From Pseudomonadales bacterium (GTDB lineage Bacteria; Pseudomonadota; Gammaproteobacteria; Pseudomonadales; Pseudohongiellaceae), in assembly GCA_022827425.1 (NCBI GenBank), contig JAJDSZ010000129.1, positions 27,084 through 91,083 of the forward strand: 64,000 nucleotides of DNA, read 5' to 3'. How positions within the stretch are numbered: the first letter of the stretch is position 1; each line of letters starts with the position of its first letter. The notes under the pieces were generated by a model, which was not told the origin of the DNA, made no database searches, and saw nothing but the letters and a program-made list of their open reading frames with translations. Made by a program: the position numbers and the translations under genes. Below, one piece after another: positions 1-64,000 of this stretch.

Positions 1-1078
1 CGATTTCTTCCCGCAGTTTGGTCAGGGCCCGGTCGACCGCGGGTTCGCCGCCGGCGGCGAGGGCGTACAGGTATCCCCGTCCGATCATGCAGGCCTTCGC
101 TCCCATCGCCAGCGCCTTCAGAACATGGGTCCCGCGGCGCACGCCGCCGTCGAGAATGACTTCGATGCGATCGCCCACGGCGTCGACGATGGGTCCGAGT
201 TGATCAAAAGGCGCAGTGGAGCCGTCGAGCTGGCGGCCGCCGTGGTTGGAAATCATGATGGCGCTGGCGCCGATATCCACCGCGCGGCGGGCGTCGTCCA
301 CCGACATCACGCCCTTGACCGCGAAAGGCCCGCCCCAGCGCTGGATCGCCTCTTCGGCGTCCTTCCAGGTGATCGAGCGGTCGAACTGGCTGTTGATGTA
401 ATCGATGACCGAGATGAGCTTGCTGGTGCCCTCGTCGATTTGTCCGGCCACATTGGCGAGTTCGAACTTCCGCGAAGTGAGGTAGTTGAGGCTCCAGTGC
501 GGGTGGGTGCAGAAGCTGAACAGGCTCTTGAGACCGAAGCGCGGCGGCGTCACCATGCCGGTGCGCAGGTCGCGTTCGCGGTTGCCCGCCACCAGGGTGT
601 CCACGGTAAGGCAGATGGCGGAAAAATCGGCTTCCCTGCAGCGCTCGATGAAATCCCAGCTCATGGCTCGGTCCTTGTGGATATAGAGCTGGTAGCACTT
701 GGGCCCCGGCGTCAGGGCGCCGATTTCCTCGATGCTCGTGGTGGCGATGGTGGACAGGCTGTACATGGTCCGGTGCTTGTGAGCCATGCGGCAGACGGCG
801 TTTTCGCCGTGATGATGGAACAGCCGCGACATCGCCGTGGGCGAGCAGAATACCGGCCAGTCGAGCTTCTGGCCGAGCACGTTCACCGAAAGATCGAGAT
901 TCGACAAGTCCGCCAGGGCGTCGGGAATCAGCCGGACCCGGTCGAAGGCGCTGGTATTGCGGCGCAGGGTGATCTCGTCATCGGCGCCGCCGTCGATGTA
1001 ATGAAACAGGGGCGCGGGCAGCCGCTTCCTGGCGAGCTTGCGAAAGTCGGCCGGATTGTGGCAATCGCTGATGCGCAA
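1..1078 (-). CDS. FMN-dependent alpha-hydroxy-acid dehydrogenase (L-lactate dehydrogenase LldD-like), 3' end beyond window
   Basis: Minus-frame translation LRISDCHNPADFRKLARKRLPAPLFHYIDGGADDE...SPTAMSRLFHHHGE...GVMSVDDARRAVDIGASAIMISNHGGRQLDG...VILDGGVRRGTHVLKALAMGAKACMIGRGYLYALA; hallmark SNHGGRQLD and DGGVRRGxDVxKALALGA motifs. Putative TTG start at 1078. Confidence 0.85.
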   Translation of the reverse strand, partial: MRISDCHNPADFRKLARKRLPAPLFHYIDGGADDEITLRRNTSAFDRVRLIPDALADLSNLDLSVNVLGQKLDWPVFCSPTAMSRLFHHHGENAVCRMAHKHRTMYSLSTIATTSIEEIGALTPGPKCYQLYIHKDRAMSWDFIERCREADFSAICLTVDTLVAGNRERDLRTGMVTPPRFGLKSLFSFCTHPHWSLNYLTSRKFELANVAGQIDEGTSKLISVIDYINSQFDRSITWKDAEEAIQRWGGPFAVKGVMSVDDARRAVDIGASAIMISNHGGRQLDGSTAPFDQLGPIVDAVGDRIEVILDGGVRRGTHVLKALAMGAKACMIGRGYLYALAAGGEPAVDRALTKLREEI

Positions 1079-1115
1079 AACAGATCCTTATGCGGATTTC
1101 CGGGGCGCCATTGCG

Positions 1116-2483
1116 TCAGCGGTCGGCGCCGTGAACCTCGTGCAGGCTGTCGCCGGAAGTCTCGCTCAGGGTCCACACACAGAGCAGCGAGGCCAGCGAG
1201 GCGATGGCGATATACACCGAAACCCAGACAACGGCGTATTCGGTCCACAGAATCGTGGCGATGGTGGGAGCGAAGGCGCCGCCCATGATCGCGCCGATCT
1301 GGTAGCCCAGGGATGCGCCGGAATAACGCACTTCGGTGCTGAACAACTCGGTGTAGTAGGCCGCCTGTGGACCATACATCATGCCGAGGAAGCAAAGCCC
1401 GCCGGTGACGCCGAGCACCACCAGCCAGAACTGTCCGGTATCCACCAGCGGGAACAGGGCAAAGGCCCAGACGCCGGTGAGAATCGCGCCGAGCATGAAT
1501 ATGCCGCGCCGGCCGTTCCTGTCGGAATAGCCCGCGGCCCAGAACTGGAAGGGAATCTGCAGGGCCGAGGCAAGCAGCACCGCCCACAGCATTTCGTCCC
1601 GGCTCATCCCCGCCACGCCCTGGCTGCCATAGGCGAGAATGAATCCGATCAGGATGTAGAAGGACACCTGGATGGAAAGAAAGGCCCCCGCCGCCAGGGC
1701 AATGGTGCGCGGGTACTTGATCAGGGCTTCGAGCACCGGCGAGCGGCGCACGGTTGGCGCCGCCTGTTCATCTTCCCGCTGCGCTTCCCGCAGCATCTGC
1801 AATTCGCGGAAGGCCACGGTGTCCTCGAGCTTCAACTGCACGTACAGGCTGATGCCGATCAGCATGACGCTGGCGAGGAAGGGAATGCGCCAGCCCCAGG
1901 CCTGGAAGAATTCGTCGGAAACCATGGCGCTGATGATGATGAAGGCCATGTTGGCGAGAATCACCCCCACCGGCGCCCCGGCCTGGGCATAGGCGCCGAA
2001 CCAGCCCCGCTCATTGGACGGCGCGCTTTCGGTGACGAGCAGCATCGCCCCGCCCCACTGGCCGCCGATGGCAAGGCCCTGGCAGAAGCGCAGCACCGTC
2101 AGCAGGATGGGCGCCGCGATGCCGATGGTGGCATAGGTGGGCAGCAGGCCGATCAGGGTCGAGGCCACGCCCATCAGCATCAGGGCGATGACCAGGGTGC
2201 GCTTGCGGCCGATGCGGTCGCCAAAATGGCCGAACAGGATGCCGCCCAGGGGCCGGGCGATAAAACCGAAGGCGAAGGTGCCAAAAGAAAGGATCAGGCC
2301 CACCGTGGGAGAGCTTTCCGGAAAGAAGGCCGCCGGGAAGATCAGCGCGGCGGCCGTGGCGTACAGGAAAAAGTCGTACCACTCGATGCTCGTGCCGGCA
2401 AGAGCGGTCAACGCCACGGTGCGCATGTTCTGTTCCCGGTGCGCTTCGGCCTGCTGCACCGTGGTGGATTCATTGGCGGCCAT
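1116..2483 (-). CDS. MFS transporter, metabolite:H+ symporter (MHS) type
   Basis: MAANESTTVQQ...GTSIEWYDFFLYATAAALIFPAAFFPESSP...GFIARPLGGILFGHFGDRIGRKRTLV; typical MHS signature. Start trimmed to internal ATG at 2483. Confidence 0.88.
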   Translation of the reverse strand: MAANESTTVQQAEAHREQNMRTVALTALAGTSIEWYDFFLYATAAALIFPAAFFPESSPTVGLILSFGTFAFGFIARPLGGILFGHFGDRIGRKRTLVIALMLMGVASTLIGLLPTYATIGIAAPILLTVLRFCQGLAIGGQWGGAMLLVTESAPSNERGWFGAYAQAGAPVGVILANMAFIIISAMVSDEFFQAWGWRIPFLASVMLIGISLYVQLKLEDTVAFRELQMLREAQREDEQAAPTVRRSPVLEALIKYPRTIALAAGAFLSIQVSFYILIGFILAYGSQGVAGMSRDEMLWAVLLASALQIPFQFWAAGYSDRNGRRGIFMLGAILTGVWAFALFPLVDTGQFWLVVLGVTGGLCFLGMMYGPQAAYYTELFSTEVRYSGASLGYQIGAIMGGAFAPTIATILWTEYAVVWVSVYIAIASLASLLCVWTLSETSGDSLHEVHGADR

Positions 2484-2668
2484 GGGCTCTCCTTTCAGTG
2501 AGGGTTCGCAGCCTGTCTTGCGGGTTCTCCGGGTTCCCGACAAACCGGAAAGGCAATCGAGAATAGCAGGAAACCCCGGCCATGCACAGGAGCCTGCGCC
2601 GCAGGCTCCGGGAGGCAACATGATGTATCATCCGCCGCTCATTCATTTCCGGCGGGAGGAGCGCAACA

Positions 2669-3940
2669 GTGGAACAGGAAACCATCGCCATACATGGCGG
2701 CTACGAGACTGACGCGACCACCAGGGCGGTTGCCGTCCCGATTTTCCAGACCGTGGCCTACGAATTCGACGACGCCAAGCACGGTGCGGACCTGTTCGAT
2801 CTCGCGGTCCCCGGCAATATCTACACCCGGATCATGAATCCCACCAATGCGGTGCTCGAAGCGCGCATGGCGGCGATGGAAGGCGGCCTCGCCGCGCTCG
2901 CGGTGGGTTCGGGCATGGCGGCGATCAATTACTCGATCCTGACCCTGGCCAGCGCGGGCAACAACGTCATCACCGTGCCCCAGTTGTACGGCGGCACCTA
3001 CACGCTGTTCGCCCACATGCTGCCGAGCCAGGGCATCGAGGTGCGCTTTGCCGAAGACGATTCGGCCGCGGCGCTGGAAAAACTCATCGACGGGAACACC
3101 CGCGCCATCTACTGCGAAACCATCGGCAACCCCGCGGGCAACATCATCGACCTGGAGCCCATCTGCCGGATGGCGCACAGGCACGGGGTGGCGGTCATCG
3201 TTGACAATACCGTGCCCACGCCGGCGCTGTGCCGGCCCATCGACTACGGCGCCGACATCGTGGTGCATTCCCTGACCAAGTACGTGGGTGGCCACGGCAC
3301 TTCCATCGGCGGAGTGATCGTGGATTCGGGCAAGTTCCCCTGGGCCGAACACGCCCAGCGCTATCCCGAGCTGAACAATCCCGAACCTTCGTATCACGGC
3401 ATCGTCTACACCGAAGCCCTGGCCGAGGCGGCTTTCATCGGCCGCGCGCGCACGGTTCCCCTGCGCAACACCGGCTCTGCCCTGTCTCCCATGAATGCCT
3501 TTCTCATCCTGCAGGGTCTGGAAACCCTCAACCTGCGCATGGAACGGCATTGCGAGAACGCCATGGCCGTGGCCGAATATCTGTCGAGCCACGACAAGGT
3601 GGAATGGGTCAGCTTTGCCGGGCTGCCAGCGGACCCGGGTCACGCCCTGGCGCGGAAGTACTGCGGCGGCACACCGGCTTCCCTGCTTACTTTCGGGGTG
3701 AAGGGCGGCTTCGAGGCAGGCGTGCGGTTCTACGACGCCCTGCGAATGATCAAGCGCCTGGTGAATATCGGCGACGCCAAGACCCTATCCTGCCACCCCG
3801 CGTCAACCACCCACCGGCAACTGACCGAGGCAGAGCAGTTGACCGCCGGCGTGCGCCCGGAAACCATCCGCCTGTGCATCGGCATCGAGCACATCAAGGA
3901 TATTCTGGCGGATATCGAACAGGCGCTGGAAGCTGCCTGA
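2669..3940 (+). CDS. O-acetylhomoserine sulfhydrylase / Cys-Met metabolism PLP enzyme
   Basis: GTG start with upstream GGGAGGA; MEQETIAIHGGYETDATTRAVAVPIFQTVAYEFDDAKHGADLF...YTRIMNPTNAVLEARMAAMEGG...VHSLTKYVGGHGTSIGG (PLP Lys motif). Confidence 0.9.
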   Translation: MEQETIAIHGGYETDATTRAVAVPIFQTVAYEFDDAKHGADLFDLAVPGNIYTRIMNPTNAVLEARMAAMEGGLAALAVGSGMAAINYSILTLASAGNNVITVPQLYGGTYTLFAHMLPSQGIEVRFAEDDSAAALEKLIDGNTRAIYCETIGNPAGNIIDLEPICRMAHRHGVAVIVDNTVPTPALCRPIDYGADIVVHSLTKYVGGHGTSIGGVIVDSGKFPWAEHAQRYPELNNPEPSYHGIVYTEALAEAAFIGRARTVPLRNTGSALSPMNAFLILQGLETLNLRMERHCENAMAVAEYLSSHDKVEWVSFAGLPADPGHALARKYCGGTPASLLTFGVKGGFEAGVRFYDALRMIKRLVNIGDAKTLSCHPASTTHRQLTEAEQLTAGVRPETIRLCIGIEHIKDILADIEQALEAA

Positions 3941-4109
3941 TCTCGAATCGGGGCCGGAGCCTCCCGACGGGGGTCCTGCGACTGTGAGCAGGATGACGGT
4001 TGGGGACCTGGTCCGGCCCGTTGAGGTCAACGGCAGCAGCTACCAGCGGATCCAGCCCCGCAACTGAATGGCGTTGAACGGGGCCTCGAAGCCGCTTTGG
4101 CGGCGGCGA

Positions 4110-6518
4110 TCAGGTCGTATTGGTTTGCAGGGGACCATGGGACGGCTCCAGCCCGGCGGCGGCATGGAGAATCATGTCCGCGGTGACCGGCACCCGGTTG
4201 AACTGATGCCCGCCGAGCGCATCGGCGATGGCGCAGAGCAGCGCCGCCGAGGCGCAGCCCTGGATCGGCTCGCCGATGCCCCGGGCGCCCACCGGGTTCT
4301 CCGGGTCCGCCATGCTCACGGCGTCATGGTCCATGGGCGTGGGCACATCGAGAACCGTGGGAATCTTGGCCTGCCACAGGCTGGTGGCGGCGGGCAGGCC
4401 ATTTTGCGGATCGTAGGCGTGGCGCTCGAAACCAGCCATGCCGAATCCCATCACCGCCGCGCTCTTGGTCTGGATTTCGAGTCCCCGGGGGTGGAGCACG
4501 GTGCCGCAGTCGGCAACGCCGAGATAATCGAGAATCTCGTACTTGCCGGTTTCGGTGTCGAGTTCGATTTCGATGAATCCCACGGCAAGGGCCGGCGGCG
4601 TGCCGTCCCTGTCGAGATTGTCCCTGGCCACGCCGATGAGTCCGGTGCCTGCAAGGGCTGCCACGGAGCGGCTGGTAATGGGATTGATGTCCTCGGGCGC
4701 CAGTTCGCCGCTGTAGCGGCCGCCGAGTTCTATCGCCCGGGCGGCGGCATCGGCATAGGTGATGAAGCGCGACGGGTCCTCCCGCAGAAACACCCGCTCG
4801 TTGCCGATGTCGTAGTCTTCCGTGGCGCCGCCGAGTTCGATGGCGGCGATTTCCAGCAGCTTCCGGACGGCGTCCACGGCGGCGACATAGTTGGTCCGGG
4901 TCATGGTGAACGAGGTATTGCTGCCGAACTGGCCGTTATTCCAGGGCAGATGCTTGCGGGTGTCGCCGCGTTCGATGATGGTATTGTCCCAACTGTGCCT
5001 GAGCACCTCCGCCGCGACCCGGGAAGTCGAAGAATACGAATAGGTGCCGAGATTGCCGACGCCAGTATGGATATGCAGCTTGCCGTCCGGCGTGATGCGC
5101 ACGAGTCCGTCGAAACCGCTGCTGCCGGCTGAGTGGTAGGCCTGACCCACGCCGACTCCGATCACTTTCGAGCCGTTGCGCCGACCGCTGCGGGCGCGGC
5201 GGCCGGCCCAGTCGAATCGCTCTGCGCCCATGGCGAGGGCTTCGCTGATATAGGCCGATGTCATGCCGCCCCGGTTGGGGCCATAGCTGGAATCGCTTCC
5301 CGGCGCATTGATCTGGCGGATGGCGAGCGGGTCCAGGCCGAGTTCCCGGGCGGCCCGGTCGAACATGGGCTCCACCGCGGCATGGATCTGATTCTGGCCC
5401 GGCCCACGCTGCGGGCCCTTGGGCGGCGTATTGGTGATCAGGGGCACGCCGCGAAAGCGCATGGCCTCGGGCTGGTAGATCAGCGAAAAGGAATCCGCCG
5501 CGGCGAGCCAGTCGCTGAAGCCGCCGTAGGAGCCGTTGTCCTGGATCAGGTACAGGTCCGCAGCAAGCAGGCGGCCATCGCTGCGGAATCCCATTTTCAC
5601 CCGGCCCTGAAAGCCATGCCGCGCCGAGCCGATGAAGTATTCTTCCTCCCGGGAAATGCGCAGCATGACCGGGCGATTGATCAGGCGCGAAAAATGGGCG
5701 GGAATCGCCATGGCGGGATAGGCGGCGCCCTTGGAGCCAAAGCCGCCGCCGCAGAATTCGGCGATAAAGACGATGTCTTCGGGGCTGACGCCAATCAGGC
5801 CGGACAGCATGGGCAATGGGAAGGTGCCGCTCTGGCAGGAGCCGTACACGAAGCACTTGCCGTTTTCCCAGTAGGACAGCGCCGAGCGCGGCTCCATGGA
5901 ATGGTGGGAATGGCTGGCGTTGACGAAGCTCTGGTCGAGAACGTGGTCGGCCCTGGCGAATCCGGCTGCCACATCGCCATAGGCCCACTCCCGCGCCGCT
6001 TCGCCCCGGGGAAGCCGGCCCTGTTCGAATTCGCGGAACTGCTCCTCGGTCCAGTGCAGGTCGAGCATTTCATCGCGCATGGCGTAGTTGCCCACATTGC
6101 CATTGGCGCGGGCGTTGGGGCCGCCGGGGCGCAGACTGGTGAGCGGGTCGGTGACGAAGGGCAGGCGTTCGATATCGAAACTGATCTGCCCGATGGCGTC
6201 CTCGGCGCTGCGCTCGTCCACCGCGGCAACGGCAAGAATGGGGTCGCCGACGAATAATGGCTCATTTGTGAGCAGCGGCGGCTGGGGGAAAGGCGCCACA
6301 GGCACGTCATCGGCGGTCATGACGCCGACAACGCCGGGCATTTCGAGAGCGCGGGAAAGATCCAGGTTTCCGACCCTGGCGTGTGGTGCCGGGCTGGTCA
6401 GCAGGCGGGCATAGACCATTCCCTCCACCCGGAAATCCTCGGCGTATTTTGCGCCGCCGGTCACCTTCGCCCGCACATCCGAAGGCGTGAAATCCTTCCC
6501 GATCAACGAGTAAGCCAT
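4110..6518 (-). CDS. Xanthine dehydrogenase-family molybdopterin-binding subunit
   Basis: 802 aa; DVRAKVTGGAKYAEDF, FCGGGFGSKG, RGPGQNQIHAAVEPMFD, VGARGIGEPIQGCASAALLCAIADA; typical aldehyde oxidase/XDH large-subunit motifs. Confidence 0.88.
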   Translation of the reverse strand: MAYSLIGKDFTPSDVRAKVTGGAKYAEDFRVEGMVYARLLTSPAPHARVGNLDLSRALEMPGVVGVMTADDVPVAPFPQPPLLTNEPLFVGDPILAVAAVDERSAEDAIGQISFDIERLPFVTDPLTSLRPGGPNARANGNVGNYAMRDEMLDLHWTEEQFREFEQGRLPRGEAAREWAYGDVAAGFARADHVLDQSFVNASHSHHSMEPRSALSYWENGKCFVYGSCQSGTFPLPMLSGLIGVSPEDIVFIAEFCGGGFGSKGAAYPAMAIPAHFSRLINRPVMLRISREEEYFIGSARHGFQGRVKMGFRSDGRLLAADLYLIQDNGSYGGFSDWLAAADSFSLIYQPEAMRFRGVPLITNTPPKGPQRGPGQNQIHAAVEPMFDRAARELGLDPLAIRQINAPGSDSSYGPNRGGMTSAYISEALAMGAERFDWAGRRARSGRRNGSKVIGVGVGQAYHSAGSSGFDGLVRITPDGKLHIHTGVGNLGTYSYSSTSRVAAEVLRHSWDNTIIERGDTRKHLPWNNGQFGSNTSFTMTRTNYVAAVDAVRKLLEIAAIELGGATEDYDIGNERVFLREDPSRFITYADAAARAIELGGRYSGELAPEDINPITSRSVAALAGTGLIGVARDNLDRDGTPPALAVGFIEIELDTETGKYEILDYLGVADCGTVLHPRGLEIQTKSAAVMGFGMAGFERHAYDPQNGLPAATSLWQAKIPTVLDVPTPMDHDAVSMADPENPVGARGIGEPIQGCASAALLCAIADALGGHQFNRVPVTADMILHAAAGLEPSHGPLQTNTT

Positions 6519-6620
6519 AAGTTCCTCAAACTCCGCCGAATGAAAGCGACTTCATTGTAAAGCAAAACTCGCGGCAAAATTCATGAAACTCGCGAACTCG
6601 CGGGACACCCATCGGAACTC

Positions 6621-6708
6621 CTGTCATTCTGCGCGCAGTCGCAGAATCTCGTTGGGAGGCCACTCCGGGAGTTTCTGCGACTCCGCTTCGCTTCGCGCAG
6701 AATGACAG
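6621..6708. repeat. REP/BIME-like palindromic repeat, family 1 (two inverted half-units)
   Basis: CTGTCATTCTGCGCG...CGCGCAGAATGACAG inverted arms with internal GCAGTCGCAGAATCTC / TTTCTGCGACTCCGC; same motif recurs at six other loci in the window. Confidence 0.85.
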
Positions 6709-6751
6709 ATGGCCAACCCGTGCGGTCGCGGCAGCTTTACTCACGGGGGAA

Positions 6752-7033
6752 TTGGTTCTAAGCTGCGGGGCATGGCTGGGGCAGCATCTTTGGAAAACCG
6801 CCGGCACGAATCTGTATCGTCATATTCACGCCATGGTATTGACCACGGGCCTGATTCCCCGGACCGCCGCGGGCGCCTTCTACGCGGCAACCCTGGGAGT
6901 GGCCGCGATCAAGTATGCGCCCTTTGCGTTTTTCAATTATCTTAACGCCTTCGTTTCCGTCGCCATGGCCGCGGCAGGCGCGGGCCTGCTGCGGCGCGGC
7001 GGCAAATCATTCCAGACAGCGGAAGGAGCTTGA
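6752..7033 (+). pseudogene. C-terminal remnant of an NhaC-like Na+/H+ antiporter
   Basis: 93 aa only; GLIPRTAAGAFYAATLGVAAIKYAPFAFFNYLNAFVSV resembles the conserved NhaC C-terminal LIPWNTxGAFxAxTLGVxxxxYxPxAFxNLxxP region; N-terminal helices absent. Confidence 0.6.
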
Positions 7034-7036
7034 GCC

Positions 7037-8518
7037 GTGCAGACCCATATTCTCGCGATCGACCAGGGCACATCCTCAAGCCGCGCGCTGGTGTTCGATG
7101 CGAAGGGCATGCTGCGGGGCCTCGCCCAGCAGGAATTCACCCAGCACTTCCCCAGGGACGGCTGGGTGGAGCACGATGCCGGGGAAATCTGGCGCACCAC
7201 CCTGGAAAGCTGCCGCGGCGCAATGCGGGACGCTGGCATCGAAAGCCGCCAGCTTGCCTGCATAGGCATCACCAACCAGCGGGAAACCACGGTTCTCTGG
7301 GACCGGGCAAGCGGCGAGCCGGTGCACCGGGCCATTGTCTGGCAGGACCGCCGCACGGCGAAACGCTGCCAGGAACTGAAACAGTCCCGGGTGGACGAAG
7401 CCGACCTGCAAGCCAGAACCGGCCTGCTGCTCGACCCGTATTTCTCCGCCACCAAACTGCAATGGCTGCTGAATGAAGTTCCCGGCCTGCGCCGGCGCGC
7501 CGAGACAGGGGAACTCGCCGCGGGCACCATCGACAGCTTCCTGCTGTGGAAACTCACCGGCGGCCGCAGCCACTGCACCGACGCCAGCAACGCTTCGCGC
7601 ACCATGCTGTTCAATATCGAGACCCAGCAATGGGACGCCGACTTGCTGGAGTTGTTCGAGATTCCCCGCCAGATTCTGCCGGAAGTGCGCGACAGCGCCG
7701 CCGATTTCGGCGCCAGCGAGCCTGAGTTGCTCGGCAGCGCGGTGCCCATCACCGGCGTGCTCGGCGACCAGCAGGCGGCGGCCTTCGGCCAGTGCTGCTT
7801 TCACCCCGGCGCCGCCAAAAGCACCTATGGCACCGGCTGCTTCCTGCTGATGCACACCGGCGACAAGCCCGTGTATTCCCGCAACCGCCTGCTGACCACA
7901 GTGGCTTACCGGCTCGATGGCAAACCCAGCTATGCCGTGGAAGGCAGCATCTTCATGGCCGGAGCCACCATGCAGTGGCTGCGGGACGAATTGCGGCTGA
8001 TTCGCAAGTCGGCCGAGTCCGCCGCCCTGGCGGAAGCATGCGCCGATGATTCCGGCGTCTATCTGGTGCCCGCCTTCACCGGGCTCGGCGCGCCCTATTG
8101 GGACCCGGACGCCCGGGGTGCCATCTTCGGCATGACCCGGGATACCGGTATCGCCGAAATCGTCGGCGCAGCCCTGCATTCGGTGTGCTACCAGACCCGG
8201 GATCTCACCGGCGCCATCGCCGCCGACGGCGTTGCGCTCGACCTGCTGCGGGTGGATGGCGGCATGGTGGCCAATGAAGTCTTCCTGCAATATCTCGCCG
8301 ACATTCTCGACTGCCGCGTTCACCGTCCGGCGGTGACCGAAACCACGGCGCTGGGCGCGGCCTGCATCGCCGGACTGCAAGCCGGCGTCTTCGCCTCCCT
8401 GGATGCCATCGCCGGGCTTTGGCGGCTGGACCGCGAATTCAGCCCGCGGCGGGATGCGGCCTGGCGCGACCGCAAGTACGCCGGCTGGCGGGACGCGGTG
8501 CGCCGGACCCTGGGTTAG
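7037..8518 (+). CDS. glpK: Glycerol kinase
   Basis: GTG start; [24 protein letters not shown]...[31 protein letters not shown]...[20 protein letters not shown]...[15 protein letters not shown]. Confidence 0.95.
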
Positions 8519-8519
8519 T

Positions 8520-9149
8520 ATGGAACTGCATCTGTTGCGGCATGGCGAAACCCAGTGGAACCGGGACCGGCGGGTCCAGGGGCAATGCGATGTGGGCCTG
8601 AATGAAAAAGGCAACCGGCAGGCCGTGGAACTCGGCGAACGGCTGGCGGACACCCATTATGACGCCATCTATTGCAGCAGTTCGCTGCGCACCAAGGAGA
8701 CCGCCTGGCTAGCCTTTCCGGACCGTCACGAAGACCTGGTCTTTGTCGACGCCCTGCGGGAAATCGACCTCGGCCCCTGGGAAGGCCGCCTGCACGCGGA
8801 AATCGCCGTGGAAGACCCGGAATCACAGCATCACTTCTGGCACATGCCGCATTTGTTCCAGGTGGAAGGCGCGGAGACCTTCTTTGAGCTGCAGGAGCGC
8901 GCCATGCAGGCGATTCGCGGCATTGCCCGGCGGCATTTGGGCCAGCGCGTTGCCGTGGTCAGCCATGGCGCCCTGATCAAGTCGGTGCTGTGTTTCTTTG
9001 AAAAGCTGCCCATGCGCGACCTCTGGGCCTGGCATCCCATGCACAATTGCGCCCAAAGCATCGTGCAACTCGAGCGCTGCGGCGCCGGCGAGATTCTGCA
9101 ATACGCCGACCAGCCTTTCGCCCATGTCAAGGGCTCGCAAGTTGTCTAG
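8520..9149 (+). CDS. Histidine phosphatase (phosphoglycerate mutase-like) family protein
   Basis: MELHLLRHGETQWNRDRRVQGQCDVGLNEKG...SSLRTKETA...VVSHGALIKSVL; RHG motif; ATG overlaps the glpK stop region. Confidence 0.88.
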   Translation: MELHLLRHGETQWNRDRRVQGQCDVGLNEKGNRQAVELGERLADTHYDAIYCSSSLRTKETAWLAFPDRHEDLVFVDALREIDLGPWEGRLHAEIAVEDPESQHHFWHMPHLFQVEGAETFFELQERAMQAIRGIARRHLGQRVAVVSHGALIKSVLCFFEKLPMRDLWAWHPMHNCAQSIVQLERCGAGEILQYADQPFAHVKGSQVV

Positions 9150-9645
9150 CGTGCTGTCCCATAACAGAACGACGGATTTCCTCCTTTTCTGTCTGATTGC
9201 CGGGCTGACTCTTGCCTGCGCCCAGGCCGTGGGCTGGTGGGTGAACCAGAACATTCCCCTCCACGGCACCCTGGAGTGGAATGGCTTTGTCCATCTGACC
9301 CATATCCGCAACCACGGCGGCATCTTCGGGCTGCTGCAGGGCCATGGCTGGCTGTTCGGCGCACTCAGCCTCGGCCTGCTCGCGGGCATCGCGCTATGGC
9401 TGTTTGTTGGCGTCGGCATCTCGCGCTTCGAATACACCTGTTTCGGCTTTATCACCGGTGGCGGCCTGAGCAATGTCATCGACCGGCTCCTCCACGGCAG
9501 CGTGATCGACTACATCAACCTGCAGCACATCCCATACTGGAACTACATATTCAACCTCGCCGACGTGATGATTCACGCGGGAATCTGGCCGATGATCCTC
9601 TACGGCCTGCTGGCGCGCAAAACCACAAGGAACGCCGACCCATGA
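9124..9645 (+). CDS. Signal peptidase II (LspA)-like protein, divergent
   Basis: Four hydrophobic segments; GGGLSNVIDRLLHGSVIDYINLQHIPYWNYIFNLADVMIHAG retains both candidate catalytic Asp motifs (VIDY, FNLAD). Confidence 0.78.
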   Translation: MSRARKLSSVLSHNRTTDFLLFCLIAGLTLACAQAVGWWVNQNIPLHGTLEWNGFVHLTHIRNHGGIFGLLQGHGWLFGALSLGLLAGIALWLFVGVGISRFEYTCFGFITGGGLSNVIDRLLHGSVIDYINLQHIPYWNYIFNLADVMIHAGIWPMILYGLLARKTTRNADP

Positions 9646-10559
9646 GCATAGACCGACTCGACGGAGCCCTGGCTCCGGTGATTACGCCCTTTGATGAAAA
9701 CCTCAATCCCGATTCGGAACGCTTTATCCGTTTCTGCCACTGGCTGCTTGGCCAGGGAGTAAAGCTCGCGGTATTCGGCACCACCAGCGAAGCCAACTCG
9801 CTTTCAATGGCGGAAAAGACGGCCCTGCTCGAGCAATTGCTTGACTCCGGCGCCGACCCGGACCGCATCATGCCCGGTACGGGACTGTGCTCCCTGAGCG
9901 AAACCGCGGAACTCACTTCCAGGGCCGCGGCGCTCGGCTGCCCCCGGATATTGCTGCTGCCGCCCTTCTACTACAAGAACCTCAGCGAAGACGGCCTGTT
10001 CGGCTACACCGCCGAAGTCATCGAGCGGTTGGGCAATGAAGATTTGCAGATCTACCTCTACCACTTCCCCGCCATGTCCCTGACACCCTGGCCCATGGAA
10101 GTGATCAACCGCCTCGTCAGGGCCTATCCCGGCGCCATTACCGGCATCAAGGACAGTTCCGGAAAATGGGAGCAAACCGCCGCTTTCATCGATGCCGGCT
10201 GGGACGACTTCCGGGTGTTTTGCGGCTCCGAGCGCTTTCTGCTTAAGACCCTGCGGGCAGGCGGCGCCGGCTGCATCTCGGCCACCGCCAATATCAACCC
10301 CGCCCCCATCGCCGCGCTCTGCGCCAACTGGCGCCAGGACGGAGCCGGGAAGCTCCAGTCCAACCTGACCCGCATCCGCGAACTCTTCGAAGCCGCCCCC
10401 ATGGTCGCCTCGGTAAAAGCCGCCATCGCCATCGCCACCAACGACAAAACCTGGGCCAAGCCCCGCCCACCGCTCGTCCCGCTCACCAACACCCAGTCAG
10501 CAGCCTTGCGTGGCGGGCTGGAGAAAGAAAACTTCACACAGACTCTGATCCCAAGCTGA
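9642..10559 (+). CDS. Dihydrodipicolinate synthase (DapA)/N-acetylneuraminate lyase superfamily aldolase
   Basis: MSIDRLDGALAPVITPFDENLNPD...VFGTTSEANSLSMAEK...YLYHFPAMS...ITGIKDSSG (Schiff-base Lys region). Confidence 0.88.
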   Translation: MSIDRLDGALAPVITPFDENLNPDSERFIRFCHWLLGQGVKLAVFGTTSEANSLSMAEKTALLEQLLDSGADPDRIMPGTGLCSLSETAELTSRAAALGCPRILLLPPFYYKNLSEDGLFGYTAEVIERLGNEDLQIYLYHFPAMSLTPWPMEVINRLVRAYPGAITGIKDSSGKWEQTAAFIDAGWDDFRVFCGSERFLLKTLRAGGAGCISATANINPAPIAALCANWRQDGAGKLQSNLTRIRELFEAAPMVASVKAAIAIATNDKTWAKPRPPLVPLTNTQSAALRGGLEKENFTQTLIPS

Positions 10560-10624
10560 GACGAACAATATCCCCGGCTCATTCCGAATCGCAAATTGAT
10601 TCTTGATCATTCGGGACTCCGCAA

Positions 10625-10733
10625 GCCGCCGCCGGATTGTGGTGGGCGGCGGCATGCGAGGCAGGGACAGCCGAGCCTGAGCCTCCAGGGATGGATTCAC
10701 GGCGTCCGCCGCCCACCACAATCCGGCGGCGGC
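10625..10733. repeat. Long-arm palindromic repeat, family 2 (28-bp perfect inverted arms, 53-nt core)
   Basis: GCCGCCGCCGGATTGTGGTGGGCGGCGG (10625-10652) is the exact reverse complement of 10706-10733; core CATGCGAGGCAGGGACAGCCGAGCC...ACGGCGT is shared with the element at 29823-30006. Confidence 0.9.
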
Positions 10734-10842
10734 GATGCTCCGGGAATACAAGAAACATTTTGTTTCTTGACATGCCGGAAATGATGGGTCAGCCTCCGCT
10801 TTCGCCCCAGCTGCCTGATAACTGACTCTTGCGAGGCTGATA

Positions 10843-12849
10843 ATGAAAAAGTCCCCTGCTATTCACCGCGCCGCAAGCCAGACCCTGTTGATTGCCGCAT
10901 CGCTGCTCGGCGCCGGTTCCCTCTCCGCCCAGGATGGCGTCGCCCGAAACACCGTAGAGTGGTTCACCCTGGGAAATGATTTCGCCCAAACCCGCTACTC
11001 CGAATCCACCCAGATCACCGCGGACAACTTCGACCAACTCGAAGTCGCCTGGGTCTGGGATGGCGCCAGCATGGGCGCTGCAAGCGGCCGGGCAACGCCG
11101 AGCTACATCGACGGCAAGCTGTTCACCCTGGCCGGCTACCGCCGCCATATCGTCGCCCTCGACCCGGCCAGCGGCGAAACCCTGTGGAGCTATCGCCTAC
11201 CCAACACCCGGCGCTGGGAATACTCCATGCGCGCCGACTACGGCAAGGGCATCGCCTATGATGAGGTGGACGGGCGCGGCGTGATCTATGTCGCCACGCC
11301 GGGCTTTTTCCTGGTGGCCCTGGACGCCGAAACCGGCGCTCCCCTGGACGGCTTCGGCGGCCGGGTGCCCGTGGACGGCTTCCCCGAAACCGGCGTGGTG
11401 GACATGCTCGCCGACCTCGGCCACCCCTACGATCCCTACGAGGGCATCCCGCTGGAAACCGGCTACATCACCTCTTCTTCGCCACCCATCGTGGTCAATG
11501 ACACCATTGTGGTGGGCAACTCCGCCGAACAGGGCTACAACCAGGCCCGCATCGAGAACGTGCCCGGCGACATTCTGGGCTATGACAAGACCACGGGCGA
11601 ATTCCGCTGGAAATTCAACGTGATTCCCCGGCCCGGCGAATACGGCCACGAAACCTGGGAAAACGACGCCTGGCAGTGGACCGGCGATGTCTCGTCCTGG
11701 GCGCCGATTTCCGCCGATGTGGAAAACAATATCGTCTACATTCCCACCAATGGCGCCACCATCGACTACTACGGTGGTTTCCGCCCCGGCGACAATCTCT
11801 ACGGCACCAGCCTGATCGCCCTCGACGCCGGCTCCGGCGAGCGGATGTGGCACTACCAGACCGTCAAGCACGACATCTGGAACTACGACAATCCCCAGGC
11901 GCCGGTCCTGCTCGACCTGAATGTGGACGGCCAGCCCGTCCCCGCGGTGATGCAGGTCACCAAGCAGAGCTTCGTCTATGCTTTCAACCGCCTCACCGGC
12001 GAGCCGCTCTGGCCCTTTGAGGAGCGCGAAGTGCCGGCGTCCATCGTTCCCGGCGAAGTGCTGTCGCCCACCCAGCCCTTCCCCACCCGCCCCGCGCCTT
12101 TCGACATGCAGGGCGTGGCCATTGATGATCTGGTGGACTTCACTCCCGAACTGCGGCAACAGGCGATCGCGGCCATGGCCGACTACGAGATGGGGCCGCT
12201 GTTCAATCCCCCAATCCACCGCGACAATCCCCTGGGCAAGCGCGCTTCGCTGATCTGCCCCGGCGGCGGCGGCGGCGCCAACATCACCTCGCCCTCGGTG
12301 GCCGACCCCAACACCGGCTACCTCTACATCTCTTCCCAGAAAGCCTGCAGCCCGGTGCAACTCGTCCCCGGCGAGGAAGCCGACCTGCAATACGAAGAGC
12401 CCACGGGCACGACCTTCGCCCGGTACGCGGATGGCCCCGGCGGTGGCGCACCCCGCCACCCTGCCGACATCCCGCTGTACAAGCCCCCCTACAGCCGCAT
12501 CACCGCCATCGACATGAACACCGGCGAACACGCCTGGATGATCCCCGCTGGCGAAACCCCGGGCCGCGTACTCAACAACCCGGCCCTGGAAGGCCTCGAC
12601 ATCGGCAACACCGGCTCGGGCAACCTCGTCCCCATGACCATCACCCCCAACATGCTGATGTACTCCGACGTCAACAGCGAAGGCCGGGTCATGCTCTACG
12701 CGGTTGACAAGGCCACCGGCGAAAAACTCGCCGAAGCCGAAGTCCCCGAACGAAGCCGCTACGGCATGAGCACCTGGACCCACGAAGGAAGGCAATACGT
12801 GATCTTGCAGACCGGGCCGAGATTGACGGCCATGGCTTTGCCTGAGTGA
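10843..12849 (+). CDS. PQQ-dependent dehydrogenase (quinoprotein beta-propeller), secreted
   Basis: Signal peptide MKKSPAIHRAASQTLLIAASLLGAGSLSAQ; NDFAQTRYSESTQITADNFDQLEVAWVWD; ALDPASGETLWSYRLP, DKTTGEFRWKFNVIPRPGEYGHETWENDAW, WHYQTVKHDIWNYDNPQAPVLLDL. Confidence 0.88.
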   Translation: MKKSPAIHRAASQTLLIAASLLGAGSLSAQDGVARNTVEWFTLGNDFAQTRYSESTQITADNFDQLEVAWVWDGASMGAASGRATPSYIDGKLFTLAGYRRHIVALDPASGETLWSYRLPNTRRWEYSMRADYGKGIAYDEVDGRGVIYVATPGFFLVALDAETGAPLDGFGGRVPVDGFPETGVVDMLADLGHPYDPYEGIPLETGYITSSSPPIVVNDTIVVGNSAEQGYNQARIENVPGDILGYDKTTGEFRWKFNVIPRPGEYGHETWENDAWQWTGDVSSWAPISADVENNIVYIPTNGATIDYYGGFRPGDNLYGTSLIALDAGSGERMWHYQTVKHDIWNYDNPQAPVLLDLNVDGQPVPAVMQVTKQSFVYAFNRLTGEPLWPFEEREVPASIVPGEVLSPTQPFPTRPAPFDMQGVAIDDLVDFTPELRQQAIAAMADYEMGPLFNPPIHRDNPLGKRASLICPGGGGGANITSPSVADPNTGYLYISSQKACSPVQLVPGEEADLQYEEPTGTTFARYADGPGGGAPRHPADIPLYKPPYSRITAIDMNTGEHAWMIPAGETPGRVLNNPALEGLDIGNTGSGNLVPMTITPNMLMYSDVNSEGRVMLYAVDKATGEKLAEAEVPERSRYGMSTWTHEGRQYVILQTGPRLTAMALPE

Positions 12850-12857
12850 GTTCGCAC

Positions 12858-12896
12858 CTCCGGCGGTACTCCTGATTCCCGGGAGTACCGCCGGAG
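12858..12896. terminator. Perfect 15-bp stem-loop after the PQQ dehydrogenase gene (terminator-like, no U-tract)
   Basis: CTCCGGCGGTACTCC-TGATTCCCG-GGAGTACCGCCGGAG. Confidence 0.55.
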
Positions 12897-13128
12897 CAGG
12901 ACATGCTTACGCCAATTTATGAAGTAAAATCAATTTTCGGAAACCCTCACTAATGAAAAACTTGTTGACATATTTCCATAATCAAGAATCATAGTATGAA
13001 GCTTGGATTTGCAAGCACTATGACACCGGATTGGTCGTAAACAATTTTGGTTTCCGCAACCATATCAAAATACACAAAGCTTCTTGCCGCTCTCTACTCG
13101 ATTCCAGATATTCTGGTAGGCGTACTGT

Positions 13129-13254
13129 TTACAAAAAGCTCTGTGGCTTTGGCGCCTCCCTGGTGCATTCCTTTACCCGGATGTGCCGGCCACTTTGCAG
13201 GGCGTGATTCCTGCACCAGTTGAGCAGGACGGTTTTTCCGCAGCCTCTGCTCAT
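13129..13254 (-). pseudogene. Walker-A fragment of an AAA/archaeal-type ATPase
   Basis: 41-codon ORF MSRGCGKTVLLNWCRNHALQSGRHIRVKECTREAPKPQSFL; RGxGKTVLLN P-loop context; no remaining ATPase domain. Confidence 0.4.
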
Positions 13255-13437
13255 GCTTCAACTCGCTTCCACAGCAGCCAAATCATAGCGCAAGATGCAT
13301 TTTCGGGCGTAGTCTTTAATCACATCGAAACATGAAAATATCCTGTGTGGCGAGAGGCTGGGCGCGGCGGAGGTCATCGAGAAAAACAGCACGCCTGCAA
13401 AGGGTAAGGGGCCGGAAGATCGCAAGCCTTGAAGTTC

Positions 13438-14256
13438 TCACAAAGGATCCACAATCCAGCCTTCGGTGGGATTGAAATCGGGCGGGATGCCGTGGTTGCG
13501 GCGGCGGTTTTGCCAGGACCATGCGGCCTGGATGGCGCAGCAGAGGGCGTCGAGGCTATCGCCGGTGGCGTCGTCGGCGAAGATTGACGGGGCCATGGCG
13601 CCGGGTTGAACTTGCAGGCCGTAGCTGGCTTGCAGTTCCTTTCCCAGAATTCCCGCGAGCAGGGTCTCGCGGGCCTTCCGGCGCTCGCTGGTCTGTTGGC
13701 TTTTTGCATCGTGCTTGTAGCTTTGACGGTCGATGAAGCGCCTGGCCACTACGCTGGGGAAGGCTTCGATGACGATGCGATGCGGGTCGCCCTGCTGCAT
13801 GCCGGGGATGGTGACACCGGCCCCGCGCAGCCGTGGCGCCCCTTCGAAGAACATGAGACCCACCGGCGGGCGCTCGATTTTCTGGGCGCTGAAGGCGCCG
13901 GCGACTTTTTCGGTTTCGCGCTTGTGTTCCTTGTCGCCGGCGAGCCGCCCGCCGCGGTAGTCGATCATGAGCTGGCGGAACTGCTCGCGGGACATGGACG
14001 CCACATGATCCACATAGTCCGCCCAGGATGCTGGCCAGCCGATGTTGCGAATGAATTTGCCTGACTGGCCGAAGGGAAAATCGATTCCGGCGACCCAGGG
14101 TCCCGGTTGGGCCAGGGCAGCTTCAAATTCCTCGAAACTCGTCCACTTCCTGAGCGTGTGCGGCGCAAGCTGATTGCCGGCAAACTCACATTCAACGCAG
14201 ACCAGCGGCTTACCCCTGCCGGGCCTGCTGGTGAAATCAATGCCAAGAATTTTCAT
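13438..14256 (-). CDS. DUF429-like (predicted RNase H-fold) protein
   Basis: MKILGIDFTSRPGRGKPLVCVECEF...WVAGIDFPFGQSGKFIRNIGWPASWADYVDHV...IVIEAFPSVVARRFIDRQSYKHD...DDATGDSLDALCCAIQAAWSWQ. Confidence 0.75.
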   Translation of the reverse strand: MKILGIDFTSRPGRGKPLVCVECEFAGNQLAPHTLRKWTSFEEFEAALAQPGPWVAGIDFPFGQSGKFIRNIGWPASWADYVDHVASMSREQFRQLMIDYRGGRLAGDKEHKRETEKVAGAFSAQKIERPPVGLMFFEGAPRLRGAGVTIPGMQQGDPHRIVIEAFPSVVARRFIDRQSYKHDAKSQQTSERRKARETLLAGILGKELQASYGLQVQPGAMAPSIFADDATGDSLDALCCAIQAAWSWQNRRRNHGIPPDFNPTEGWIVDPL

Positions 14257-14282
14257 AGGGAAAAAACTCGCAGTGCAACCAA

Positions 14283-14642
14283 TCAGGCCAGAGCGCCAAG
14301 TTCCGAAGCCACATTCTCCAGTTTTCGATCCCGGGTCCAGAGTTTGGTTCCTTGCGCCAGCAGGCAGGAGGCCAGCAAGGCCGCATCGACAAAGCCTATG
14401 CCTCGACTGTACAGCTTCCGGGTTTCAATCAATGCCCGTACTTCAGAAATGGTTGCCACCGGCAGACCCGGAAGTGCGTCAAGTTCACCAAGGACAAGAT
14501 TTCTTTGTCGCAAAGAGCCAAGAGCAAGTTCTGCAACTACCAAAGGATGGCCTACGATCATTTCCCGCAGTAGCAAGTCCACCAGTTCTTCATTATTGTT
14601 CCGCAAATGATCAACCCAGATGGATGAATCTGCCAGAATCAC
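14283..14642 (-). CDS. vapC: PIN-domain toxin, VapC family
   Basis: MILADSSIWVDHLRN...VVAELALGSL...GIGFVDAALLASCLLAQGTKLWTRDRKLENVA; PIN acidic residues; overlaps upstream antitoxin by ATGA. Confidence 0.88.
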   Translation of the reverse strand: MILADSSIWVDHLRNNNEELVDLLLREMIVGHPLVVAELALGSLRQRNLVLGELDALPGLPVATISEVRALIETRKLYSRGIGFVDAALLASCLLAQGTKLWTRDRKLENVASELGALA

Positions 14643-14833
14643 AACGATTCTCTTCTGCGTGGCGGCAAAACCAGATTTTTTTCCGTACCTCCAAGCTTGG
14701 CAAGCCTTCGCGCGCTTTCCCGCTCGACCAGGGCGGTAAGGCCTTCGTTGATCAATTCCCGGAGCCTCTGCTGACCCGTCAAGTATTTCGCTCTTGCGAC
14801 AAGATCGTCGTCAAGCGTTACGGTAGTCCTCAT
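14639..14833 (-). CDS. vapB: VapB-type antitoxin
   Basis: MRTTVTLDDDLVARAKYLTGQQRLRELINEGLTALVERESARRLAKLGG; VapB fold; 4-bp overlap with vapC. Confidence 0.85.
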   Translation of the reverse strand: MRTTVTLDDDLVARAKYLTGQQRLRELINEGLTALVERESARRLAKLGGTEKNLVLPPRRRESL

Positions 14834-14949
14834 GAATCGATACTCTTTGCATCAAAAACAGCATCATATTATGCGATATCATATGAATCAAGCAGTGGAA
14901 ACACCCGACACCCCAGGCATCGACCGGTTTGTTTTTGGCGGCGGGCGCC

Positions 14950-15144
14950 ATGAGGCATTTGCAGGCCGGTCAACATCCCGCCCGGCTGCACCGGGTTTTC
15001 CGGGCCTTTGCCCTGGGCACTTTGCCCCTGAGCCTGATCTTCCTCGGTGGCTTGCGGGAGCTGCAGACCGCTTCCCTGCTCGCCTCGCTTCCGATTCTTG
15101 CCGTTTATTACGCCATACTCGGCCTTTCCATCTGGCGCATGCTC
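14950..15144 (+). pseudogene. C-terminal remnant of a BCCT-family transporter
   Basis: RLHRVFRAFALGTLPLSLIFLGGLRELQTASLLASLPILAVYYAILGLSIWRML matches the BCCT C-terminal pattern RxFWxxxxGxxxxxLLxxGGLxALQxxxxxxxLPF; no upstream BCCT helices; abuts rplQ stop convergently. Confidence 0.6.
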
Positions 15145-15534
15145 CTAGACTTCGAGTTCCTGCTGGTCTTCGCTGCTTGGGCGGTCGACGAGTTCCACCC
15201 AGGCCATGGGGGCCGCGTCGCCGTCGCGGTAGCCGCATTTGAGGATGCGGATGTAGCCGCCGGGACGGTCCTGGTAACGGGGGCCGAGTTCGCTGAAGAG
15301 TTTGCCCACGGTGGCCTTGTTGCGCAGGCGGCGGAAAGCGAGGCGGCGATTGGCCACGCTGTCTTCCTTGGCCAGGGTGATGAAAGGTTCGGCCACGGTG
15401 CGCAATTCCTTGGCCTTGGCCAGGGTGGTCTTGATGATTTCGTGCTCCACCAGGGACGAGGTCATGTTGCGAAACATGGCCTTGCGGTGGGCGCTGTCCC
15501 GGCTGAAGCCGCGGCCGCTTTTTCTGTGTCGCAT
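15145..15534 (-). CDS. rplQ: 50S ribosomal protein L17
   Basis: [45 protein letters not shown]. Confidence 0.97.
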
Positions 15535-15555
15535 GGGATGAACCTCGGTAAAGTC

Positions 15556-16554
15556 CTAGACCAGCCGCTCTTCCGACTTGAGTCGCGCCGGCGGCCAGTT
15601 TTCGAGCCGCAGGCCGAGGGAAAGTCCCCGGGTGGCGAGCACGTCCTTGATTTCGGTGAGTGATTTCTTGCCCAGATTGGGTGTGCGCAGCAATTCGACT
15701 TCGGTGCGCTGGATCAGGTCGCCGATGTAGTAGATGTCTTCCGCCTTGAGGCAGTTGGCCGAGCGCACGGTGAGTTCGAGATCGTCCACCGGGCGCAGCA
15801 GGATCGGGTCGATTTCGTCATCGCGCCGTGCCGGCTCGTTGATGATTTCGCTGCGGAAATCGACAAATACCGCCAACTGGTGCTGCAGGATCGTCGCCGC
15901 GTGGCGGATGGCGCCTTCCGGGTCGATGGTGCCGTCGGTTTCCAGATCGATGATCAGCTTGTCGAGGTCGGTGCGCTGCTCCACCCGGGCGTTTTCCACG
16001 GAGTAGGAAACCCGCACCACGGGGCTGTAGGATGCGTCAAGCAGCAGCTTGCCCACCGCCCGGGTTTCGTCGTCCTCGCCGATACGGGAGTCAGCGGGGG
16101 AATAGCCGCGCCCGGCGCCCACGGTGAGGCGCATGTTCAATTCGCCTTCCTCATTGAGATGGGCGATGACATGTTCCGGATTGATGACATCCACGCCGTG
16201 GGTCGCCTCGATATTGGCCGCGGTGACCACGCCGGGGCCCTTGCCGCTCAGGTTGAGCATGGCTTCCTGGCGGTCATTGAGCACGATGGCGATGCCCTTG
16301 AGGTTGAGCAGTATCTCCACCACATCCTCGCGTACGCCTTCGATGGTGCTGTATTCGTGTACCACGCCGTCGATTTCCACTTCTTCGATGGCGCTGCCCG
16401 GCATCGACGAAAGCAGAATCCGCCGCAGGGCGTTGCCCAGGGTGTGGCCGAAACCCCGCTCAAGTGGCTCGAGCACCACCCGGGAGTGGCGCTTGTCGAA
16501 TTGGTCAACCTGCACCACTCGCGGGGTGAGGAAATCGGATAAGGAAAGCTGCAT
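15556..16554 (-). CDS. rpoA: DNA-directed RNA polymerase subunit alpha
   Basis: [83 protein letters not shown]. Confidence 0.98.
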
Positions 16555-16629
16555 GAGTTCTACCTGTTGCTGGCTAAAGCACTGATTGCCGGGTTAGGCA
16601 CTAATGGCTGGTTCGAACGCCCATATGGG

Positions 16630-17250
16630 CTACTTGGAGTACAACTCCACGATCAGGTTCTCGTTGATTTCGGATGGCAGGTCGGCCCGCTCGGGGACCC
16701 GGGTGAACTGACCTTCCATCTTGCCGGGGTCAACCGAAACCCAGTCCACTTCGGTTCTTTGCGACGCCATGTCCAGCGCGGACTTGATCCGCAACTGCTG
16801 CTTGGCCCGCTCGCGCACGGCGACCACATCCCCGGCATTCACCTGGAATGAGGGGATGTTCACCAGATCGCCATTGACGCTGATGGATTTGTGCGACACG
16901 AGCTGCCGCGCCTCGGCGCGGGTGGAGCCGAAGCCCATGCGGTACACCACATTGTCGAGCCGGCATTCCAGCAGTTGCAGCAGATTCTCGCCGGTGGCGC
17001 CCCTGCGCCGGGCGGCTTCCTTGTAATAGCCGCGGAACTGCTTTTCCAGCACGCCGTAGGTGCGGCGGACCTTCTGTTTTTCCCGCAGTTGCACACCGTA
17101 ATCCGACAACCTGCCCCGGCGCTGGCCGTGCTGGCCGGGAATCACCTCGGACTTGCACTTGTTCTCGAACGGGCGGACACCGCTTTTCAGGAACAGGTCG
17201 GTGCCTTCCCGGCGGGACAACTTGCATTTCGGGCCCAGATATCTGGCCAT
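16630..17250 (-). CDS. rpsD: 30S ribosomal protein S4
   Basis: [24 protein letters not shown]...[21 protein letters not shown]; start trimmed to 17250. Confidence 0.97.
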
Positions 17251-17270
17251 ACTCGGTCTCCTTCGCCTTC

Positions 17271-17666
17271 CTACACGCGCCGCTTCTTGGGCGGGCGGCA
17301 ACCGTTGTGTGGAATGGGAGTCACATCGGTAATATTGTTGACCCGCAACCCGCAGGCATTGAGCGCCCGCACCGCGGATTCGCGGCCCGGGCCGGGGCCG
17401 TTCACTTTCACGTCCACGTTCTGCAAGCGGTACAGTTCCATGGCGGTGCGACCGGCCTTTTCCGCCGCCACCTGGGCGGCGAAGGGCGTGCTCTTGCGCG
17501 AGCCGCGGAATCCCGAACCGCCGGCGGTGGCCCAGGTCAGGGTGTTTCCCTGCCGGTCGGTAATGGAAATGATCGTGTTGTTGAAGGACGCATGAATGTG
17601 CACCACGCCGTCTGAGACTTCGCTGCGCGCTTTCTTGCGCCCGGATTTCGCTTTTGCTGTGGCCAT
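17271..17666 (-). CDS. rpsK: 30S ribosomal protein S11
   Basis: [50 protein letters not shown]. Confidence 0.97.
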
Positions 17667-17669
17667 GGT

Positions 17670-18026
17670 CTACTTCCTGATCGGCTTGCGCGGACCCTTG
17701 CGGGTGCGGGCATTGGTCTTGGTGCGTTGTCCGCGCACCGGCAGCGAACGGCGATGCCGGATGCCGCGGTTGCAGCCAAGGTCCATCAGCCGCTTGATGT
17801 TCATGGACGTTTCCCGCCGCAGATCTCCCTCGGTGGGGATCTTGACGACTTCGGCCCGGATCGAATCGAGCTGCTCCGGGCTGAGTTCGGCGGTGCGGGT
17901 CGCGGGCTCGATGCCGGCGGCCTCGCAGATCGCCCCGGCCATGGTCGGCCCTATGCCATAAACATACCGCAGCGAAATCACGATATGCTTGTTGTCCGGT
18001 ATGTTCACTCCGGCAATACGTGCCAT
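17670..18026 (-). CDS. rpsM: 30S ribosomal protein S13
   Basis: [26 protein letters not shown]...[30 protein letters not shown]. Confidence 0.97.
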
Positions 18027-18039
18027 AAATTCACTCCAA

Positions 18040-18373
18040 ATCTGGTTCGCTCATGCCATCCCTGGCGCGGCTCTTCGGACTTCGCCAAACCCCAGTCTTG
18101 GCATCCTTGGCAAGCCGTTCGTCCAGCCACCGAGCACAGCTCGGTGTCGCTCGTCCTGCGCACGAAGCTGCGCTTCGTAAACGCTTGGCCTCGCCCCTCA
18201 AAGAGCTTCGCTCTTTGTCGGCTGCGCCGACCGGGCAACCTGCCCTAGCCTGGCTTGCTCATGCCATCCCTGGCGCGGCTCTTTGGGCTTCGCCAAACCC
18301 CAGTCTCGCCATCCGTGGCGAGCCGTTCGGCCCTCAAAGAGCTTCGTTCTTTGTCGGCTGCGCCGACCGGGCC
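18040..18373. repeat. Tandemly duplicated family-2-like intergenic repeat inserted between rpsM and rpmJ
   Basis: GCTCATGCCATCCCTGGCGCGGCTCTT at ~18049 and ~18258; CCTCAAAGAGCTTCG(C/T)TCTTTGTCGGCTGCGCCGACCGGGC at ~18197 and ~18333; CGAAGCTGCGCTTCGTAAACGCTTG shared with the 29.8-30.0 kb element. Confidence 0.8.
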
Positions 18374-18490
18374 TCACCCCTGCCGCTGTTTGTGGCGGGG
18401 TTCGGCGCTGCAGATCACCCGGATGACGCCATTGCGTTTGATGATCTTGCAGTTGCGGCAAATCCTCTTGACCGATGCTCGCACTTTCAT
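18374..18490 (-). CDS. rpmJ: 50S ribosomal protein L36 (38 aa; absent from the supplied ORF list)
   Basis: Reverse-strand translation [38 protein letters not shown]. Confidence 0.97.
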
Positions 18491-18515
18491 GACATTCCCC
18501 TCTTTCGGAATTCCG

Positions 18516-19841
18516 CTAGATTCCCGACCGGCCGTAAGCGCCGAGCCGGGACTTCTTCATCAGCGAGTCATATTGATGTGACATAAGGTGCGACTGCACC
18601 TGGGACCAGAAATCCATGGTCACCACCACGGAAATCAGCAATGCCGTTCCACCGAGGTTGAACGGCACATTGGCCAGCATCTGCATGAAATTCGGCAGCA
18701 GGCAGACCAGGGTGATGTAGATCGCGCCGAACATGGTCAGCCTGGTAATTACGCCGTCGATGTACTTTGCGGTTTGCTCGCCGGGCCGGATGCCGGGAAT
18801 GAACGCCCCGGAGCGGCGCAGATTGTCCGCTACATCCCGCGGGTTGAACACCAGCGCGGTGTAGAAAAAACAGAAAAAGATGATCATCGCGCTGAAAATG
18901 ATGATGTACAGCGGCTGGCCGGGGCCGATGAGCAGGGCGAGATCCTGCAGCCATTCGGCGCTTTCCGACTGGCCGAACCACTGCCCGAGCGAGGCCGGGA
19001 AGAGCAGGATGCTGCTGGCGAAAATCGCCGGAATCACTCCCGCCATGTTGATCTTCAGCGGCAGGTGGCTGGCCTGGGCCTGATACATCTTGCGGCCCTG
19101 CTGGCGCTTGGCGTAGTTCACGGTGATGCGGCGCTGGGCGCGCTCCACATAGACGATGCAGCCCACCACGCCAACGGCGATCAGGCCCACCACGAGCAGC
19201 AGCACGCCATTGATCTGGCCTTCGTAGGCCTGGGTCAGCGAAGTGCCCACGGCAGCCGGGAAACCCGCCACGATGCCTGCGAAGATCAGCATGGAAATGC
19301 CGTTGCCGACGCCTTTTTCGGTGATCTGTTCCCCCAGCCACATCAGGAACATGGCGCCGGTCACCAGGGAAATGATCGCGGTGAGGGTGAAGGCGGGGCC
19401 GGGGTTGTAGGCCAGGGGCGTGAGCAGGCCCATGGTCATGGCGGTGCCCTGCACCGTGGCCAGGGCCAGGGCGCCCCAGCGGGTGTACTGGGTGATCTTG
19501 CGCCGGCCCGATTCGCCTTCCTTCTTCAACTGGTCGAGCTGGGGGCTGACCGCGGTGAGCAACTGCATGATGATCGAGGCGGAAATGTAGGGCATGATGC
19601 CCAGGGCGACGATGCTCATGCGCTCCAGGGCGCCGCCGGAGAACATGTTGAACAGGTCGGCGAAAGTGCCTTCGGTCTGGGAAAAGAAGGCCTGCAATTG
19701 CAGGGGGTCGATTCCCGGCACCGGAATATGGGTGCCCACGCGATAGACGAAAATCGCGAACAGCAAAAACAGCAGGCGCGACTTCAGTTCGCCAAGGCCG
19801 GCGCCGATGTTCTCGGGATTGATGCCTGGTGCTTTCGCCAT
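18516..19841 (-). CDS. secY: Preprotein translocase subunit SecY
   Basis: [28 protein letters not shown]...[22 protein letters not shown]-type core, [16 protein letters not shown]-terminus. Confidence 0.97.
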
Positions 19842-19847
19842 GGTGGA

Positions 19848-20504
19848 TTACCCGTCCTCGCCTTCCACGCCACTGTCCTTCTGCGCGGCTTTCCCTTCAC
19901 TGTCATTCTGCGCGGAGTGAAGCGGAGTCGCAGAATCTCCCGCATCTTCCCCATCCTTTTCGGGTTTTGCGCCACCTGCCTGGGATTCCGCGACTTCGCG
20001 CGGAATGACAGCAGGGGGGCGCGTGTCTTCCGCAGGGGGGGGCGCGTTTTCCGCGGGGCTCTGGTTCCAGTCGCCGATGACCTTGCCGCCGGCGGCTTCG
20101 ATGGCGGCCCGGGCGCCCTTGCTGACCCGCAGCCCCTGTACGGTTAGCGCCCGGGTCACATCGCCGGAAAGCATGACCCTGGCGCGCTTGATATTGGCCT
20201 GCACCACGCCGGCCTTGCACAGGGTGTCGAGATCAATGACTTCGGCATCGATCCGGTTCAGTTCCGAAGTGCGGACCTCAGCGGTCACCCGGCCCACCCG
20301 GGAAGTAAAGCCGAACTTGGGCAGACGCATCTGCAACGGCATCTGGCCGCCTTCGAATCCGGGGCGAACGCCGCCGCCGGAGCGGGAATTCTGCCCCTTG
20401 TGCCCCTTGCCGCAGGTCTTGCCGAAACCGCTGCCCATGCCGCGGCCGACGCGCTTTCTCGCCTTGCCGCTGCCCGGGGCCGGTTTCAGGTCATTCAGTC
20501 GCAT
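19848..20504 (-). CDS. rplO: 50S ribosomal protein L15 with a ~70-aa repeat-derived C-terminal extension
   Basis: [66 protein letters not shown]...[13 protein letters not shown] then non-canonical ...[16 protein letters not shown]...[15 protein letters not shown]... Confidence 0.95.
19900..20011. repeat. Family-1 REP-like palindrome located inside the rplO reading frame
   Basis: CTGTCATTCTGCGCGGAGTGAAGCGGAGTCGCAGAATCTC ... GGGATTCCGCGACTTCGCGCGGAATGACAG. Confidence 0.9.
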
Positions 20505-20543
20505 TTGCCCAACTCCGTTCTCTGTTTGCCGCCAACGATCCCG

Positions 20544-20741
20544 CTAGGCCGATTCCACGGCGAGCAGGTGGCTGATCTTGTTGATCATGCCGCGCACCGC
20601 CGGGGTGTCTTCGACTTCCACGGTCTGGTGCATGCGGCGCAGGCCAAGCCCTTTCACGCACAGCTTGTGCCTGGGCTGGGCCCCGATGGGGCTGCGCACC
20701 AGGGTTACCCGGACGGTTGCCTTGGATTTCGCCTTCGCCAT
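20544..20741 (-). CDS. rpmD: 50S ribosomal protein L30
   Basis: [63 protein letters not shown]. Confidence 0.96.
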
Positions 20742-20745
20742 TTTC

Positions 20746-21255
20746 TCAGCCCAGAATCTCGTCAACCGATTTGCCGCGCCGGTAGGCCACGTCTTCCGGC
20801 GAGCGCATGTCGCGCAGGCCCTTGAAAGTCGCCCGCACCACGTTCACCGGATTGGTGGAGCCATAGCACTTGGCGAGCACATCCTGCACGCCGGCGAGTT
20901 CGAGTATGGCGCGCATGGCGCCGCCGGCGATCACGCCGGTGCCTTCCGAGGCCGGCTGCATGTACACCTTCGACGCGCCGTGGCGGGCCTTGATGGGATA
21001 TTGCAGGGTCTGGCCATCGAGATTGACCGTGATCATGTTGCGGCGCGCGGATTCCATCGCCTTCTGAATGGCGAGTGGGACTTCCCGGGCCTTGCCGCGA
21101 CCGAAACCGACCCGGCCATTGCCGTCGCCCACCGCGGTGAGCGCGGTAAAGCCGAAGATCCGACCGCCCTTGACCACCTTGGCGACACGATTGACCTGGA
21201 TCAGCTTCTCCTGCAGACCCTCTTCGTTCTTTTCCGCCGTTTCTCTGAATGCCAT
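20746..21255 (-). CDS. rpsE: 30S ribosomal protein S5
   Basis: [56 protein letters not shown]. Confidence 0.97.
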
Positions 21256-21264
21256 ATTGAATAC

Positions 21265-21615
21265 CTAGAACTTCAAGCCCGCTTCCCGGGCCGCTTCCGC
21301 CAGGGCCTTGACGCGACCGTGGTAGGCGTAGCCCGAACGGTCGAAAGCCACCGTGTCGATTCCCGCCGCGAGGGCGCGCTCGGCGATGCGTTGGCCCACC
21401 TTGCCGGCGGCCTCGATATTGCCCGTGGCGCCGCCGCGCTGGTCCTTCTCCACGGTGGAGGCGCAGGCCAGCACCGAGGCGCCGCCGGGAGCGATGATCT
21501 GGGCGTACATATGCCTGGGCGAGCGAAACACGCACAGGCGGTTGATACCCTGTTGCCGAATCCGCGCCCTCGCTCTTCGCGCCCGGCGCAGGCGGGCGTC
21601 TTTCTTTACACTCAC
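21265..21615 (-). CDS. rplR: 50S ribosomal protein L18
   Basis: GTG start; [45 protein letters not shown]...[17 protein letters not shown]. Confidence 0.96.
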
Positions 21616-21625
21616 AATCTGGCCT

Positions 21626-22159
21626 CTACTTCTTCTTCGCCTCTTTCGAGAACACGCGCTCGCCCACATAGCGAACACCCTTGCCCTTGTAGGGTTCGGG
21701 CGGGCGGAAAGCGCGGATTTCGGCGGCCACCTGGCCCACTTTCTGCTTGTCCGCCCCGCTGACGCTGATTTCCGTCTGGGACGGCGTTTCCACCTTGACG
21801 CCATCGGGAACGGCGTAATCAATGGGGTGGGAATAGCCCAGGGTCAGATTCAGCTTCGACCCCTGGGCCCTGGCGCGATAGCCGACACCGCGCAGTTCCA
21901 GTTTTTTCTCATAGCCTTCGGAAACCCCGGTGACCATGTTGCGCAGCAGGGAATGCACGGTTCCCACCATGGCGTTGGCCCGCCGCGAATTTCGCCGGGT
22001 GCTGACCCGCAGGCCTTCATCGCCCTGGGCCACCTCGACTTCCACCGGCAGCGCGAGCTGCAGGGAACCCTTGCCGCCCTTGACGGAGACTTCTCCGCCG
22101 CGCAGCACCGCTTCCACGCCTTCGGGAAGCCGCACCGGATTGTTGGCCATTCTCGACAT
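21626..22159 (-). CDS. rplF: 50S ribosomal protein L6
   Basis: [33 protein letters not shown]...[21 protein letters not shown]. Confidence 0.97.
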
Positions 22160-22179
22160 GGTCTGGTTCCTGTTTCCGC

Positions 22180-22575
22180 CTAGAACACCGTGCAGATCAC
22201 TTCGCCGCCGACGCCTTTCGCCCGGGCCTGGCGGTCGGTCATCAGGCCCAGATTGGTGGACATGATGACGGTGCCGAGACCGGCGCGGTTGCTGGGCAAA
22301 TCGTCCTTGCCGCGGTAGCTGCGCAGGCCGGGACGGCTTACCCGCTTGATCTCCTCGATGGCGGGCACACCATTGACGTACTTCAGCGCCACTTCGATTT
22401 CCGGCTTGCCGCCGTTGTCGTCCACCGAATAGGACTGGATGTAGCCCTCCTCGAGCAGCAGCCCGCAGATGGCAAGCTTGATCTTCGACGCCGGGCAGCG
22501 CACGGTTTCCAGTTTGGCCATTTGCGCATTGCGGATGCGGGTCAGGTAATCGGCGATCGGGTCGGTCATGCTCAT
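22180..22575 (-). CDS. rpsH: 30S ribosomal protein S8
   Basis: [31 protein letters not shown]...[27 protein letters not shown]-type C-terminus. Confidence 0.97.
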
Positions 22576-22588
22576 GGTGATTCCCCGC

Positions 22589-22894
22589 CTACCAGCTCGC
22601 TTTCACCAGGCCCGGCACATCGCCGCGCATGGCCGCTTCGCGCAGCTTGTTGCGGCACAGGCCGAACTTGCGAAACACGCCCCGGGGCCTGCCGGTAAGC
22701 CGGCAGCGCCGCACAACCCGCACCGGGCTCGCGTTTCGCGGCAGCTTCTGCAATTTCATCTGCGCTTCCCATTTTTCCTCGCCGCCCGCTTTCGAGTCGG
22801 CTAGCACCGCTTTCAGCGCGTCGCGACGGGCGGCGTACCGCCGCACGGTCTTCATTCGCTTCGCTTCCCTGGCGATCATTGAAACTTTTGCCAT
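22589..22894 (-). CDS. rpsN: 30S ribosomal protein S14
   Basis: [31 protein letters not shown]...[39 protein letters not shown]. Confidence 0.96.
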
Positions 22895-22938
22895 GTACCC
22901 GTCTCCCGCGGCGCCCGCCGCGTTCGCTCCCGTTGCCG

Positions 22939-23505
22939 TCAACCCGCCGCCGCGCCCATGCCCCGGAAGGGAAAGCGCATGGCGGCGAGCAGGGCCCGCC
23001 CCTCTTCGTCGCTGCCGGCGTCGGTGGTGATAATGATGTCGAGCCCCCGGATCTTGTCGATCTTGTCGTAGTCGATCTCGGGGAAGATGATCTGTTCGCT
23101 CACGCCCATGGCGAAATTGCCGTTGCCGTCGAAGGATTTCGGATTGAGGCCGCGGAAATCCCGGATTCTGGGGATGGCGATTCCCACCAGCCGCTCGAGA
23201 AACTCGTACATCCGCTCGCCCCGCAGGGTCACCTTGCAGCCGATGGGCCAGCCTTCGCGAATCTTGAATCCCGCCACGCTCTTGCGCGCCCTGGTGATCA
23301 CCGGCTTCTGGCCGCTGATGGCCCGCATGTCGGCGCTGGCGTGCTCCAGGACTTTCTTGTCCGCCACCGCGTCGCCAAGGCCCATGTTGAGCACCACCTT
23401 GGTCACCCTGGGCGCCTGCATGGGATTGGCGTAGCCGAATTGTTTGGTCAAGGCCGGCGCCACTTCCCGCTGATAGAATTTCCTGAATCCCGCCATTGCT
23501 CTCAC
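22939..23505 (-). CDS. rplE: 50S ribosomal protein L5
   Basis: [41 protein letters not shown]...[35 protein letters not shown]; start possibly 23496. Confidence 0.97.
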
Positions 23506-23515
23506 CAGGCCTGTT

Positions 23516-23830
23516 TCAGTCTATTGCGTCGCCGCTCGACTTGAAGAAGCGGGTCTTGCCGCCGTCATCGTCGATGCGGATGCCGACCCGGTCTGCCGCG
23601 CCGGTGTCGGGATTGAATATCGCCACATTGGAAATATGCAGTGGCGCCTCTTTCTCCACGATGCCCCCCGCCTGACCCAGATTGGGATTGGGCCGGGTAT
23701 GCCGCTTGATCATGTTGACCCCCGCGACGATGACCCGGTCATCGCCCACCATGCGGGAGATCGTGCCCCGGGTGCCTTTGTCCCGGCCGGCAATCACGAT
23801 CACTTCGTCGTCTCTTCGCAGTTTGCGCAT
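23516..23830 (-). CDS. rplX: 50S ribosomal protein L24
   Basis: [49 protein letters not shown]. Confidence 0.96.
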
Positions 23831-23861
23831 AGCTTGCAGTCCCATCGGCCCCGACAGCCGA

Positions 23862-24230
23862 TTACAACACCTCCGGCGCCAGTGAGATGATCCGCATGAA
23901 GCGTTCTTCCCGCAGTTCCCGGGTAACCGGGCCGAATACCCGGGTGCCGATGGGCGCCTGCTGGTTGTTCAGCAGAATCGCGGCGTTGTCGTCAAAACGG
24001 ATCAGGGAGCCGTCGCCCCGGCGCACGCCCTTGCGGGTTCGCACCACGAGCGCGTCGAGCACCTGGCCCTTCTTCACCCTTCCCCGGGGAATCGCCTCCT
24101 TCACGGTGACCTTGATGATGTCGCCGATTCGGGCATAGCGCCGGTGGGAGCCGCCAAGCACCTTGATGCACATGACCCGGCGCGCGCCGCTGTTGTCGGC
24201 CACATCGAGGTAGGATTGCACTTGAATCAT
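23862..24230 (-). CDS. rplN: 50S ribosomal protein L14
   Basis: [57 protein letters not shown]. Confidence 0.98.
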
Positions 24231-24320
24231 CGCTCAGTTTCCACCTTTCAATCCCTGGGCCGGACCCCTGGCCCGACATCCGTGACAGCTATCTTCTATC
24301 TTCGTGATTTTCATGGGGCG

Positions 24321-24596
24321 TCAAACTTCCGTGGCCCGCTTGTCGATGGAAACCAGCGCCCAGGACTTGGTGCGGGAGATCGGCCGCACTTCGCGGATGG
24401 TCACTTCATCGCCAGGCCGGCAGTCGTTGTTCGCGTCATGGGCGGCAATCCGGGTGGAGCGCTTGACGATCTTGCCGTACACCGGATGCTTGACCCGCCG
24501 TTCCACGAGCACCACGATGGACTTGTCCATGCGGTTGCTGATCACCCTGCCCGAAGTCGTGCGTCCCTTTCCCTGTTCCACATTGATTTCTGTCAT
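24321..24596 (-). CDS. rpsQ: 30S ribosomal protein S17
   Basis: [64 protein letters not shown]. Confidence 0.97.
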
Positions 24597-24820
24597 TCGC
24601 TTTCTTCCACCGCCGTCAGCGCCGCGTCCGCGGCGGCCTTCTCGGCGAGCAATGTCTTGATTCTGGCAATATCCTTGCGCACCGCCGTCGCCAGATGCGG
24701 CTGGCCCAACTGGCCCGTCGCTTTCTGCATGCGGTAGCCGAACTGCTCCTTGCGCAATTCCTCCAGCCGGGTCTGCAATTCGGCGGGGGTCATTTCCCGC
24801 AGTTCGCCCGCTTTCATCAC
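24593..24820 (-). CDS. rpmC: 50S ribosomal protein L29
   Basis: [58 protein letters not shown]. Confidence 0.96.
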
Positions 24821-25230
24821 ATGACCGTCCGTTTCACAAAACTCGTGCGGAACGGCAGCTTGGCCGCGGCCAGGGAAAACGCGTCCCGGGCCAGTTCCTC
24901 GTCCACGCCTTCAATCTCGAACATGACCCGGCCCGGCTGGATCTGGGCGACCCAGTATTCGACATTGCCCTTGCCCTTGCCCTGGCGCACTTCGAGCGGC
25001 TTCTGGGTGATTGGCTTGTCCGGGAACACCCGGATCCAGATCTTGCCGCCCCGGCGCACCCGGCGCGTCATCGCCCGCCGCGCCGCTTCGATCTGGCGCG
25101 CGGTCAGGCGGCCGCGGCTGACGGCTTTCAGGCCGAACTGGCCGAAATCCACCGAACTGCCGCGGTGGGACAGGCCGCGATTGCGGCCCTTGTGCATCTT
25201 GCGAAACTTGGTGCGCTTGGGCTGTAACAC
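24817..25230 (-). CDS. rplP: 50S ribosomal protein L16
   Basis: [75 protein letters not shown]. Confidence 0.98.
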
Positions 25231-25275
25231 TTTTCCTGACTCTCCTACCGTAATCCGGTCCGGCCCGGCGTCCGC

Positions 25276-25959
25276 CTAGGCCTGGGCCGCCCTGGCGCCG
25301 GGCCCGAGCATGGCTTCGTCGAGATCGAACACCTCGCCCCGGAAAATCCAAACCTTGACGCCGATCACGCCATAGGTGGTGCTGGCTTCCGAGGTGGCGT
25401 AGTCGATATCGGCGCGGAAGGTGTGCAGGGGCACGCGGCCTTCGCGATACCATTCCGAGCGCGCGATTTCCGCGCCGCCGAGGCGGCCGCCCACCTGCAC
25501 CTTGATGCCTTCGGCGCCGTGGCGCATGGCGTTCTGCACCGCCCGCTTCATGGCCCGGCGAAACATCACCCGGCGTTCGAGCTGCTGGGCGACGCTGTCG
25601 GCGACGAGCTGGGCGTCGAGGTCGGGCTTGCGGATCTCTTCAATATTCACCTGCACCGCCCGCTGATCGAGCTGCATCAGGTTGGCTAGGGCGGCGCGCA
25701 GCTTTTCCACGTCCTCGCCCTTCTTGCCGATCACGATGCCCGGCCGCGCGGTATGAATCGTGATGCGCGCGGTTTCGGCGGGGCGTTCGATATCCACCCG
25801 GGACACCGAGGCGTTGGCGAGGCGCTTGCGGATGTATTCGCGCACTTTCAGGTCCACGAGCAGGTTGTCCGCGTATTGCTCGCCTTCGGCGTACCACAGC
25901 GAGGTGTGCCGCTTGACGATGCCAAGCCTGATGCCGGTTGGATGCGCTTTTTGACCCAT
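25276..25959 (-). CDS. rpsC: 30S ribosomal protein S3
   Basis: [47 protein letters not shown]. Confidence 0.97.
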
Positions 25960-25963
25960 TTGC

Positions 25964-26332
25964 CTAGTCCTGACTCCCGCCTTTGCCCGCCGCGTCCCAC
26001 TCGCCGTCGGCTACCTTGATGGTGATATGGCAGGAGCGCTTGAGAATCCGGTCCGCCCTGCCCTTTGCCCGCGGCCGGATGCGTTTCATGGTGCGCGCCT
26101 CGTCCACGCAAATCGTCGCTATCTTCAATTCGTCCACATCGGCGCCTTCATTGTGTTCGGCGTTGGCGATGGCCGAGTTGAGCAGCTTGCGGATGATCGC
26201 CGCGGCTTTCCGGGTGCTGAAAGTCAGCACCTGCAGGGCTTCCTCCACGGGCTTGCCGCGAACCTGGTCCGCCACGAGCCGCGCCTTCTGCGCCGAAATC
26301 CGCGCGCCCCGCAATCTTGCCGCCACTTCCAT
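25964..26332 (-). CDS. rplV: 50S ribosomal protein L22
   Basis: [58 protein letters not shown]. Confidence 0.96.
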
Positions 26333-26350
26333 CTCCGTATCTCCCGCCGG

Positions 26351-26629
26351 CTATCGCCGCTTTGCCTTCTTGTCGGCAACATGGCTGCGATAGGTGCGGG
26401 TCAGGGCGAACTCGCCGAGCTTGTGACCCACCATGTCTTCGCTGATGAATACCGGCACATGCTGGCGGCCGTTGTGCACGGCGATCGTCAGGCCGAGCAT
26501 GTCCGGCGAAATCATCGACCGCCGCGACCAGGTCTTGATCGGGCGCTTGTCGTTGTTCTCCGCGGCCTTCTGCACTTTCCTCATCAGGTGCAGATCGATA
26601 AAGGGGCCTTTTTTCAATGAACGTGGCAC
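26351..26629 (-). CDS. rpsS: 30S ribosomal protein S19
   Basis: [83 protein letters not shown]. Confidence 0.97.
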
Positions 26630-26662
26630 TGCTCGATTCCTCTTTGCTGATCCCGGACGGCC

Positions 26663-27493
26663 CTAACGGTTCGACTTTCTGCGCCGCACGATCAGCTTGT
26701 CGGTGCGCTTGTTGGAACGGGTCTTGAAGCCCTTGGTGGGCACGCCGGTGGGCGACACCGGATGCCGGCCGCCGGAGGACTTGCCTTCGCCGCCGCCATG
26801 GGGGTGATCCACGGGATTCATCACCACGCCCCGCACCGTTGGCCGGATGCCGCGCCAGCGGCTCGCGCCCGCCTTGCCCAGGGAACGCAGGGAATGCTCG
26901 GAGTTGGAAACTTCGCCCAGGGTTGCGCGGCAATCGGCAAGCACCTTGCGCATTTCGCCGGAGCGCAGACGCAGGGTGACGTATTTTCCTTCCCGGGCCA
27001 CAAGTTGCACCGAGGCGCCGGCGCTGCGGGCGATCTGGGCGCCCTTGCCCGGCTTCAACTCAATGCAATGCAAGTTGCTGCCAAGCGGCACATTGCGCAG
27101 CGGCAGGCAGTTGCCGGCGCGAATCGGAGAATCCTCGCCGGACAGGAGCCGGTCTCCCGCCCGCACCGCCGCCGGGGCGATGATGTAGCGGCGCTCGCCA
27201 TCGGCATACAGCAGCAGGGCGATATTGGCCGAACGGTTCGGGTCGTATTCGAGCCGCTCCACTTTGGCTTCGATATTGTCCTTGTTGCGGCGGAAATCGA
27301 TGATGCGGTACTTCTGCTTGTGGCCGCCGCCGGCGTGGCGCCGGGTGATTCTACCCTGGTTGTTGCGGCCGCCGGTTTTCGGCTTGGGCGCGGTCAGCGG
27401 CGCGAAAGGCGCGCCCTTGTGCAATTCGGGATGGCGCACCTTGACGACGAAACGGCGTCCGGGTGATGTGGGTTTGCATTTTACGACCGGCAT
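26663..27493 (-). CDS. rplB: 50S ribosomal protein L2
   Basis: [15 protein letters not shown]...[32 protein letters not shown]...[27 protein letters not shown]. Confidence 0.98.
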
Positions 27494-27507
27494 GGCGTCA
27501 ACTCCTC

Positions 27508-27807
27508 CTAACCCGCATCCGCGAAATCGATTGCATCGCCGGGCTGCAGGCGCACATAGGCCTTGCGCCAGTCCGGGCGCTTGCGCGGGCGGCCCCGGGC
27601 GGCACCCTTGACCTTGCCCTTCACATTGAGCACCTGGAGGTCGGTGACCACCACCTCGTAGATGGTTTCCACCGCGGTCCTGATTTCCGCCTTGGTGGCG
27701 TCCCGCGCCACCCGGAAGGCGTATTGATTGTGTTCGTCGCCGGCTATGGTGGTCTTCTCGGACACATGTGGCGCCAGCAATACCTGATACATGCGTTCCG
27801 GGTTCAT
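27508..27807 (-). CDS. rplW: 50S ribosomal protein L23
   Basis: [68 protein letters not shown]; start trimmed to ATG 27807. Confidence 0.96.
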
Positions 27808-28421
27808 GACAGCATTCCTTCCATCTGCTTCATGGCCGCCACGGTACAGAGCACCTTGTCGAATCCGATCAGGCTCACCGGATCGATCGCCTGGGCGTCG
27901 AGCACGTCCACCTTGTGGAGATTGCGGGCGGCGAGATACAGGTTCCGCTCCACCCCTCCGGTGATGATGAGCACGTTGTCGAGTTCGAATTCCCCGAGCT
28001 TGCCCACGAGTTCCTTCGTCTTGTGCGATTCTAGGCTGAAATCGTCCACCACGATGAGGCGTTGCTGGCGAATGAGTTCGGAGACGATGCACCGCATCGC
28101 GCTGCGGTACATCTTGCGATTGAGTTTCTTGCCGTAGTCCCGGGGCCGGGCCGCGAAAGCAAGGCCTCCGCCGCGCCAGATTGGCGAGCGGATGGTGCCG
28201 GCCCGGGCCCTGCCGGTGCCTTTCTGGCGCCAGGGCTTGCGCCCGCCGCCGCGGACTTCGGAGCGGTTCTTCTGCCGGACGCTGCCCTGGCGGGCGCCGG
28301 CGAGATAGGTCACCACCGTCTGATGCACCAGCGGCTCATTGAATTCCCGGGCAAAGGCCTCGTCGGGAAGGGAAATCGTTTTCCGGGTCTTCTTTCCCGG
28401 AACCGTCAAGGCCAGTTCCAT
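27804..28421 (-). CDS. rplD: 50S ribosomal protein L4
   Basis: [18 protein letters not shown]...[61 protein letters not shown]. Confidence 0.97.
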
Positions 28422-28423
28422 GA

Positions 28424-29074
28424 TCAATTCGTCCGTCTGGTCTTGATGGCGGGCCGCACGATTACCCGGGAACCGGTGGCGCCGGGCAGCGCGCCCTTGA
28501 TCAGCAGCAGATGGTTTTCGAGGTCCACCCGCACGACTTCCAGGCTTTGCACGGTCTTGCGCACATTGCCCATCTGTCCGGCCATCTTCTTGCCCTTGAA
28601 TACCTTGCCCGGCGTCTGGCACTGGCCGATGGAGCCCGGGGCGCGGTGTGAAATCGAGTTGCCGTGGGTGGCGTCCTGCATGCTGAAGTTGTGGCGCTTG
28701 ACCGTGCCCTGGAAGCCCTTGCCCTTGGAGACGCCGGTGACATCGACTTTCTGGCCGGCTTCAAACAGGTTCACGCGGAATTCGCTGCCGGCGCTGACTT
28801 CGCCGAGATCCACGCCCTCGATGCGGAACTCCCACAGGCCTTCGCCGGCTTCGGTTCCCGCCTTGCGGAAATGGCCGGCTTCACAATTGTTGACGCGTGA
28901 AGGCTTGCGCGAGCCCATGGTGACCTGGACCGCGCTGTAACCGTCCGACTCCGGGGTTTTGACCTGGGTCACCCGGTTCGGCTGCACTTCCACCACGGTC
29001 ACCGGAACGGATTCACCGTCTTCCGTGAAGACGCGGGTCATCCCGCTCTTGCGACCAACAAGTCCTAAGGACAT
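28424..29074 (-). CDS. rplC: 50S ribosomal protein L3
   Basis: [30 protein letters not shown]...[56 protein letters not shown]. Confidence 0.97.
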
Positions 29075-29221
29075 TTGCGAAACACCTCTTTGCGCACGGG
29101 GCTGAAACCCTCTCTGGCCGCTTGCGCGTTGCACCTGGCGCGATATCAGGGATACCCGTGAGATCAGTGCGCCAATTGACTATTTTCCCGGAAGCTGCGA
29201 TGAATCTTCGCTTCCTTCAGC

Positions 29222-29257
29222 TAAAAAAAGGGCAACGGGGACTGACAACCCGTTGCC
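29222..29257 (-). terminator. Intrinsic terminator between rpsJ and rplC
   Basis: Minus strand reads GGCAACGGG-TTGTCAGTC-CCCGTTGCC-C-TTTTTTT: 9-bp G/C-rich stem followed by seven Ts. Confidence 0.85.
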
Positions 29258-29276
29258 TGGTTCTGGTTCAGCGCGC

Positions 29277-29606
<330 letters not shown>

Positions 29607-29722
29607 TCAGGCCAGAAGGCCCTGTCCTCTGCAGGTATTCGCCTCGCTTCCCGGCTGCCCGGGCGCGGCCTGATCGCATCGAAATCGACGGTTTCAGGTT
29701 CGCCCGCCCAAAAAAGACGCGT

Positions 29723-29751
29723 ATTTTGCTGACTTGACATGGGGGTGTCAA
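29723..29751 (-). promoter_or_regulatory. Sigma70-type promoter upstream of rpsJ
   Basis: Minus strand TTGACA-N17-CAAAAT followed by ACGCG; -35 box sits in the perfect palindrome CTTGACA-TGGGGG-TGTCAAG (29733-29752). Confidence 0.65.
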
Positions 29752-29822
29752 GCAAAAAATGCCTGTATCCACAAAAAAGTTTGCTTGGAGTGATGGTGGG
29801 GGAAATCGTGTGGCTTCAATCC

Positions 29823-30006
29823 GTCGCCGTCGGGGGGTGCAGTGCAGCGGACGCCGTAAATACGGTCCAGCCGCCAAGCACAGCTTGGCGTCGTTTCGGC
29901 TGCGCATGAAGCTGCGCTTCATAAACGCTTGCCTACACCCCTGTAGGCTTCGGGCTCGGCTGTCCCTGCCTCGCACGCCCGCTGCACTGCACCCCCCGAC
30001 GGCGAC
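29823..30006. repeat. Long-arm palindromic repeat, family 2 (28-bp perfect inverted arms, ~128-nt structured core)
   Basis: GTCGCCGTCGGGGGGTGCAGTGCAGCGG (29823-29850) vs exact reverse complement 29979-30006; core contains GGACGCCGTAAATACGG, CATGAAGCTGCGCTTCATAAACGCTTG and GGCTCGGCTGTCCCTGCCTCGCA. Confidence 0.9.
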
Positions 30007-30023
30007 TCACAGCGTACCAATTC

Positions 30024-30053
30024 CGTCATTCTGCGCGCAGTCGCAGAATCTCG
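30024..30053. repeat. Family-1 REP-like half unit
   Basis: CGTCATTCTGCGCGCAGTCGCAGAATCTCGGG immediately 3' of the helicase stop codon. Confidence 0.75.
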
Positions 30054-30060
30054 GGGGATT

Positions 30061-31308
30061 TCAGCGGCGACGACCGGCTTGGCGGCGTTGGGGTTTTTCC
30101 TTGAATTGGGAGGGACGGTGGAAGGGCGGCGCCGGGGTGAGTTGGGGGGGGGCGGGATGGATGCAGTCGAGCTTGCCACCGAGTTTTTCTTCGATGGGCG
30201 GCAGGAGGAAGGAATCTTCCTCGCAGGCGAAACTGATTGAGGTTCCCACCTTGCCGGCGCGACCGGTGCGGCCGATGCGGTGGACGTAGTCATCGGGCTC
30301 CTCGGGCAAGGTGTAATTGATGACGTGGGAGACTTCCTCTATATGGAGGCCGCGCCCGGCCACGTCGGTGGCGACGAGCACCTGGATTTCGCCGGACTTG
30401 AACCTGGCCAGGGTGCGGCTGCGCTTGTGCTGGGGAATTTCGCCGGACAGCATCCCGCAATTGACGCCGTTGCGGTGCAAGTCGTCCGCGAGCCTGCGAA
30501 CCTGGTCGCGCCGGTTGCTGAATACCAGCACCTTGCTCTTGCCGGGTTCGCTGAGCAGGTTGTACAGGAGATGGTACTTGTCGCTGGTGGTGACCAGGTA
30601 GACTTTCTGGTCCACCGCCTCGGCGGCGATCTGCTCCGGATCGACTTCCACCATCACCGGGTCCAGCGCCCAGCGACCGGCGAGTTCGGTGATCGCCGGC
30701 GGAAAGGTGGCGCTGTAGAGCAGGGTCTGGCGGCAATCCTTGCGCGGCGTGCGGGAGACGATCTGGCGCACCTGGGGAATGAAGCCCATGTCGAGCATGC
30801 GGTCCGCCTCGTCGAGGACGAGCAATTCGATCAGACCCAGATACAGATTGTCGCTGCCGGCGAAATCGAGCAGGCGGCCGGGAGTGGCGACGACGATATC
30901 CACCGGACCGGCGTCCAGCGCCCGATGCTGTTTCTGGTAATCCTCTCCCCCCACCAGGGTGACCACGCGCAGTTCGCAAAAGCGGGTAAGCTCCTCGGCG
31001 TCGGCGGCGATCTGGCCGGCGAGTTCCCGGGTGGGGGCAACCACCAGCGCCCGGGGTTCGCCAACGAAGCGTTCGCCTTCCACGGGATTGCTGAGCAGGT
31101 CGTTGATGATGGTGATGAGGAATGCCGCGGTCTTGCCGGTGCCGGTCTGGGCCTTGCCGGTGACATCGTGGCCTTGCAGGGTATGGCGAAGGCTTGCGGC
31201 CTGTATCGGCGTGCAATGGGTGAAGCCCAGGGCGTGGATCGCCTGGCGCAGGGGTTCGCGCAGGTCGAATTCGTCGAATGTGGTGAGTGATTCGTTAGTC
31301 GCTAGCAT
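30061..31308 (-). CDS. DEAD-box ATP-dependent RNA helicase (RhlB-like)
   Basis: MLATNESLTTFDEFDLREPLRQAIHALGFTHCTPIQAASLRHTLQGHDVTGKAQTGTGKTAAFL...VLDEADRMLDMGF...LLYSATF...HRIGRTGRAGKVG. Confidence 0.92.
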   Translation of the reverse strand: MLATNESLTTFDEFDLREPLRQAIHALGFTHCTPIQAASLRHTLQGHDVTGKAQTGTGKTAAFLITIINDLLSNPVEGERFVGEPRALVVAPTRELAGQIAADAEELTRFCELRVVTLVGGEDYQKQHRALDAGPVDIVVATPGRLLDFAGSDNLYLGLIELLVLDEADRMLDMGFIPQVRQIVSRTPRKDCRQTLLYSATFPPAITELAGRWALDPVMVEVDPEQIAAEAVDQKVYLVTTSDKYHLLYNLLSEPGKSKVLVFSNRRDQVRRLADDLHRNGVNCGMLSGEIPQHKRSRTLARFKSGEIQVLVATDVAGRGLHIEEVSHVINYTLPEEPDDYVHRIGRTGRAGKVGTSISFACEEDSFLLPPIEEKLGGKLDCIHPAPPQLTPAPPFHRPSQFKEKPQRRQAGRRR

Positions 31309-32071
31309 GGGGTGGTCCGGCGTGGGGGCGGAAGGAGCAGGTTTCACAATCCGGGTCCCGTGGGAGTTTGAGGTCGCGCCATTGCATGCCCGCGGCATCG
31401 AGGAGCAGGAGACGACCGATGAGAGTCTGGCCGATGCCGGCGAGCATCTTGATGGCTTCCATGGCCTGGACCGAACCGATGATTCCGACAAGCGGCGCCA
31501 TGACGCCATTGCTGGCGCAACTCGCATCGAGTTCACCGAGTTGCGGATACAGGCAATGGTAGCACGGGCTGGCGGCAATGTTGGGATCGAAGGCGGCGAT
31601 CTGTCCCTGCATGCGGATGGCGGCGGCGGAAATCAGCGGCTTGCCCCTGGCGACGCAGGAGGCGTTGATGGCGAAACGGGTTTCGAAATTGTCGCAGGCG
31701 TCGAGCACGAGGTCGGCCCCGGCCACCGCCGCATCGAGGCTGTCGCCTTGCAGGCGCTGGCGGATCGTGGTCACGGCAACATCGGGATTGAGGCTGAGCA
31801 GCCGGTCCCGGGCGGAATCGACCTTGGCCTGGCCGAGCGATTTTTCGGCATGGGCGATCTGGCGCTGCAGATTGGTCAACTCAACGATATCGTCATCGGC
31901 GATCAGCAGATGGCCGACGCCGGCCGCGGCAAGATACATGGCCGCGGGGCAGCCGAGCCCGCCCATGCCGACAATGAGAACGGCGGCGTCCATGAGCTTG
32001 CGCTGTCCCGCCACGTCCATTTCGGGCAACAGGATCTGGCGGCTGAAGCGCAACAACTGCTGTTCATTCAT
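31295..32071 (-). CDS. moeB: HesA/MoeB/ThiF-family adenylyltransferase (MoeB-like)
   Basis: LLRFSRQILLPEMDVAGQRKLMDAAVLIVGMGGLGCPAAMYLAAAGVGHLLIADDDIVELTNLQRQI...DACDNFETRFAINASCV; Cys pairs CYHCLYP and CETCSF. Confidence 0.9.
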   Translation of the reverse strand: MNEQQLLRFSRQILLPEMDVAGQRKLMDAAVLIVGMGGLGCPAAMYLAAAGVGHLLIADDDIVELTNLQRQIAHAEKSLGQAKVDSARDRLLSLNPDVAVTTIRQRLQGDSLDAAVAGADLVLDACDNFETRFAINASCVARGKPLISAAAIRMQGQIAAFDPNIAASPCYHCLYPQLGELDASCASNGVMAPLVGIIGSVQAMEAIKMLAGIGQTLIGRLLLLDAAGMQWRDLKLPRDPDCETCSFRPHAGPPHASD

Positions 32072-32321
32072 CGGCTGGCTGCATTGGGCATGGCGCGCCC
32101 GGGCAAACTTGGAATTATAGTCGAATATGTGGGACCGCCATCTTTTTGTTTAGGGCCTTCAGGACCATCCTATAGTCATACAGGTCGTTGGTGTTCCTTA
32201 TTTGGTTGGATGGATCGCATCCGGTCTGCGGATTGATTCTCGTTGGGTGGAGCAGTTTCTGCGCTATGGATGGTTTCCTGCGTCAGTCTGGTTACGCCGT
32301 AGCCGGTTTTCCGGCAGCCCG

Positions 32322-33524
32322 CTAACGAGCTCCCGCATCCTGTAGCATACGTTGGATTTCCTTGTTGCCATAGTCTCTCGCGTAGCTCAGCGCCATGCGT
32401 CCTCCTTCGCTTGTCGCATCCGCTTCCCATTCAAGCAACTCCCGAACAATTTTGGTATGGTTGAACATTGCGGCCACAGATAAGGCCGTATGACCTTTCT
32501 CCGTATGTTCCAGATTTGCACCTTTGATAGCAAGTAAACGCACCATATCTACGTCTCCATAGGTTGCTGCATCTATGATCGGGGTGTTATTGTAAGTATC
32601 TCTCCATTCTATATTCGCACCGGCATTGAGTAAGATTTCGACCACTTTCGTATTCCCGTCGCGTACAGCTTGATTCAACGGAGACCGTCTACCATCAGCA
32701 GTGGTAAAGTTCACATTGGCACCTGACTGCAAAAGCATTTGCAAAGCTTCGATGTCGTTGCTGCGAACTGCTACAAGTACATCATTCCGATAGCCAGAAT
32801 TCTCATATGCGGATTGAATTTCCGCATGTCTATCAATTTCGAATTCCCAGTACATCTCCTCATTTTTCGCTACATTCTCAAGCTGCTCGCGGCTAAGATA
32901 CGGAGAGAGGCGGGACTGAAGTTCTTCGACAGTTAATAGTGAAGCGGAATACTCGTCTCTGCTAAGCAAGCCCGAGTTTTCTTGTTGACTCAATTCACTA
33001 TTAAATTGTTCCCATTCAATAATTATATCTCGGACCAATTGCTCGTCAGCAATGTCCATGTTGGCAACAAGTTCCTGCCACTTTCTCTCATAAACTCCTT
33101 CTGCATGATCTATCGGTGTCGGCTGGAAAGGGGAGAACACCGCATTGGGCAATAGCTCCGGAGCCGCTCCATCACTCGTGCTTGTTACCAACTCAAGCAA
33201 TCGATCCATGTGCCCGGTCTGGAATTGCTCGATTTCTTCGGCACTGAGCCCGTCGGCGGTTAACACAAAATTTGCCACTTCTTCTAAAATCTCTCCGGGA
33301 GCATTGGGCTCAGCTTCCCGAAGCCGTTGCATCAAGTCGCCAAAGGACGTATTCACTGCTTGTTCTGTGGGCGCTTCCGCTTCCGTGACCGGCTCCTCAC
33401 CAACTTCTGGAACCAATCCGCGATTATCGAGCCAAGTCAGGACGATCCCTGCCAAGCCCCATCCGCACACGATAAACAGTAGCCCTCCCAGTAAGTTCGC
33501 ATTGTTTGATATGAATGATTTCAT
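32322..33524 (-). CDS. Membrane-anchored ankyrin-repeat protein
   Basis: N-terminal TM LLGGLLFIVCGWGLAGIVLTWL; C-terminal repeats DIEALQMLLQSGANVNFTTADGRRSPLNQAVRDGNTKVVEILLNAGANIEWRDTYNNTPIIDAATYGDVDMVRLLAIKGANLEHTEKGHTALSVAAMFNHTKIVRELLEW. Confidence 0.85.
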   Translation of the reverse strand: MKSFISNNANLLGGLLFIVCGWGLAGIVLTWLDNRGLVPEVGEEPVTEAEAPTEQAVNTSFGDLMQRLREAEPNAPGEILEEVANFVLTADGLSAEEIEQFQTGHMDRLLELVTSTSDGAAPELLPNAVFSPFQPTPIDHAEGVYERKWQELVANMDIADEQLVRDIIIEWEQFNSELSQQENSGLLSRDEYSASLLTVEELQSRLSPYLSREQLENVAKNEEMYWEFEIDRHAEIQSAYENSGYRNDVLVAVRSNDIEALQMLLQSGANVNFTTADGRRSPLNQAVRDGNTKVVEILLNAGANIEWRDTYNNTPIIDAATYGDVDMVRLLAIKGANLEHTEKGHTALSVAAMFNHTKIVRELLEWEADATSEGGRMALSYARDYGNKEIQRMLQDAGAR

Positions 33525-33656
33525 GTTTATCGGGACCTTCCGTTGACTTCAGAAATTCGGGAACTAATACTGCCCTGCCTTCAGCAGCGATATCTAGCCA
33601 GGATAACCTGCCTGACACCAAGCTTCAAGCTGCTTACCAATCACCGGCAAAGACTT

Positions 33657-34358
33657 TCATGTCTGCTGTGGTTTGCTGCATTGAACGCGCCCTTTGTCCG
33701 TCACAGTACAGTTGCTGCCCACCGGGGTCGCAGATGTGCTTCCCTGAGGTAGACCCGAGCCAAGGATCGTAGTTGGGACATTGGGGGCATTGGGGGCATT
33801 GGGGGGAGGATTGTTTCCATCACCACCACCCGCTGACTGTTGTTGCGCTGGGGGAGAGGCACTATCCTCAGCGTCACAAGCTCGATTACCATCGCCCCAT
33901 CCTTGATACAGCATACTTTGCCCTTGATTGTGAATATTCGCGGCTGACTGCCTAGCGCTATCTCTTTCGAGGTCAGCTTGTTCCAAGGCTAAACTGAGTT
34001 CGGCTGCGGCTTCCGCTACTTCTTTCAAATAGCGTGCAGGGTTCGTAATTGACCATATTTGGGCATCAATCACCTCTCGCAAATACTCCGCTTTTGCCTC
34101 GCCGGTTGATTGCATATAATTTGCTTGGGCTGCCTTCAATGCATCGGCGTAGTCTGAATCAACATCTTGCAATAAATCATTGTACACGTCTGCATTGGCA
34201 TCAAGACAAGCTTGATGAGCAGCGCTATTTCCGGATGGGGCCACGAAACTTGTGTATCCGTTAGATGCGAATACTAGCAGAATCGTAAAAATTGTCAAGG
34301 CGAAGGCTGGAGAGATAATCACCGGCTCTAGAACCAAGGTTTGAGTGTTTGACTTCAT
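33657..34358 (-). CDS. Hypothetical protein, single N-terminal TM, Ala/Glu-rich helical region, Asn/Pro-rich tail
   Basis: 234-codon ORF; VIISPAFALTIFTILLVFASNGYTSFV TM; tail NNPPPNAPNAPNVP encoded by a short GGGGGCATT tandem. Confidence 0.65.
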   Translation of the reverse strand: MKSNTQTLVLEPVIISPAFALTIFTILLVFASNGYTSFVAPSGNSAAHQACLDANADVYNDLLQDVDSDYADALKAAQANYMQSTGEAKAEYLREVIDAQIWSITNPARYLKEVAEAAAELSLALEQADLERDSARQSAANIHNQGQSMLYQGWGDGNRACDAEDSASPPAQQQSAGGGDGNNPPPNAPNAPNVPTTILGSGLPQGSTSATPVGSNCTVTDKGRVQCSKPQQT

Positions 34359-34723
34359 TTTTTGCTAATAGGAAAATTGATATGGGTTCAGTGCTCCCGA
34401 TAACTGGAGTTATCGGGAGTTCTTATCCCTTTCCCCGCATCTCGTAACTATCTGTTCCGAAAGCGTTTTCCGCAATCCACTTAATGAACCTGCGGATAAT
34501 GACCTGGCCCACATCTCAGAGATCGGTACCTCAGGATTCCATTAAAAAGGCCGTGCTGTCCGCAAATAGCCATCGGTATTCTCGGTTCCCCGTACGGAAT
34601 CGGCAATCCGCCGTCATGCTTGGAAAGGCTTTCACAGTTCCGGCCCCGGTCTGAACCGCTCCAGGTGGTAGTCGAAGGACAGCCATCTGTTCATTCGAAT
34701 GTAAATCCGGGGCGTCCATTCGA

Positions 34724-35563
34724 TCACAAATGGCTGGCACAGATAATCCGGTCGTGGCCGGCGTGGTCCCGGTAATGCTTGATGTTGCGGTATCCGGCGG
34801 CGGAGAGCAGTTCGGTCGTTGGCTCGCGCTGATCGTGGCCGTGTTCGAGCAGCAACAGGCCGCCAGCTTTGAGACAGCGCCTGGCCTGGTTGATGATTTG
34901 GCGAATGGCGGACAGGCCGTCTGCTCCGGCGAACAGCGCCATATCGGGCTCGAATGCGCAATCGGGATGCAGCGCCGGGGCGCCCGGCGCCACATAGGGC
35001 GGATTGGCGACGATCATGTCATAGGCTGAATCAGCCAGGCTCTCACACCAGGAAGCTTCCCGAAAGCTGATGTTGCGGGCGCCCAGTTCCCTGGCATTGC
35101 GGCGGGCGAGGGCCAGGGCCTGCGGGCTGAGGTCCACGGCGCGGATGAGCCAGTCCGGCTTGGCCCGCGCCAGGGCAATGGCGATGGCGCCGCTGCCTGT
35201 GCCGAGGTCTGCGACTTGCAGGGGGCCGTTTTTGCCTTCGGGGGCGGATTCCAGCGTCAGTTCCACCAGCAGTTCGGTTTCCGGGCGGGGAATCAGTACA
35301 CAGGGGTTGACCGCAAGCTGGAAGTCCATGAAGCCCGCGTTTCCCAGCAGATAGGCGACCGGTTCGCCCTTGCCGCGGCGCTGCAGAAGCCGTCGAAATT
35401 CGCTGATTTCCCGGTCGCCCAGGGGTCGTTCGGGATGGGCGTATAATGCGCTGCGGGTGACGCCAAGCACATGGGCGAGCAAACGTTCGCCATCCAGTGG
35501 GGAGCAGTCCGTCGTACTCTGCGACTTTCGGGCGCTTGCGAGCGCATCGGCTATCGTGGTCAT
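34724..35563 (-). CDS. prmC: Peptide chain release factor N5-glutamine methyltransferase
   Basis: EPVAYLLGNAGFMDFQLAVNPCVLIPRPETELLVEL...VADLGTGSGAIAIALA...YDMIVANPPYVAPG; start trimmed to MTTIADALA. Confidence 0.94.
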   Translation of the reverse strand: MTTIADALASARKSQSTTDCSPLDGERLLAHVLGVTRSALYAHPERPLGDREISEFRRLLQRRGKGEPVAYLLGNAGFMDFQLAVNPCVLIPRPETELLVELTLESAPEGKNGPLQVADLGTGSGAIAIALARAKPDWLIRAVDLSPQALALARRNARELGARNISFREASWCESLADSAYDMIVANPPYVAPGAPALHPDCAFEPDMALFAGADGLSAIRQIINQARRCLKAGGLLLLEHGHDQREPTTELLSAAGYRNIKHYRDHAGHDRIICASHL

Positions 35564-35582
35564 CGGTTTGCTACCTGGGAGC

Positions 35583-35620
35583 CTGTCATTCCGCGCGAAG
35601 CGCAGTCGCAGAATCTCATT
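35583..35620. repeat. Family-1 REP-like half unit between prfA and prmC
   Basis: CTGTCATTCCGCGCGAAGCGCAGTCGCAGAATCTCATTGGGA. Confidence 0.75.
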
Positions 35621-35639
35621 GGGAATTCCATAAGGCTGT

Positions 35640-36725
35640 TCAGTCTTGCGCAAGCCCCGCGAGCAGGTCGGCCTGGTGTTCCTGCAAGAGTGGCTCGATG
35701 ACCGATTCCAGGCCGCCGGCCATGATTTCGGGCAGGTTGTACAGGGTCAACTTGATGCGGTGGTCGGTTACCCTGCCCTGGGGGAAATTGTAGGTCCGGA
35801 TCTTTTCCGAGCGGTCGCCGCTGCCGACGAGGCGGCGGCGGGTGGCGGACTCTTCCGCCTGTTGTTCCTGTCGCGCCTGGTCCAGCAATCTGGCCTGCAA
35901 TAGCGACATCGCCCTGGCCTTGTTCTTGTGCTGGGAGCGCTCGTCCTGGCATTCCACCACGATGCCGCTGGGCAGATGGGTGAGGCGGATGGCGGAATCG
36001 GTCTTGTTGACGTGTTGACCGCCGGCGCCGCTGGCGCGGAAGGTGTCGATGCGAAGCTCGTTCCGGTTCACTTCTATCTCGTCGATCTCTTCCGCTTCGG
36101 CAAGTACCGCCACGGTGCAGGCGGAAGTATGGACGCGGCCCTGGGATTCGGTCTCGGGAACGCGCTGGACGCGATGCGCGCCGGATTCGAATTTCAGCTT
36201 CTCGTACACCTTGCGGCCTTTGATGCGCAGGATGACTTCCTTGTATCCGCCATGCTCGCCGGGCCGCTCGCTGATGAGGGCCGCGCTCCATTGCTGCCAT
36301 TCGGCAAAACGCTGATACATGCGGCACAGATCGCCGGCGAACAGCGCGGCTTCGTCGCCGCCGGTTCCCGCGCGGATTTCGAGGAAAACATTGCAACTGT
36401 CGCGCTCGTCCCGGGGCAACAACAGCAACTGCAGTTCCTGTTCCAGCTTTCCGGACTGCTCGTTCGCCCTGGCGATTTCCTCTTCGGCCATGGCGCGAAT
36501 TTCCGGGTCGGCGTCTTGCCGCATTTCTTCCGCTTCCCGCAGTTCGCCCGCAATCCCCAGATAGCGGCCATAGACGTGGACCACATTTTCCAGTTCGGCA
36601 TATTCCATCGACAACTCGCGAAAACGCGGTTGATCGGCGATGACCTCGCTGTCGCCAAGCAAGCCTTCGAGCTCCGCAAAGCGCTCCCGCAGGCCATCGA
36701 GTTTCCGGCGAATGGAATGTTGCAT
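35640..36725 (-). CDS. prfA: Peptide chain release factor 1
   Basis: [27 protein letters not shown]...[47 protein letters not shown] (GGQ motif). Confidence 0.97.
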
Positions 36726-36735
36726 GGAATCGGCC

Positions 36736-38031
36736 TCACTCCAGTAAGGAATTCTGGTCAAGCTCAAAAAGTTCCCGGGTTGCGTCAAGCAATTCGTCGC
36801 GGCCTTCGGCGCTGGCCCGCTTCATGCGAACGCTGGGTGAGTGAATCAGTTTATTGGTGATCGCCCGGGCCAGCGACTCAAGGATGGCATCCGCATCCTT
36901 GCCTTTTTCAAGTTCGCGCCGGGCCTGGCGAAGTTCGGCCTGGCGAATCCCATCGGCCTTGCCGCGCAGGCGGCGCAGGGTAGCGACCGCGTTGCGCGAG
37001 CGCAACTGACTGAGAAAGTCCTCCATTCCCCGGTCGATAATGGATTCGGCCTCGACCGCGGCTTGCCGCCGGCTGGCCACGCTGTCCTCTATGACATTGC
37101 CGATGTCGTCGATGCCGTACAGGTAGGCGTCGGGAATCTCGCTCACTTCGACTTCGATGTCACGCGGAACGGCAAGGTCCACGAGCAGCATCGGGCGGTG
37201 TTTGCGCCGGCGGACCGCCCGCTCCACCATGCCCTTGCCGATCAGGGGCAACTGGCTACTTGTGGATGAAATGACAACGTCGGCCTCCACCAGCAATTCC
37301 GGCAATTCCGAAAGCAATGCGCCCTTACCCCCGATGCTGCCGGCAAGTTGCAGGGCGTGGTCCAGGGTGCGATTGGCCACGATGATCTGCCGCACCCGCT
37401 TTTCCCCGAGGTGGCGCGCGGCCAGTTCGATGGTGCGGCCGGCACCCACCAGCAGAACCTGCAAGCGGGACAGGTCGGAGAAGATTCGCCCGGCGAGCGT
37501 GACCGCCGCATAGGCAACCGAAACCGGGCTGGCGCCAATGGCGGTTTCGCTGCGCACTTCCTTGGCGATGGAAAAGGACGCCTCGAATGCCCGGGCAAGT
37601 TGTCCCCCGGCCAGTTTCAACTCCCGTGAAAGGGCCAGAGCGGACTTGATCTGACCCAGAATCTGGGGTTCGCCGAGCACCATGGAATCCAGGCCCGAGG
37701 CGACCTTCATGAGATGTCGCACCGCGTCGCCGCCCTGATGGAAATAGCTGGACGGCGCCAGTTCGTCGGCGCGCAAGCCATGAATTCCCGCAAGCCAGGC
37801 CAGCGTGATCTGATCCCGCCCGGCGCCTTCATCCGTCTCGGGCGCGGCCCCGGAGAAACCCAGATACACCTCGGTTCGGTTGCAGGTGGAGACAATGACG
37901 GCTTCATTCACACCGGGCAACCCCACCGCCTGCCGCAAGGCATCGGATATGAGGTCTGGGGGGAAGGCTACCTTCTCGCGCAAAGCGATATCGGCGGTGC
38001 TGTGATTGATGCCGGTAACTGCCAGTTCCAC
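36736..38031 (-). CDS. hemA: Glutamyl-tRNA reductase
   Basis: [25 protein letters not shown]...[13 protein letters not shown]...[23 protein letters not shown]...[24 protein letters not shown]. Confidence 0.97.
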
Positions 38032-38160
38032 GATATTCCAGGAAGTTCAGGCGAGAAGGCACAAATATACCAGAGTAGCGGGCCGCACTCGCCTGGCGCC
38101 GATCCCGGGCTTTGGCATATTCGGGTGGAGCAGGCCGATGGATGTCCTGATCAAACTGCA

Positions 38161-38244
38161 GTCATTCTGCGCGAAGTCGCAGAATCTTCCTGGGAGGCCT
38201 CTGCATGAGATTCTGCGACTTCGCTTCGCTTCGCGCAGAATGAC
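38161..38244. repeat. Family-1 REP-like palindrome (complete BIME-like unit)
   Basis: GTCATTCTGCGCGAAGTCGCAGAATCTTCC...GAGATTCTGCGACTTCGCTTCGCTTCGCGCAGAATGAC. Confidence 0.88.
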
Positions 38245-38344
38245 GGTTACTCGGACGGGTGTCCCATTGCCTCCATCCCATTGTCTCGACCCGGGGCCTT
38301 GACCGGAGCCAGTTTTCCCGGACATTGCTATACTGGATCCTTTT

Positions 38345-40108
38345 GTGGAATCTTCGATGAGTGTTTCGATACTGCGCGCCAGTTTGCCTGCCGGCATGGT
38401 CTTGCTGCTGGCGGCCTGCGCCTCACAGACCGTGACTCGCGTTGCGGAAACCCCCGCACCGGAGCCGGCCGCGCAAGCCCCGGCCGAGACGGCAGCGCCC
38501 ACTCCCATCGAATACGGCAGTTTCACCGCCGAGCAGCTCTATCAGGCCATCACCGGCGAATTGAGCGCCCAGCGCGGCGATCTGGAACAGGCGGCCGAAG
38601 TCTATTTCGAGCTGGCCCGGGAAACCCTTGACCCCGGAGTCATCGAACGCGCCGTGCAGTTCGCTTCTGCCATCGGCGACGGGCGCGGCCTGCTCGAACT
38701 CGGGCTGCTCTGGGCGGAAGTTTCCCCGGATTCGCCGGAACCGCATCTGCTGCTGTCTTTCCAGTTGCTTGAAGCCGGCCGGCCGGGCCAGGCGCTATCC
38801 CACATGGAGCAGGTGCTGGAAGCAGGCGGCAGTTTCGAATTCAGCATCCTCGCTTCCGCCGCCGGCACTATGGAGCGCCGGACCCGCTCGGACTTGATCG
38901 CCGGTTTGCGCGGACTCAAGGAGCGCCACCCCGCAAACGGCTCGGTCCGCATCGCCCTGGTGCAGCTACTTGCGCAAAACCAGCAGTTCGACCTGGCGCT
39001 GGCGGAGTTTGGGCAGTTCGGGGACCGCGTTGAAATGACTCCCGAACTGGCGCAATTGCAGGCCCAGCTCCACCAAAGCGCCAATGACAGCGCCGGCGCG
39101 GCGACCGCGCTGGAGGCCGGGCTCAAGGCCTTTCCCGACAACCGCAGCCTGCGGCTGAGCTATGCCCGGCTGTTACTGCGGCAACGGCAGCTTGCCCCTG
39201 CCCGGGAACAGTTTGGCATCATGCTTTCTCAGGCGCCGGATGACTGGGAAACCCTGCTGTCCGCCGGCCTGCTCGATCTCGAAATGGAGAATTTCCCGGC
39301 GGCCATCGGCATCTTCGAGCAGATGCTGGCGGCGCGGCGGAATGAAGACGACGCGCATTTCTACATTGCCTACGCCAATCAGCAACTGGGCGATCTTGAA
39401 GCCGCCATTGCGCACTTTCGCCAGGTGCGCCAGGGCGTGGAGAACTTTCTGCCGGCCCAGCAGCAAAGCACGAGACTGGCCATACAGCTTGGCCGCTTCG
39501 ACGAGGCCCATGACTGGCTGGCGCAGCTTTCCCGGGGCAGCAGCCGGCTGGAAATCCAGTTCATCAGCATGGAGTCCACCATTCTGTTGCAGGAGGGCCA
39601 TCCGCAGCGGGCCAGGGAACTGCTTGACCGCGCCCTGAACCGCTATCCCAATCACGCCGACCTGCTTTTCACCCGGGTATTCGTCCACGATTCCAGCGGC
39701 AACATGGCGGAATCGGAGGCCGATCTGCAACAGATCATCCGCATGCAGCCGGACAACGCCAGGGCGCTCAATCATCTTGGCTACATGCTGGCGGACCGCA
39801 CCGAGCGCCATGAAGAGGCGCTGGAGTTGATCGAGCGCGCCATCGTGATCGAACCGGACGACCCGGCCATCATCGACAGTCTCGGCTGGGTCCAGTTCAA
39901 GCTGGGCATTCTCGACGAGGCGCTGGAAAACCTGCGCCGGGCCTACGCGGCCTTTCCCGACCACGAAGTCGCCGCCCATCTCGGGGAGGTGCTCTGGACG
40001 CTGGACCGCCGGGAGGAAGCCGAAAGCGTCTGGGCCGAAGCCCTTGCGGAAAACCCCGAAAGCGAATTCATCCTGCCCACCATGGAGCGGCTCAAGGGTC
40101 GGCCTTGA
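38345..40108 (+). CDS. TPR-repeat outer-membrane lipoprotein
   Basis: Lipobox LLLAACAS; ~580 aa with repeats such as ALNHLGYMLADRTERHEEALELIERAIVIEPDDPAIIDSLGWVQFKLGILDEALENLRRAYAAFPDHEVAAHLGEVLW. Confidence 0.88.
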   Translation: MESSMSVSILRASLPAGMVLLLAACASQTVTRVAETPAPEPAAQAPAETAAPTPIEYGSFTAEQLYQAITGELSAQRGDLEQAAEVYFELARETLDPGVIERAVQFASAIGDGRGLLELGLLWAEVSPDSPEPHLLLSFQLLEAGRPGQALSHMEQVLEAGGSFEFSILASAAGTMERRTRSDLIAGLRGLKERHPANGSVRIALVQLLAQNQQFDLALAEFGQFGDRVEMTPELAQLQAQLHQSANDSAGAATALEAGLKAFPDNRSLRLSYARLLLRQRQLAPAREQFGIMLSQAPDDWETLLSAGLLDLEMENFPAAIGIFEQMLAARRNEDDAHFYIAYANQQLGDLEAAIAHFRQVRQGVENFLPAQQQSTRLAIQLGRFDEAHDWLAQLSRGSSRLEIQFISMESTILLQEGHPQRARELLDRALNRYPNHADLLFTRVFVHDSSGNMAESEADLQQIIRMQPDNARALNHLGYMLADRTERHEEALELIERAIVIEPDDPAIIDSLGWVQFKLGILDEALENLRRAYAAFPDHEVAAHLGEVLWTLDRREEAESVWAEALAENPESEFILPTMERLKGRP

Positions 40109-40127
40109 TCGAGCCCGAAGCTTCGTC

Positions 40128-40165
40128 ATGAGATTCCGCGACTCTGCTTCGCGCAGAATGACAGC
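40128..40165. repeat. Family-1 REP-like half unit overlapping the 5' end of lolB
   Basis: ATGAGATTCCGCGACTCTGCTTCGCGCAGAATGACAGC. Confidence 0.8.
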
Positions 40166-40760
40166 AACTTCGATCGGTTTCCTGGTTTTGCTTGCCGGGT
40201 TGCTGGCGGGGTGCGCCAATGCGCCGCGGGCGCTTGAGGGTGGCGACTGGAACCGCCAGCGGGAGGGACTTGCGGCGCTGGAGCAATGGCAACTGCGGGG
40301 GCGGGTCAATGTGCGCTACGACAATGAATCCCACACGCCCCGGATTCTCTGGCGGCAGCAGCAGCGCAACTACAACATCCGCCTGTGGGGCTCCTTCAAT
40401 GCCGGCAATACCCTGATCAGCGGCGGCCCGGAAGGCGTCAGCCTCGAATCGGACGGCGAAGTGCTCACCGCGGCCACGCCGGAAAACCTGATTATCGAGC
40501 AACTCGGCTATGAGTTGCCGGTCTCCCATCTGGAATACTGGGTGCGCGGCCTGCCCGCTCCGGCTGGCGATGCGGAACTCGATTTCAACGACGCAAACCA
40601 ATTGCGCAGCCTGCGCCAGGGCGGCTGGTCGGTGCGATACGATGATCCGCGGCAATACGGCGAGTTGAGCCTGCCGGGCGCCATTGATCTTTCCCGCGCC
40701 GCAGACGATGTCCGCCTCCGCTTCGTGGGGCTGCGCTGGATCGTCGGGCCGCGGGAATGA
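40128..40760 (+). CDS. lolB: Outer-membrane lipoprotein LolB
   Basis: IGFLVLLAGLLAGCANAP lipobox; WQLRGRVNVRYDNESHTPRILWRQQQRNYNIRLWGSFNAGNTLISGGPEGVSLESDG; start 40128 or 40158, both in a REP-like sequence; position directly upstream of ispE. Confidence 0.85.
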   Translation: MRFRDSASRRMTATSIGFLVLLAGLLAGCANAPRALEGGDWNRQREGLAALEQWQLRGRVNVRYDNESHTPRILWRQQQRNYNIRLWGSFNAGNTLISGGPEGVSLESDGEVLTAATPENLIIEQLGYELPVSHLEYWVRGLPAPAGDAELDFNDANQLRSLRQGGWSVRYDDPRQYGELSLPGAIDLSRAADDVRLRFVGLRWIVGPRE

Positions 40761-41599
40761 CCGCGCTCAGCCTGCTGGCCCCGGCCAAGCTCAACCTGTT
40801 CCTTCATGTCACCGGCCGCCGCGCCGACGGCTACCACCAGCTGCAAACCCTGTTCCAGTTGCTCGATCATGGCGATTCGCTGCATTTTTCGCCGCGCCAG
40901 CGAAGCGGCGTCTCCCTGCGCATCGCCGACACCCCCCAGGGACGCTTACTTTCCAGAAGCGACAATCTGATCCTGCGGGCAGCCGACGCGCTGGCCAGGG
41001 AGAGCGGCTGCCGTGCCGGCGCCGATATCGAATTGGAAAAGCGTTTGCCCGTGGGCGGCGGACTCGGCGGCGGCAGCTCCAATGCCGCCGCCACCCTGCT
41101 GGCGCTGAACCGGCTCTGGAAGCCGGGTCTTTCCATCGACAGGCTGTGCCGGATCGGCTTGCGCCTCGGCGCCGACCTGCCGGTATTCCTCCGCGGCCGC
41201 AGCGCCTGGGGCGAAGGCATCGGCGAAATCCTGACGCCGGTGGAACTTCCCGAGCGATGGTATCTGGTGGTCACGCCAGCCTGCGAGGTCTCCACTGCCG
41301 CGGTTTTCCAGGATGAAAATTTGACACGCAACTCCGCAAACATCAGAATTGCCGACTTTCTCGCGGGAAACTGCCGCAACGACTGCGAGCCGGTCACGCG
41401 CCGGCTCTACCCGGCGGTGGATGAAGCCTTGACCTGGCTGGGCCGATTCGGCGCGGCGCGCATGTCGGGCACCGGCGCCAGCGTCTTTATCGAGATTGCG
41501 GGCGAGGCTGGGGCGGAAGGGATCCTGGCCCAATTGCCCAATGGCTGGACCGGCTTCGCCGCCCGGGGAATCTCGCAAATGAAGCATGCGGGCGCCTGA
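40757..41599 (+). CDS. ispE: 4-(cytidine 5'-diphospho)-2-C-methyl-D-erythritol kinase
   Basis: LLAPAKLNLFLHVTGRRADGYHQLQTLFQLLD...LEKRLPVGGGLGGGSSNAAATLLALNRLW (GHMP motif). Confidence 0.96.
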   Translation: MTALSLLAPAKLNLFLHVTGRRADGYHQLQTLFQLLDHGDSLHFSPRQRSGVSLRIADTPQGRLLSRSDNLILRAADALARESGCRAGADIELEKRLPVGGGLGGGSSNAAATLLALNRLWKPGLSIDRLCRIGLRLGADLPVFLRGRSAWGEGIGEILTPVELPERWYLVVTPACEVSTAAVFQDENLTRNSANIRIADFLAGNCRNDCEPVTRRLYPAVDEALTWLGRFGAARMSGTGASVFIEIAGEAGAEGILAQLPNGWTGFAARGISQMKHAGA

Positions 41600-41705
41600 C
41601 CGAAAGGAACACGGGACCGGGCATTCGCCAGGCATGCCGGCCATTAAGGCCCGGGATTCCGCAAAGTGCGCGATTTCCCCCGGGAAACTGGTAAAATTCG
41701 TGTGT

Positions 41706-41780
41706 TGGGGTGTCGCCAAGTGGTAAGGCACAAGGTTTTGATCCTTGCATTCGTTGGTTCGAGTCCAGCCACCCCAGCCA
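41706..41780 (+). tRNA. tRNA-Gln (anticodon TTG), CCA encoded
   Basis: TGGGGTGTCGCCAAGTGGTAAGGCACAAGGTTTTGATCCTTGCATTCGTTGGTTCGAGTCCAGCCACCCCAGCCA; full cloverleaf, 7-bp acceptor TGGGGTG/CACCCCA. Confidence 0.97.
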
Positions 41781-41820
41781 TTTTTTGGCGTCTGGCTCCG
41801 CCAGACGCCAAAAAATGGCT
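41776..41820. terminator. 45-nt perfect inverted repeat / bidirectional terminator overlapping the tRNA-Gln 3' end
   Basis: AGCCATTTTTTGGCGTCTGG-CTCCG-CCAGACGCCAAAAAATGGCT (20-bp arms). Confidence 0.85.
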
Positions 41821-41856
41821 AAAACCGTAAATCGTGTGTCGAGCAGCGACAGGCAA

Positions 41857-41879
41857 ATTTTCGGGCCCAGCCCGAAAAT
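41857..41879. terminator. Second terminator-like hairpin
   Basis: ATTTTCGGGC-CCA-GCCCGAAAAT, perfect 10-bp stem. Confidence 0.5.
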
Positions 41880-41923
41880 CTGACCGATAGCGCCCTGATC
41901 GAAGAGAGAGAAACACAGCAAGC

Positions 41924-42014
41924 GTCATTCCGCCCGAAGTCGCGAAATCCTTTTGGAAGTGCGGAGTGCGCTGGATGAGATTCTGCGACTACGCTTCGCT
42001 CCGCGCAGAATGAC
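41924..42014. repeat. Family-1 REP-like palindrome upstream of prs
   Basis: GTCATTCCGCCCGAAGTCGCGAAATCC...GAGATTCTGCGACTACGCTTCGCTCCGCGCAGAATGAC. Confidence 0.85.
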
Positions 42015-42061
42015 GGGGGGTGGAAGTTTCGCTCCCACCAACAAAAGGCAAATCATCCACC

Positions 42062-43012
42062 GTGGCCACCAATCTCATGGTTTTTACCGGCAATGCCAAT
42101 CCGCAACTGGCGGATCGCATTGCCCGATACATCGGCGTTCCACTCGGCGACGCCAGCATCGACAAGTTCAGCGACGGCGAAATCTCCGTGGAGTTGAACG
42201 AGAACGTCCGGGGCAAGGATGTCTTCATTATTCAGCCCACCTGTTCGCCCACCAATGACAATATCCTCGAGCTGATGCTCATCGCCGACGCCCTGCACCG
42301 GGCTTCGGCCAATCGCATCACCGCGGTGATTCCCTATTATGGCTATGCCCGCCAGGACCGCCGGGTGCGCTCGGCGCGGGTTGCCATCAGCGCCAAGGTG
42401 GTGGCCGACATGATCGGCGCCGTGGGGGTGGACCGGGTGCTCACGGTGGACCTGCACGCGGAACAGATACAGGGTTTTTTCAGCATTCCCGTGGACAATG
42501 TCTACGGCTCGCCGGTGCTGACCGACGAGATCGAGCGCCAGAATTACCGGAACCTCACCGTGGTTTCACCGGATATTGGCGGCGTGGTCCGCGCCCGGGC
42601 GGTGGCCAAACAGCTCAATGTGGACCTGGCGATCATCGACAAGCGCCGGCCATCGATCAATGAAGCCCAGGTCATGCACATCATCGGCGATGTGGACGGC
42701 CGCACCTGCCTGATCGTCGACGACCTCGTGGATACCGCCGGCACGATCTGCAAGGCGGCGGATGCGCTCAAGGAAGCCGGCGCGCTCGGCGTCGTGGCCT
42801 ATTGCACGCATCCGGTGCTTTCCGGCAAGGCAATCGGGAATGTCGAGAATTCCAGCCTCGATTCGCTGGTGGTAACCGACACGATCCCGCTCCGCGAAGA
42901 CGCCAGGAACTGCGAACGCATCCGGCAGTTGTCCATGGCGAAACTGCTCGCGGAGTCGATTCGCCGGGTCAGCAACGAGGAATCCATCAGCGCGATGTTC
43001 GACAATACCTGA
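42062..43012 (+). CDS. prs: Ribose-phosphate pyrophosphokinase
   Basis: GTG start [67 protein letters not shown]...[47 protein letters not shown]. Confidence 0.96.
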
Positions 43013-43128
43013 ACCGCGCGGCGGCGGGTCGCGGGCCGCGCCGGCAATGCCGGCAAACAGCGACAGGATCCCGATAGGGCTGGTCGCAAGCCCCGCCGGG
43101 GGTATTCAACGAGCAACAGGAAACCATC

Positions 43129-43803
43129 ATGTCAACGCCTGAATTCGAACTCGATGTATCGGTGCGAACCGACAAGGGGAAAGGTGCGAGCCGCCGCCTG
43201 CGTCGATTGCGCAATGCCATTCCCGCCGTGCTCTATGGCGCGGAAAAGGAACCGGCATTGCTCGCCATCGATCACGACAGCATTCTCCACGCCACGGAAA
43301 ACGAGGCATTCTTCTCCCAGATCGTCACGCTCAATCTGGATGGCAAGCACAAGGAACGCTGCATAATCAAGGACTTGCAGCGCCACCCGGCCAGGCCGGT
43401 GATTCTGCATGCGGATTTTCTCCGCATCAGCGAGGGCCAGGCGGTCAATATCCGCGTCCCCCTGCATTTTCTCAACGAGGACAAGTGCGTCGGGGTGAAA
43501 GCCGGCGGCGGTCGCATACTCAAGTCGATGACCGAAATCGACGTGAGCTGCCTGCCCCGGGACCTGCCGGAATTCATCGAAGTGGACATGCTTGAGGTGG
43601 AACTCGGCCAGTCGGTGCATCTGTCGGATGTCGCGCTGCCGGAAGGCGTCAGCAGCGTGGCCCTGTCCCACGGCAGGGAAGGCGATCTTTCCGTCGCCAC
43701 GGTGCAATCCCCCAGGGGCGGCGCCCTCGATGAGGCGGAAGACGCGGAACCCGCGCCGGAATCGGAAAGCGATGCCGCGCCCGACGCGGAAGAAGAATCC
43801 TGA
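43129..43803 (+). CDS. rplY: 50S ribosomal protein L25 (Ctc/TL5 form) with acidic C-terminal tail
   Basis: GKGASRRLRRLRNAIPAVLYGAEKEPALLAIDHDSILHATENEAFFSQIVTLNLDGK...DLQRHPARPVILHADFLRI. Confidence 0.93.
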   Translation: MSTPEFELDVSVRTDKGKGASRRLRRLRNAIPAVLYGAEKEPALLAIDHDSILHATENEAFFSQIVTLNLDGKHKERCIIKDLQRHPARPVILHADFLRISEGQAVNIRVPLHFLNEDKCVGVKAGGGRILKSMTEIDVSCLPRDLPEFIEVDMLEVELGQSVHLSDVALPEGVSSVALSHGREGDLSVATVQSPRGGALDEAEDAEPAPESESDAAPDAEEES

Positions 43804-43829
43804 CCGCGCAAGACTCCCTGCAACTGATC

Positions 43830-44393
43830 GTGGGCCTCGGCAATCCGGGGTCCGCGTACGCCGGCAATCGACACAATGCCGGCCTGTGGCTGCTTGAGCG
43901 CCTGTGCGCCGAATACGGCGGGGAATTGCGCGCCCGCGGCAAGTTTCATGGCGAAATCGGCAAGATCCGCATCGCCGGTCGAGAAATCCGCCTGCTGTGG
44001 CCGGCCACATTCATGAATCGCAGCGGGCAATCGGTGGCCGCTGTGTGCGGTTTTTATCGGATCGAAGCCGAACAGGTGCTCATTGCCTACGATGAAATCG
44101 ATTTCCCCGTGGGCAGGATTCGCTTCAAGTCCGGCGGCGGGCATGGCGGCCACAATGGTCTGCGCAGCATTATCGAATACCTCGGCGGGCGCAATGCCTT
44201 CCGGCGCCTGCGCATCGGCGTGGGACACCCGGGGCACAAGTCCCTGGTGACCGGTTATGTGCTCGGCGACCCGCCCGCGGCGGAACGCGAACTGATCGAG
44301 AACAGCATCGGCGAAGCCATCTCGGTCCTGCCCCGGGCCGCGGTCGGCGAATGGGAAGAAGCCATGCGAATCCTGCATGGTCGGATGGAATGA
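43830..44393 (+). CDS. pth: Peptidyl-tRNA hydrolase (start possibly slightly upstream at a non-ATG codon)
   Basis: [26 protein letters not shown]...[22 protein letters not shown]...[32 protein letters not shown]. Confidence 0.95.
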
Positions 44394-44406
44394 GGAGCAG
44401 GCGAAA

Positions 44407-45498
44407 ATGGCATTGCGTTGCGGAATCGTCGGCTTGCCCAATGTGGGCAAGTCCACCTTGTTCAATGCCCTTACCCGGGCGGGGATCGCCGCGGAGAACT
44501 ACCCCTTCTGCACCATCGAGCCCAATTCCGGCGTGGTGGCTGTACCGGACCCGAGGCTTGGCCGAATCGCGGAAATCGCGCAACCCGCCAGAACGATTCC
44601 CACCACGGTGGAATTCACCGACATCGCCGGTCTCGTGGCAGGCGCCTCGCAAGGTGAAGGTCTCGGTAACCAGTTCCTCGCCAATATCCGCGAAACCGAC
44701 GCCATCGCCCATGTGGTGCGCTGCTTCGAAGACAGCAACATCACCCATGTTTCCGACCAAATCCGCCCCGCTGACGACATCGAGACGATCAATACCGAGC
44801 TTGCCCTAGCCGACCTGGAAACCGTCAACCGCAATCTGGACCGGGTGATCCGCGTCGCCAAGAGCGGCGACAGGGATGCCCGGCGGCAGGCGGCGCTGCT
44901 GGAGAAAGTCCAGGCCGGCCTCGACCGGATGCAGCCGGTGCGGGCCATCGACTTGTATCGGGAGGAGCGCGAGAATTTGCGCAGCCTGCACCTGCTTACC
45001 GCCAAGCCGGTGCTGTACATCGCCAACGTGGCCGAGGACGGTATCGACGACAATGACCGGGTTGCGGCGGTAGCCGCCATTGCCGAAACCGAAGGCGCTG
45101 AAATGGTGGTCATCTGCAACAAGATCGAGGCCGAAATCGCCGAACTTGCCGACGGGGAACGGCAGGAGTTTCTGGAAGAGCTGGGCATGGCAGAAGCCGG
45201 CCTCGACCGCGTCATCCGCGCCGCTTACCAGCTACTCGGCTTGCAGACCTTTTTCACCGCCGGCCCGAAGGAAGCCCGGGCCTGGACGGTGCGAAAGGGC
45301 GCCCATGCGGCGAGCGCGGCTGGCGTCATTCACACCGACTTCGAGCGCGGCTTCATCCGCGCCGAAGTCGTTTCCTTTGACGATTTCGTCGCGCACAAGG
45401 GCGAAAGCGGCGCCCGGGACGCGGGCAAATGGCGCCTCGAAGGCAGGGACTATCCCGTGCGCGACGGCGACATTATCCACTTTCGGTTCAATGTGTAG
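44407..45498 (+). CDS. ychF: Redox-regulated ATPase/GTPase YchF
   Basis: [51 protein letters not shown]...[49 protein letters not shown]. Confidence 0.97.
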
Positions 45499-45576
45499 TG
45501 TCCAGCGCTGCCAGCATTTCCCCTGGGAGCGTGGTCCCGGTATGCTTTGCGCCTTGATTTGCCTGACGAGGTTGCC

Positions 45577-47334
45577 ATGACATTCCGCCTGCCGGCTTTG
45601 CCCGGCGTTCTTCTTGCGCCTGCCCTTCTTGCCTTGGCCGCCTGCGGCGATTCCGGTACGGCCACCGCTCCGGCGATGGACCCGGAACCGGCGCAACCTA
45701 CCGCCAGCGCGCCGGCGACCGACCCGGTTTCCGATGAGCGCCCGGATGCAAACCTGGAAGACCGCCGCAACACGGTGGCGGCCGTCTTGCATGAACACAC
45801 CGCGGTCATGGCCTCCGATGCATTCGAGGGCCGCGCCCCGGCGACTCCCGGCGGGCAGATGACCGTTGACTATCTGACCGAACAATTCAGCGCTCTGGGA
45901 GTGGGGCCGGGCAATGGCGATTCGTACCGGCAGCAGGTCGATGTGGTGGAAATCACCGCCGCCATTGACCCGGTGCTGCAATTCAGCGGCGACTTCGAGG
46001 CCAGCCCCGCCTACAAGAGCGAGATGGTCATCGGCAGCCGGCATCATGTTTCGCCGGTTGTCGTGGAAGACAGCGAAGTCGTTTTCGCGGGCTATGGCAT
46101 TGTCGCCCCCGAGCGGGGCTGGAACGATTACGCCGATGTGGACGCCGCCGGCAAGACCGTGATTGTGCTGGTGAACGACCCGGGTTATGCCAGCCAGGAT
46201 CCGGAATTGTTCAATGGCAATGCCATGACCTGGTACGGGCGCTGGGTCTACAAGTTCGAGGAAGCGGCCCGGCAGGGCGCGGCGGGAATCCTCATCGTGC
46301 ATGAAACCGGACCCGCGGGATACGGCTGGGAGGTGGTGGACAATAGCTGGTCCGGCCCGCAAATCACCCTGGCCGCGGAGAACGGCAACGCCCATCTCGC
46401 CGACATCGAAGGCTGGATCACCCGGGAAACCGCGGAAGCGCTGTTTGCCGCGGCGGGTATGGACTATGAGGAAATTAAGGCCGCGGCCGCCGAACCCGGC
46501 TTCAGCGCGGTTCCGCTGGGCGATATCCGCGCCAGCATGAACGTGGAAACCAGCGTGCGCGGTTCAAGCTCCCACAATGTGATTGCCGCCATTCCCGGCT
46601 CGGCGCGTCCGGATGAGACCATCATCTACACCGCACACTGGGATCATCTCGGCATGGTGGAAGACATGGAAGGCGACAATATCTGGAACGGCGCCGTGGA
46701 CAACGCCACCGGCACCGCCGCCCTGCTCACGCTGGCCGGCCTGCACGGCAACCAGCCCTCGCCGCCGGAACGCACCGTGGTGTTCCTGGCGGTAACCGCC
46801 GAAGAGTCCGGCCTGCTAGGCTCCCAGCGATATGTGGAAAATCCCGTCTATCCGCTTGAAACCACTGTGGCGAACATAAACATGGATGCGCTGAATCCCT
46901 GGGGCCGGGTGCGCGACATGGTCGTAATGGGCTATGGCAGCAGCGAACTTGAAGACTATCTGGCTGATGCCGTTTTCTCCCAGGAGCGGGTTATCGTCGC
47001 CGAATCCACACCGGAGGCAGGTCTTTACTACCGTTCCGATCATTTCAGTTTCGCCCGGGCCGGGGTGCCCGCGCTGTGGGCCGAGGGCGGAACCGACAGC
47101 CGCGAACACGGCAATGAATGGGGCGTCGAGCAGTCGGAGGATTATGTCGCCAACCGCTACCACTCCCCCGACGACGAGTACGATCCGGAATGGGACCTCA
47201 GCGGCGCCGCCGAGGATGTGCTGCTCTATTTCGAGATCGGCAACCGGCTGGCGAATGAGACCACCTGGCCCGAGTGGTACGAAGGCAACGAATTCAAGGA
47301 GACCCGCGACGCCAGCGCGGCGGCGCGCCAGTAA
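45577..47334 (+). CDS. M28-family metallopeptidase, lipoprotein
   Basis: Lipobox LLALAACGD; VIYTAHWDHLGMVEDMEGDNIWNGAVDNATGTAALLTLAGLHG...VFLAVTAEESGLLGSQRYVENP...YYRSDHFSFARAGVPALWAEGGTDSREHG. Confidence 0.9.
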   Translation: MTFRLPALPGVLLAPALLALAACGDSGTATAPAMDPEPAQPTASAPATDPVSDERPDANLEDRRNTVAAVLHEHTAVMASDAFEGRAPATPGGQMTVDYLTEQFSALGVGPGNGDSYRQQVDVVEITAAIDPVLQFSGDFEASPAYKSEMVIGSRHHVSPVVVEDSEVVFAGYGIVAPERGWNDYADVDAAGKTVIVLVNDPGYASQDPELFNGNAMTWYGRWVYKFEEAARQGAAGILIVHETGPAGYGWEVVDNSWSGPQITLAAENGNAHLADIEGWITRETAEALFAAAGMDYEEIKAAAAEPGFSAVPLGDIRASMNVETSVRGSSSHNVIAAIPGSARPDETIIYTAHWDHLGMVEDMEGDNIWNGAVDNATGTAALLTLAGLHGNQPSPPERTVVFLAVTAEESGLLGSQRYVENPVYPLETTVANINMDALNPWGRVRDMVVMGYGSSELEDYLADAVFSQERVIVAESTPEAGLYYRSDHFSFARAGVPALWAEGGTDSREHGNEWGVEQSEDYVANRYHSPDDEYDPEWDLSGAAEDVLLYFEIGNRLANETTWPEWYEGNEFKETRDASAAARQ

Positions 47335-47337
47335 CCG

Positions 47338-48594
47338 TCAGGCCAGCATCCCCGCCACCGCCCCGGTCATGCATGTGGCCAGGGTGCCGGATACCAGCGT
47401 TTTCATGGCGAGTCCGACGATTTCTTCGGCGCGTTCGGGGCACATGCCGCTGAGCCCGCCAATCATGATGCCAAGGCTGCCGAAATTGGCGAAACCGCAA
47501 AGCGCGTAAGTGAGAATGACGGTCGAACGCTCGCCGAGAGCGCCGGCAGGCAGTTCCGCAAGCGCGAGATAAGCCAGAAATTCGTTCAAAACGGTTTTGG
47601 TCCCCATGAGACTCCCCGCCAGGGGCGCTTCGCTCCAGGGAATCCCCATCAGCCAGACCAGCGGAGCGAACAGCCAGCCGAACACGGCTTGCAGGCTGAT
47701 GTCCTGACCGCCGACCGCGGGCAACAACGCAAGCAGGCTGTTGATCAGGGCTACCAGCGCGACCAGCACGATCAGCATGGCCGCCACGTTGAGCATCAGC
47801 CTCAGGCCATCGCCGGTGCCCTTGGTAATCGCATCCATGACGCTCTGATAGCTGCTGCGCATTTCGACTTCATCGGCATTGCTCGTCGCTGACTCCGGCA
47901 CCATGATCGCCGCCAGCATGATGGCCGCCGGTGCGCTGATTACCGAAGCGGTGAGCACATGACCGAGGGCGTTGTCGAGCACATCCTGCAAGACCACGGA
48001 ATACAGCACCAGTACGCTGCCGGCAACGGTCGCCATGCCACAGGTCATGACGATGAACAACTCGCTGCGGGTCAGCGACCGCAGGCAAGGGCGGATCAGC
48101 GCAGGCGATTCCACCATACCCATAAAGATGTTGGCGGCGGCCGACACGCCGACCGCGCCGCCGACGCCAAGACTGCGCCGCAATATGAAGGAAAAGCCGC
48201 GCACCAGCGCCGGCAGGATGCGCAAATGCCAGAGCACGGCGGAAAATGCCGTAACGAACAGAATCAGCGGCAAGACGCGAAAGGCCAATATGACCGTGGC
48301 GTTTGCGTCGCTCAACTCGAAAGGATAGGCGACGTTGGCCGGGTCGCCGCCAAGATAGCCGAAAACCAGCGAAGTGCCGGATTCTACTGCCGCGGTAATC
48401 GCCTGAACGACCCGATTGATTGCCTGCAACACCACCTGCAGGGCTTCGAAGCGAAAAGCCAGCAGCGCGAACGCGAATTGCAGGCCGAGGCCGCCGGCGA
48501 CAAGGCGCCAATTCGGCAGCCGGCGCTGTTCACTGAGGACAATGGCGATGCCGATGAACGCGAAAATTCCCAGCGTCGCCTGAAAATAGGTCAA
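47338..48594 (-). CDS. Concentrative nucleoside transporter (NupC/CNT family)
   Basis: IGIAIVLSEQRRLPNWRLVAGGLGLQFAFALLAF...VGVSAAANIFMGMVESPALIRPCL...TKTVLNEFLAYLALAEL...YALCGFANFGSLGIMIGGLSGMCPER; probable TTG start at 48594. Confidence 0.9.
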   Translation of the reverse strand: MTYFQATLGIFAFIGIAIVLSEQRRLPNWRLVAGGLGLQFAFALLAFRFEALQVVLQAINRVVQAITAAVESGTSLVFGYLGGDPANVAYPFELSDANATVILAFRVLPLILFVTAFSAVLWHLRILPALVRGFSFILRRSLGVGGAVGVSAAANIFMGMVESPALIRPCLRSLTRSELFIVMTCGMATVAGSVLVLYSVVLQDVLDNALGHVLTASVISAPAAIMLAAIMVPESATSNADEVEMRSSYQSVMDAITKGTGDGLRLMLNVAAMLIVLVALVALINSLLALLPAVGGQDISLQAVFGWLFAPLVWLMGIPWSEAPLAGSLMGTKTVLNEFLAYLALAELPAGALGERSTVILTYALCGFANFGSLGIMIGGLSGMCPERAEEIVGLAMKTLVSGTLATCMTGAVAGMLA

Positions 48595-48599
48595 AACGT

Positions 48600-48839
48600 T
48601 TAAGGCCGCAGCCGGGGCACGAATTTGGTCATGCCCTGAATCGGGCCTACTTCGCCCGGCGTGCCCAGCGTCATCAGCAATTCGCCTTCGGGGCTGAATT
48701 TGAGTACTGCGCTGCCATGGTTGGCGGCGCCGGGGCGGGGCGGCTGGGCAAGGGCTGCCGCGGAGACCAGCGATGCGATCATGGCCGCGGCCGCGCACAC
48801 GATTCCGGCGACGCGGCCGGTCGAATGAGTCTTGTTCAT
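48600..48839 (-). pseudogene. Truncated NHL-repeat / beta-propeller secreted protein (N-terminal stub)
   Basis: Signal peptide MNKTHSTGRVAGIVCAAAAMIASLVSAAALA then HGSAVLKFSPEGELLMTLGTPGEVG (single NHL-like blade), stops after 79 aa. Confidence 0.55.
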
Positions 48840-49283
48840 CGTTTACCTCTGGAAAACTGAAGTTTGGTGACAACGGATTTCTTGAGCGCCACAAAAATGG
48901 ACCGTGGCTTGCGCATTGTCAAGATCAACCGGGGCGCGTGAAAATTCAATGGCTTCGATCCGTCGCCGTCGCCCGCTGCGGCGAAAACCACAGAATGCAC
49001 AAGGCAACCAACGGTGCCGGCGCCGAGGCCTGCGCGGCGTTTCTCGCGGCGCTTGATCGCCTGCGAACAGCGCGTTGAACTCACCGGGCTGGTAAACACC
49101 GACCTTTCCACTCTCAACCGTACGGGCCTTATCACCGAAATCATCTCGTCGCGGGCACGGATTTTGGCACCTTCCATCGGCGTTCTGTGCCCTGTCGTCG
49201 ATAAATAGCCTCCGACCCCCCGATTGAGTCCCATTGCCCACCCCTTTAACATGCCCAAACTTCACATCCGACAGGAAACCGTC

Positions 49284-50654
49284 ATGACATCATCCCAACA
49301 AGACCACTTTCTCCTGGTCGGCGCCGGCGGTCGCGAGGCTTCCTTCGCCCTCAAGCTAGCCGAAGACTCGCGGGTATCCGCCTTCGTCTCGCACAACAAC
49401 CCCACGATTCTCAAATGCGTCACGACAACCGGCGGGAAAACCCACCTTGGCGATGTCTGCGACCCGGATGCCGTCACCGAGTTCGCCCTGCTCTCAAAAG
49501 CCAAATACGCTTTCGTCAGCGCCGACGAGCCGCTCGCCCACGGCATCGTCGACAACCTCACCGATGCAGGTATCCGGACCATAGGCGCCACCCGTGCGGC
49601 CTCGCGCATCGAGTGGGACAAAATCCACGCCATGCTTCTAATGCAATCCGTCTCACCGGAATGCACGCCCCGTTACGAAATCGTCAAAACTCCCGATGAC
49701 ATAACTCCCGCCCTCGATACCTTCCAAGAACTGGGTCTTGACGTCGTCGTGAAGCCTCAGGGCCTTACCGGCGGAAAAGGCGTAAAGGTCATGCCCGAAC
49801 ATCTCTCCGATTACCAGGCCTGCGCAGACTACACCGCTGAACTCCTCTCCTCTCGCCCGGGTGAAAAAGTGCTCCTCGTCGAAAAACTGATCGGTATCGA
49901 ATTCACAATCATGGGCATAACCGACGGCGACAACCTGGTGATGTCTCCGGCAAGCTACGACTACCCCTTCCGCTACGAGAACGACACAGGACCGGGGACC
50001 GGAGGCATGGGATGCTTCACCGCCGCCGAAAAGAAACTCCCCTTTCTCACTGACAACGACATACAACAGTGCCGCAAAATCATGCACGCCATCATCCACC
50101 GCCTGGCCGAATCCGGAATACCCTTCTCCGGCGTCCTCAACGGCGGGTTCTTCAAAACTGCCAAAGGCATCCGTTTCATGGAATTCAACAGCCGATTTGG
50201 CGATCCGGAGGGCCTCAATATCCTTACGATACTCCAACAACCATTTTCCGGCATCCTCCGGGCCATCTGGTCACGCACGCTCACCGATATCGACTTCATT
50301 CCCGAAGCCAGTGTAATCAAATACCTGGTGGCTCCTGAATACCCCTACAAAAGTCCTTCGGCAACCAGGTTCAACCTCGATATCACCGGCCTCCGATCCC
50401 TGGACCTCAACCTCTTTTTCGGCGCCTGCGAACAGATCGACTCCCACACTTTTCAAACCCTGGGCTCCTCTCGCGTACTTGCGATCGGCGCGACAGCATC
50501 CGACATCGCCGAAGCATCCGAACGCATCAACCAGGGCATTGATCAATTCGTTAGGGGGCAACTCGAGTACCGCAGAGATATCGGATCCCGGGAAAATGTC
50601 GATCGACTCATATCCATCGCCCTCCCTTGGAATACCAATCCAGAAAACACCTGA
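49284..50654 (+). CDS. PurD-like ATP-grasp ligase (phosphoribosylamine--glycine ligase family), possible paralogue
   Basis: HFLLVGAGGREASFALKLAEDSRVSAFVSHNNPTI...DVVVKPQGLTGGKGVKVM...EFTIMGITDGDNLVMSPASYDYPFRYENDTGPGTGGMGCFT...GVLNGGFFKTAKGIRFMEFNSRFGDPEGLNIL. Confidence 0.85.
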   Translation: MTSSQQDHFLLVGAGGREASFALKLAEDSRVSAFVSHNNPTILKCVTTTGGKTHLGDVCDPDAVTEFALLSKAKYAFVSADEPLAHGIVDNLTDAGIRTIGATRAASRIEWDKIHAMLLMQSVSPECTPRYEIVKTPDDITPALDTFQELGLDVVVKPQGLTGGKGVKVMPEHLSDYQACADYTAELLSSRPGEKVLLVEKLIGIEFTIMGITDGDNLVMSPASYDYPFRYENDTGPGTGGMGCFTAAEKKLPFLTDNDIQQCRKIMHAIIHRLAESGIPFSGVLNGGFFKTAKGIRFMEFNSRFGDPEGLNILTILQQPFSGILRAIWSRTLTDIDFIPEASVIKYLVAPEYPYKSPSATRFNLDITGLRSLDLNLFFGACEQIDSHTFQTLGSSRVLAIGATASDIAEASERINQGIDQFVRGQLEYRRDIGSRENVDRLISIALPWNTNPENT

Positions 50655-50672
50655 TGCATACTGGCTTCACCA

Positions 50673-50727
50673 GCGCCGATATTCCGTCGGCGCATCCCCA
50701 AAGCGGCCTTTGTCCGGCCCTTTGGGG
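50673..50727. terminator. Tandem hairpins after the PurD-like gene
   Basis: GCGCCGA-TATTCCG-TCGGCGC (50673-50693) and CCCCAAAG...CTTTGGGG (50696-50727). Confidence 0.45.
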
Positions 50728-50765
50728 CCGTCAGACTGCTTCCTGTCCTTATACAGGAGAATGAA

Positions 50766-51167
50766 ATGAATGATACGTCTGGCAAGACCACGAACGTCCA
50801 TGCCGTCAGCAATGGCCAACTGCTTGGCGTTCTCACGGTGTTCATCGCACTCGCGGGATTTGGGGTTTGGACCGTCGATTCGAAATTCGATGCCCTGGAC
50901 TCCCGATTCGATGCCATGGATATCCAGTTTGAGGCCACCAACACCAGAATCGACGACGTCAATTCACGCATTGACAGCCTCAATTCACGCATTGACAGCC
51001 TCGAAACCAGATTTGAAGGTCTGCAAAACAGATTCCAGGGTCTTCAATCCACAGTACACGAGCTCTCGATCAGGGTCGCCCGCATGGAAGGCACTTTGGG
51101 CATCATAGTCGATGAGATCGTTGAACAACCCGCTGCCACCACCGACAACGGTGTCGCCCAGCAATAG
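50766..51167 (+). CDS. Small membrane-anchored coiled-coil protein
   Basis: TM LLGVLTVFIALAGFGVWTV, then heptads SKFDALDSRFDAMD...SRIDSLNSRIDSLETRFEGLQNRFQGLQ. Confidence 0.75.
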   Translation: MNDTSGKTTNVHAVSNGQLLGVLTVFIALAGFGVWTVDSKFDALDSRFDAMDIQFEATNTRIDDVNSRIDSLNSRIDSLETRFEGLQNRFQGLQSTVHELSIRVARMEGTLGIIVDEIVEQPAATTDNGVAQQ

Positions 51168-51191
51168 TTCGACACGGCGGCGCTGCTGCTG

Positions 51192-51659
51192 TTGATCGGC
51201 TTTACGGATACGCCGCCGAATGCCGCCGGGGTGGCTCACGATACGGTCGCTGCAATGCAGGCCGGCGCCGCCGGCGCCATGCGGCTTGAGACTATTGGCG
51301 GCCTTGCCTTTACCTTCCAGAGTATGGTGCTGGTTTTCGCGATCCTGCTTTGCGTACTCAGCGGGAGCCCCGCAAAGCGCAGCCCGGCATTCCTGAGCTG
51401 GATGGCTGTGACGTACGCAGTCAACATACTGGTCTGGCAGCAAATGTATTTCGGTCACCAGGCTTTTCTGGAAATGGGCGAGACCGGCTGGTTACTGGGC
51501 TTCCCCGCGGCCACGGCCTGGCAGGTCTACCGCGTCTGGTTCGCCGGTGTCGTGCTGATCGCAGTTTATAGCGCCGGTTTCCGCCATTACGTTCTCAGCG
51601 AAGACGACGAGTTGCGCTTTGAGGAGTTGTTGCGCAAGTTCGGAGACTCATGGGACTAG
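51192..51659 (+). CDS. Hypothetical multi-pass membrane protein
   Basis: 156-codon ORF with three hydrophobic segments (AFTFQSMVLVFAILLCVLS; FLSWMAVTYAVNILVW; VYRVWFAGVVLIAVYSAGF). Confidence 0.5.
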   Translation: MIGFTDTPPNAAGVAHDTVAAMQAGAAGAMRLETIGGLAFTFQSMVLVFAILLCVLSGSPAKRSPAFLSWMAVTYAVNILVWQQMYFGHQAFLEMGETGWLLGFPAATAWQVYRVWFAGVVLIAVYSAGFRHYVLSEDDELRFEELLRKFGDSWD

Positions 51660-51758
51660 GAGTCTGCGCCATAGGAATTCGCGAAAGCGAAAATTCGCTA
51701 TCGCCGCGCCCCCGGCCGATCGATTGAGGCGAATATTGGTGGATATGAAACGAAGAAG

Positions 51759-52412
51759 ATGATGAACAAGAATCTGGCCGACAATCGCAGCATCCTGCCG
51801 CTTTCCCTGCTCGGTTACATCGTCTCGGCGCTGCTGTGGATATCGATCGGCCTGGTCATGCGCGCGGTCGTGGTCGGCGGTGGGGCGGATCCGCTGGCGC
51901 AACCCGACGACGCAGCCTCGACATTTCTGGCGATGTTCGCCAGCCCGCTACTCGCCGGCATCGTTTTCGCCGCGCTGTTCGCGGCGATCATCCACGATAT
52001 TCCCCGCGCAGTGCGCGGCCGGCCGGTAGACAACGAATTGTTCTGGGCGCGCGTGATCACCGTGGTTCTGGCGGTGGTCGCAGCAGGCTTCGCGCTGTTC
52101 TCGTACTATCGCGACGCCACCCTGGTCGCCTTGCTGGGTGCGTTCGGCTGGAGCACTTTCGCTGCCTCGCTGTTCCCGGTACTCGCCATCGGCCTGAACT
52201 GGAAGCGCGCCACCGCCGCAGGCGCCGTAGCAGCCGTGGTGAGCGCCCTGGCAATCAATTTCACCGTCCAGCTCGCCGGCATCACCCTCCCCTGGGGAAT
52301 CTCCGGCGGCCTCGCCGCATTCGTCACTTCGCTACTGCTGTTCTTCGCGGTCTCCTACGCCACCCCGCCACCAAAACTGGCCCGGGACATCGACCGGATG
52401 ATGGATATTTGA
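51759..52412 (+). pseudogene. C-terminal portion of a sodium:solute symporter (SSS) family transporter
   Basis: DDAASTFLAMFASPLLAGIVFAALFAAII...LFWARVITVVLAVVAAGFALFS...LVALLGAFGWSTFAASLFPVLAIGLNWKRATAAGAVAAVVSAL: SSS C-terminal half; N-terminal helices missing. Confidence 0.6.
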
Positions 52413-52480
52413 CTGATTCCTGTTGTAATCGGGGCATGGGCCGATCAACATCTGTACGGGACAGCGATTCGACACGGCAG

Positions 52481-52512
52481 CAGAGGAGCCCGGGCGTCCC
52501 GTCGCTCCTCTG
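52481..52512. terminator. Hairpin at left edge of the accessory operon
   Basis: CAGAGGAGC...GCTCCTCTG, 9-bp stem. Confidence 0.4.
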
Positions 52513-52626
52513 AGACGGATCGAGCTATTTTCCGCCTTTTCTTGGCTAATCGGTGAACATGCGTATACCATTTGGTGGCACACCCAGATTTTTCGATAAT
52601 CTCGCGGATTGGAGCCGCAACAGGAT

Positions 52627-53790
52627 ATGACAGAGCCTGCCCTCGCAATTTCGATCTCAGACCTGCCCTCACGCCTTGAGGGCATAAAGGATGTCATTCG
52701 CTCCGAGTATCTGGAGGCGCACGGCTATCCTTGGATCGTTGCGTACTCGGGCGGCAAGGATTCTACATTGCTGCTCCAACTGGTCTGGGAGGTCATAGCG
52801 GACCTCCCGCTGAAGCAGCGAAGCCGCCAGATTCTGGTAGTTGGAAACGATACGCTGGTGGAATCACCCCTCGTAATCAATCATCTCCGAAATTCGTTGC
52901 AGCAAATCGATCTTGCGGGAATCCAGTCGGGCCTACCCATCTCAACCGAAGTTACGACGCCATGCATTGATCAGACTTTCTGGGTCAGCGTCATCGGGAG
53001 AGGTTACATACCGCCCACCAGGAATTTTCGCTGGTGTACCGACAGGATGAAGATTTCGCCGACGAACAAGCTGATCGTTCGGCTTACGCAGGAGTTCGGC
53101 GGTGCGATTTTGCTGATCGGCACGAGGCGAGCGGAGTCCGACAATCGCCGGCGTGCGATGAATAATCGAGGCGTTTCTGCCCAGAAATTGAATCCGCAAG
53201 GGTTGATCGAGGGCTGTCAGATGTTCGCGCCGCTGGCTGACTTGGAAGATAACGATGTGTGGATGACGCTCATGCAGCGGAGTCCGCCGTGGGGCGGCAC
53301 CCATCGGCGCTTGATTACCTTGTATCGCAATGCAGGAGGAGGAGAGTGTCCTTTAGTCGTCACGAAGGAGCAGGCGCCTTCCTGCGGTAGCACATCTCCA
53401 CGATTTGGCTGCTGGACCTGCACCGTTGTCCAGAAGGACCGAAGTCTTAAAGGGCTGATAGACTCCGGCCACGGTGAGACGGAAAGACTGGAAGCGCTGT
53501 TCGATTTCAGGGAGTGGCTGCTGGAACTTCGGGAAGACGAGAATAATCGATTACCTGTGCGACGTAATGGAAATGTCGAGCATCGTGAAAACGGGAGTCA
53601 AATCTTGGGACCATTCAAACTCGAGATTCGCAAACTAATTCTCAATAAGTTGCGGGAGCTAGAATCAGAGATAGGTGAACCATTGATTTTGCCTGCAGAA
53701 ATCGATTGTATCGAAGACGTGTGGTGGAGAGACCAAATCAAAGAAGATGCCCGTCAGGCATTGCATCGCAGTCTTGAAGCCGTTGTTTAA
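52627..53790 (+). CDS. DndC/SspD/IbrA-like PAPS-reductase-family sulfurtransferase
   Basis: AYSGGKDSTLLLQLVWE (PP-loop); YIPPTRNFRWCTDRMKISPTNKLI; LIGTRRAESDNRRRAM; CPLVVTKEQAPSCGSTSPRFGCWTCTVVQKDRSLKGLID: characteristic DndC Cys motifs. Confidence 0.88.
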   Translation: MTEPALAISISDLPSRLEGIKDVIRSEYLEAHGYPWIVAYSGGKDSTLLLQLVWEVIADLPLKQRSRQILVVGNDTLVESPLVINHLRNSLQQIDLAGIQSGLPISTEVTTPCIDQTFWVSVIGRGYIPPTRNFRWCTDRMKISPTNKLIVRLTQEFGGAILLIGTRRAESDNRRRAMNNRGVSAQKLNPQGLIEGCQMFAPLADLEDNDVWMTLMQRSPPWGGTHRRLITLYRNAGGGECPLVVTKEQAPSCGSTSPRFGCWTCTVVQKDRSLKGLIDSGHGETERLEALFDFREWLLELREDENNRLPVRRNGNVEHRENGSQILGPFKLEIRKLILNKLRELESEIGEPLILPAEIDCIEDVWWRDQIKEDARQALHRSLEAVV

Positions 53791-53793
53791 TTT

Positions 53794-55581
53794 TTGGATG
53801 ACAAGGATGATTCGTTGAGCGAGACAAAGATCACTTCCGAGGTTTGCCTCGTATCAGAAGTCTTGTGTTCGGGATGCTTTACCGTTCCTTGGCATCAGCG
53901 CTACTATGATTGGAAGGTAGAGCAGGTCGGTGAACTACTCACAGATCTGCACGACGCTGTGGAAGGCGATAAAGCATGCTATTTCGTTGGTTCGATAATG
54001 TTGGTTAGTTCGAGTTTGGCAACTTCCTTGAGGGTCAACGATGGACAGCAACGACTTATTACACTGTCTTTGTTGATCGCAGCCCTTTGTCGCCGTTTTG
54101 AAAAGATGCTGCCTCCAGATAATGCACGTGAGACACGCGGATTGCGTGCCTTGTTCGACGAGCCCGATTACCACATTTTAAAGCTATCTGAAGCCGCCAA
54201 GTACAAACCCAGAATTGAGCCGCCAAGGCGAAACAAGTCCACATATCAGCAGTTGATTCGAGGTCATGACATTGGAACCAATGGAGCTCTCACTTCTGCT
54301 TGGGAAGTCATCGATCTTTTTGTGGGAGCAATGGATCGACGAGCAATCGAGAGTTTTTCAGACTTTGTTATGCAAAAAGTTGAAGTATCGGTGCTCCAGG
54401 TGCCAAGTGATGTAGATGCGAATTCGGTATTCGAGTCTCTAAACGCACGTGGAAAACCTCTGGACGATGTCGACCTGATCCGTAATCGATTGTACTCGTA
54501 TTTCTCAGACCAAGAAGACCCCAATCGAAGGGAAACTATCCATGAAAGACTTGAGTCTCCGGCCGTAGTCTTGGGACCAAGCAATGTACAGGATTATTTT
54601 CGATGCTACCTACAGTGCAGGTATGGGTATCTTCAAAAGAACAGGTTTTATAGAGAGGTCAGACAAAAGATAGAGGGAGCTGCTGAGCAGGATGATCCGC
54701 CTAGCTATGTATACAATCTCATTGACGGTTTGGGTAAGAAAGAAAGCATGCAGTTGTTCCGAACACTAACGTCTTCTAGGCCAGATGTGGCATTGAACAT
54801 AAATCTTCCCAAAATCTCTGGCTACAGAGATATTACTGTATTGCTGAGTGAACTGAAGGATTATAAAGTAACTCAGCCCTTGGTTTTTTCTCTGTTGCAT
54901 CGATTTCTTGAAGAAAAGGACAAGGATATTAAACGCAAGGTTGGCTTAGTGGTTGCGCGTAGTCTAAAAAATCTTACTTCATTTGTGATGAGGACGACGT
55001 TTGTCGCTTCTAAGTTCGAGCCTTCTAAATTCGAGGCGGCGTTTTCGAATTTTGCTATGGATGTCTTCAGGGGAACTGACTTCCAATCGCTCGATATCTA
55101 TGAGGGACTTGCTGGAACGGATGAATATGAAGTGATTGATAACGTGAGATTTATACGTCGCATGACAGATATGGAGATACGCACCAATGCTAAAGCTCTA
55201 CGATTCTTGTTTGGCATAAACTCCAAGCATCAACTTGGTTCTGATGTTTTTAGGCGAGACCACTGTACCGTTGAACATGTATTGCCGCAATCCGATCAAC
55301 ATTGGTCTGATTGGAAGGCATTTTCGGAAGAACAAGCGAAAGAGTGCATCTATCGCACTGGCAACATGGTAATTTTGACAAAAAGGGAAAATCGCTCAAA
55401 CGAAGAATTTAATAAAAGTTTTCTAGCTAAAGCGGATTTTTACAAGGACAGTGCATTAAGTATGCCGAGATTAGTTGCCGAGAATCATGATGAATGGACG
55501 CCCGGGATTGTAGAGAAAAGATCCAAGGCACTTGCAAAGGAGGCGGCATCAGTCTGGCAATTTTCACCAAGCAAAGCGTAG
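53794..55581 (+). CDS. DUF262 + DUF1524 protein (GmrSD/SspE-like putative restriction nuclease)
   Basis: TTG start; CFTVPWHQRYYDWKVEQVGELLTDLHDAVEGDKACYFVGSIMLV...RVNDGQQRLITLSLLIAAL (DGQQR motif); C-terminal DHCTVEHVLPQSDQHW...CIYRTGNMVILTKRENRSNEEFNKSFLAKADFYKDSAL (HNH-like DUF1524). Confidence 0.85.
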   Translation: MDDKDDSLSETKITSEVCLVSEVLCSGCFTVPWHQRYYDWKVEQVGELLTDLHDAVEGDKACYFVGSIMLVSSSLATSLRVNDGQQRLITLSLLIAALCRRFEKMLPPDNARETRGLRALFDEPDYHILKLSEAAKYKPRIEPPRRNKSTYQQLIRGHDIGTNGALTSAWEVIDLFVGAMDRRAIESFSDFVMQKVEVSVLQVPSDVDANSVFESLNARGKPLDDVDLIRNRLYSYFSDQEDPNRRETIHERLESPAVVLGPSNVQDYFRCYLQCRYGYLQKNRFYREVRQKIEGAAEQDDPPSYVYNLIDGLGKKESMQLFRTLTSSRPDVALNINLPKISGYRDITVLLSELKDYKVTQPLVFSLLHRFLEEKDKDIKRKVGLVVARSLKNLTSFVMRTTFVASKFEPSKFEAAFSNFAMDVFRGTDFQSLDIYEGLAGTDEYEVIDNVRFIRRMTDMEIRTNAKALRFLFGINSKHQLGSDVFRRDHCTVEHVLPQSDQHWSDWKAFSEEQAKECIYRTGNMVILTKRENRSNEEFNKSFLAKADFYKDSALSMPRLVAENHDEWTPGIVEKRSKALAKEAASVWQFSPSKA

Positions 55582-55602
55582 CTTCCTATAGAGCCCGGTC
55601 GG

Positions 55603-56994
55603 ATGAACGAAACATTGGAACTTCGACACCAGGCTGAGGACATGCTCGGTGTCCCGAGTAGATTGCATGATTACCAATGGGAGGGTGTGTCCTTCCTCTT
55701 TCGCTCAAACGCAGCGCTACTTGCTGACGAAATGGGATTGGGCAAGACGGTCCAAGCCTCAGTCGCCTTGGCCCTCTTGCTGAACGCGAAGAATGATATC
55801 AGGCGCTCACTCATCGTTGCCCCTGCATCGCTGATTACCAACTGGATGTCGGAACTGGATATTTGGGCACCATCCCTTGCGGTTCGACGCCTGCAAGGAG
55901 ATATTCGTGACCGTGAAGCTCTGTACATGCTTCCTGTTCCAGTGTTGGTTGGCTCCTACGAACAAATCAGGCAAGATGGTCTTGATCGGATTCCAGCCGA
56001 CACGTTCGATATAGTTATTCTTGACGAAGCCCAGCGCATAAAGAACAAGTACTCCCGGACATCATTGGCCTGCCGTTTACTCCCGCGAAAGCACTCTTGG
56101 GCGCTATCCGCCACTCCGCTCGAGAACGATCCGGATGATGTGGCCTCAATTCTTGGATTTTTAAACCCATCCTTACCAACGGACCTCTCAAATACGAAAC
56201 TTTCGTCAACGCTAAGTTCAATGATGCTGCGTAGAAGGAAACAGGAGGTAAGGGGGGAACTTCCTCCAGTCATCATTCAGGACATGAAGTTGGAATTGCT
56301 ATCTCCACAGAGAGTTGCCTATGATCAATTGTGGGTGGAGCGGGAGAATGCCGCCAGGGCAGACGCCGAGAGTTCTGCGGCTGTATTGCTGGGGCTAATA
56401 ACTCGCCTTAAGATTGCTTGCAATTTTGACCCTGATAGCAATACGTCTTCCAAGCTGGACGCATTGAAGGAGGTTTGTGAAGGTATGGGGTCAAACGCTC
56501 GCGTACTGGTTTTCTCGCAGTTCGTCGAGACCTTGAAATGGCTGTCTGCGCGGATTAGCATTCCTGGTGATTTCATCACGGGCTCAATGTCGATCGAAGA
56601 GCGGCAGAAAGCCATAGAGAGGTTCAAAACTGGCAGGTCGCCCCGAATCCTATTCATCTCATTGAGGGCCGGCGGCGTGGGATTGAATCTGGGAGAGGCG
56701 TCACATGTTGTAATGTTTGACAGGTGGTGGAACCCGGCTGTCGAGATGCAAGCGATCTACCGTGCACATAGGTTTGATCGGGAAGAGCCGCTACACGTTG
56801 TCCGATTTTTGGTGGTGGATACGATAGAAGATCGTATTGCCAGCATCTTGGACAGCAAAGAGGAAATGTTCAGCGATATTGTTGAATCCGCCGAAACCGC
56901 CTCTCGCGGTTTCTCTATACAGGAGTTGATGCATATCCTCGAACTCTCTGGAAGCGACAAGATTTCAACTACAGAAAGGCAGGAGGAAAATTAA
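55603..56994 (+). CDS. Compact SNF2-family helicase/translocase
   Basis: LHDYQWEGVSFLFRSNAALLADEMGLGKTVQASVALALLL; FDIVILDEAQRIKN; WALSATPLEND; FISLRAGGVGLNLGEASHVVMFDRWWNPAVEMQAIYRAHRFDREEPLHVVRFLVVDTIEDRI. Confidence 0.93.
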   Translation: MNETLELRHQAEDMLGVPSRLHDYQWEGVSFLFRSNAALLADEMGLGKTVQASVALALLLNAKNDIRRSLIVAPASLITNWMSELDIWAPSLAVRRLQGDIRDREALYMLPVPVLVGSYEQIRQDGLDRIPADTFDIVILDEAQRIKNKYSRTSLACRLLPRKHSWALSATPLENDPDDVASILGFLNPSLPTDLSNTKLSSTLSSMMLRRRKQEVRGELPPVIIQDMKLELLSPQRVAYDQLWVERENAARADAESSAAVLLGLITRLKIACNFDPDSNTSSKLDALKEVCEGMGSNARVLVFSQFVETLKWLSARISIPGDFITGSMSIEERQKAIERFKTGRSPRILFISLRAGGVGLNLGEASHVVMFDRWWNPAVEMQAIYRAHRFDREEPLHVVRFLVVDTIEDRIASILDSKEEMFSDIVESAETASRGFSIQELMHILELSGSDKISTTERQEEN

Positions 56995-56998
56995 GGAA

Positions 56999-57826
56999 AT
57001 GGCAAAAATCGTGGAGTATCGAGAAATTCCCTTGGACGATTTAACGATTAGCAAGGGACAAGTACGGACACAAAACACTGGGCAAGAGATCGACGAGTTA
57101 GCTAGAAGCATTGAAACTCAGGGTCTTTTGCAACCCATTGTTGTTTGCCAAGCTCGGGAGGAAGGCAAGTGGGAGATTTTAACTGGGCAAAGACGCTTTC
57201 TGGCTCATAAGCACTTAAGAAAGGAAAGAATTTCAGCTGCTGTGCTGGATGAGCGGGTCGATGAAGGGCAAGCGAAAGCAATCTCCATTACGGAAAACTT
57301 GATTCGGCGGCAGCTTACTGGGAAAGAGCTGAAGGATGGGGTTCTGTTTCTGTACAACATCTATGGGACTGTCAAAGAGGTAGCAGAAGCCACAGGTCTG
57401 CCTAGAAATAAAATCTCTGAGTACATTAAGTACCCAAGGCTGCTCAAGGAACTAAAAGGCCTGGTTGATGATGGTGTCGTCGATGTTAATGTGGCGGTAA
57501 AGGCACAAGATGCAGCAAGCGATGACGAAGGAGTGGCTGATCCGGAGGTAGCCGTCCAGTTAGCCAAGGAGATGGCTCCGATGACCGGGGTTCAGCGGAA
57601 AAAGGTACATAAGGAAATCAAAGACCACCCCGAACGCAACATGGACGATGTAATTGAGCGAGCAAAAACAGGATCTAAGGTAGTGCAGGTCATCGCAACC
57701 GTATCTAATGACGTTCATGCAGCGATTCAGCAAGTAGCCAAGGAAGAAGGAGAAAACCAAGACGACACGGTGGCTCTTCTTATCGAAGAGGCTCTAATTG
57801 ATCGTGGAGCCTTGGAAGGAAGCTAG
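56999..57826 (+). CDS. ParB/Srx-fold (ParB-like nuclease domain + HTH) protein
   Basis: EYREIPLDDLTISKGQVRTQNTGQEIDELARSIETQGLLQPIVVCQAREEGKWEILTGQRRFLAHKHL...AKAISITENLIRRQLTGKELKDGVLFLYNIYGTVKEVAEATGLPRNKISEYI. Confidence 0.85.
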   Translation: MAKIVEYREIPLDDLTISKGQVRTQNTGQEIDELARSIETQGLLQPIVVCQAREEGKWEILTGQRRFLAHKHLRKERISAAVLDERVDEGQAKAISITENLIRRQLTGKELKDGVLFLYNIYGTVKEVAEATGLPRNKISEYIKYPRLLKELKGLVDDGVVDVNVAVKAQDAASDDEGVADPEVAVQLAKEMAPMTGVQRKKVHKEIKDHPERNMDDVIERAKTGSKVVQVIATVSNDVHAAIQQVAKEEGENQDDTVALLIEEALIDRGALEGS

Positions 57827-57829
57827 ATC

Positions 57830-58552
57830 ATGCTTGCTGGGCTAAACGCATTGGAGCTTGGCCGTCTTCGTATGTCTCTGGGATATGGGACACACAAGAA
57901 AGGTCGACCTCTGTCTCCGATTGAGGTAGGAGAACTTCTGAGAAAGGCTCGCTTGGAAGGTATGTCACTTCAAGACTGTGCTAAAGCAGTCCAACTCGAT
58001 GGTACAGGACATATAGGGAGGTTCTTGACAATCCTCGAACTTCCGGAAGATTTGCAGCATCTGATCGGATGGGGCGCGGAAAAGAATTTTATTGGATTTA
58101 CCGCCGCATTCGAATTAACAAACCTAGGTAATGCTGAAGAGCAGCGAGTTGTAGCTGGCACTATTTTGTCCAATGGACTAACCAGTAAGGAAATACGACA
58201 GATAGCGCAACTCCGCAATCGATCTGATAAGAATATTGGTCAATGCATTAAAGAAATACTTGGCATGCGCCAACAAGTTACAAAGCGATTCGTATTTGTT
58301 GGTTCGATGTCATTGGAAACCGAATCGAATCTGGCAAAAAAGACTCAATCTGCCAGAGATCTAATTTTGGCTTCCGCAATAGGAGGTCTTGGAATCAGAA
58401 GCGCGACCGGTCGTCTCGGCCCCAAGCTGTTCACGCTTGTGGGTAACGAGGACTTTAATGCCTCAATGCAAGAAATTGGTAAAGAGAACATAGAGGCAAG
58501 GATCAGAGCGCTCGTATCAAAGGCACTGGAGAATGGTTTGCCCGAGAGTTGA
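57830..58552 (+). CDS. ParB-HTH-like DNA-binding protein lacking an N-terminal ParB nuclease domain
   Basis: SPIEVGELLRKARLEGMSLQDCAKAVQLDGTGHIGRFLTILELPEDLQHLIGWGAEKNFIGFTAAFELTNLGNAEEQRVVAGTILSNGLTSKEIRQIAQL resembles the ParB central HTH. Confidence 0.5.
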   Translation: MLAGLNALELGRLRMSLGYGTHKKGRPLSPIEVGELLRKARLEGMSLQDCAKAVQLDGTGHIGRFLTILELPEDLQHLIGWGAEKNFIGFTAAFELTNLGNAEEQRVVAGTILSNGLTSKEIRQIAQLRNRSDKNIGQCIKEILGMRQQVTKRFVFVGSMSLETESNLAKKTQSARDLILASAIGGLGIRSATGRLGPKLFTLVGNEDFNASMQEIGKENIEARIRALVSKALENGLPES

Positions 58553-59555
58553 TGTATTCAACAATGGTGCAGTGCGCCTTGGTTCTAATCTGGTCTGCGA
58601 TGGTTACGCGGAAGGATTCGATTTTCGTGTTCAAACTCATATTCATGATGATCACATGAGTGACTTTAACAAAAGTAAAGGATTGCAGGACATTCTTATG
58701 AGCAGGGAAACCAAGTCACTACTAATCTCGGAATCAAATCCGGACCTTGAATATCGAGACAATGTTATTGCATTAAGGTGGGGAGACGAGATAGCGCTTG
58801 AAGACGGAACCAAGGTCACACTGTTTCGGTCGGGTCATATGCTTGGATCAGCGCAGATGTTAGTTGAACATTCAGATGGAATTCGTAGCGGGTATTCTGG
58901 CGATTTCGCATGGCCAATTGAGGAAATAATCCAAGTTGATGAGTTGGTTATTGATAGCACTTATGGTAATCCAGCGAGCATTAGAAAATACTCGCAAGGC
59001 GAAGCTGAAAGTCGCTTAGTCGAAATTGTTTCTCAACGATTACGTCATGGCTCTGTTCATGTAAACGCCTATAGAGGAACAATTGAGCGAGTCTTGCATG
59101 TGCTTTCGAGTAATGTAAATGTTCCGATTCTGGGTAGTAAGAGGTTAAGTCAAGAAGTATCAGTATATCAGGAGAATGGGTTTGGAGTTGGCACTATCAC
59201 GCGAATTGACTCGGAGGAAGGGCGACTTGCCCTGCAGAATGGCTCATACATACGCCTGTACGCGAAAGGTGATGGTTTTCAAAACGAACTTGTTGAAGAA
59301 ACGAGCATATCATGTAGCGCGTTTATGACTCGACTAGACGATCCAGTCGTGGAATTTTCAGAACGAGCCTATAGAGTAGCACTTTCGAATCATGCGGATT
59401 TCGAGGGCACCATTGAATACATAAGAGCAACCGGCGCAGTAAAAGTAATTACCGATAACACAAGAAGCCATGGAGTTGACTTGGCTATTGCCATTAACAG
59501 CAGTATTAATGGTGTTTACGCTGAGCCTTCATCGAATCTTCCGTATATCACATAG
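58533..59555 (+). CDS. Metallo-beta-lactamase-fold nuclease, beta-CASP/exonuclease-like
   Basis: FRVQTHIHDDHMSDF (HxHxDH); FRSGHMLGSAQMLVEHSDGIRSGYSGDF; LVIDSTYGNP; ALSNHADFEGTIEYIRATGAVKVITDNTRSHG. Confidence 0.8.
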   Translation: MVCPRVDVFNNGAVRLGSNLVCDGYAEGFDFRVQTHIHDDHMSDFNKSKGLQDILMSRETKSLLISESNPDLEYRDNVIALRWGDEIALEDGTKVTLFRSGHMLGSAQMLVEHSDGIRSGYSGDFAWPIEEIIQVDELVIDSTYGNPASIRKYSQGEAESRLVEIVSQRLRHGSVHVNAYRGTIERVLHVLSSNVNVPILGSKRLSQEVSVYQENGFGVGTITRIDSEEGRLALQNGSYIRLYAKGDGFQNELVEETSISCSAFMTRLDDPVVEFSERAYRVALSNHADFEGTIEYIRATGAVKVITDNTRSHGVDLAIAINSSINGVYAEPSSNLPYIT

Positions 59556-59563
59556 AGGAAACA

Positions 59564-59914
59564 ATGGAAAATTATTGGAATGCGATATTGTTCTGTATAC
59601 TTGTGATAGCTCTATTCTTTACAGTGCGAGGGAACATAAAATTTGACCTTAATGAGTATTTAAAAGATCGCCGAAAAAACAAGAAGCAGCGTGTTCGAAC
59701 GCTTTGCCCTCACATGGATGTAACAAGGGATGAGAAGGGGTCATTACAGTTTCGTAGTTCTTACATTCCAAATCTCGGCGGGATTGGTTGGACATGCCGA
59801 ACTTGTGGGTCAGAAACTACTGACGAGTTTTACATAAAGGAGACCTTGAAGTATTGGGTAAACAATCCAAAAGAGTACGAAAAGCGCAGAAAGAAGATGA
59901 TAAAATTAGCATGA
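59564..59914 (+). CDS. Small membrane-anchored zinc-ribbon-like protein
   Basis: TM NAILFCILVIALFFTV; candidate metal ligands CPHMD and CRTCGSE. Confidence 0.5.
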   Translation: MENYWNAILFCILVIALFFTVRGNIKFDLNEYLKDRRKNKKQRVRTLCPHMDVTRDEKGSLQFRSSYIPNLGGIGWTCRTCGSETTDEFYIKETLKYWVNNPKEYEKRRKKMIKLA

Positions 59915-60178
59915 TTTAGTTCCTATCCTCTTGCTAATAAAGTCAGATGAAAGAACTCCTTTGAGTGCAACAAATGATGTTCTTCGGATCGTAGGCTGGA
60001 CTCGTCGAATTCCCTGAACAAACGAACATAGTCTCGTACTCTACCCTGATCAATGGCGAGCCATTCGCATGCCCCCTCCAGACGTGCGTATGCCATGAGC
60101 ATACGCCGGTCGCATCTGCCGAGCGAGCCCCTGTATTCTCCCGGCATACGCTTGTCTTGCCTTCCGCAGGCTTCCATC

Positions 60179-61243
60179 TCACCGCTTGGCGGGCGCCAGC
60201 GGGAAGCACCGCAGACCTGCGTAGGCTTTCGCCCGCAAGCGCTCGGCGTTCACCACGATCTTGATGTGATTGATACCCATGCGCAGCTCGTAGGTTCCGT
60301 TCGCCCCGTAGAGGATGCACTGCTTCGGCCAGGACAGAAGCCCGTCGGCTTTCGTCTGCGAGCACAATCCCATTTCGACCAGCCGATTTATCAGGCCGCG
60401 CCAATGGGAGCTTCTTGTCGTGCGCCAGGCCGAGAGCAGGCCTCGAAAATCCCGCTCGCCGGCGTCATTCGGGTAGATTTCAAAACCCAGTCGCGGCAGG
60501 GCGCCTTCAGGGACAACATCGAACGCCATCATGAAGCGGTTGGAGACATCGTGGAGTTCCGACAGGACGTCCAGAACCGTGGGGATCGAACCCGGCCACC
60601 GGAGCCGATCGAGAAATGGCCCCGCCTGAGCTGCCGCAACCTCGGCGACAACCAGCCTGACGGATCGCGGCGCGCGCTCGGGAAAGGCGGCGGCGAACGC
60701 GACTACCGCGCCGGAGGGCAGCACGGCAAATGCGCGGGACAATGTGCGGGTCAGGGCGCACCGTTCCCGTCGCGAGTCACTCCGGCCAAGGACATGACCG
60801 AGCGTGGCGGCGAGGTGGGCCGGTTCGAATGTCGCCCCGTCCGGAGCTAAAGATGCGTCCGATCGCAAATTGATCGCCGGAGCCGCTTTCCGCTCCTCGG
60901 GGATGTCAATGAGATCGTATTCGAGCATCAGCCATCGGTACGATTCCGGCTTGCTGGCCAGCCAGGCGTCGAGTGAGGGTTTCAGGGATGTTGCCGCAGC
61001 CTCGTCCGCGCCCGCCAGGTAGCGGTGCGGGACCTGTGAAGAGGTCACGGTGAGCGAGAAGTCTGCAGCCGGTTCCGGGTCGTCGAGTTGCACTTCGAAG
61101 ATGCACAGGTTCGCCGCGACGGCTGCGGGAAAATCTCCGACCCGCCGCAGCAACCGGTCTCGACCCCGTCCAGCGAGCAGGGATTCGGGAATCCGTGGCT
61201 GCAATGCCTCGAGCAGGTCCCGAAGTTGCGTCATTGCGCTCAT
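60179..61243 (-). CDS. Hypothetical protein of the halogenase/RiPP cluster
   Basis: MSAMTQLRDLLEALQPRIPESLLAGRGRDRLLRRVGDFPAAVAANLCIFEVQLDDPEPAADFSLTVTSS... ~354 codons, minus strand, co-directional with the halogenase. Confidence 0.65.
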   Translation of the reverse strand: MSAMTQLRDLLEALQPRIPESLLAGRGRDRLLRRVGDFPAAVAANLCIFEVQLDDPEPAADFSLTVTSSQVPHRYLAGADEAAATSLKPSLDAWLASKPESYRWLMLEYDLIDIPEERKAAPAINLRSDASLAPDGATFEPAHLAATLGHVLGRSDSRRERCALTRTLSRAFAVLPSGAVVAFAAAFPERAPRSVRLVVAEVAAAQAGPFLDRLRWPGSIPTVLDVLSELHDVSNRFMMAFDVVPEGALPRLGFEIYPNDAGERDFRGLLSAWRTTRSSHWRGLINRLVEMGLCSQTKADGLLSWPKQCILYGANGTYELRMGINHIKIVVNAERLRAKAYAGLRCFPLAPAKR

Positions 61244-61325
61244 GCCTTTCTCACTCGGTGATCGCGCCAGGGGACAATCCCGTAGCGGGGCCCGTTGCCC
61301 CATGTCGATATCGGGAGGCGTGGCA

Positions 61326-62816
61326 TCAGGCGGGTGGCGCCTTGCAGTAATCGTCAATGAACTGCTGATGGCCGGGAAGCTGATCGACCCGCTCTTCGAC
61401 CTGGCGGTGGATGTCGGCCAGATATTTTCCGAGCTCGTCCTTGCCCATGGCATTAACGATAGGGTGATACTGTTCCGGAATCAGGCCCTGCCCGAGCATG
61501 ACCTGCACCCAAAAATTCGTGGCGAACAGTTCCCCCGGGTTCCAGGCAATCCGGCCAGTTTGTCGAAACAACTCGATTCGGTGCGTCAGGGAGTCGGGAA
61601 TGTCCATGGTCCGGCACTGTCGCCAGAAAGGCGTATCCGACCGACCGTTCACATGGTAATGGAAGATGATAAAGTCGCGGATATTGTCAATCTCGTCCTG
61701 CGTCTTGGCGTTGAATTCGGCAATGGCGGGTTCGCGGACCCCCCTTTCGGGAAACAACTCGACCAGGCGGGTGACGCCACGCTGAATGAGATGGATGCTG
61801 GTCGATTCCAGCGGTTCCAGAAAGCCTGACGCCAGCCCCAGGGCAACGCAGTTCTTGTGCCAATACTTCCGCCTCTGGCCGGCCCTGAAACGGATCAGCC
61901 GGGGCTCGGCGAGCACGGCGCCCTGGACATTATCGAGCAGCCGCGCCCGGGCCTCGTCGTCGGACCAGTGCCGGGAACTGAATACCATGCCGTTGCCGAC
62001 GCGGTGCTGCAACGGAATGCGCCACTGCCACCCTGCTTCATGGGCTGTCGAGCGTGTGTACGGGGAGGGAGGGGCGGTAATTGCGGTTGGTACGGCGATT
62101 GCGCTGTCACAATGCAGCCAGTCGCCATAGCCGTCGAAACCGACATTCAGGGCCTGCCCGATCAGGAGCCCGCGAAAGCCGGTGCAATCTATAAAGAAGT
62201 CGCCCGTGACCAGTTGCCCTGACTGCAGGCGGAGGCCGGTGATGAACCCGCTGGCCGGATCCTGTTCCACCTGTTCGATTCTTCCTTCATGGCGAATGAC
62301 GCCGGACTCCTCGGCAATCCCTCGCAGGAATTGTCCGTAGAGTCCGGCGTCGATGTGGTAGGCGTAGTTCAGGACGGTGTGCAGGCCGATGGCAAACCGG
62401 TTGCGTAAAGCCGCGGACGTTTCCAGACAGTATTCTCCGTAGCTCCGCGCCAGCCCCAGGCGGCGCCCCCTCAGCCAGTAATTCTGAAAACCCACCGCCC
62501 AGCGTTCCCTTCCGGCCCAGCCAAAGGAACCGAAGTAGTTCTCGCCCAGGTTCCGCCAGTTCTCGAAGAAAATTCCAAGCTTGAAAGTACCCTGAACGGC
62601 GCGGAGGAACTCGGGTTCACTCACGTTCATGTATTTGTGGAAAAGATGCAGCGGCGGGATCGTCGCTTCGCCCACGCCGACAGTTCCGATCTCATCGGAT
62701 TCCACGAGGGCAATGTCCAGAATCTCGCCGAAATGGCGTGCGAACATTGCCGCGGCCATCCATCCCGCCGTGCCGCCACCGGCGATCACGAGTTTCCTGA
62801 TGCGCCCGTTATGCAT
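61326..62816 (-). CDS. Flavin-dependent tryptophan halogenase family protein
   Basis: KLVIAGGGTAGWMAAAMFARHFG; GTVGVGEATIPPLHLFHKYM; GTFKLGIFFENW (region of the catalytic Lys); HEAGWQWRIPLQHR (WxWxIP motif); GFLEPLESTSIHLIQ (region of the catalytic Glu). Confidence 0.93.
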   Translation of the reverse strand: MHNGRIRKLVIAGGGTAGWMAAAMFARHFGEILDIALVESDEIGTVGVGEATIPPLHLFHKYMNVSEPEFLRAVQGTFKLGIFFENWRNLGENYFGSFGWAGRERWAVGFQNYWLRGRRLGLARSYGEYCLETSAALRNRFAIGLHTVLNYAYHIDAGLYGQFLRGIAEESGVIRHEGRIEQVEQDPASGFITGLRLQSGQLVTGDFFIDCTGFRGLLIGQALNVGFDGYGDWLHCDSAIAVPTAITAPPSPYTRSTAHEAGWQWRIPLQHRVGNGMVFSSRHWSDDEARARLLDNVQGAVLAEPRLIRFRAGQRRKYWHKNCVALGLASGFLEPLESTSIHLIQRGVTRLVELFPERGVREPAIAEFNAKTQDEIDNIRDFIIFHYHVNGRSDTPFWRQCRTMDIPDSLTHRIELFRQTGRIAWNPGELFATNFWVQVMLGQGLIPEQYHPIVNAMGKDELGKYLADIHRQVEERVDQLPGHQQFIDDYCKAPPA

Positions 62817-62907
62817 GGCCCGCTGCTGGAGGGTTCAGCCTTCCGGCACGCATGTCCCGGGCCTGCCGGCGCGGCGAACCATTACCGTCGGAGACACGAC
62901 ATGAGGC

Positions 62908-63171
62908 TCACCAGGTGTCGATGTCGCCAAAACCGCCGCCGACCACGCCGCCGATTTCCCGGTCCGACAGGTTCCGGCCTTCCGGCGGCAGGACCAGGTG
63001 AAAATCGGTGGCGTTGTCTTGAAGGACACGGACGTTGACGCCATCCGGAACCGAAAGTCCGGTGGCGTCCTTGATGGCTGCCTTCGGATTCTCCAGGAGT
63101 TGGGCGCGGAATGCCGCGTCCTCCTCGGCCTTGGCAAGAAGCTGTTGCTGGATCTGTGATGAGGTGTTCAT
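62908..63171 (-). CDS. NHLP-type (nitrile hydratase-like leader) RiPP precursor peptide
   Basis: 87 aa MNTSSQIQQQLLAKAEEDAAFRAQLLENPKAAIKDATGLSVPDGVNVRVLQDNATDFHLVLPPEGRNLSDREIGGVVGGGFGDIDTW; typical NHLP leader, GG-type processing region, short C-terminal tail with Trp. Confidence 0.88.
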   Translation of the reverse strand: MNTSSQIQQQLLAKAEEDAAFRAQLLENPKAAIKDATGLSVPDGVNVRVLQDNATDFHLVLPPEGRNLSDREIGGVVGGGFGDIDTW

Positions 63172-63254
63172 GTTCGACTGCCTTCTCCGGTGATCGCTGC
63201 TCGGAGCAGCACTGTGACTGCGACGATAACAGATATCCTGACCTCACTCCAATG

Positions 63255-63992
63255 TCATGTGACCTTGATACCCCAGTCGATCATTTTCTCATGACGCCAG
63301 GATGACAGCCTGCCATCCGGATACGATGTCGGAATCTCGGCCTGGAATCTGGACCTCCTTCCCGCGGGGTCGTCTTCGGCAAAGAGGGCAACAACCCGGG
63401 CTTCTACGGAAAATCGCCTTGGCGCGCCGTCCCGGGTCGTCGGATCGTTGAAAGCCGTGTGAAAGGTGACCCGGCATGCCGGATCCTCGATGCGGGAATC
63501 GTACTGCCTGAAGATCAGCGCCTCGCCCGGCTCCATTCCGGGAAAGTAATGCCAGCACTGGGCCGTGTCATGAACGAGACGGTACTGCACCAGGCGGGTG
63601 GCCGGCTCGGTCAGGCGCCGCCCATCTGAGCTGATCATGTCGTCGGCGGAGACGGTCGCATGGTCGCACAGGGCAAGGGGCTTTGACTCGATCGCCCGCA
63701 GGGGATCCGTACTCCGCCAGACGTTGTAAACGCCGAAGTGACGGTCGTCCGGTATGGCAAGCACATCCTCGACATAGGGAGTCATGTCTGCGTGGGCCAT
63801 TTCCGCATAGGCGCCGGCGCCGCCGGGCAAAATCGGCTCACCGACACGAAACTCGTGCTGCATGGTCCGGGCGGAAAGGCATCCAGTCGCATTCATGACC
63901 AGTTCCGCGCAATGGTCGTAGAAGCGGGAAACAACGCTGTCGCGATCGCCGTAATCGATGTCGAGAGGCGCGTGCACAAGCTCGAATCCCAT
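63255..63992 (-). CDS. CmcJ/NvfI-like oxidoreductase (5' end near window edge)
   Basis: FGVYNVWRSTDPLRAIESKPLALCDHATVSADDMISSD...YRLVHDTAQCWHYFPGMEPGEALIFRQYDSRIEDPACRVTFHTAFNDP: NVWRP..PLAxCDxxSV and WYYFPxM..DExLxFxxYDS-type motifs. Confidence 0.75.
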   Translation of the reverse strand: MGFELVHAPLDIDYGDRDSVVSRFYDHCAELVMNATGCLSARTMQHEFRVGEPILPGGAGAYAEMAHADMTPYVEDVLAIPDDRHFGVYNVWRSTDPLRAIESKPLALCDHATVSADDMISSDGRRLTEPATRLVQYRLVHDTAQCWHYFPGMEPGEALIFRQYDSRIEDPACRVTFHTAFNDPTTRDGAPRRFSVEARVVALFAEDDPAGRRSRFQAEIPTSYPDGRLSSWRHEKMIDWGIKVT

Positions 63993-64000
63993 GCGCCTGA

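Follow-up and report, generated by a model that had tools for sequence, protein, structure and literature searches.

Leader-guided halogenation of a peptide has a precedent in the srp pathway, in which SrpI brominates a C-terminal Trp in a leader-dependent manner (PMC10286304, PMC10858898). BrvH and Xcc4156, two other flavin-dependent halogenases, brominate free indoles in vitro and reject free Trp; peptides have been proposed as substrates of this group, a guess from its open active site, and its natural substrates are unknown (PMC5945002, PMC7336383). In another halogenated RiPP pathway, a leader-dependent ABBA prenyltransferase, MppC, geranylates a Trp (PMC12715784), and MppE carries two Trp residues, one brominated and one prenylated (PMC11791876, PMC12715784). 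A survey of sponge RiPP clusters covers NHLP clusters, srp-like clusters and halogenases, and the combination reported here is not described in its text (PMC9426513). This combination lies at the end of the 64,000-nucleotide stretch of DNA that we analyzed (the window).

Results

Gene order and gene boundaries

The preliminary description had listed four co-directional genes on the minus strand, and all four were confirmed: a CmcJ/NvfI oxygenase, an NHLP precursor, a flavin-dependent halogenase and a fourth protein. The contig (C92; 91,083 bases) stops exactly at the window end, so the locus is cut there. The features are:

63255..63998, minus strand: CmcJ/NvfI-family oxidoreductase (NF041278, E 4e-40); 5' end missing at the contig end
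62908..63171, minus strand: NHLP (proteusin) precursor, 87 aa (TIGR03793, E 4.5e-19)
62908..62931, minus strand: core FGDIDTW plus stop codon (comparison with orthologous cores)
61326..62816, minus strand: flavin-dependent halogenase, 496 aa, Xcc4156/BrvH type (PF04820, E 9e-182)
60179..61243, minus strand: probable ABBA-fold (DMATS-like) peptide prenyltransferase (Foldseek, two AlphaFold models of 46%-identical proteins)

The starts of the two outer genes are corrected here. The ATG at 63992, taken as the beginning of the CmcJ gene, is internal because the orthologues are 312-338 aa long and the contig ends there, with about 60-90 N-terminal residues of the window protein lost. For the fourth gene the start moves from 61453 to about 61243, where MSAMTQL matches MNAMTQL in its orthologues. 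The CmcJ/NvfI protein scored 138 bits against NF041278 (cut-off 80), and its orthologues, 78-93% identical, adjoin the same genes at three related loci (L011, L015 and L019). An H-x-D ... H triad (H144, D146 and H255 in the L019 numbering) is invariant across five orthologues and paralogues, and the enzyme is presumably Fe(II)/2-oxoglutarate-dependent.

The precursor and its core

The precursor gene, preceded by the ribosome-binding-like sequence GGAGAAGG, encodes a protein scoring 68.1 bits against the leader_NHLP profile (cut-off 50.9). A leader of about 79-80 aa carrying an L-x4-I motif (LSDREI) is followed by a Gly-Gly(-Gly) cleavage site, and the C-terminus reads ...VVGGGFGDIDTW, so that Trp is indeed the last residue, as previously claimed. 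Around the cleavage site the window precursor reads VVGGG/FGDIDTW, and its orthologues have AGG at this point. As the orthologous cores are mostly seven residues long (xGDIDTW), the window core is set as FGDIDTW or GFGDIDTW, the cut position within GGG being ambiguous. Judged by its NHLP leader above the family cut-off, its Gly-Gly-type site and its short C-terminal core, the cluster is a proteusin cluster.

The orthologous cores are IGDIDTW (three times), IGDIHTW, IGDINTW, VSDIDSW and SISDIDTW. The terminal Trp is found in all eight precursors while flanking core residues vary (consensus [GS]DI[DHN][TS]W); loss of Trp in homologous precursors, which would have spoken against peptide halogenation, was therefore seen in none of them. 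Trp87, at the C-terminus, is the predicted halogenation site.

Related loci and the exporter

Genome mining for the same gene pair, as suggested in the preliminary description, yielded seven further near-orthologous halogenase loci, all in gamma- and alphaproteobacterial MAGs. An NHLP precursor lies immediately upstream of the halogenase at every locus reaching far enough, and the two are paired in 8/8 loci showing both, the window included. Going by the naming of the MAG isolates, and also by the srp literature, these MAGs are probably of sponge origin. The gene cluster appears to be common to symbiont-type bacteria of two classes.

A C39-peptidase ABC exporter had been predicted, and it adjoins the cluster genes in a relative (L019), where the gene run is ABC1-ABC2-CmcJ-precursor-halogenase. 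An exporter is also present in a sister cluster within the window's own genome, on the separate contig C22 (TIGR03796 and TIGR03797), and locus L011 joins a window-type cluster to the exporter-bearing sister cluster. A search of the window's genome for a third NHLM exporter found only two (on C22 and C9). The exporter of the window cluster is therefore either the one on C22, used in common, or one encoded in the missing sequence. The window-type loci showed no ring-forming enzyme, whether YcaO, LanM or another, the window locus being cut by the contig end; this genome encodes a single YcaO, which belongs to the separate locus on C9.

The halogenase

The halogenase scored 605 bits against PF04820, and its motifs are intact: GGGTAGW, of the GxGxxG type, at 13, the catalytic Lys79, WxWxIP at 263 and EPLEST, with the catalytic Glu, at 334-339. 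Its best scores were with Xcc4156 (6y1w; 602 bits) and BrvH (6frl; 479), against 211 bits for MibH, and it has the short substrate loop of BrvH and Xcc4156, the alignment being ungapped there. In a maximum-likelihood tree, its clade falls inside the Xcc4156 group (support 97/94), with SrpI far outside. Identity is 66% to a TonB-receptor-linked halogenase of the same genome and 23-24% to the SrpI-type comparison set, which consists of halogenases adjoining LCCCW precursors, one of them with the published K-to-PQQVS spacing. The SrpI-type peptidyl brominase of NHLP clusters, offered earlier as the precedent, thus gives way to the Xcc4156/BrvH type on scores, identity and tree position; SrpI orthology is rejected on the latter two. 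Because identity is only 23-24%, leader-guided action is not transferable from SrpI by homology. An AU test constraining the window and SrpI groups together gave p = 0.186, so the constraint was not rejected, and recruitment of the window lineage separately from that of SrpI is favored by these comparisons, not proven.

No orthologue of the window halogenase occurs in 36 congeneric genomes, where the nearest halogenases are paralogues linked to TonB receptors, SapC and cupins (65-66%), with no precursor nearby. The halogenases of the precursor loci form one clade (support 100/100), found only at such loci, and they show many clade-specific changes relative to the TonB-linked group.

The fourth protein

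The fourth protein passed no Pfam or NCBIfam cut-off, its sole match being PF19622, below cut-off; family profiles from alignments of 9, 8 and 17 members gave nothing credible against Pfam, NCBIfam and the PDB. A PF11991 (DMATS) search of 399 genomes of the phylum, meant to supply sequences for a profile-profile comparison, returned no match; as the controls were silent as well, this blank carries no weight. In Foldseek searches, ABBA prenyltransferases (IptA, PriB and others) ranked first for both of two weak AlphaFold models from 46%-identical members of the family (mean pLDDT 54 and 44; TM-scores about 0.3), with probabilities to IptA of 0.97 and 0.92. Since both models match ABBA indole prenyltransferases best, the protein is probably an ABBA-fold peptide prenyltransferase of a previously undescribed family. 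Its earlier label, "unknown protein", therefore holds as regards database matches and probably not as regards function.

E47, R187, R193, K325, K336 and Y338 are conserved in nearly all family members, and these prenyltransferase-type polar residues (E, R, R, K, K-x-Y) are mostly lost together in a divergent paralogue (L074). Paralogues occur at 3/3 NHLP loci of the window's genome, and homologues adjoin LCCCW, RCCCCC and LanM/Nif11 precursors and are present at NHLP/YcaO loci and at srp-type loci (L075, L076 and L077). The prenyl acceptor is ambiguous, because some members adjoin cores with neither Trp nor Tyr (LSCCM, RCCCCC); the family also serves FAPTNDSY, a core without Trp.

Discussion

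We consider it likely that this proteusin cluster directs leader-guided halogenation of a C-terminal Trp together with prenylation, oxidation, cleavage and export. At the level of sequence, this reading is supported by the genes and their intact motifs, the precursor-halogenase pairing, the conserved Trp, the exporter in a sister cluster and in a relative, and the ancestry of the halogenase. Against it stand the low identity to SrpI-type enzymes, the lack at the window-type loci of a ring-forming enzyme such as srp and mpp have and, for the prenylation step, the weak models of the fourth protein, its lack of a profile match and the family members beside cores with neither Trp nor Tyr. In the proposed pathway: the leader would dock the tailoring enzymes, plausibly via its L-x4-I helix by analogy with SrpE and MprE; the halogenase would modify the C-terminal Trp under guidance of the leader, with either Br or Cl as the halide; the fourth protein would add an isoprenoid to the core, perhaps at the Trp indole or within the conserved Asp-x-Thr part; the CmcJ/NvfI oxygenase would oxidize the core; and the NHLM C39-peptidase ABC exporter would cut after Gly-Gly and export a peptide of 7-8 residues. 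We infer every chemical step, as well as the step order, the halide identity, and the prenyl donor and acceptor. The product is likely both prenylated and halogenated, given that the fourth protein is probably an ABBA prenyltransferase.

The halogenase might instead act on a small molecule (free indole, a derivative, or the substrate of its TonB-linked cousins) and adjoin the precursor by chance. Its closest relatives, without a nearby precursor, and the free-indole activity of BrvH and Xcc4156 would fit this, but eight of eight pairs in two classes with an invariant C-terminal Trp, a halogenase clade confined to precursor loci and the many changes separating it from the TonB-linked group make it unlikely. 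We think it quite unlikely that the terminal Trp is kept for prenylation by the fourth protein, the halogenase having another residue or precursor as its target. Among characterized ABBA enzymes, those with the most similar fold prenylate indoles, MppC does geranylate a Trp, and the window core offers a single Trp where MppE has two; however, the fourth family also serves the Trp-free cores FAPTNDSY, LSCCM and RCCCCC, while the halogenase goes only with cores that contain Trp. L011 has a second precursor, which lacks Trp.

It seems very unlikely to us that the window halogenase shares an ancestral peptide halogenase with SrpI, the cluster being srp minus YcaO. The AU test does not reject this, and both enzymes are paired with Trp-ending NHLP precursors and the same fourth-protein family, but their identity is far below the 66% shared with non-RiPP paralogues, and the window clade nests in the Xcc4156 group with SrpI far outside. 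Somewhat more room must be left for the fourth protein being a non-enzymatic leader-binding or chaperone protein, of ABBA-like or other fold: none of the known prenyltransferases matches it in sequence, and the AlphaFold models are weak. That is still improbable in view of the prenyltransferase-type polar residues, which almost every member keeps and of which L074 has lost most, and of ABBA enzymes coming first in both fold searches.

Leader-guided halogenation of the terminal Trp, as preferred here, would provide a concrete peptide substrate candidate for the Xcc4156/BrvH group, a large halogenase group with no known natural substrates. If true, it adds a second kind of leader-guided halogenase specific for a C-terminal Trp, with use in site-specific bromination and cross-coupling, and the azoline-free seven-residue core should be easier to make than SrpE. 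A probable prenyltransferase family, blank in databases, is also named for proteusin, srp-type and Nif11-lanthipeptide clusters; its occurrence at srp-type loci predicts that srp products may be prenylated too. The broader proposal, that an Xcc4156/BrvH-type lineage was recruited a second time and independently for leader-guided C-terminal Trp halogenation in sponge-type proteusins and that a so far unrecognized family of ABBA peptide prenyltransferases is standard in proteusin and srp clusters, we regard as evenly balanced.

Comparison with known systems

The fourth protein resembles the DMATS-type enzymes IptA, PriB and FgaPT2 in fold (they are its best matches), in length (about 350 aa), and in a conserved Glu and K-x-Y-type residues, although profile searches detect no sequence homology. 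MibH of the NAI-107 pathway likewise halogenates a peptidyl Trp in RiPP biosynthesis, as predicted for the window, but it acts on a lanthipeptide after leader removal and is distant from the window halogenase (211 bits).

The srp system (SrpE, with SrpI as a Trp-6 brominase) shares an NHLP leader with an L-x4-L-like motif, a Gly-Gly site, a short core ending in Trp, an adjoining halogenase and, going by the relatives and the sister cluster, probably an NHLM exporter. In contrast to the srp core, LCCCW, the window core has no Cys, and its locus has, as far as the contig reaches, no YcaO, a halogenase of another group and a CmcJ/NvfI oxygenase instead. The mpp cluster of Moorena producens likewise combines Trp halogenation (by the brominase MppI) and ABBA-type prenylation (by the geranyltransferase MppC) with an oxygenase, all acting on a structured precursor with a long leader (PMC11791876, PMC12715784), the ABBA assignment being predicted for the window. 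It differs in having a Nif11 leader, a lanthionine macrocycle made by the LanM MppM and an SrpI-like halogenase, whereas the window has an NHLP leader, no LanM and a halogenase of the other group. Both srp and mpp include a ring-forming enzyme, unlike the window-type loci seen here. Xcc4156 and BrvH are closest to the window halogenase in bit score, in their ungapped short substrate loop and in tree group; they have no known precursor link, whereas the window clade is NHLP-linked at every locus seen.

Layout of the cluster at the contig end

The window forms the right-hand end of contig C92 in a 2.86-Mb genome (130 contigs, 94.5% complete), and the contig end coincides with window position 64000. 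Four genes, with intergenic gaps of 82-91 bases, lie within the final 3.8 kb:

to the contig end, minus strand, CmcJ/NvfI-family oxidoreductase (NF041278, E 4e-40)
minus strand, NHLP precursor (TIGR03793, E 4.5e-19)
minus strand, flavin-dependent halogenase (PF04820, E 9e-182)
60179-61243, minus strand, fourth protein (no match reaching family cut-offs in the domain-family search)

This confirms the four-gene arrangement of the preliminary description, with family matches for three products. The four genes are uniform in composition (GC 0.60-0.64, GC3 0.72-0.74), the same as the remaining window and unlike the adjoining low-GC island on the left. The island (52609-59914, plus strand; GC 0.39-0.51 versus about 0.62) encodes a DndC-like PAPS reductase, GmrSD/HEC-06, a SNF2 helicase close to DpdE/ZorD, ParB-like proteins and two unassigned proteins, and has the appearance of an island for defence or DNA modification.

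The contig end cuts the oxidoreductase gene, removing 60-90 residues from the N-terminus of its product (complete orthologues have 312-338 aa). The H-x-D...H triad is the same in all five sequences compared, and the CmcJ/NvfI family includes Fe(II)/2-oxoglutarate enzymes.

Precursor and related loci

The precursor has 87 aa and ends in LSDREIGGVVGGGFGDIDTW. Its leader aligns with MprE7, whose structure was solved by NMR (8TB1; E 2.9e-14), and judged by this leader sequence the cluster is a proteusin cluster. SrpI, the brominase of the srp system, needs an L-x4-L motif immediately ahead of Gly-Gly (PMC10858898), and MprC likewise depends on this motif directly before Gly-Gly, tolerating V for L (PMC12455567). 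The window precursor differs in carrying L-x4-I.

When 85,462 species genomes were scanned with the halogenase, orthologues at 86-93% identity were found, all in MAGs, labelled either Gammaproteobacteria (L011, L015 and L017/L019, the last being a single gene split across two contigs) or Rhodobacteraceae/Silicimonas (L012, L013, L014 and L016). Horizontal transfer is suggested by the presence of near-identical genes in two classes of Proteobacteria, with MAG binning errors as a possible alternative. An NHLP precursor lies upstream of the halogenase in every locus extending far enough, and the fourth gene lies downstream in L011-L015. The fullest order is that of L019 (exporter ABC1, ABC2, CmcJ, precursor, halogenase), where the fourth gene is on the opposite side of the exporter genes. 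Cores in seven relatives are IGDIDTW (three times), IGDIHTW, IGDINTW, VSDIDSW and SISDIDTW; they differ in their opening residues and at the antepenultimate position. Loss of Trp from homologous precursors had been named beforehand as grounds for rejecting peptide halogenation; Trp is the last residue in all eight precursors.

In L011, a window-type cluster is linked to a sister cluster that encodes a second precursor (core FAPTNDSY), an exporter pair, a methyltransferase, and paralogues of the fourth gene and CmcJ. The sister cluster of the window's genome is on contig C22 (core WAPTNDSY); its exporter matches TIGR03796 above cut-off and TIGR03797 somewhat under that family's own cut-off. Both precursor types end in [DHN]-[TS]-[WY], and the halogenase accompanies only the Trp type. 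As a guess, the oxidoreductase might act on the Asp/Thr region common to both. Adjoining the sister cluster (L010, 16701-17276) is a 191-aa protein that weakly matches 2OG-Fe(II) oxygenases. A third proteusin locus of the window's genome, on contig C9 (L030, 3704-17238), encodes a SagD-type YcaO, a precursor with core LSCCM, two methyltransferases, NHLM exporters and a fatty-acid desaturase-like protein with a GlnE-like piece.

The fourth protein

Paralogues of the fourth protein occur at all three NHLP loci of the genome (47% identity on C22; 30% on C9, beside YcaO). The family is rare, being found in 2/399 genomes of a phylum sample, one of them the window's own, and in 9/397 genomes of one family, where its homologues adjoin YcaO and NHLP precursors (cores LCCCW, RCCCCC) or LanM and a Nif11-leader precursor. 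Sequence-profile searches of Pfam, NCBIfam and the PDB with the fourth protein's family gave no credible match. AlphaFold models of the protein and of a 46%-identical paralogue are weak (mean pLDDT 54 and 44); for both, the first Foldseek match was the indole prenyltransferase IptA (prob 0.97 and 0.92), and most leading matches were ABBA prenyltransferases (PriB, AmbP1, CloQ, NphB; 6-DMATS, DMATS1, FgaPT2, CdpNPT). Nearly all 17 family members retain E47, R187, R193, K325, K336 and Y338, and one divergent paralogue has lost most of these jointly, the pattern expected of active-site residues. The fourth protein is probably a prenyltransferase. A functional precedent is MppC, a leader-dependent ABBA geranyltransferase of a halogenated Nif11 lanthipeptide pathway (PMC12715784). 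The acceptor need not be Trp, because some family members adjoin cores without aromatic residues. L055 (3309-11724) is a candidate cluster for a prenylated lanthipeptide: a homologue of the fourth protein is encoded there next to LanM, a JmjC-type cupin, a TupA-like ATP-grasp protein and a precursor with a Nif11 leader.

Ancestry of the halogenase and comparison with known systems

The halogenase has intact GxGxxG, Lys79, WxWxIP and EPLEST motifs. Among solved structures it scores highest against Xcc4156 (602 bits) and BrvH (479), with MibH far behind (211). Within its own genome, the closest relative (66% identity) is on contig C127, in a block (L009, 2-7229) of TonB receptor, halogenase, SapC, cupin and halogenase. 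No orthologue was found in 36 congeneric genomes, which hold only TonB-linked halogenases at 65-66% and more distant ones. Of 37 congeneric genomes, the same six have both the second C127 halogenase and RiPP-type NHLP precursors, a co-occurrence that shared ancestry may account for.

A PMSF tree of 33 sequences unites the RiPP-linked halogenases in one clade (support 100/100), with the TonB-linked group as its sister (99/96) and both inside the Xcc4156 group (97/94). The short loop of BrvH and Xcc4156 is also present in the window clade (ungapped alignment). Both enzymes have an open active site, reject free Trp and lack a known natural substrate, and peptides have been suggested as substrates (PMC5945002, PMC7336383). 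The window cluster is thus a natural example of the sort that this suggestion called for. Since the group prefers bromide, we infer that bromination would be likelier than chlorination.

Three genomes (L075, L076, L077) yielded clusters of the srp type, with YcaO and an NHLP precursor of core LCCCW; the L076 halogenase has a PQQVS loop 21 residues past the catalytic Lys, matching published SrpI. These loci also carry an NHLP leader domain that continues into a C-terminal region at least about 300 aa long, which weakly resembles squalene-hopene cyclases (L075, 17990-19001; L076, 16942-18243; L077, 3733-5142). The SrpI-type halogenases of these loci share only 23-24% identity with that of the window. 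Separate recruitment of the two is favoured by this identity and by the tree, but is not proven: the strict AU test did not reject a constraint uniting both groups (p = 0.186). The SrpI branch is very long. The preliminary interpretation was partly borne out and extended. As far as the contig reaches, the window cluster is not of the srp type: a check for YcaO, a Cys core and an SrpI orthologue came up negative on all three. Its likeness to SrpE/SrpI would lie in how it works, that is, by leader-guided modification of a C-terminal Trp.
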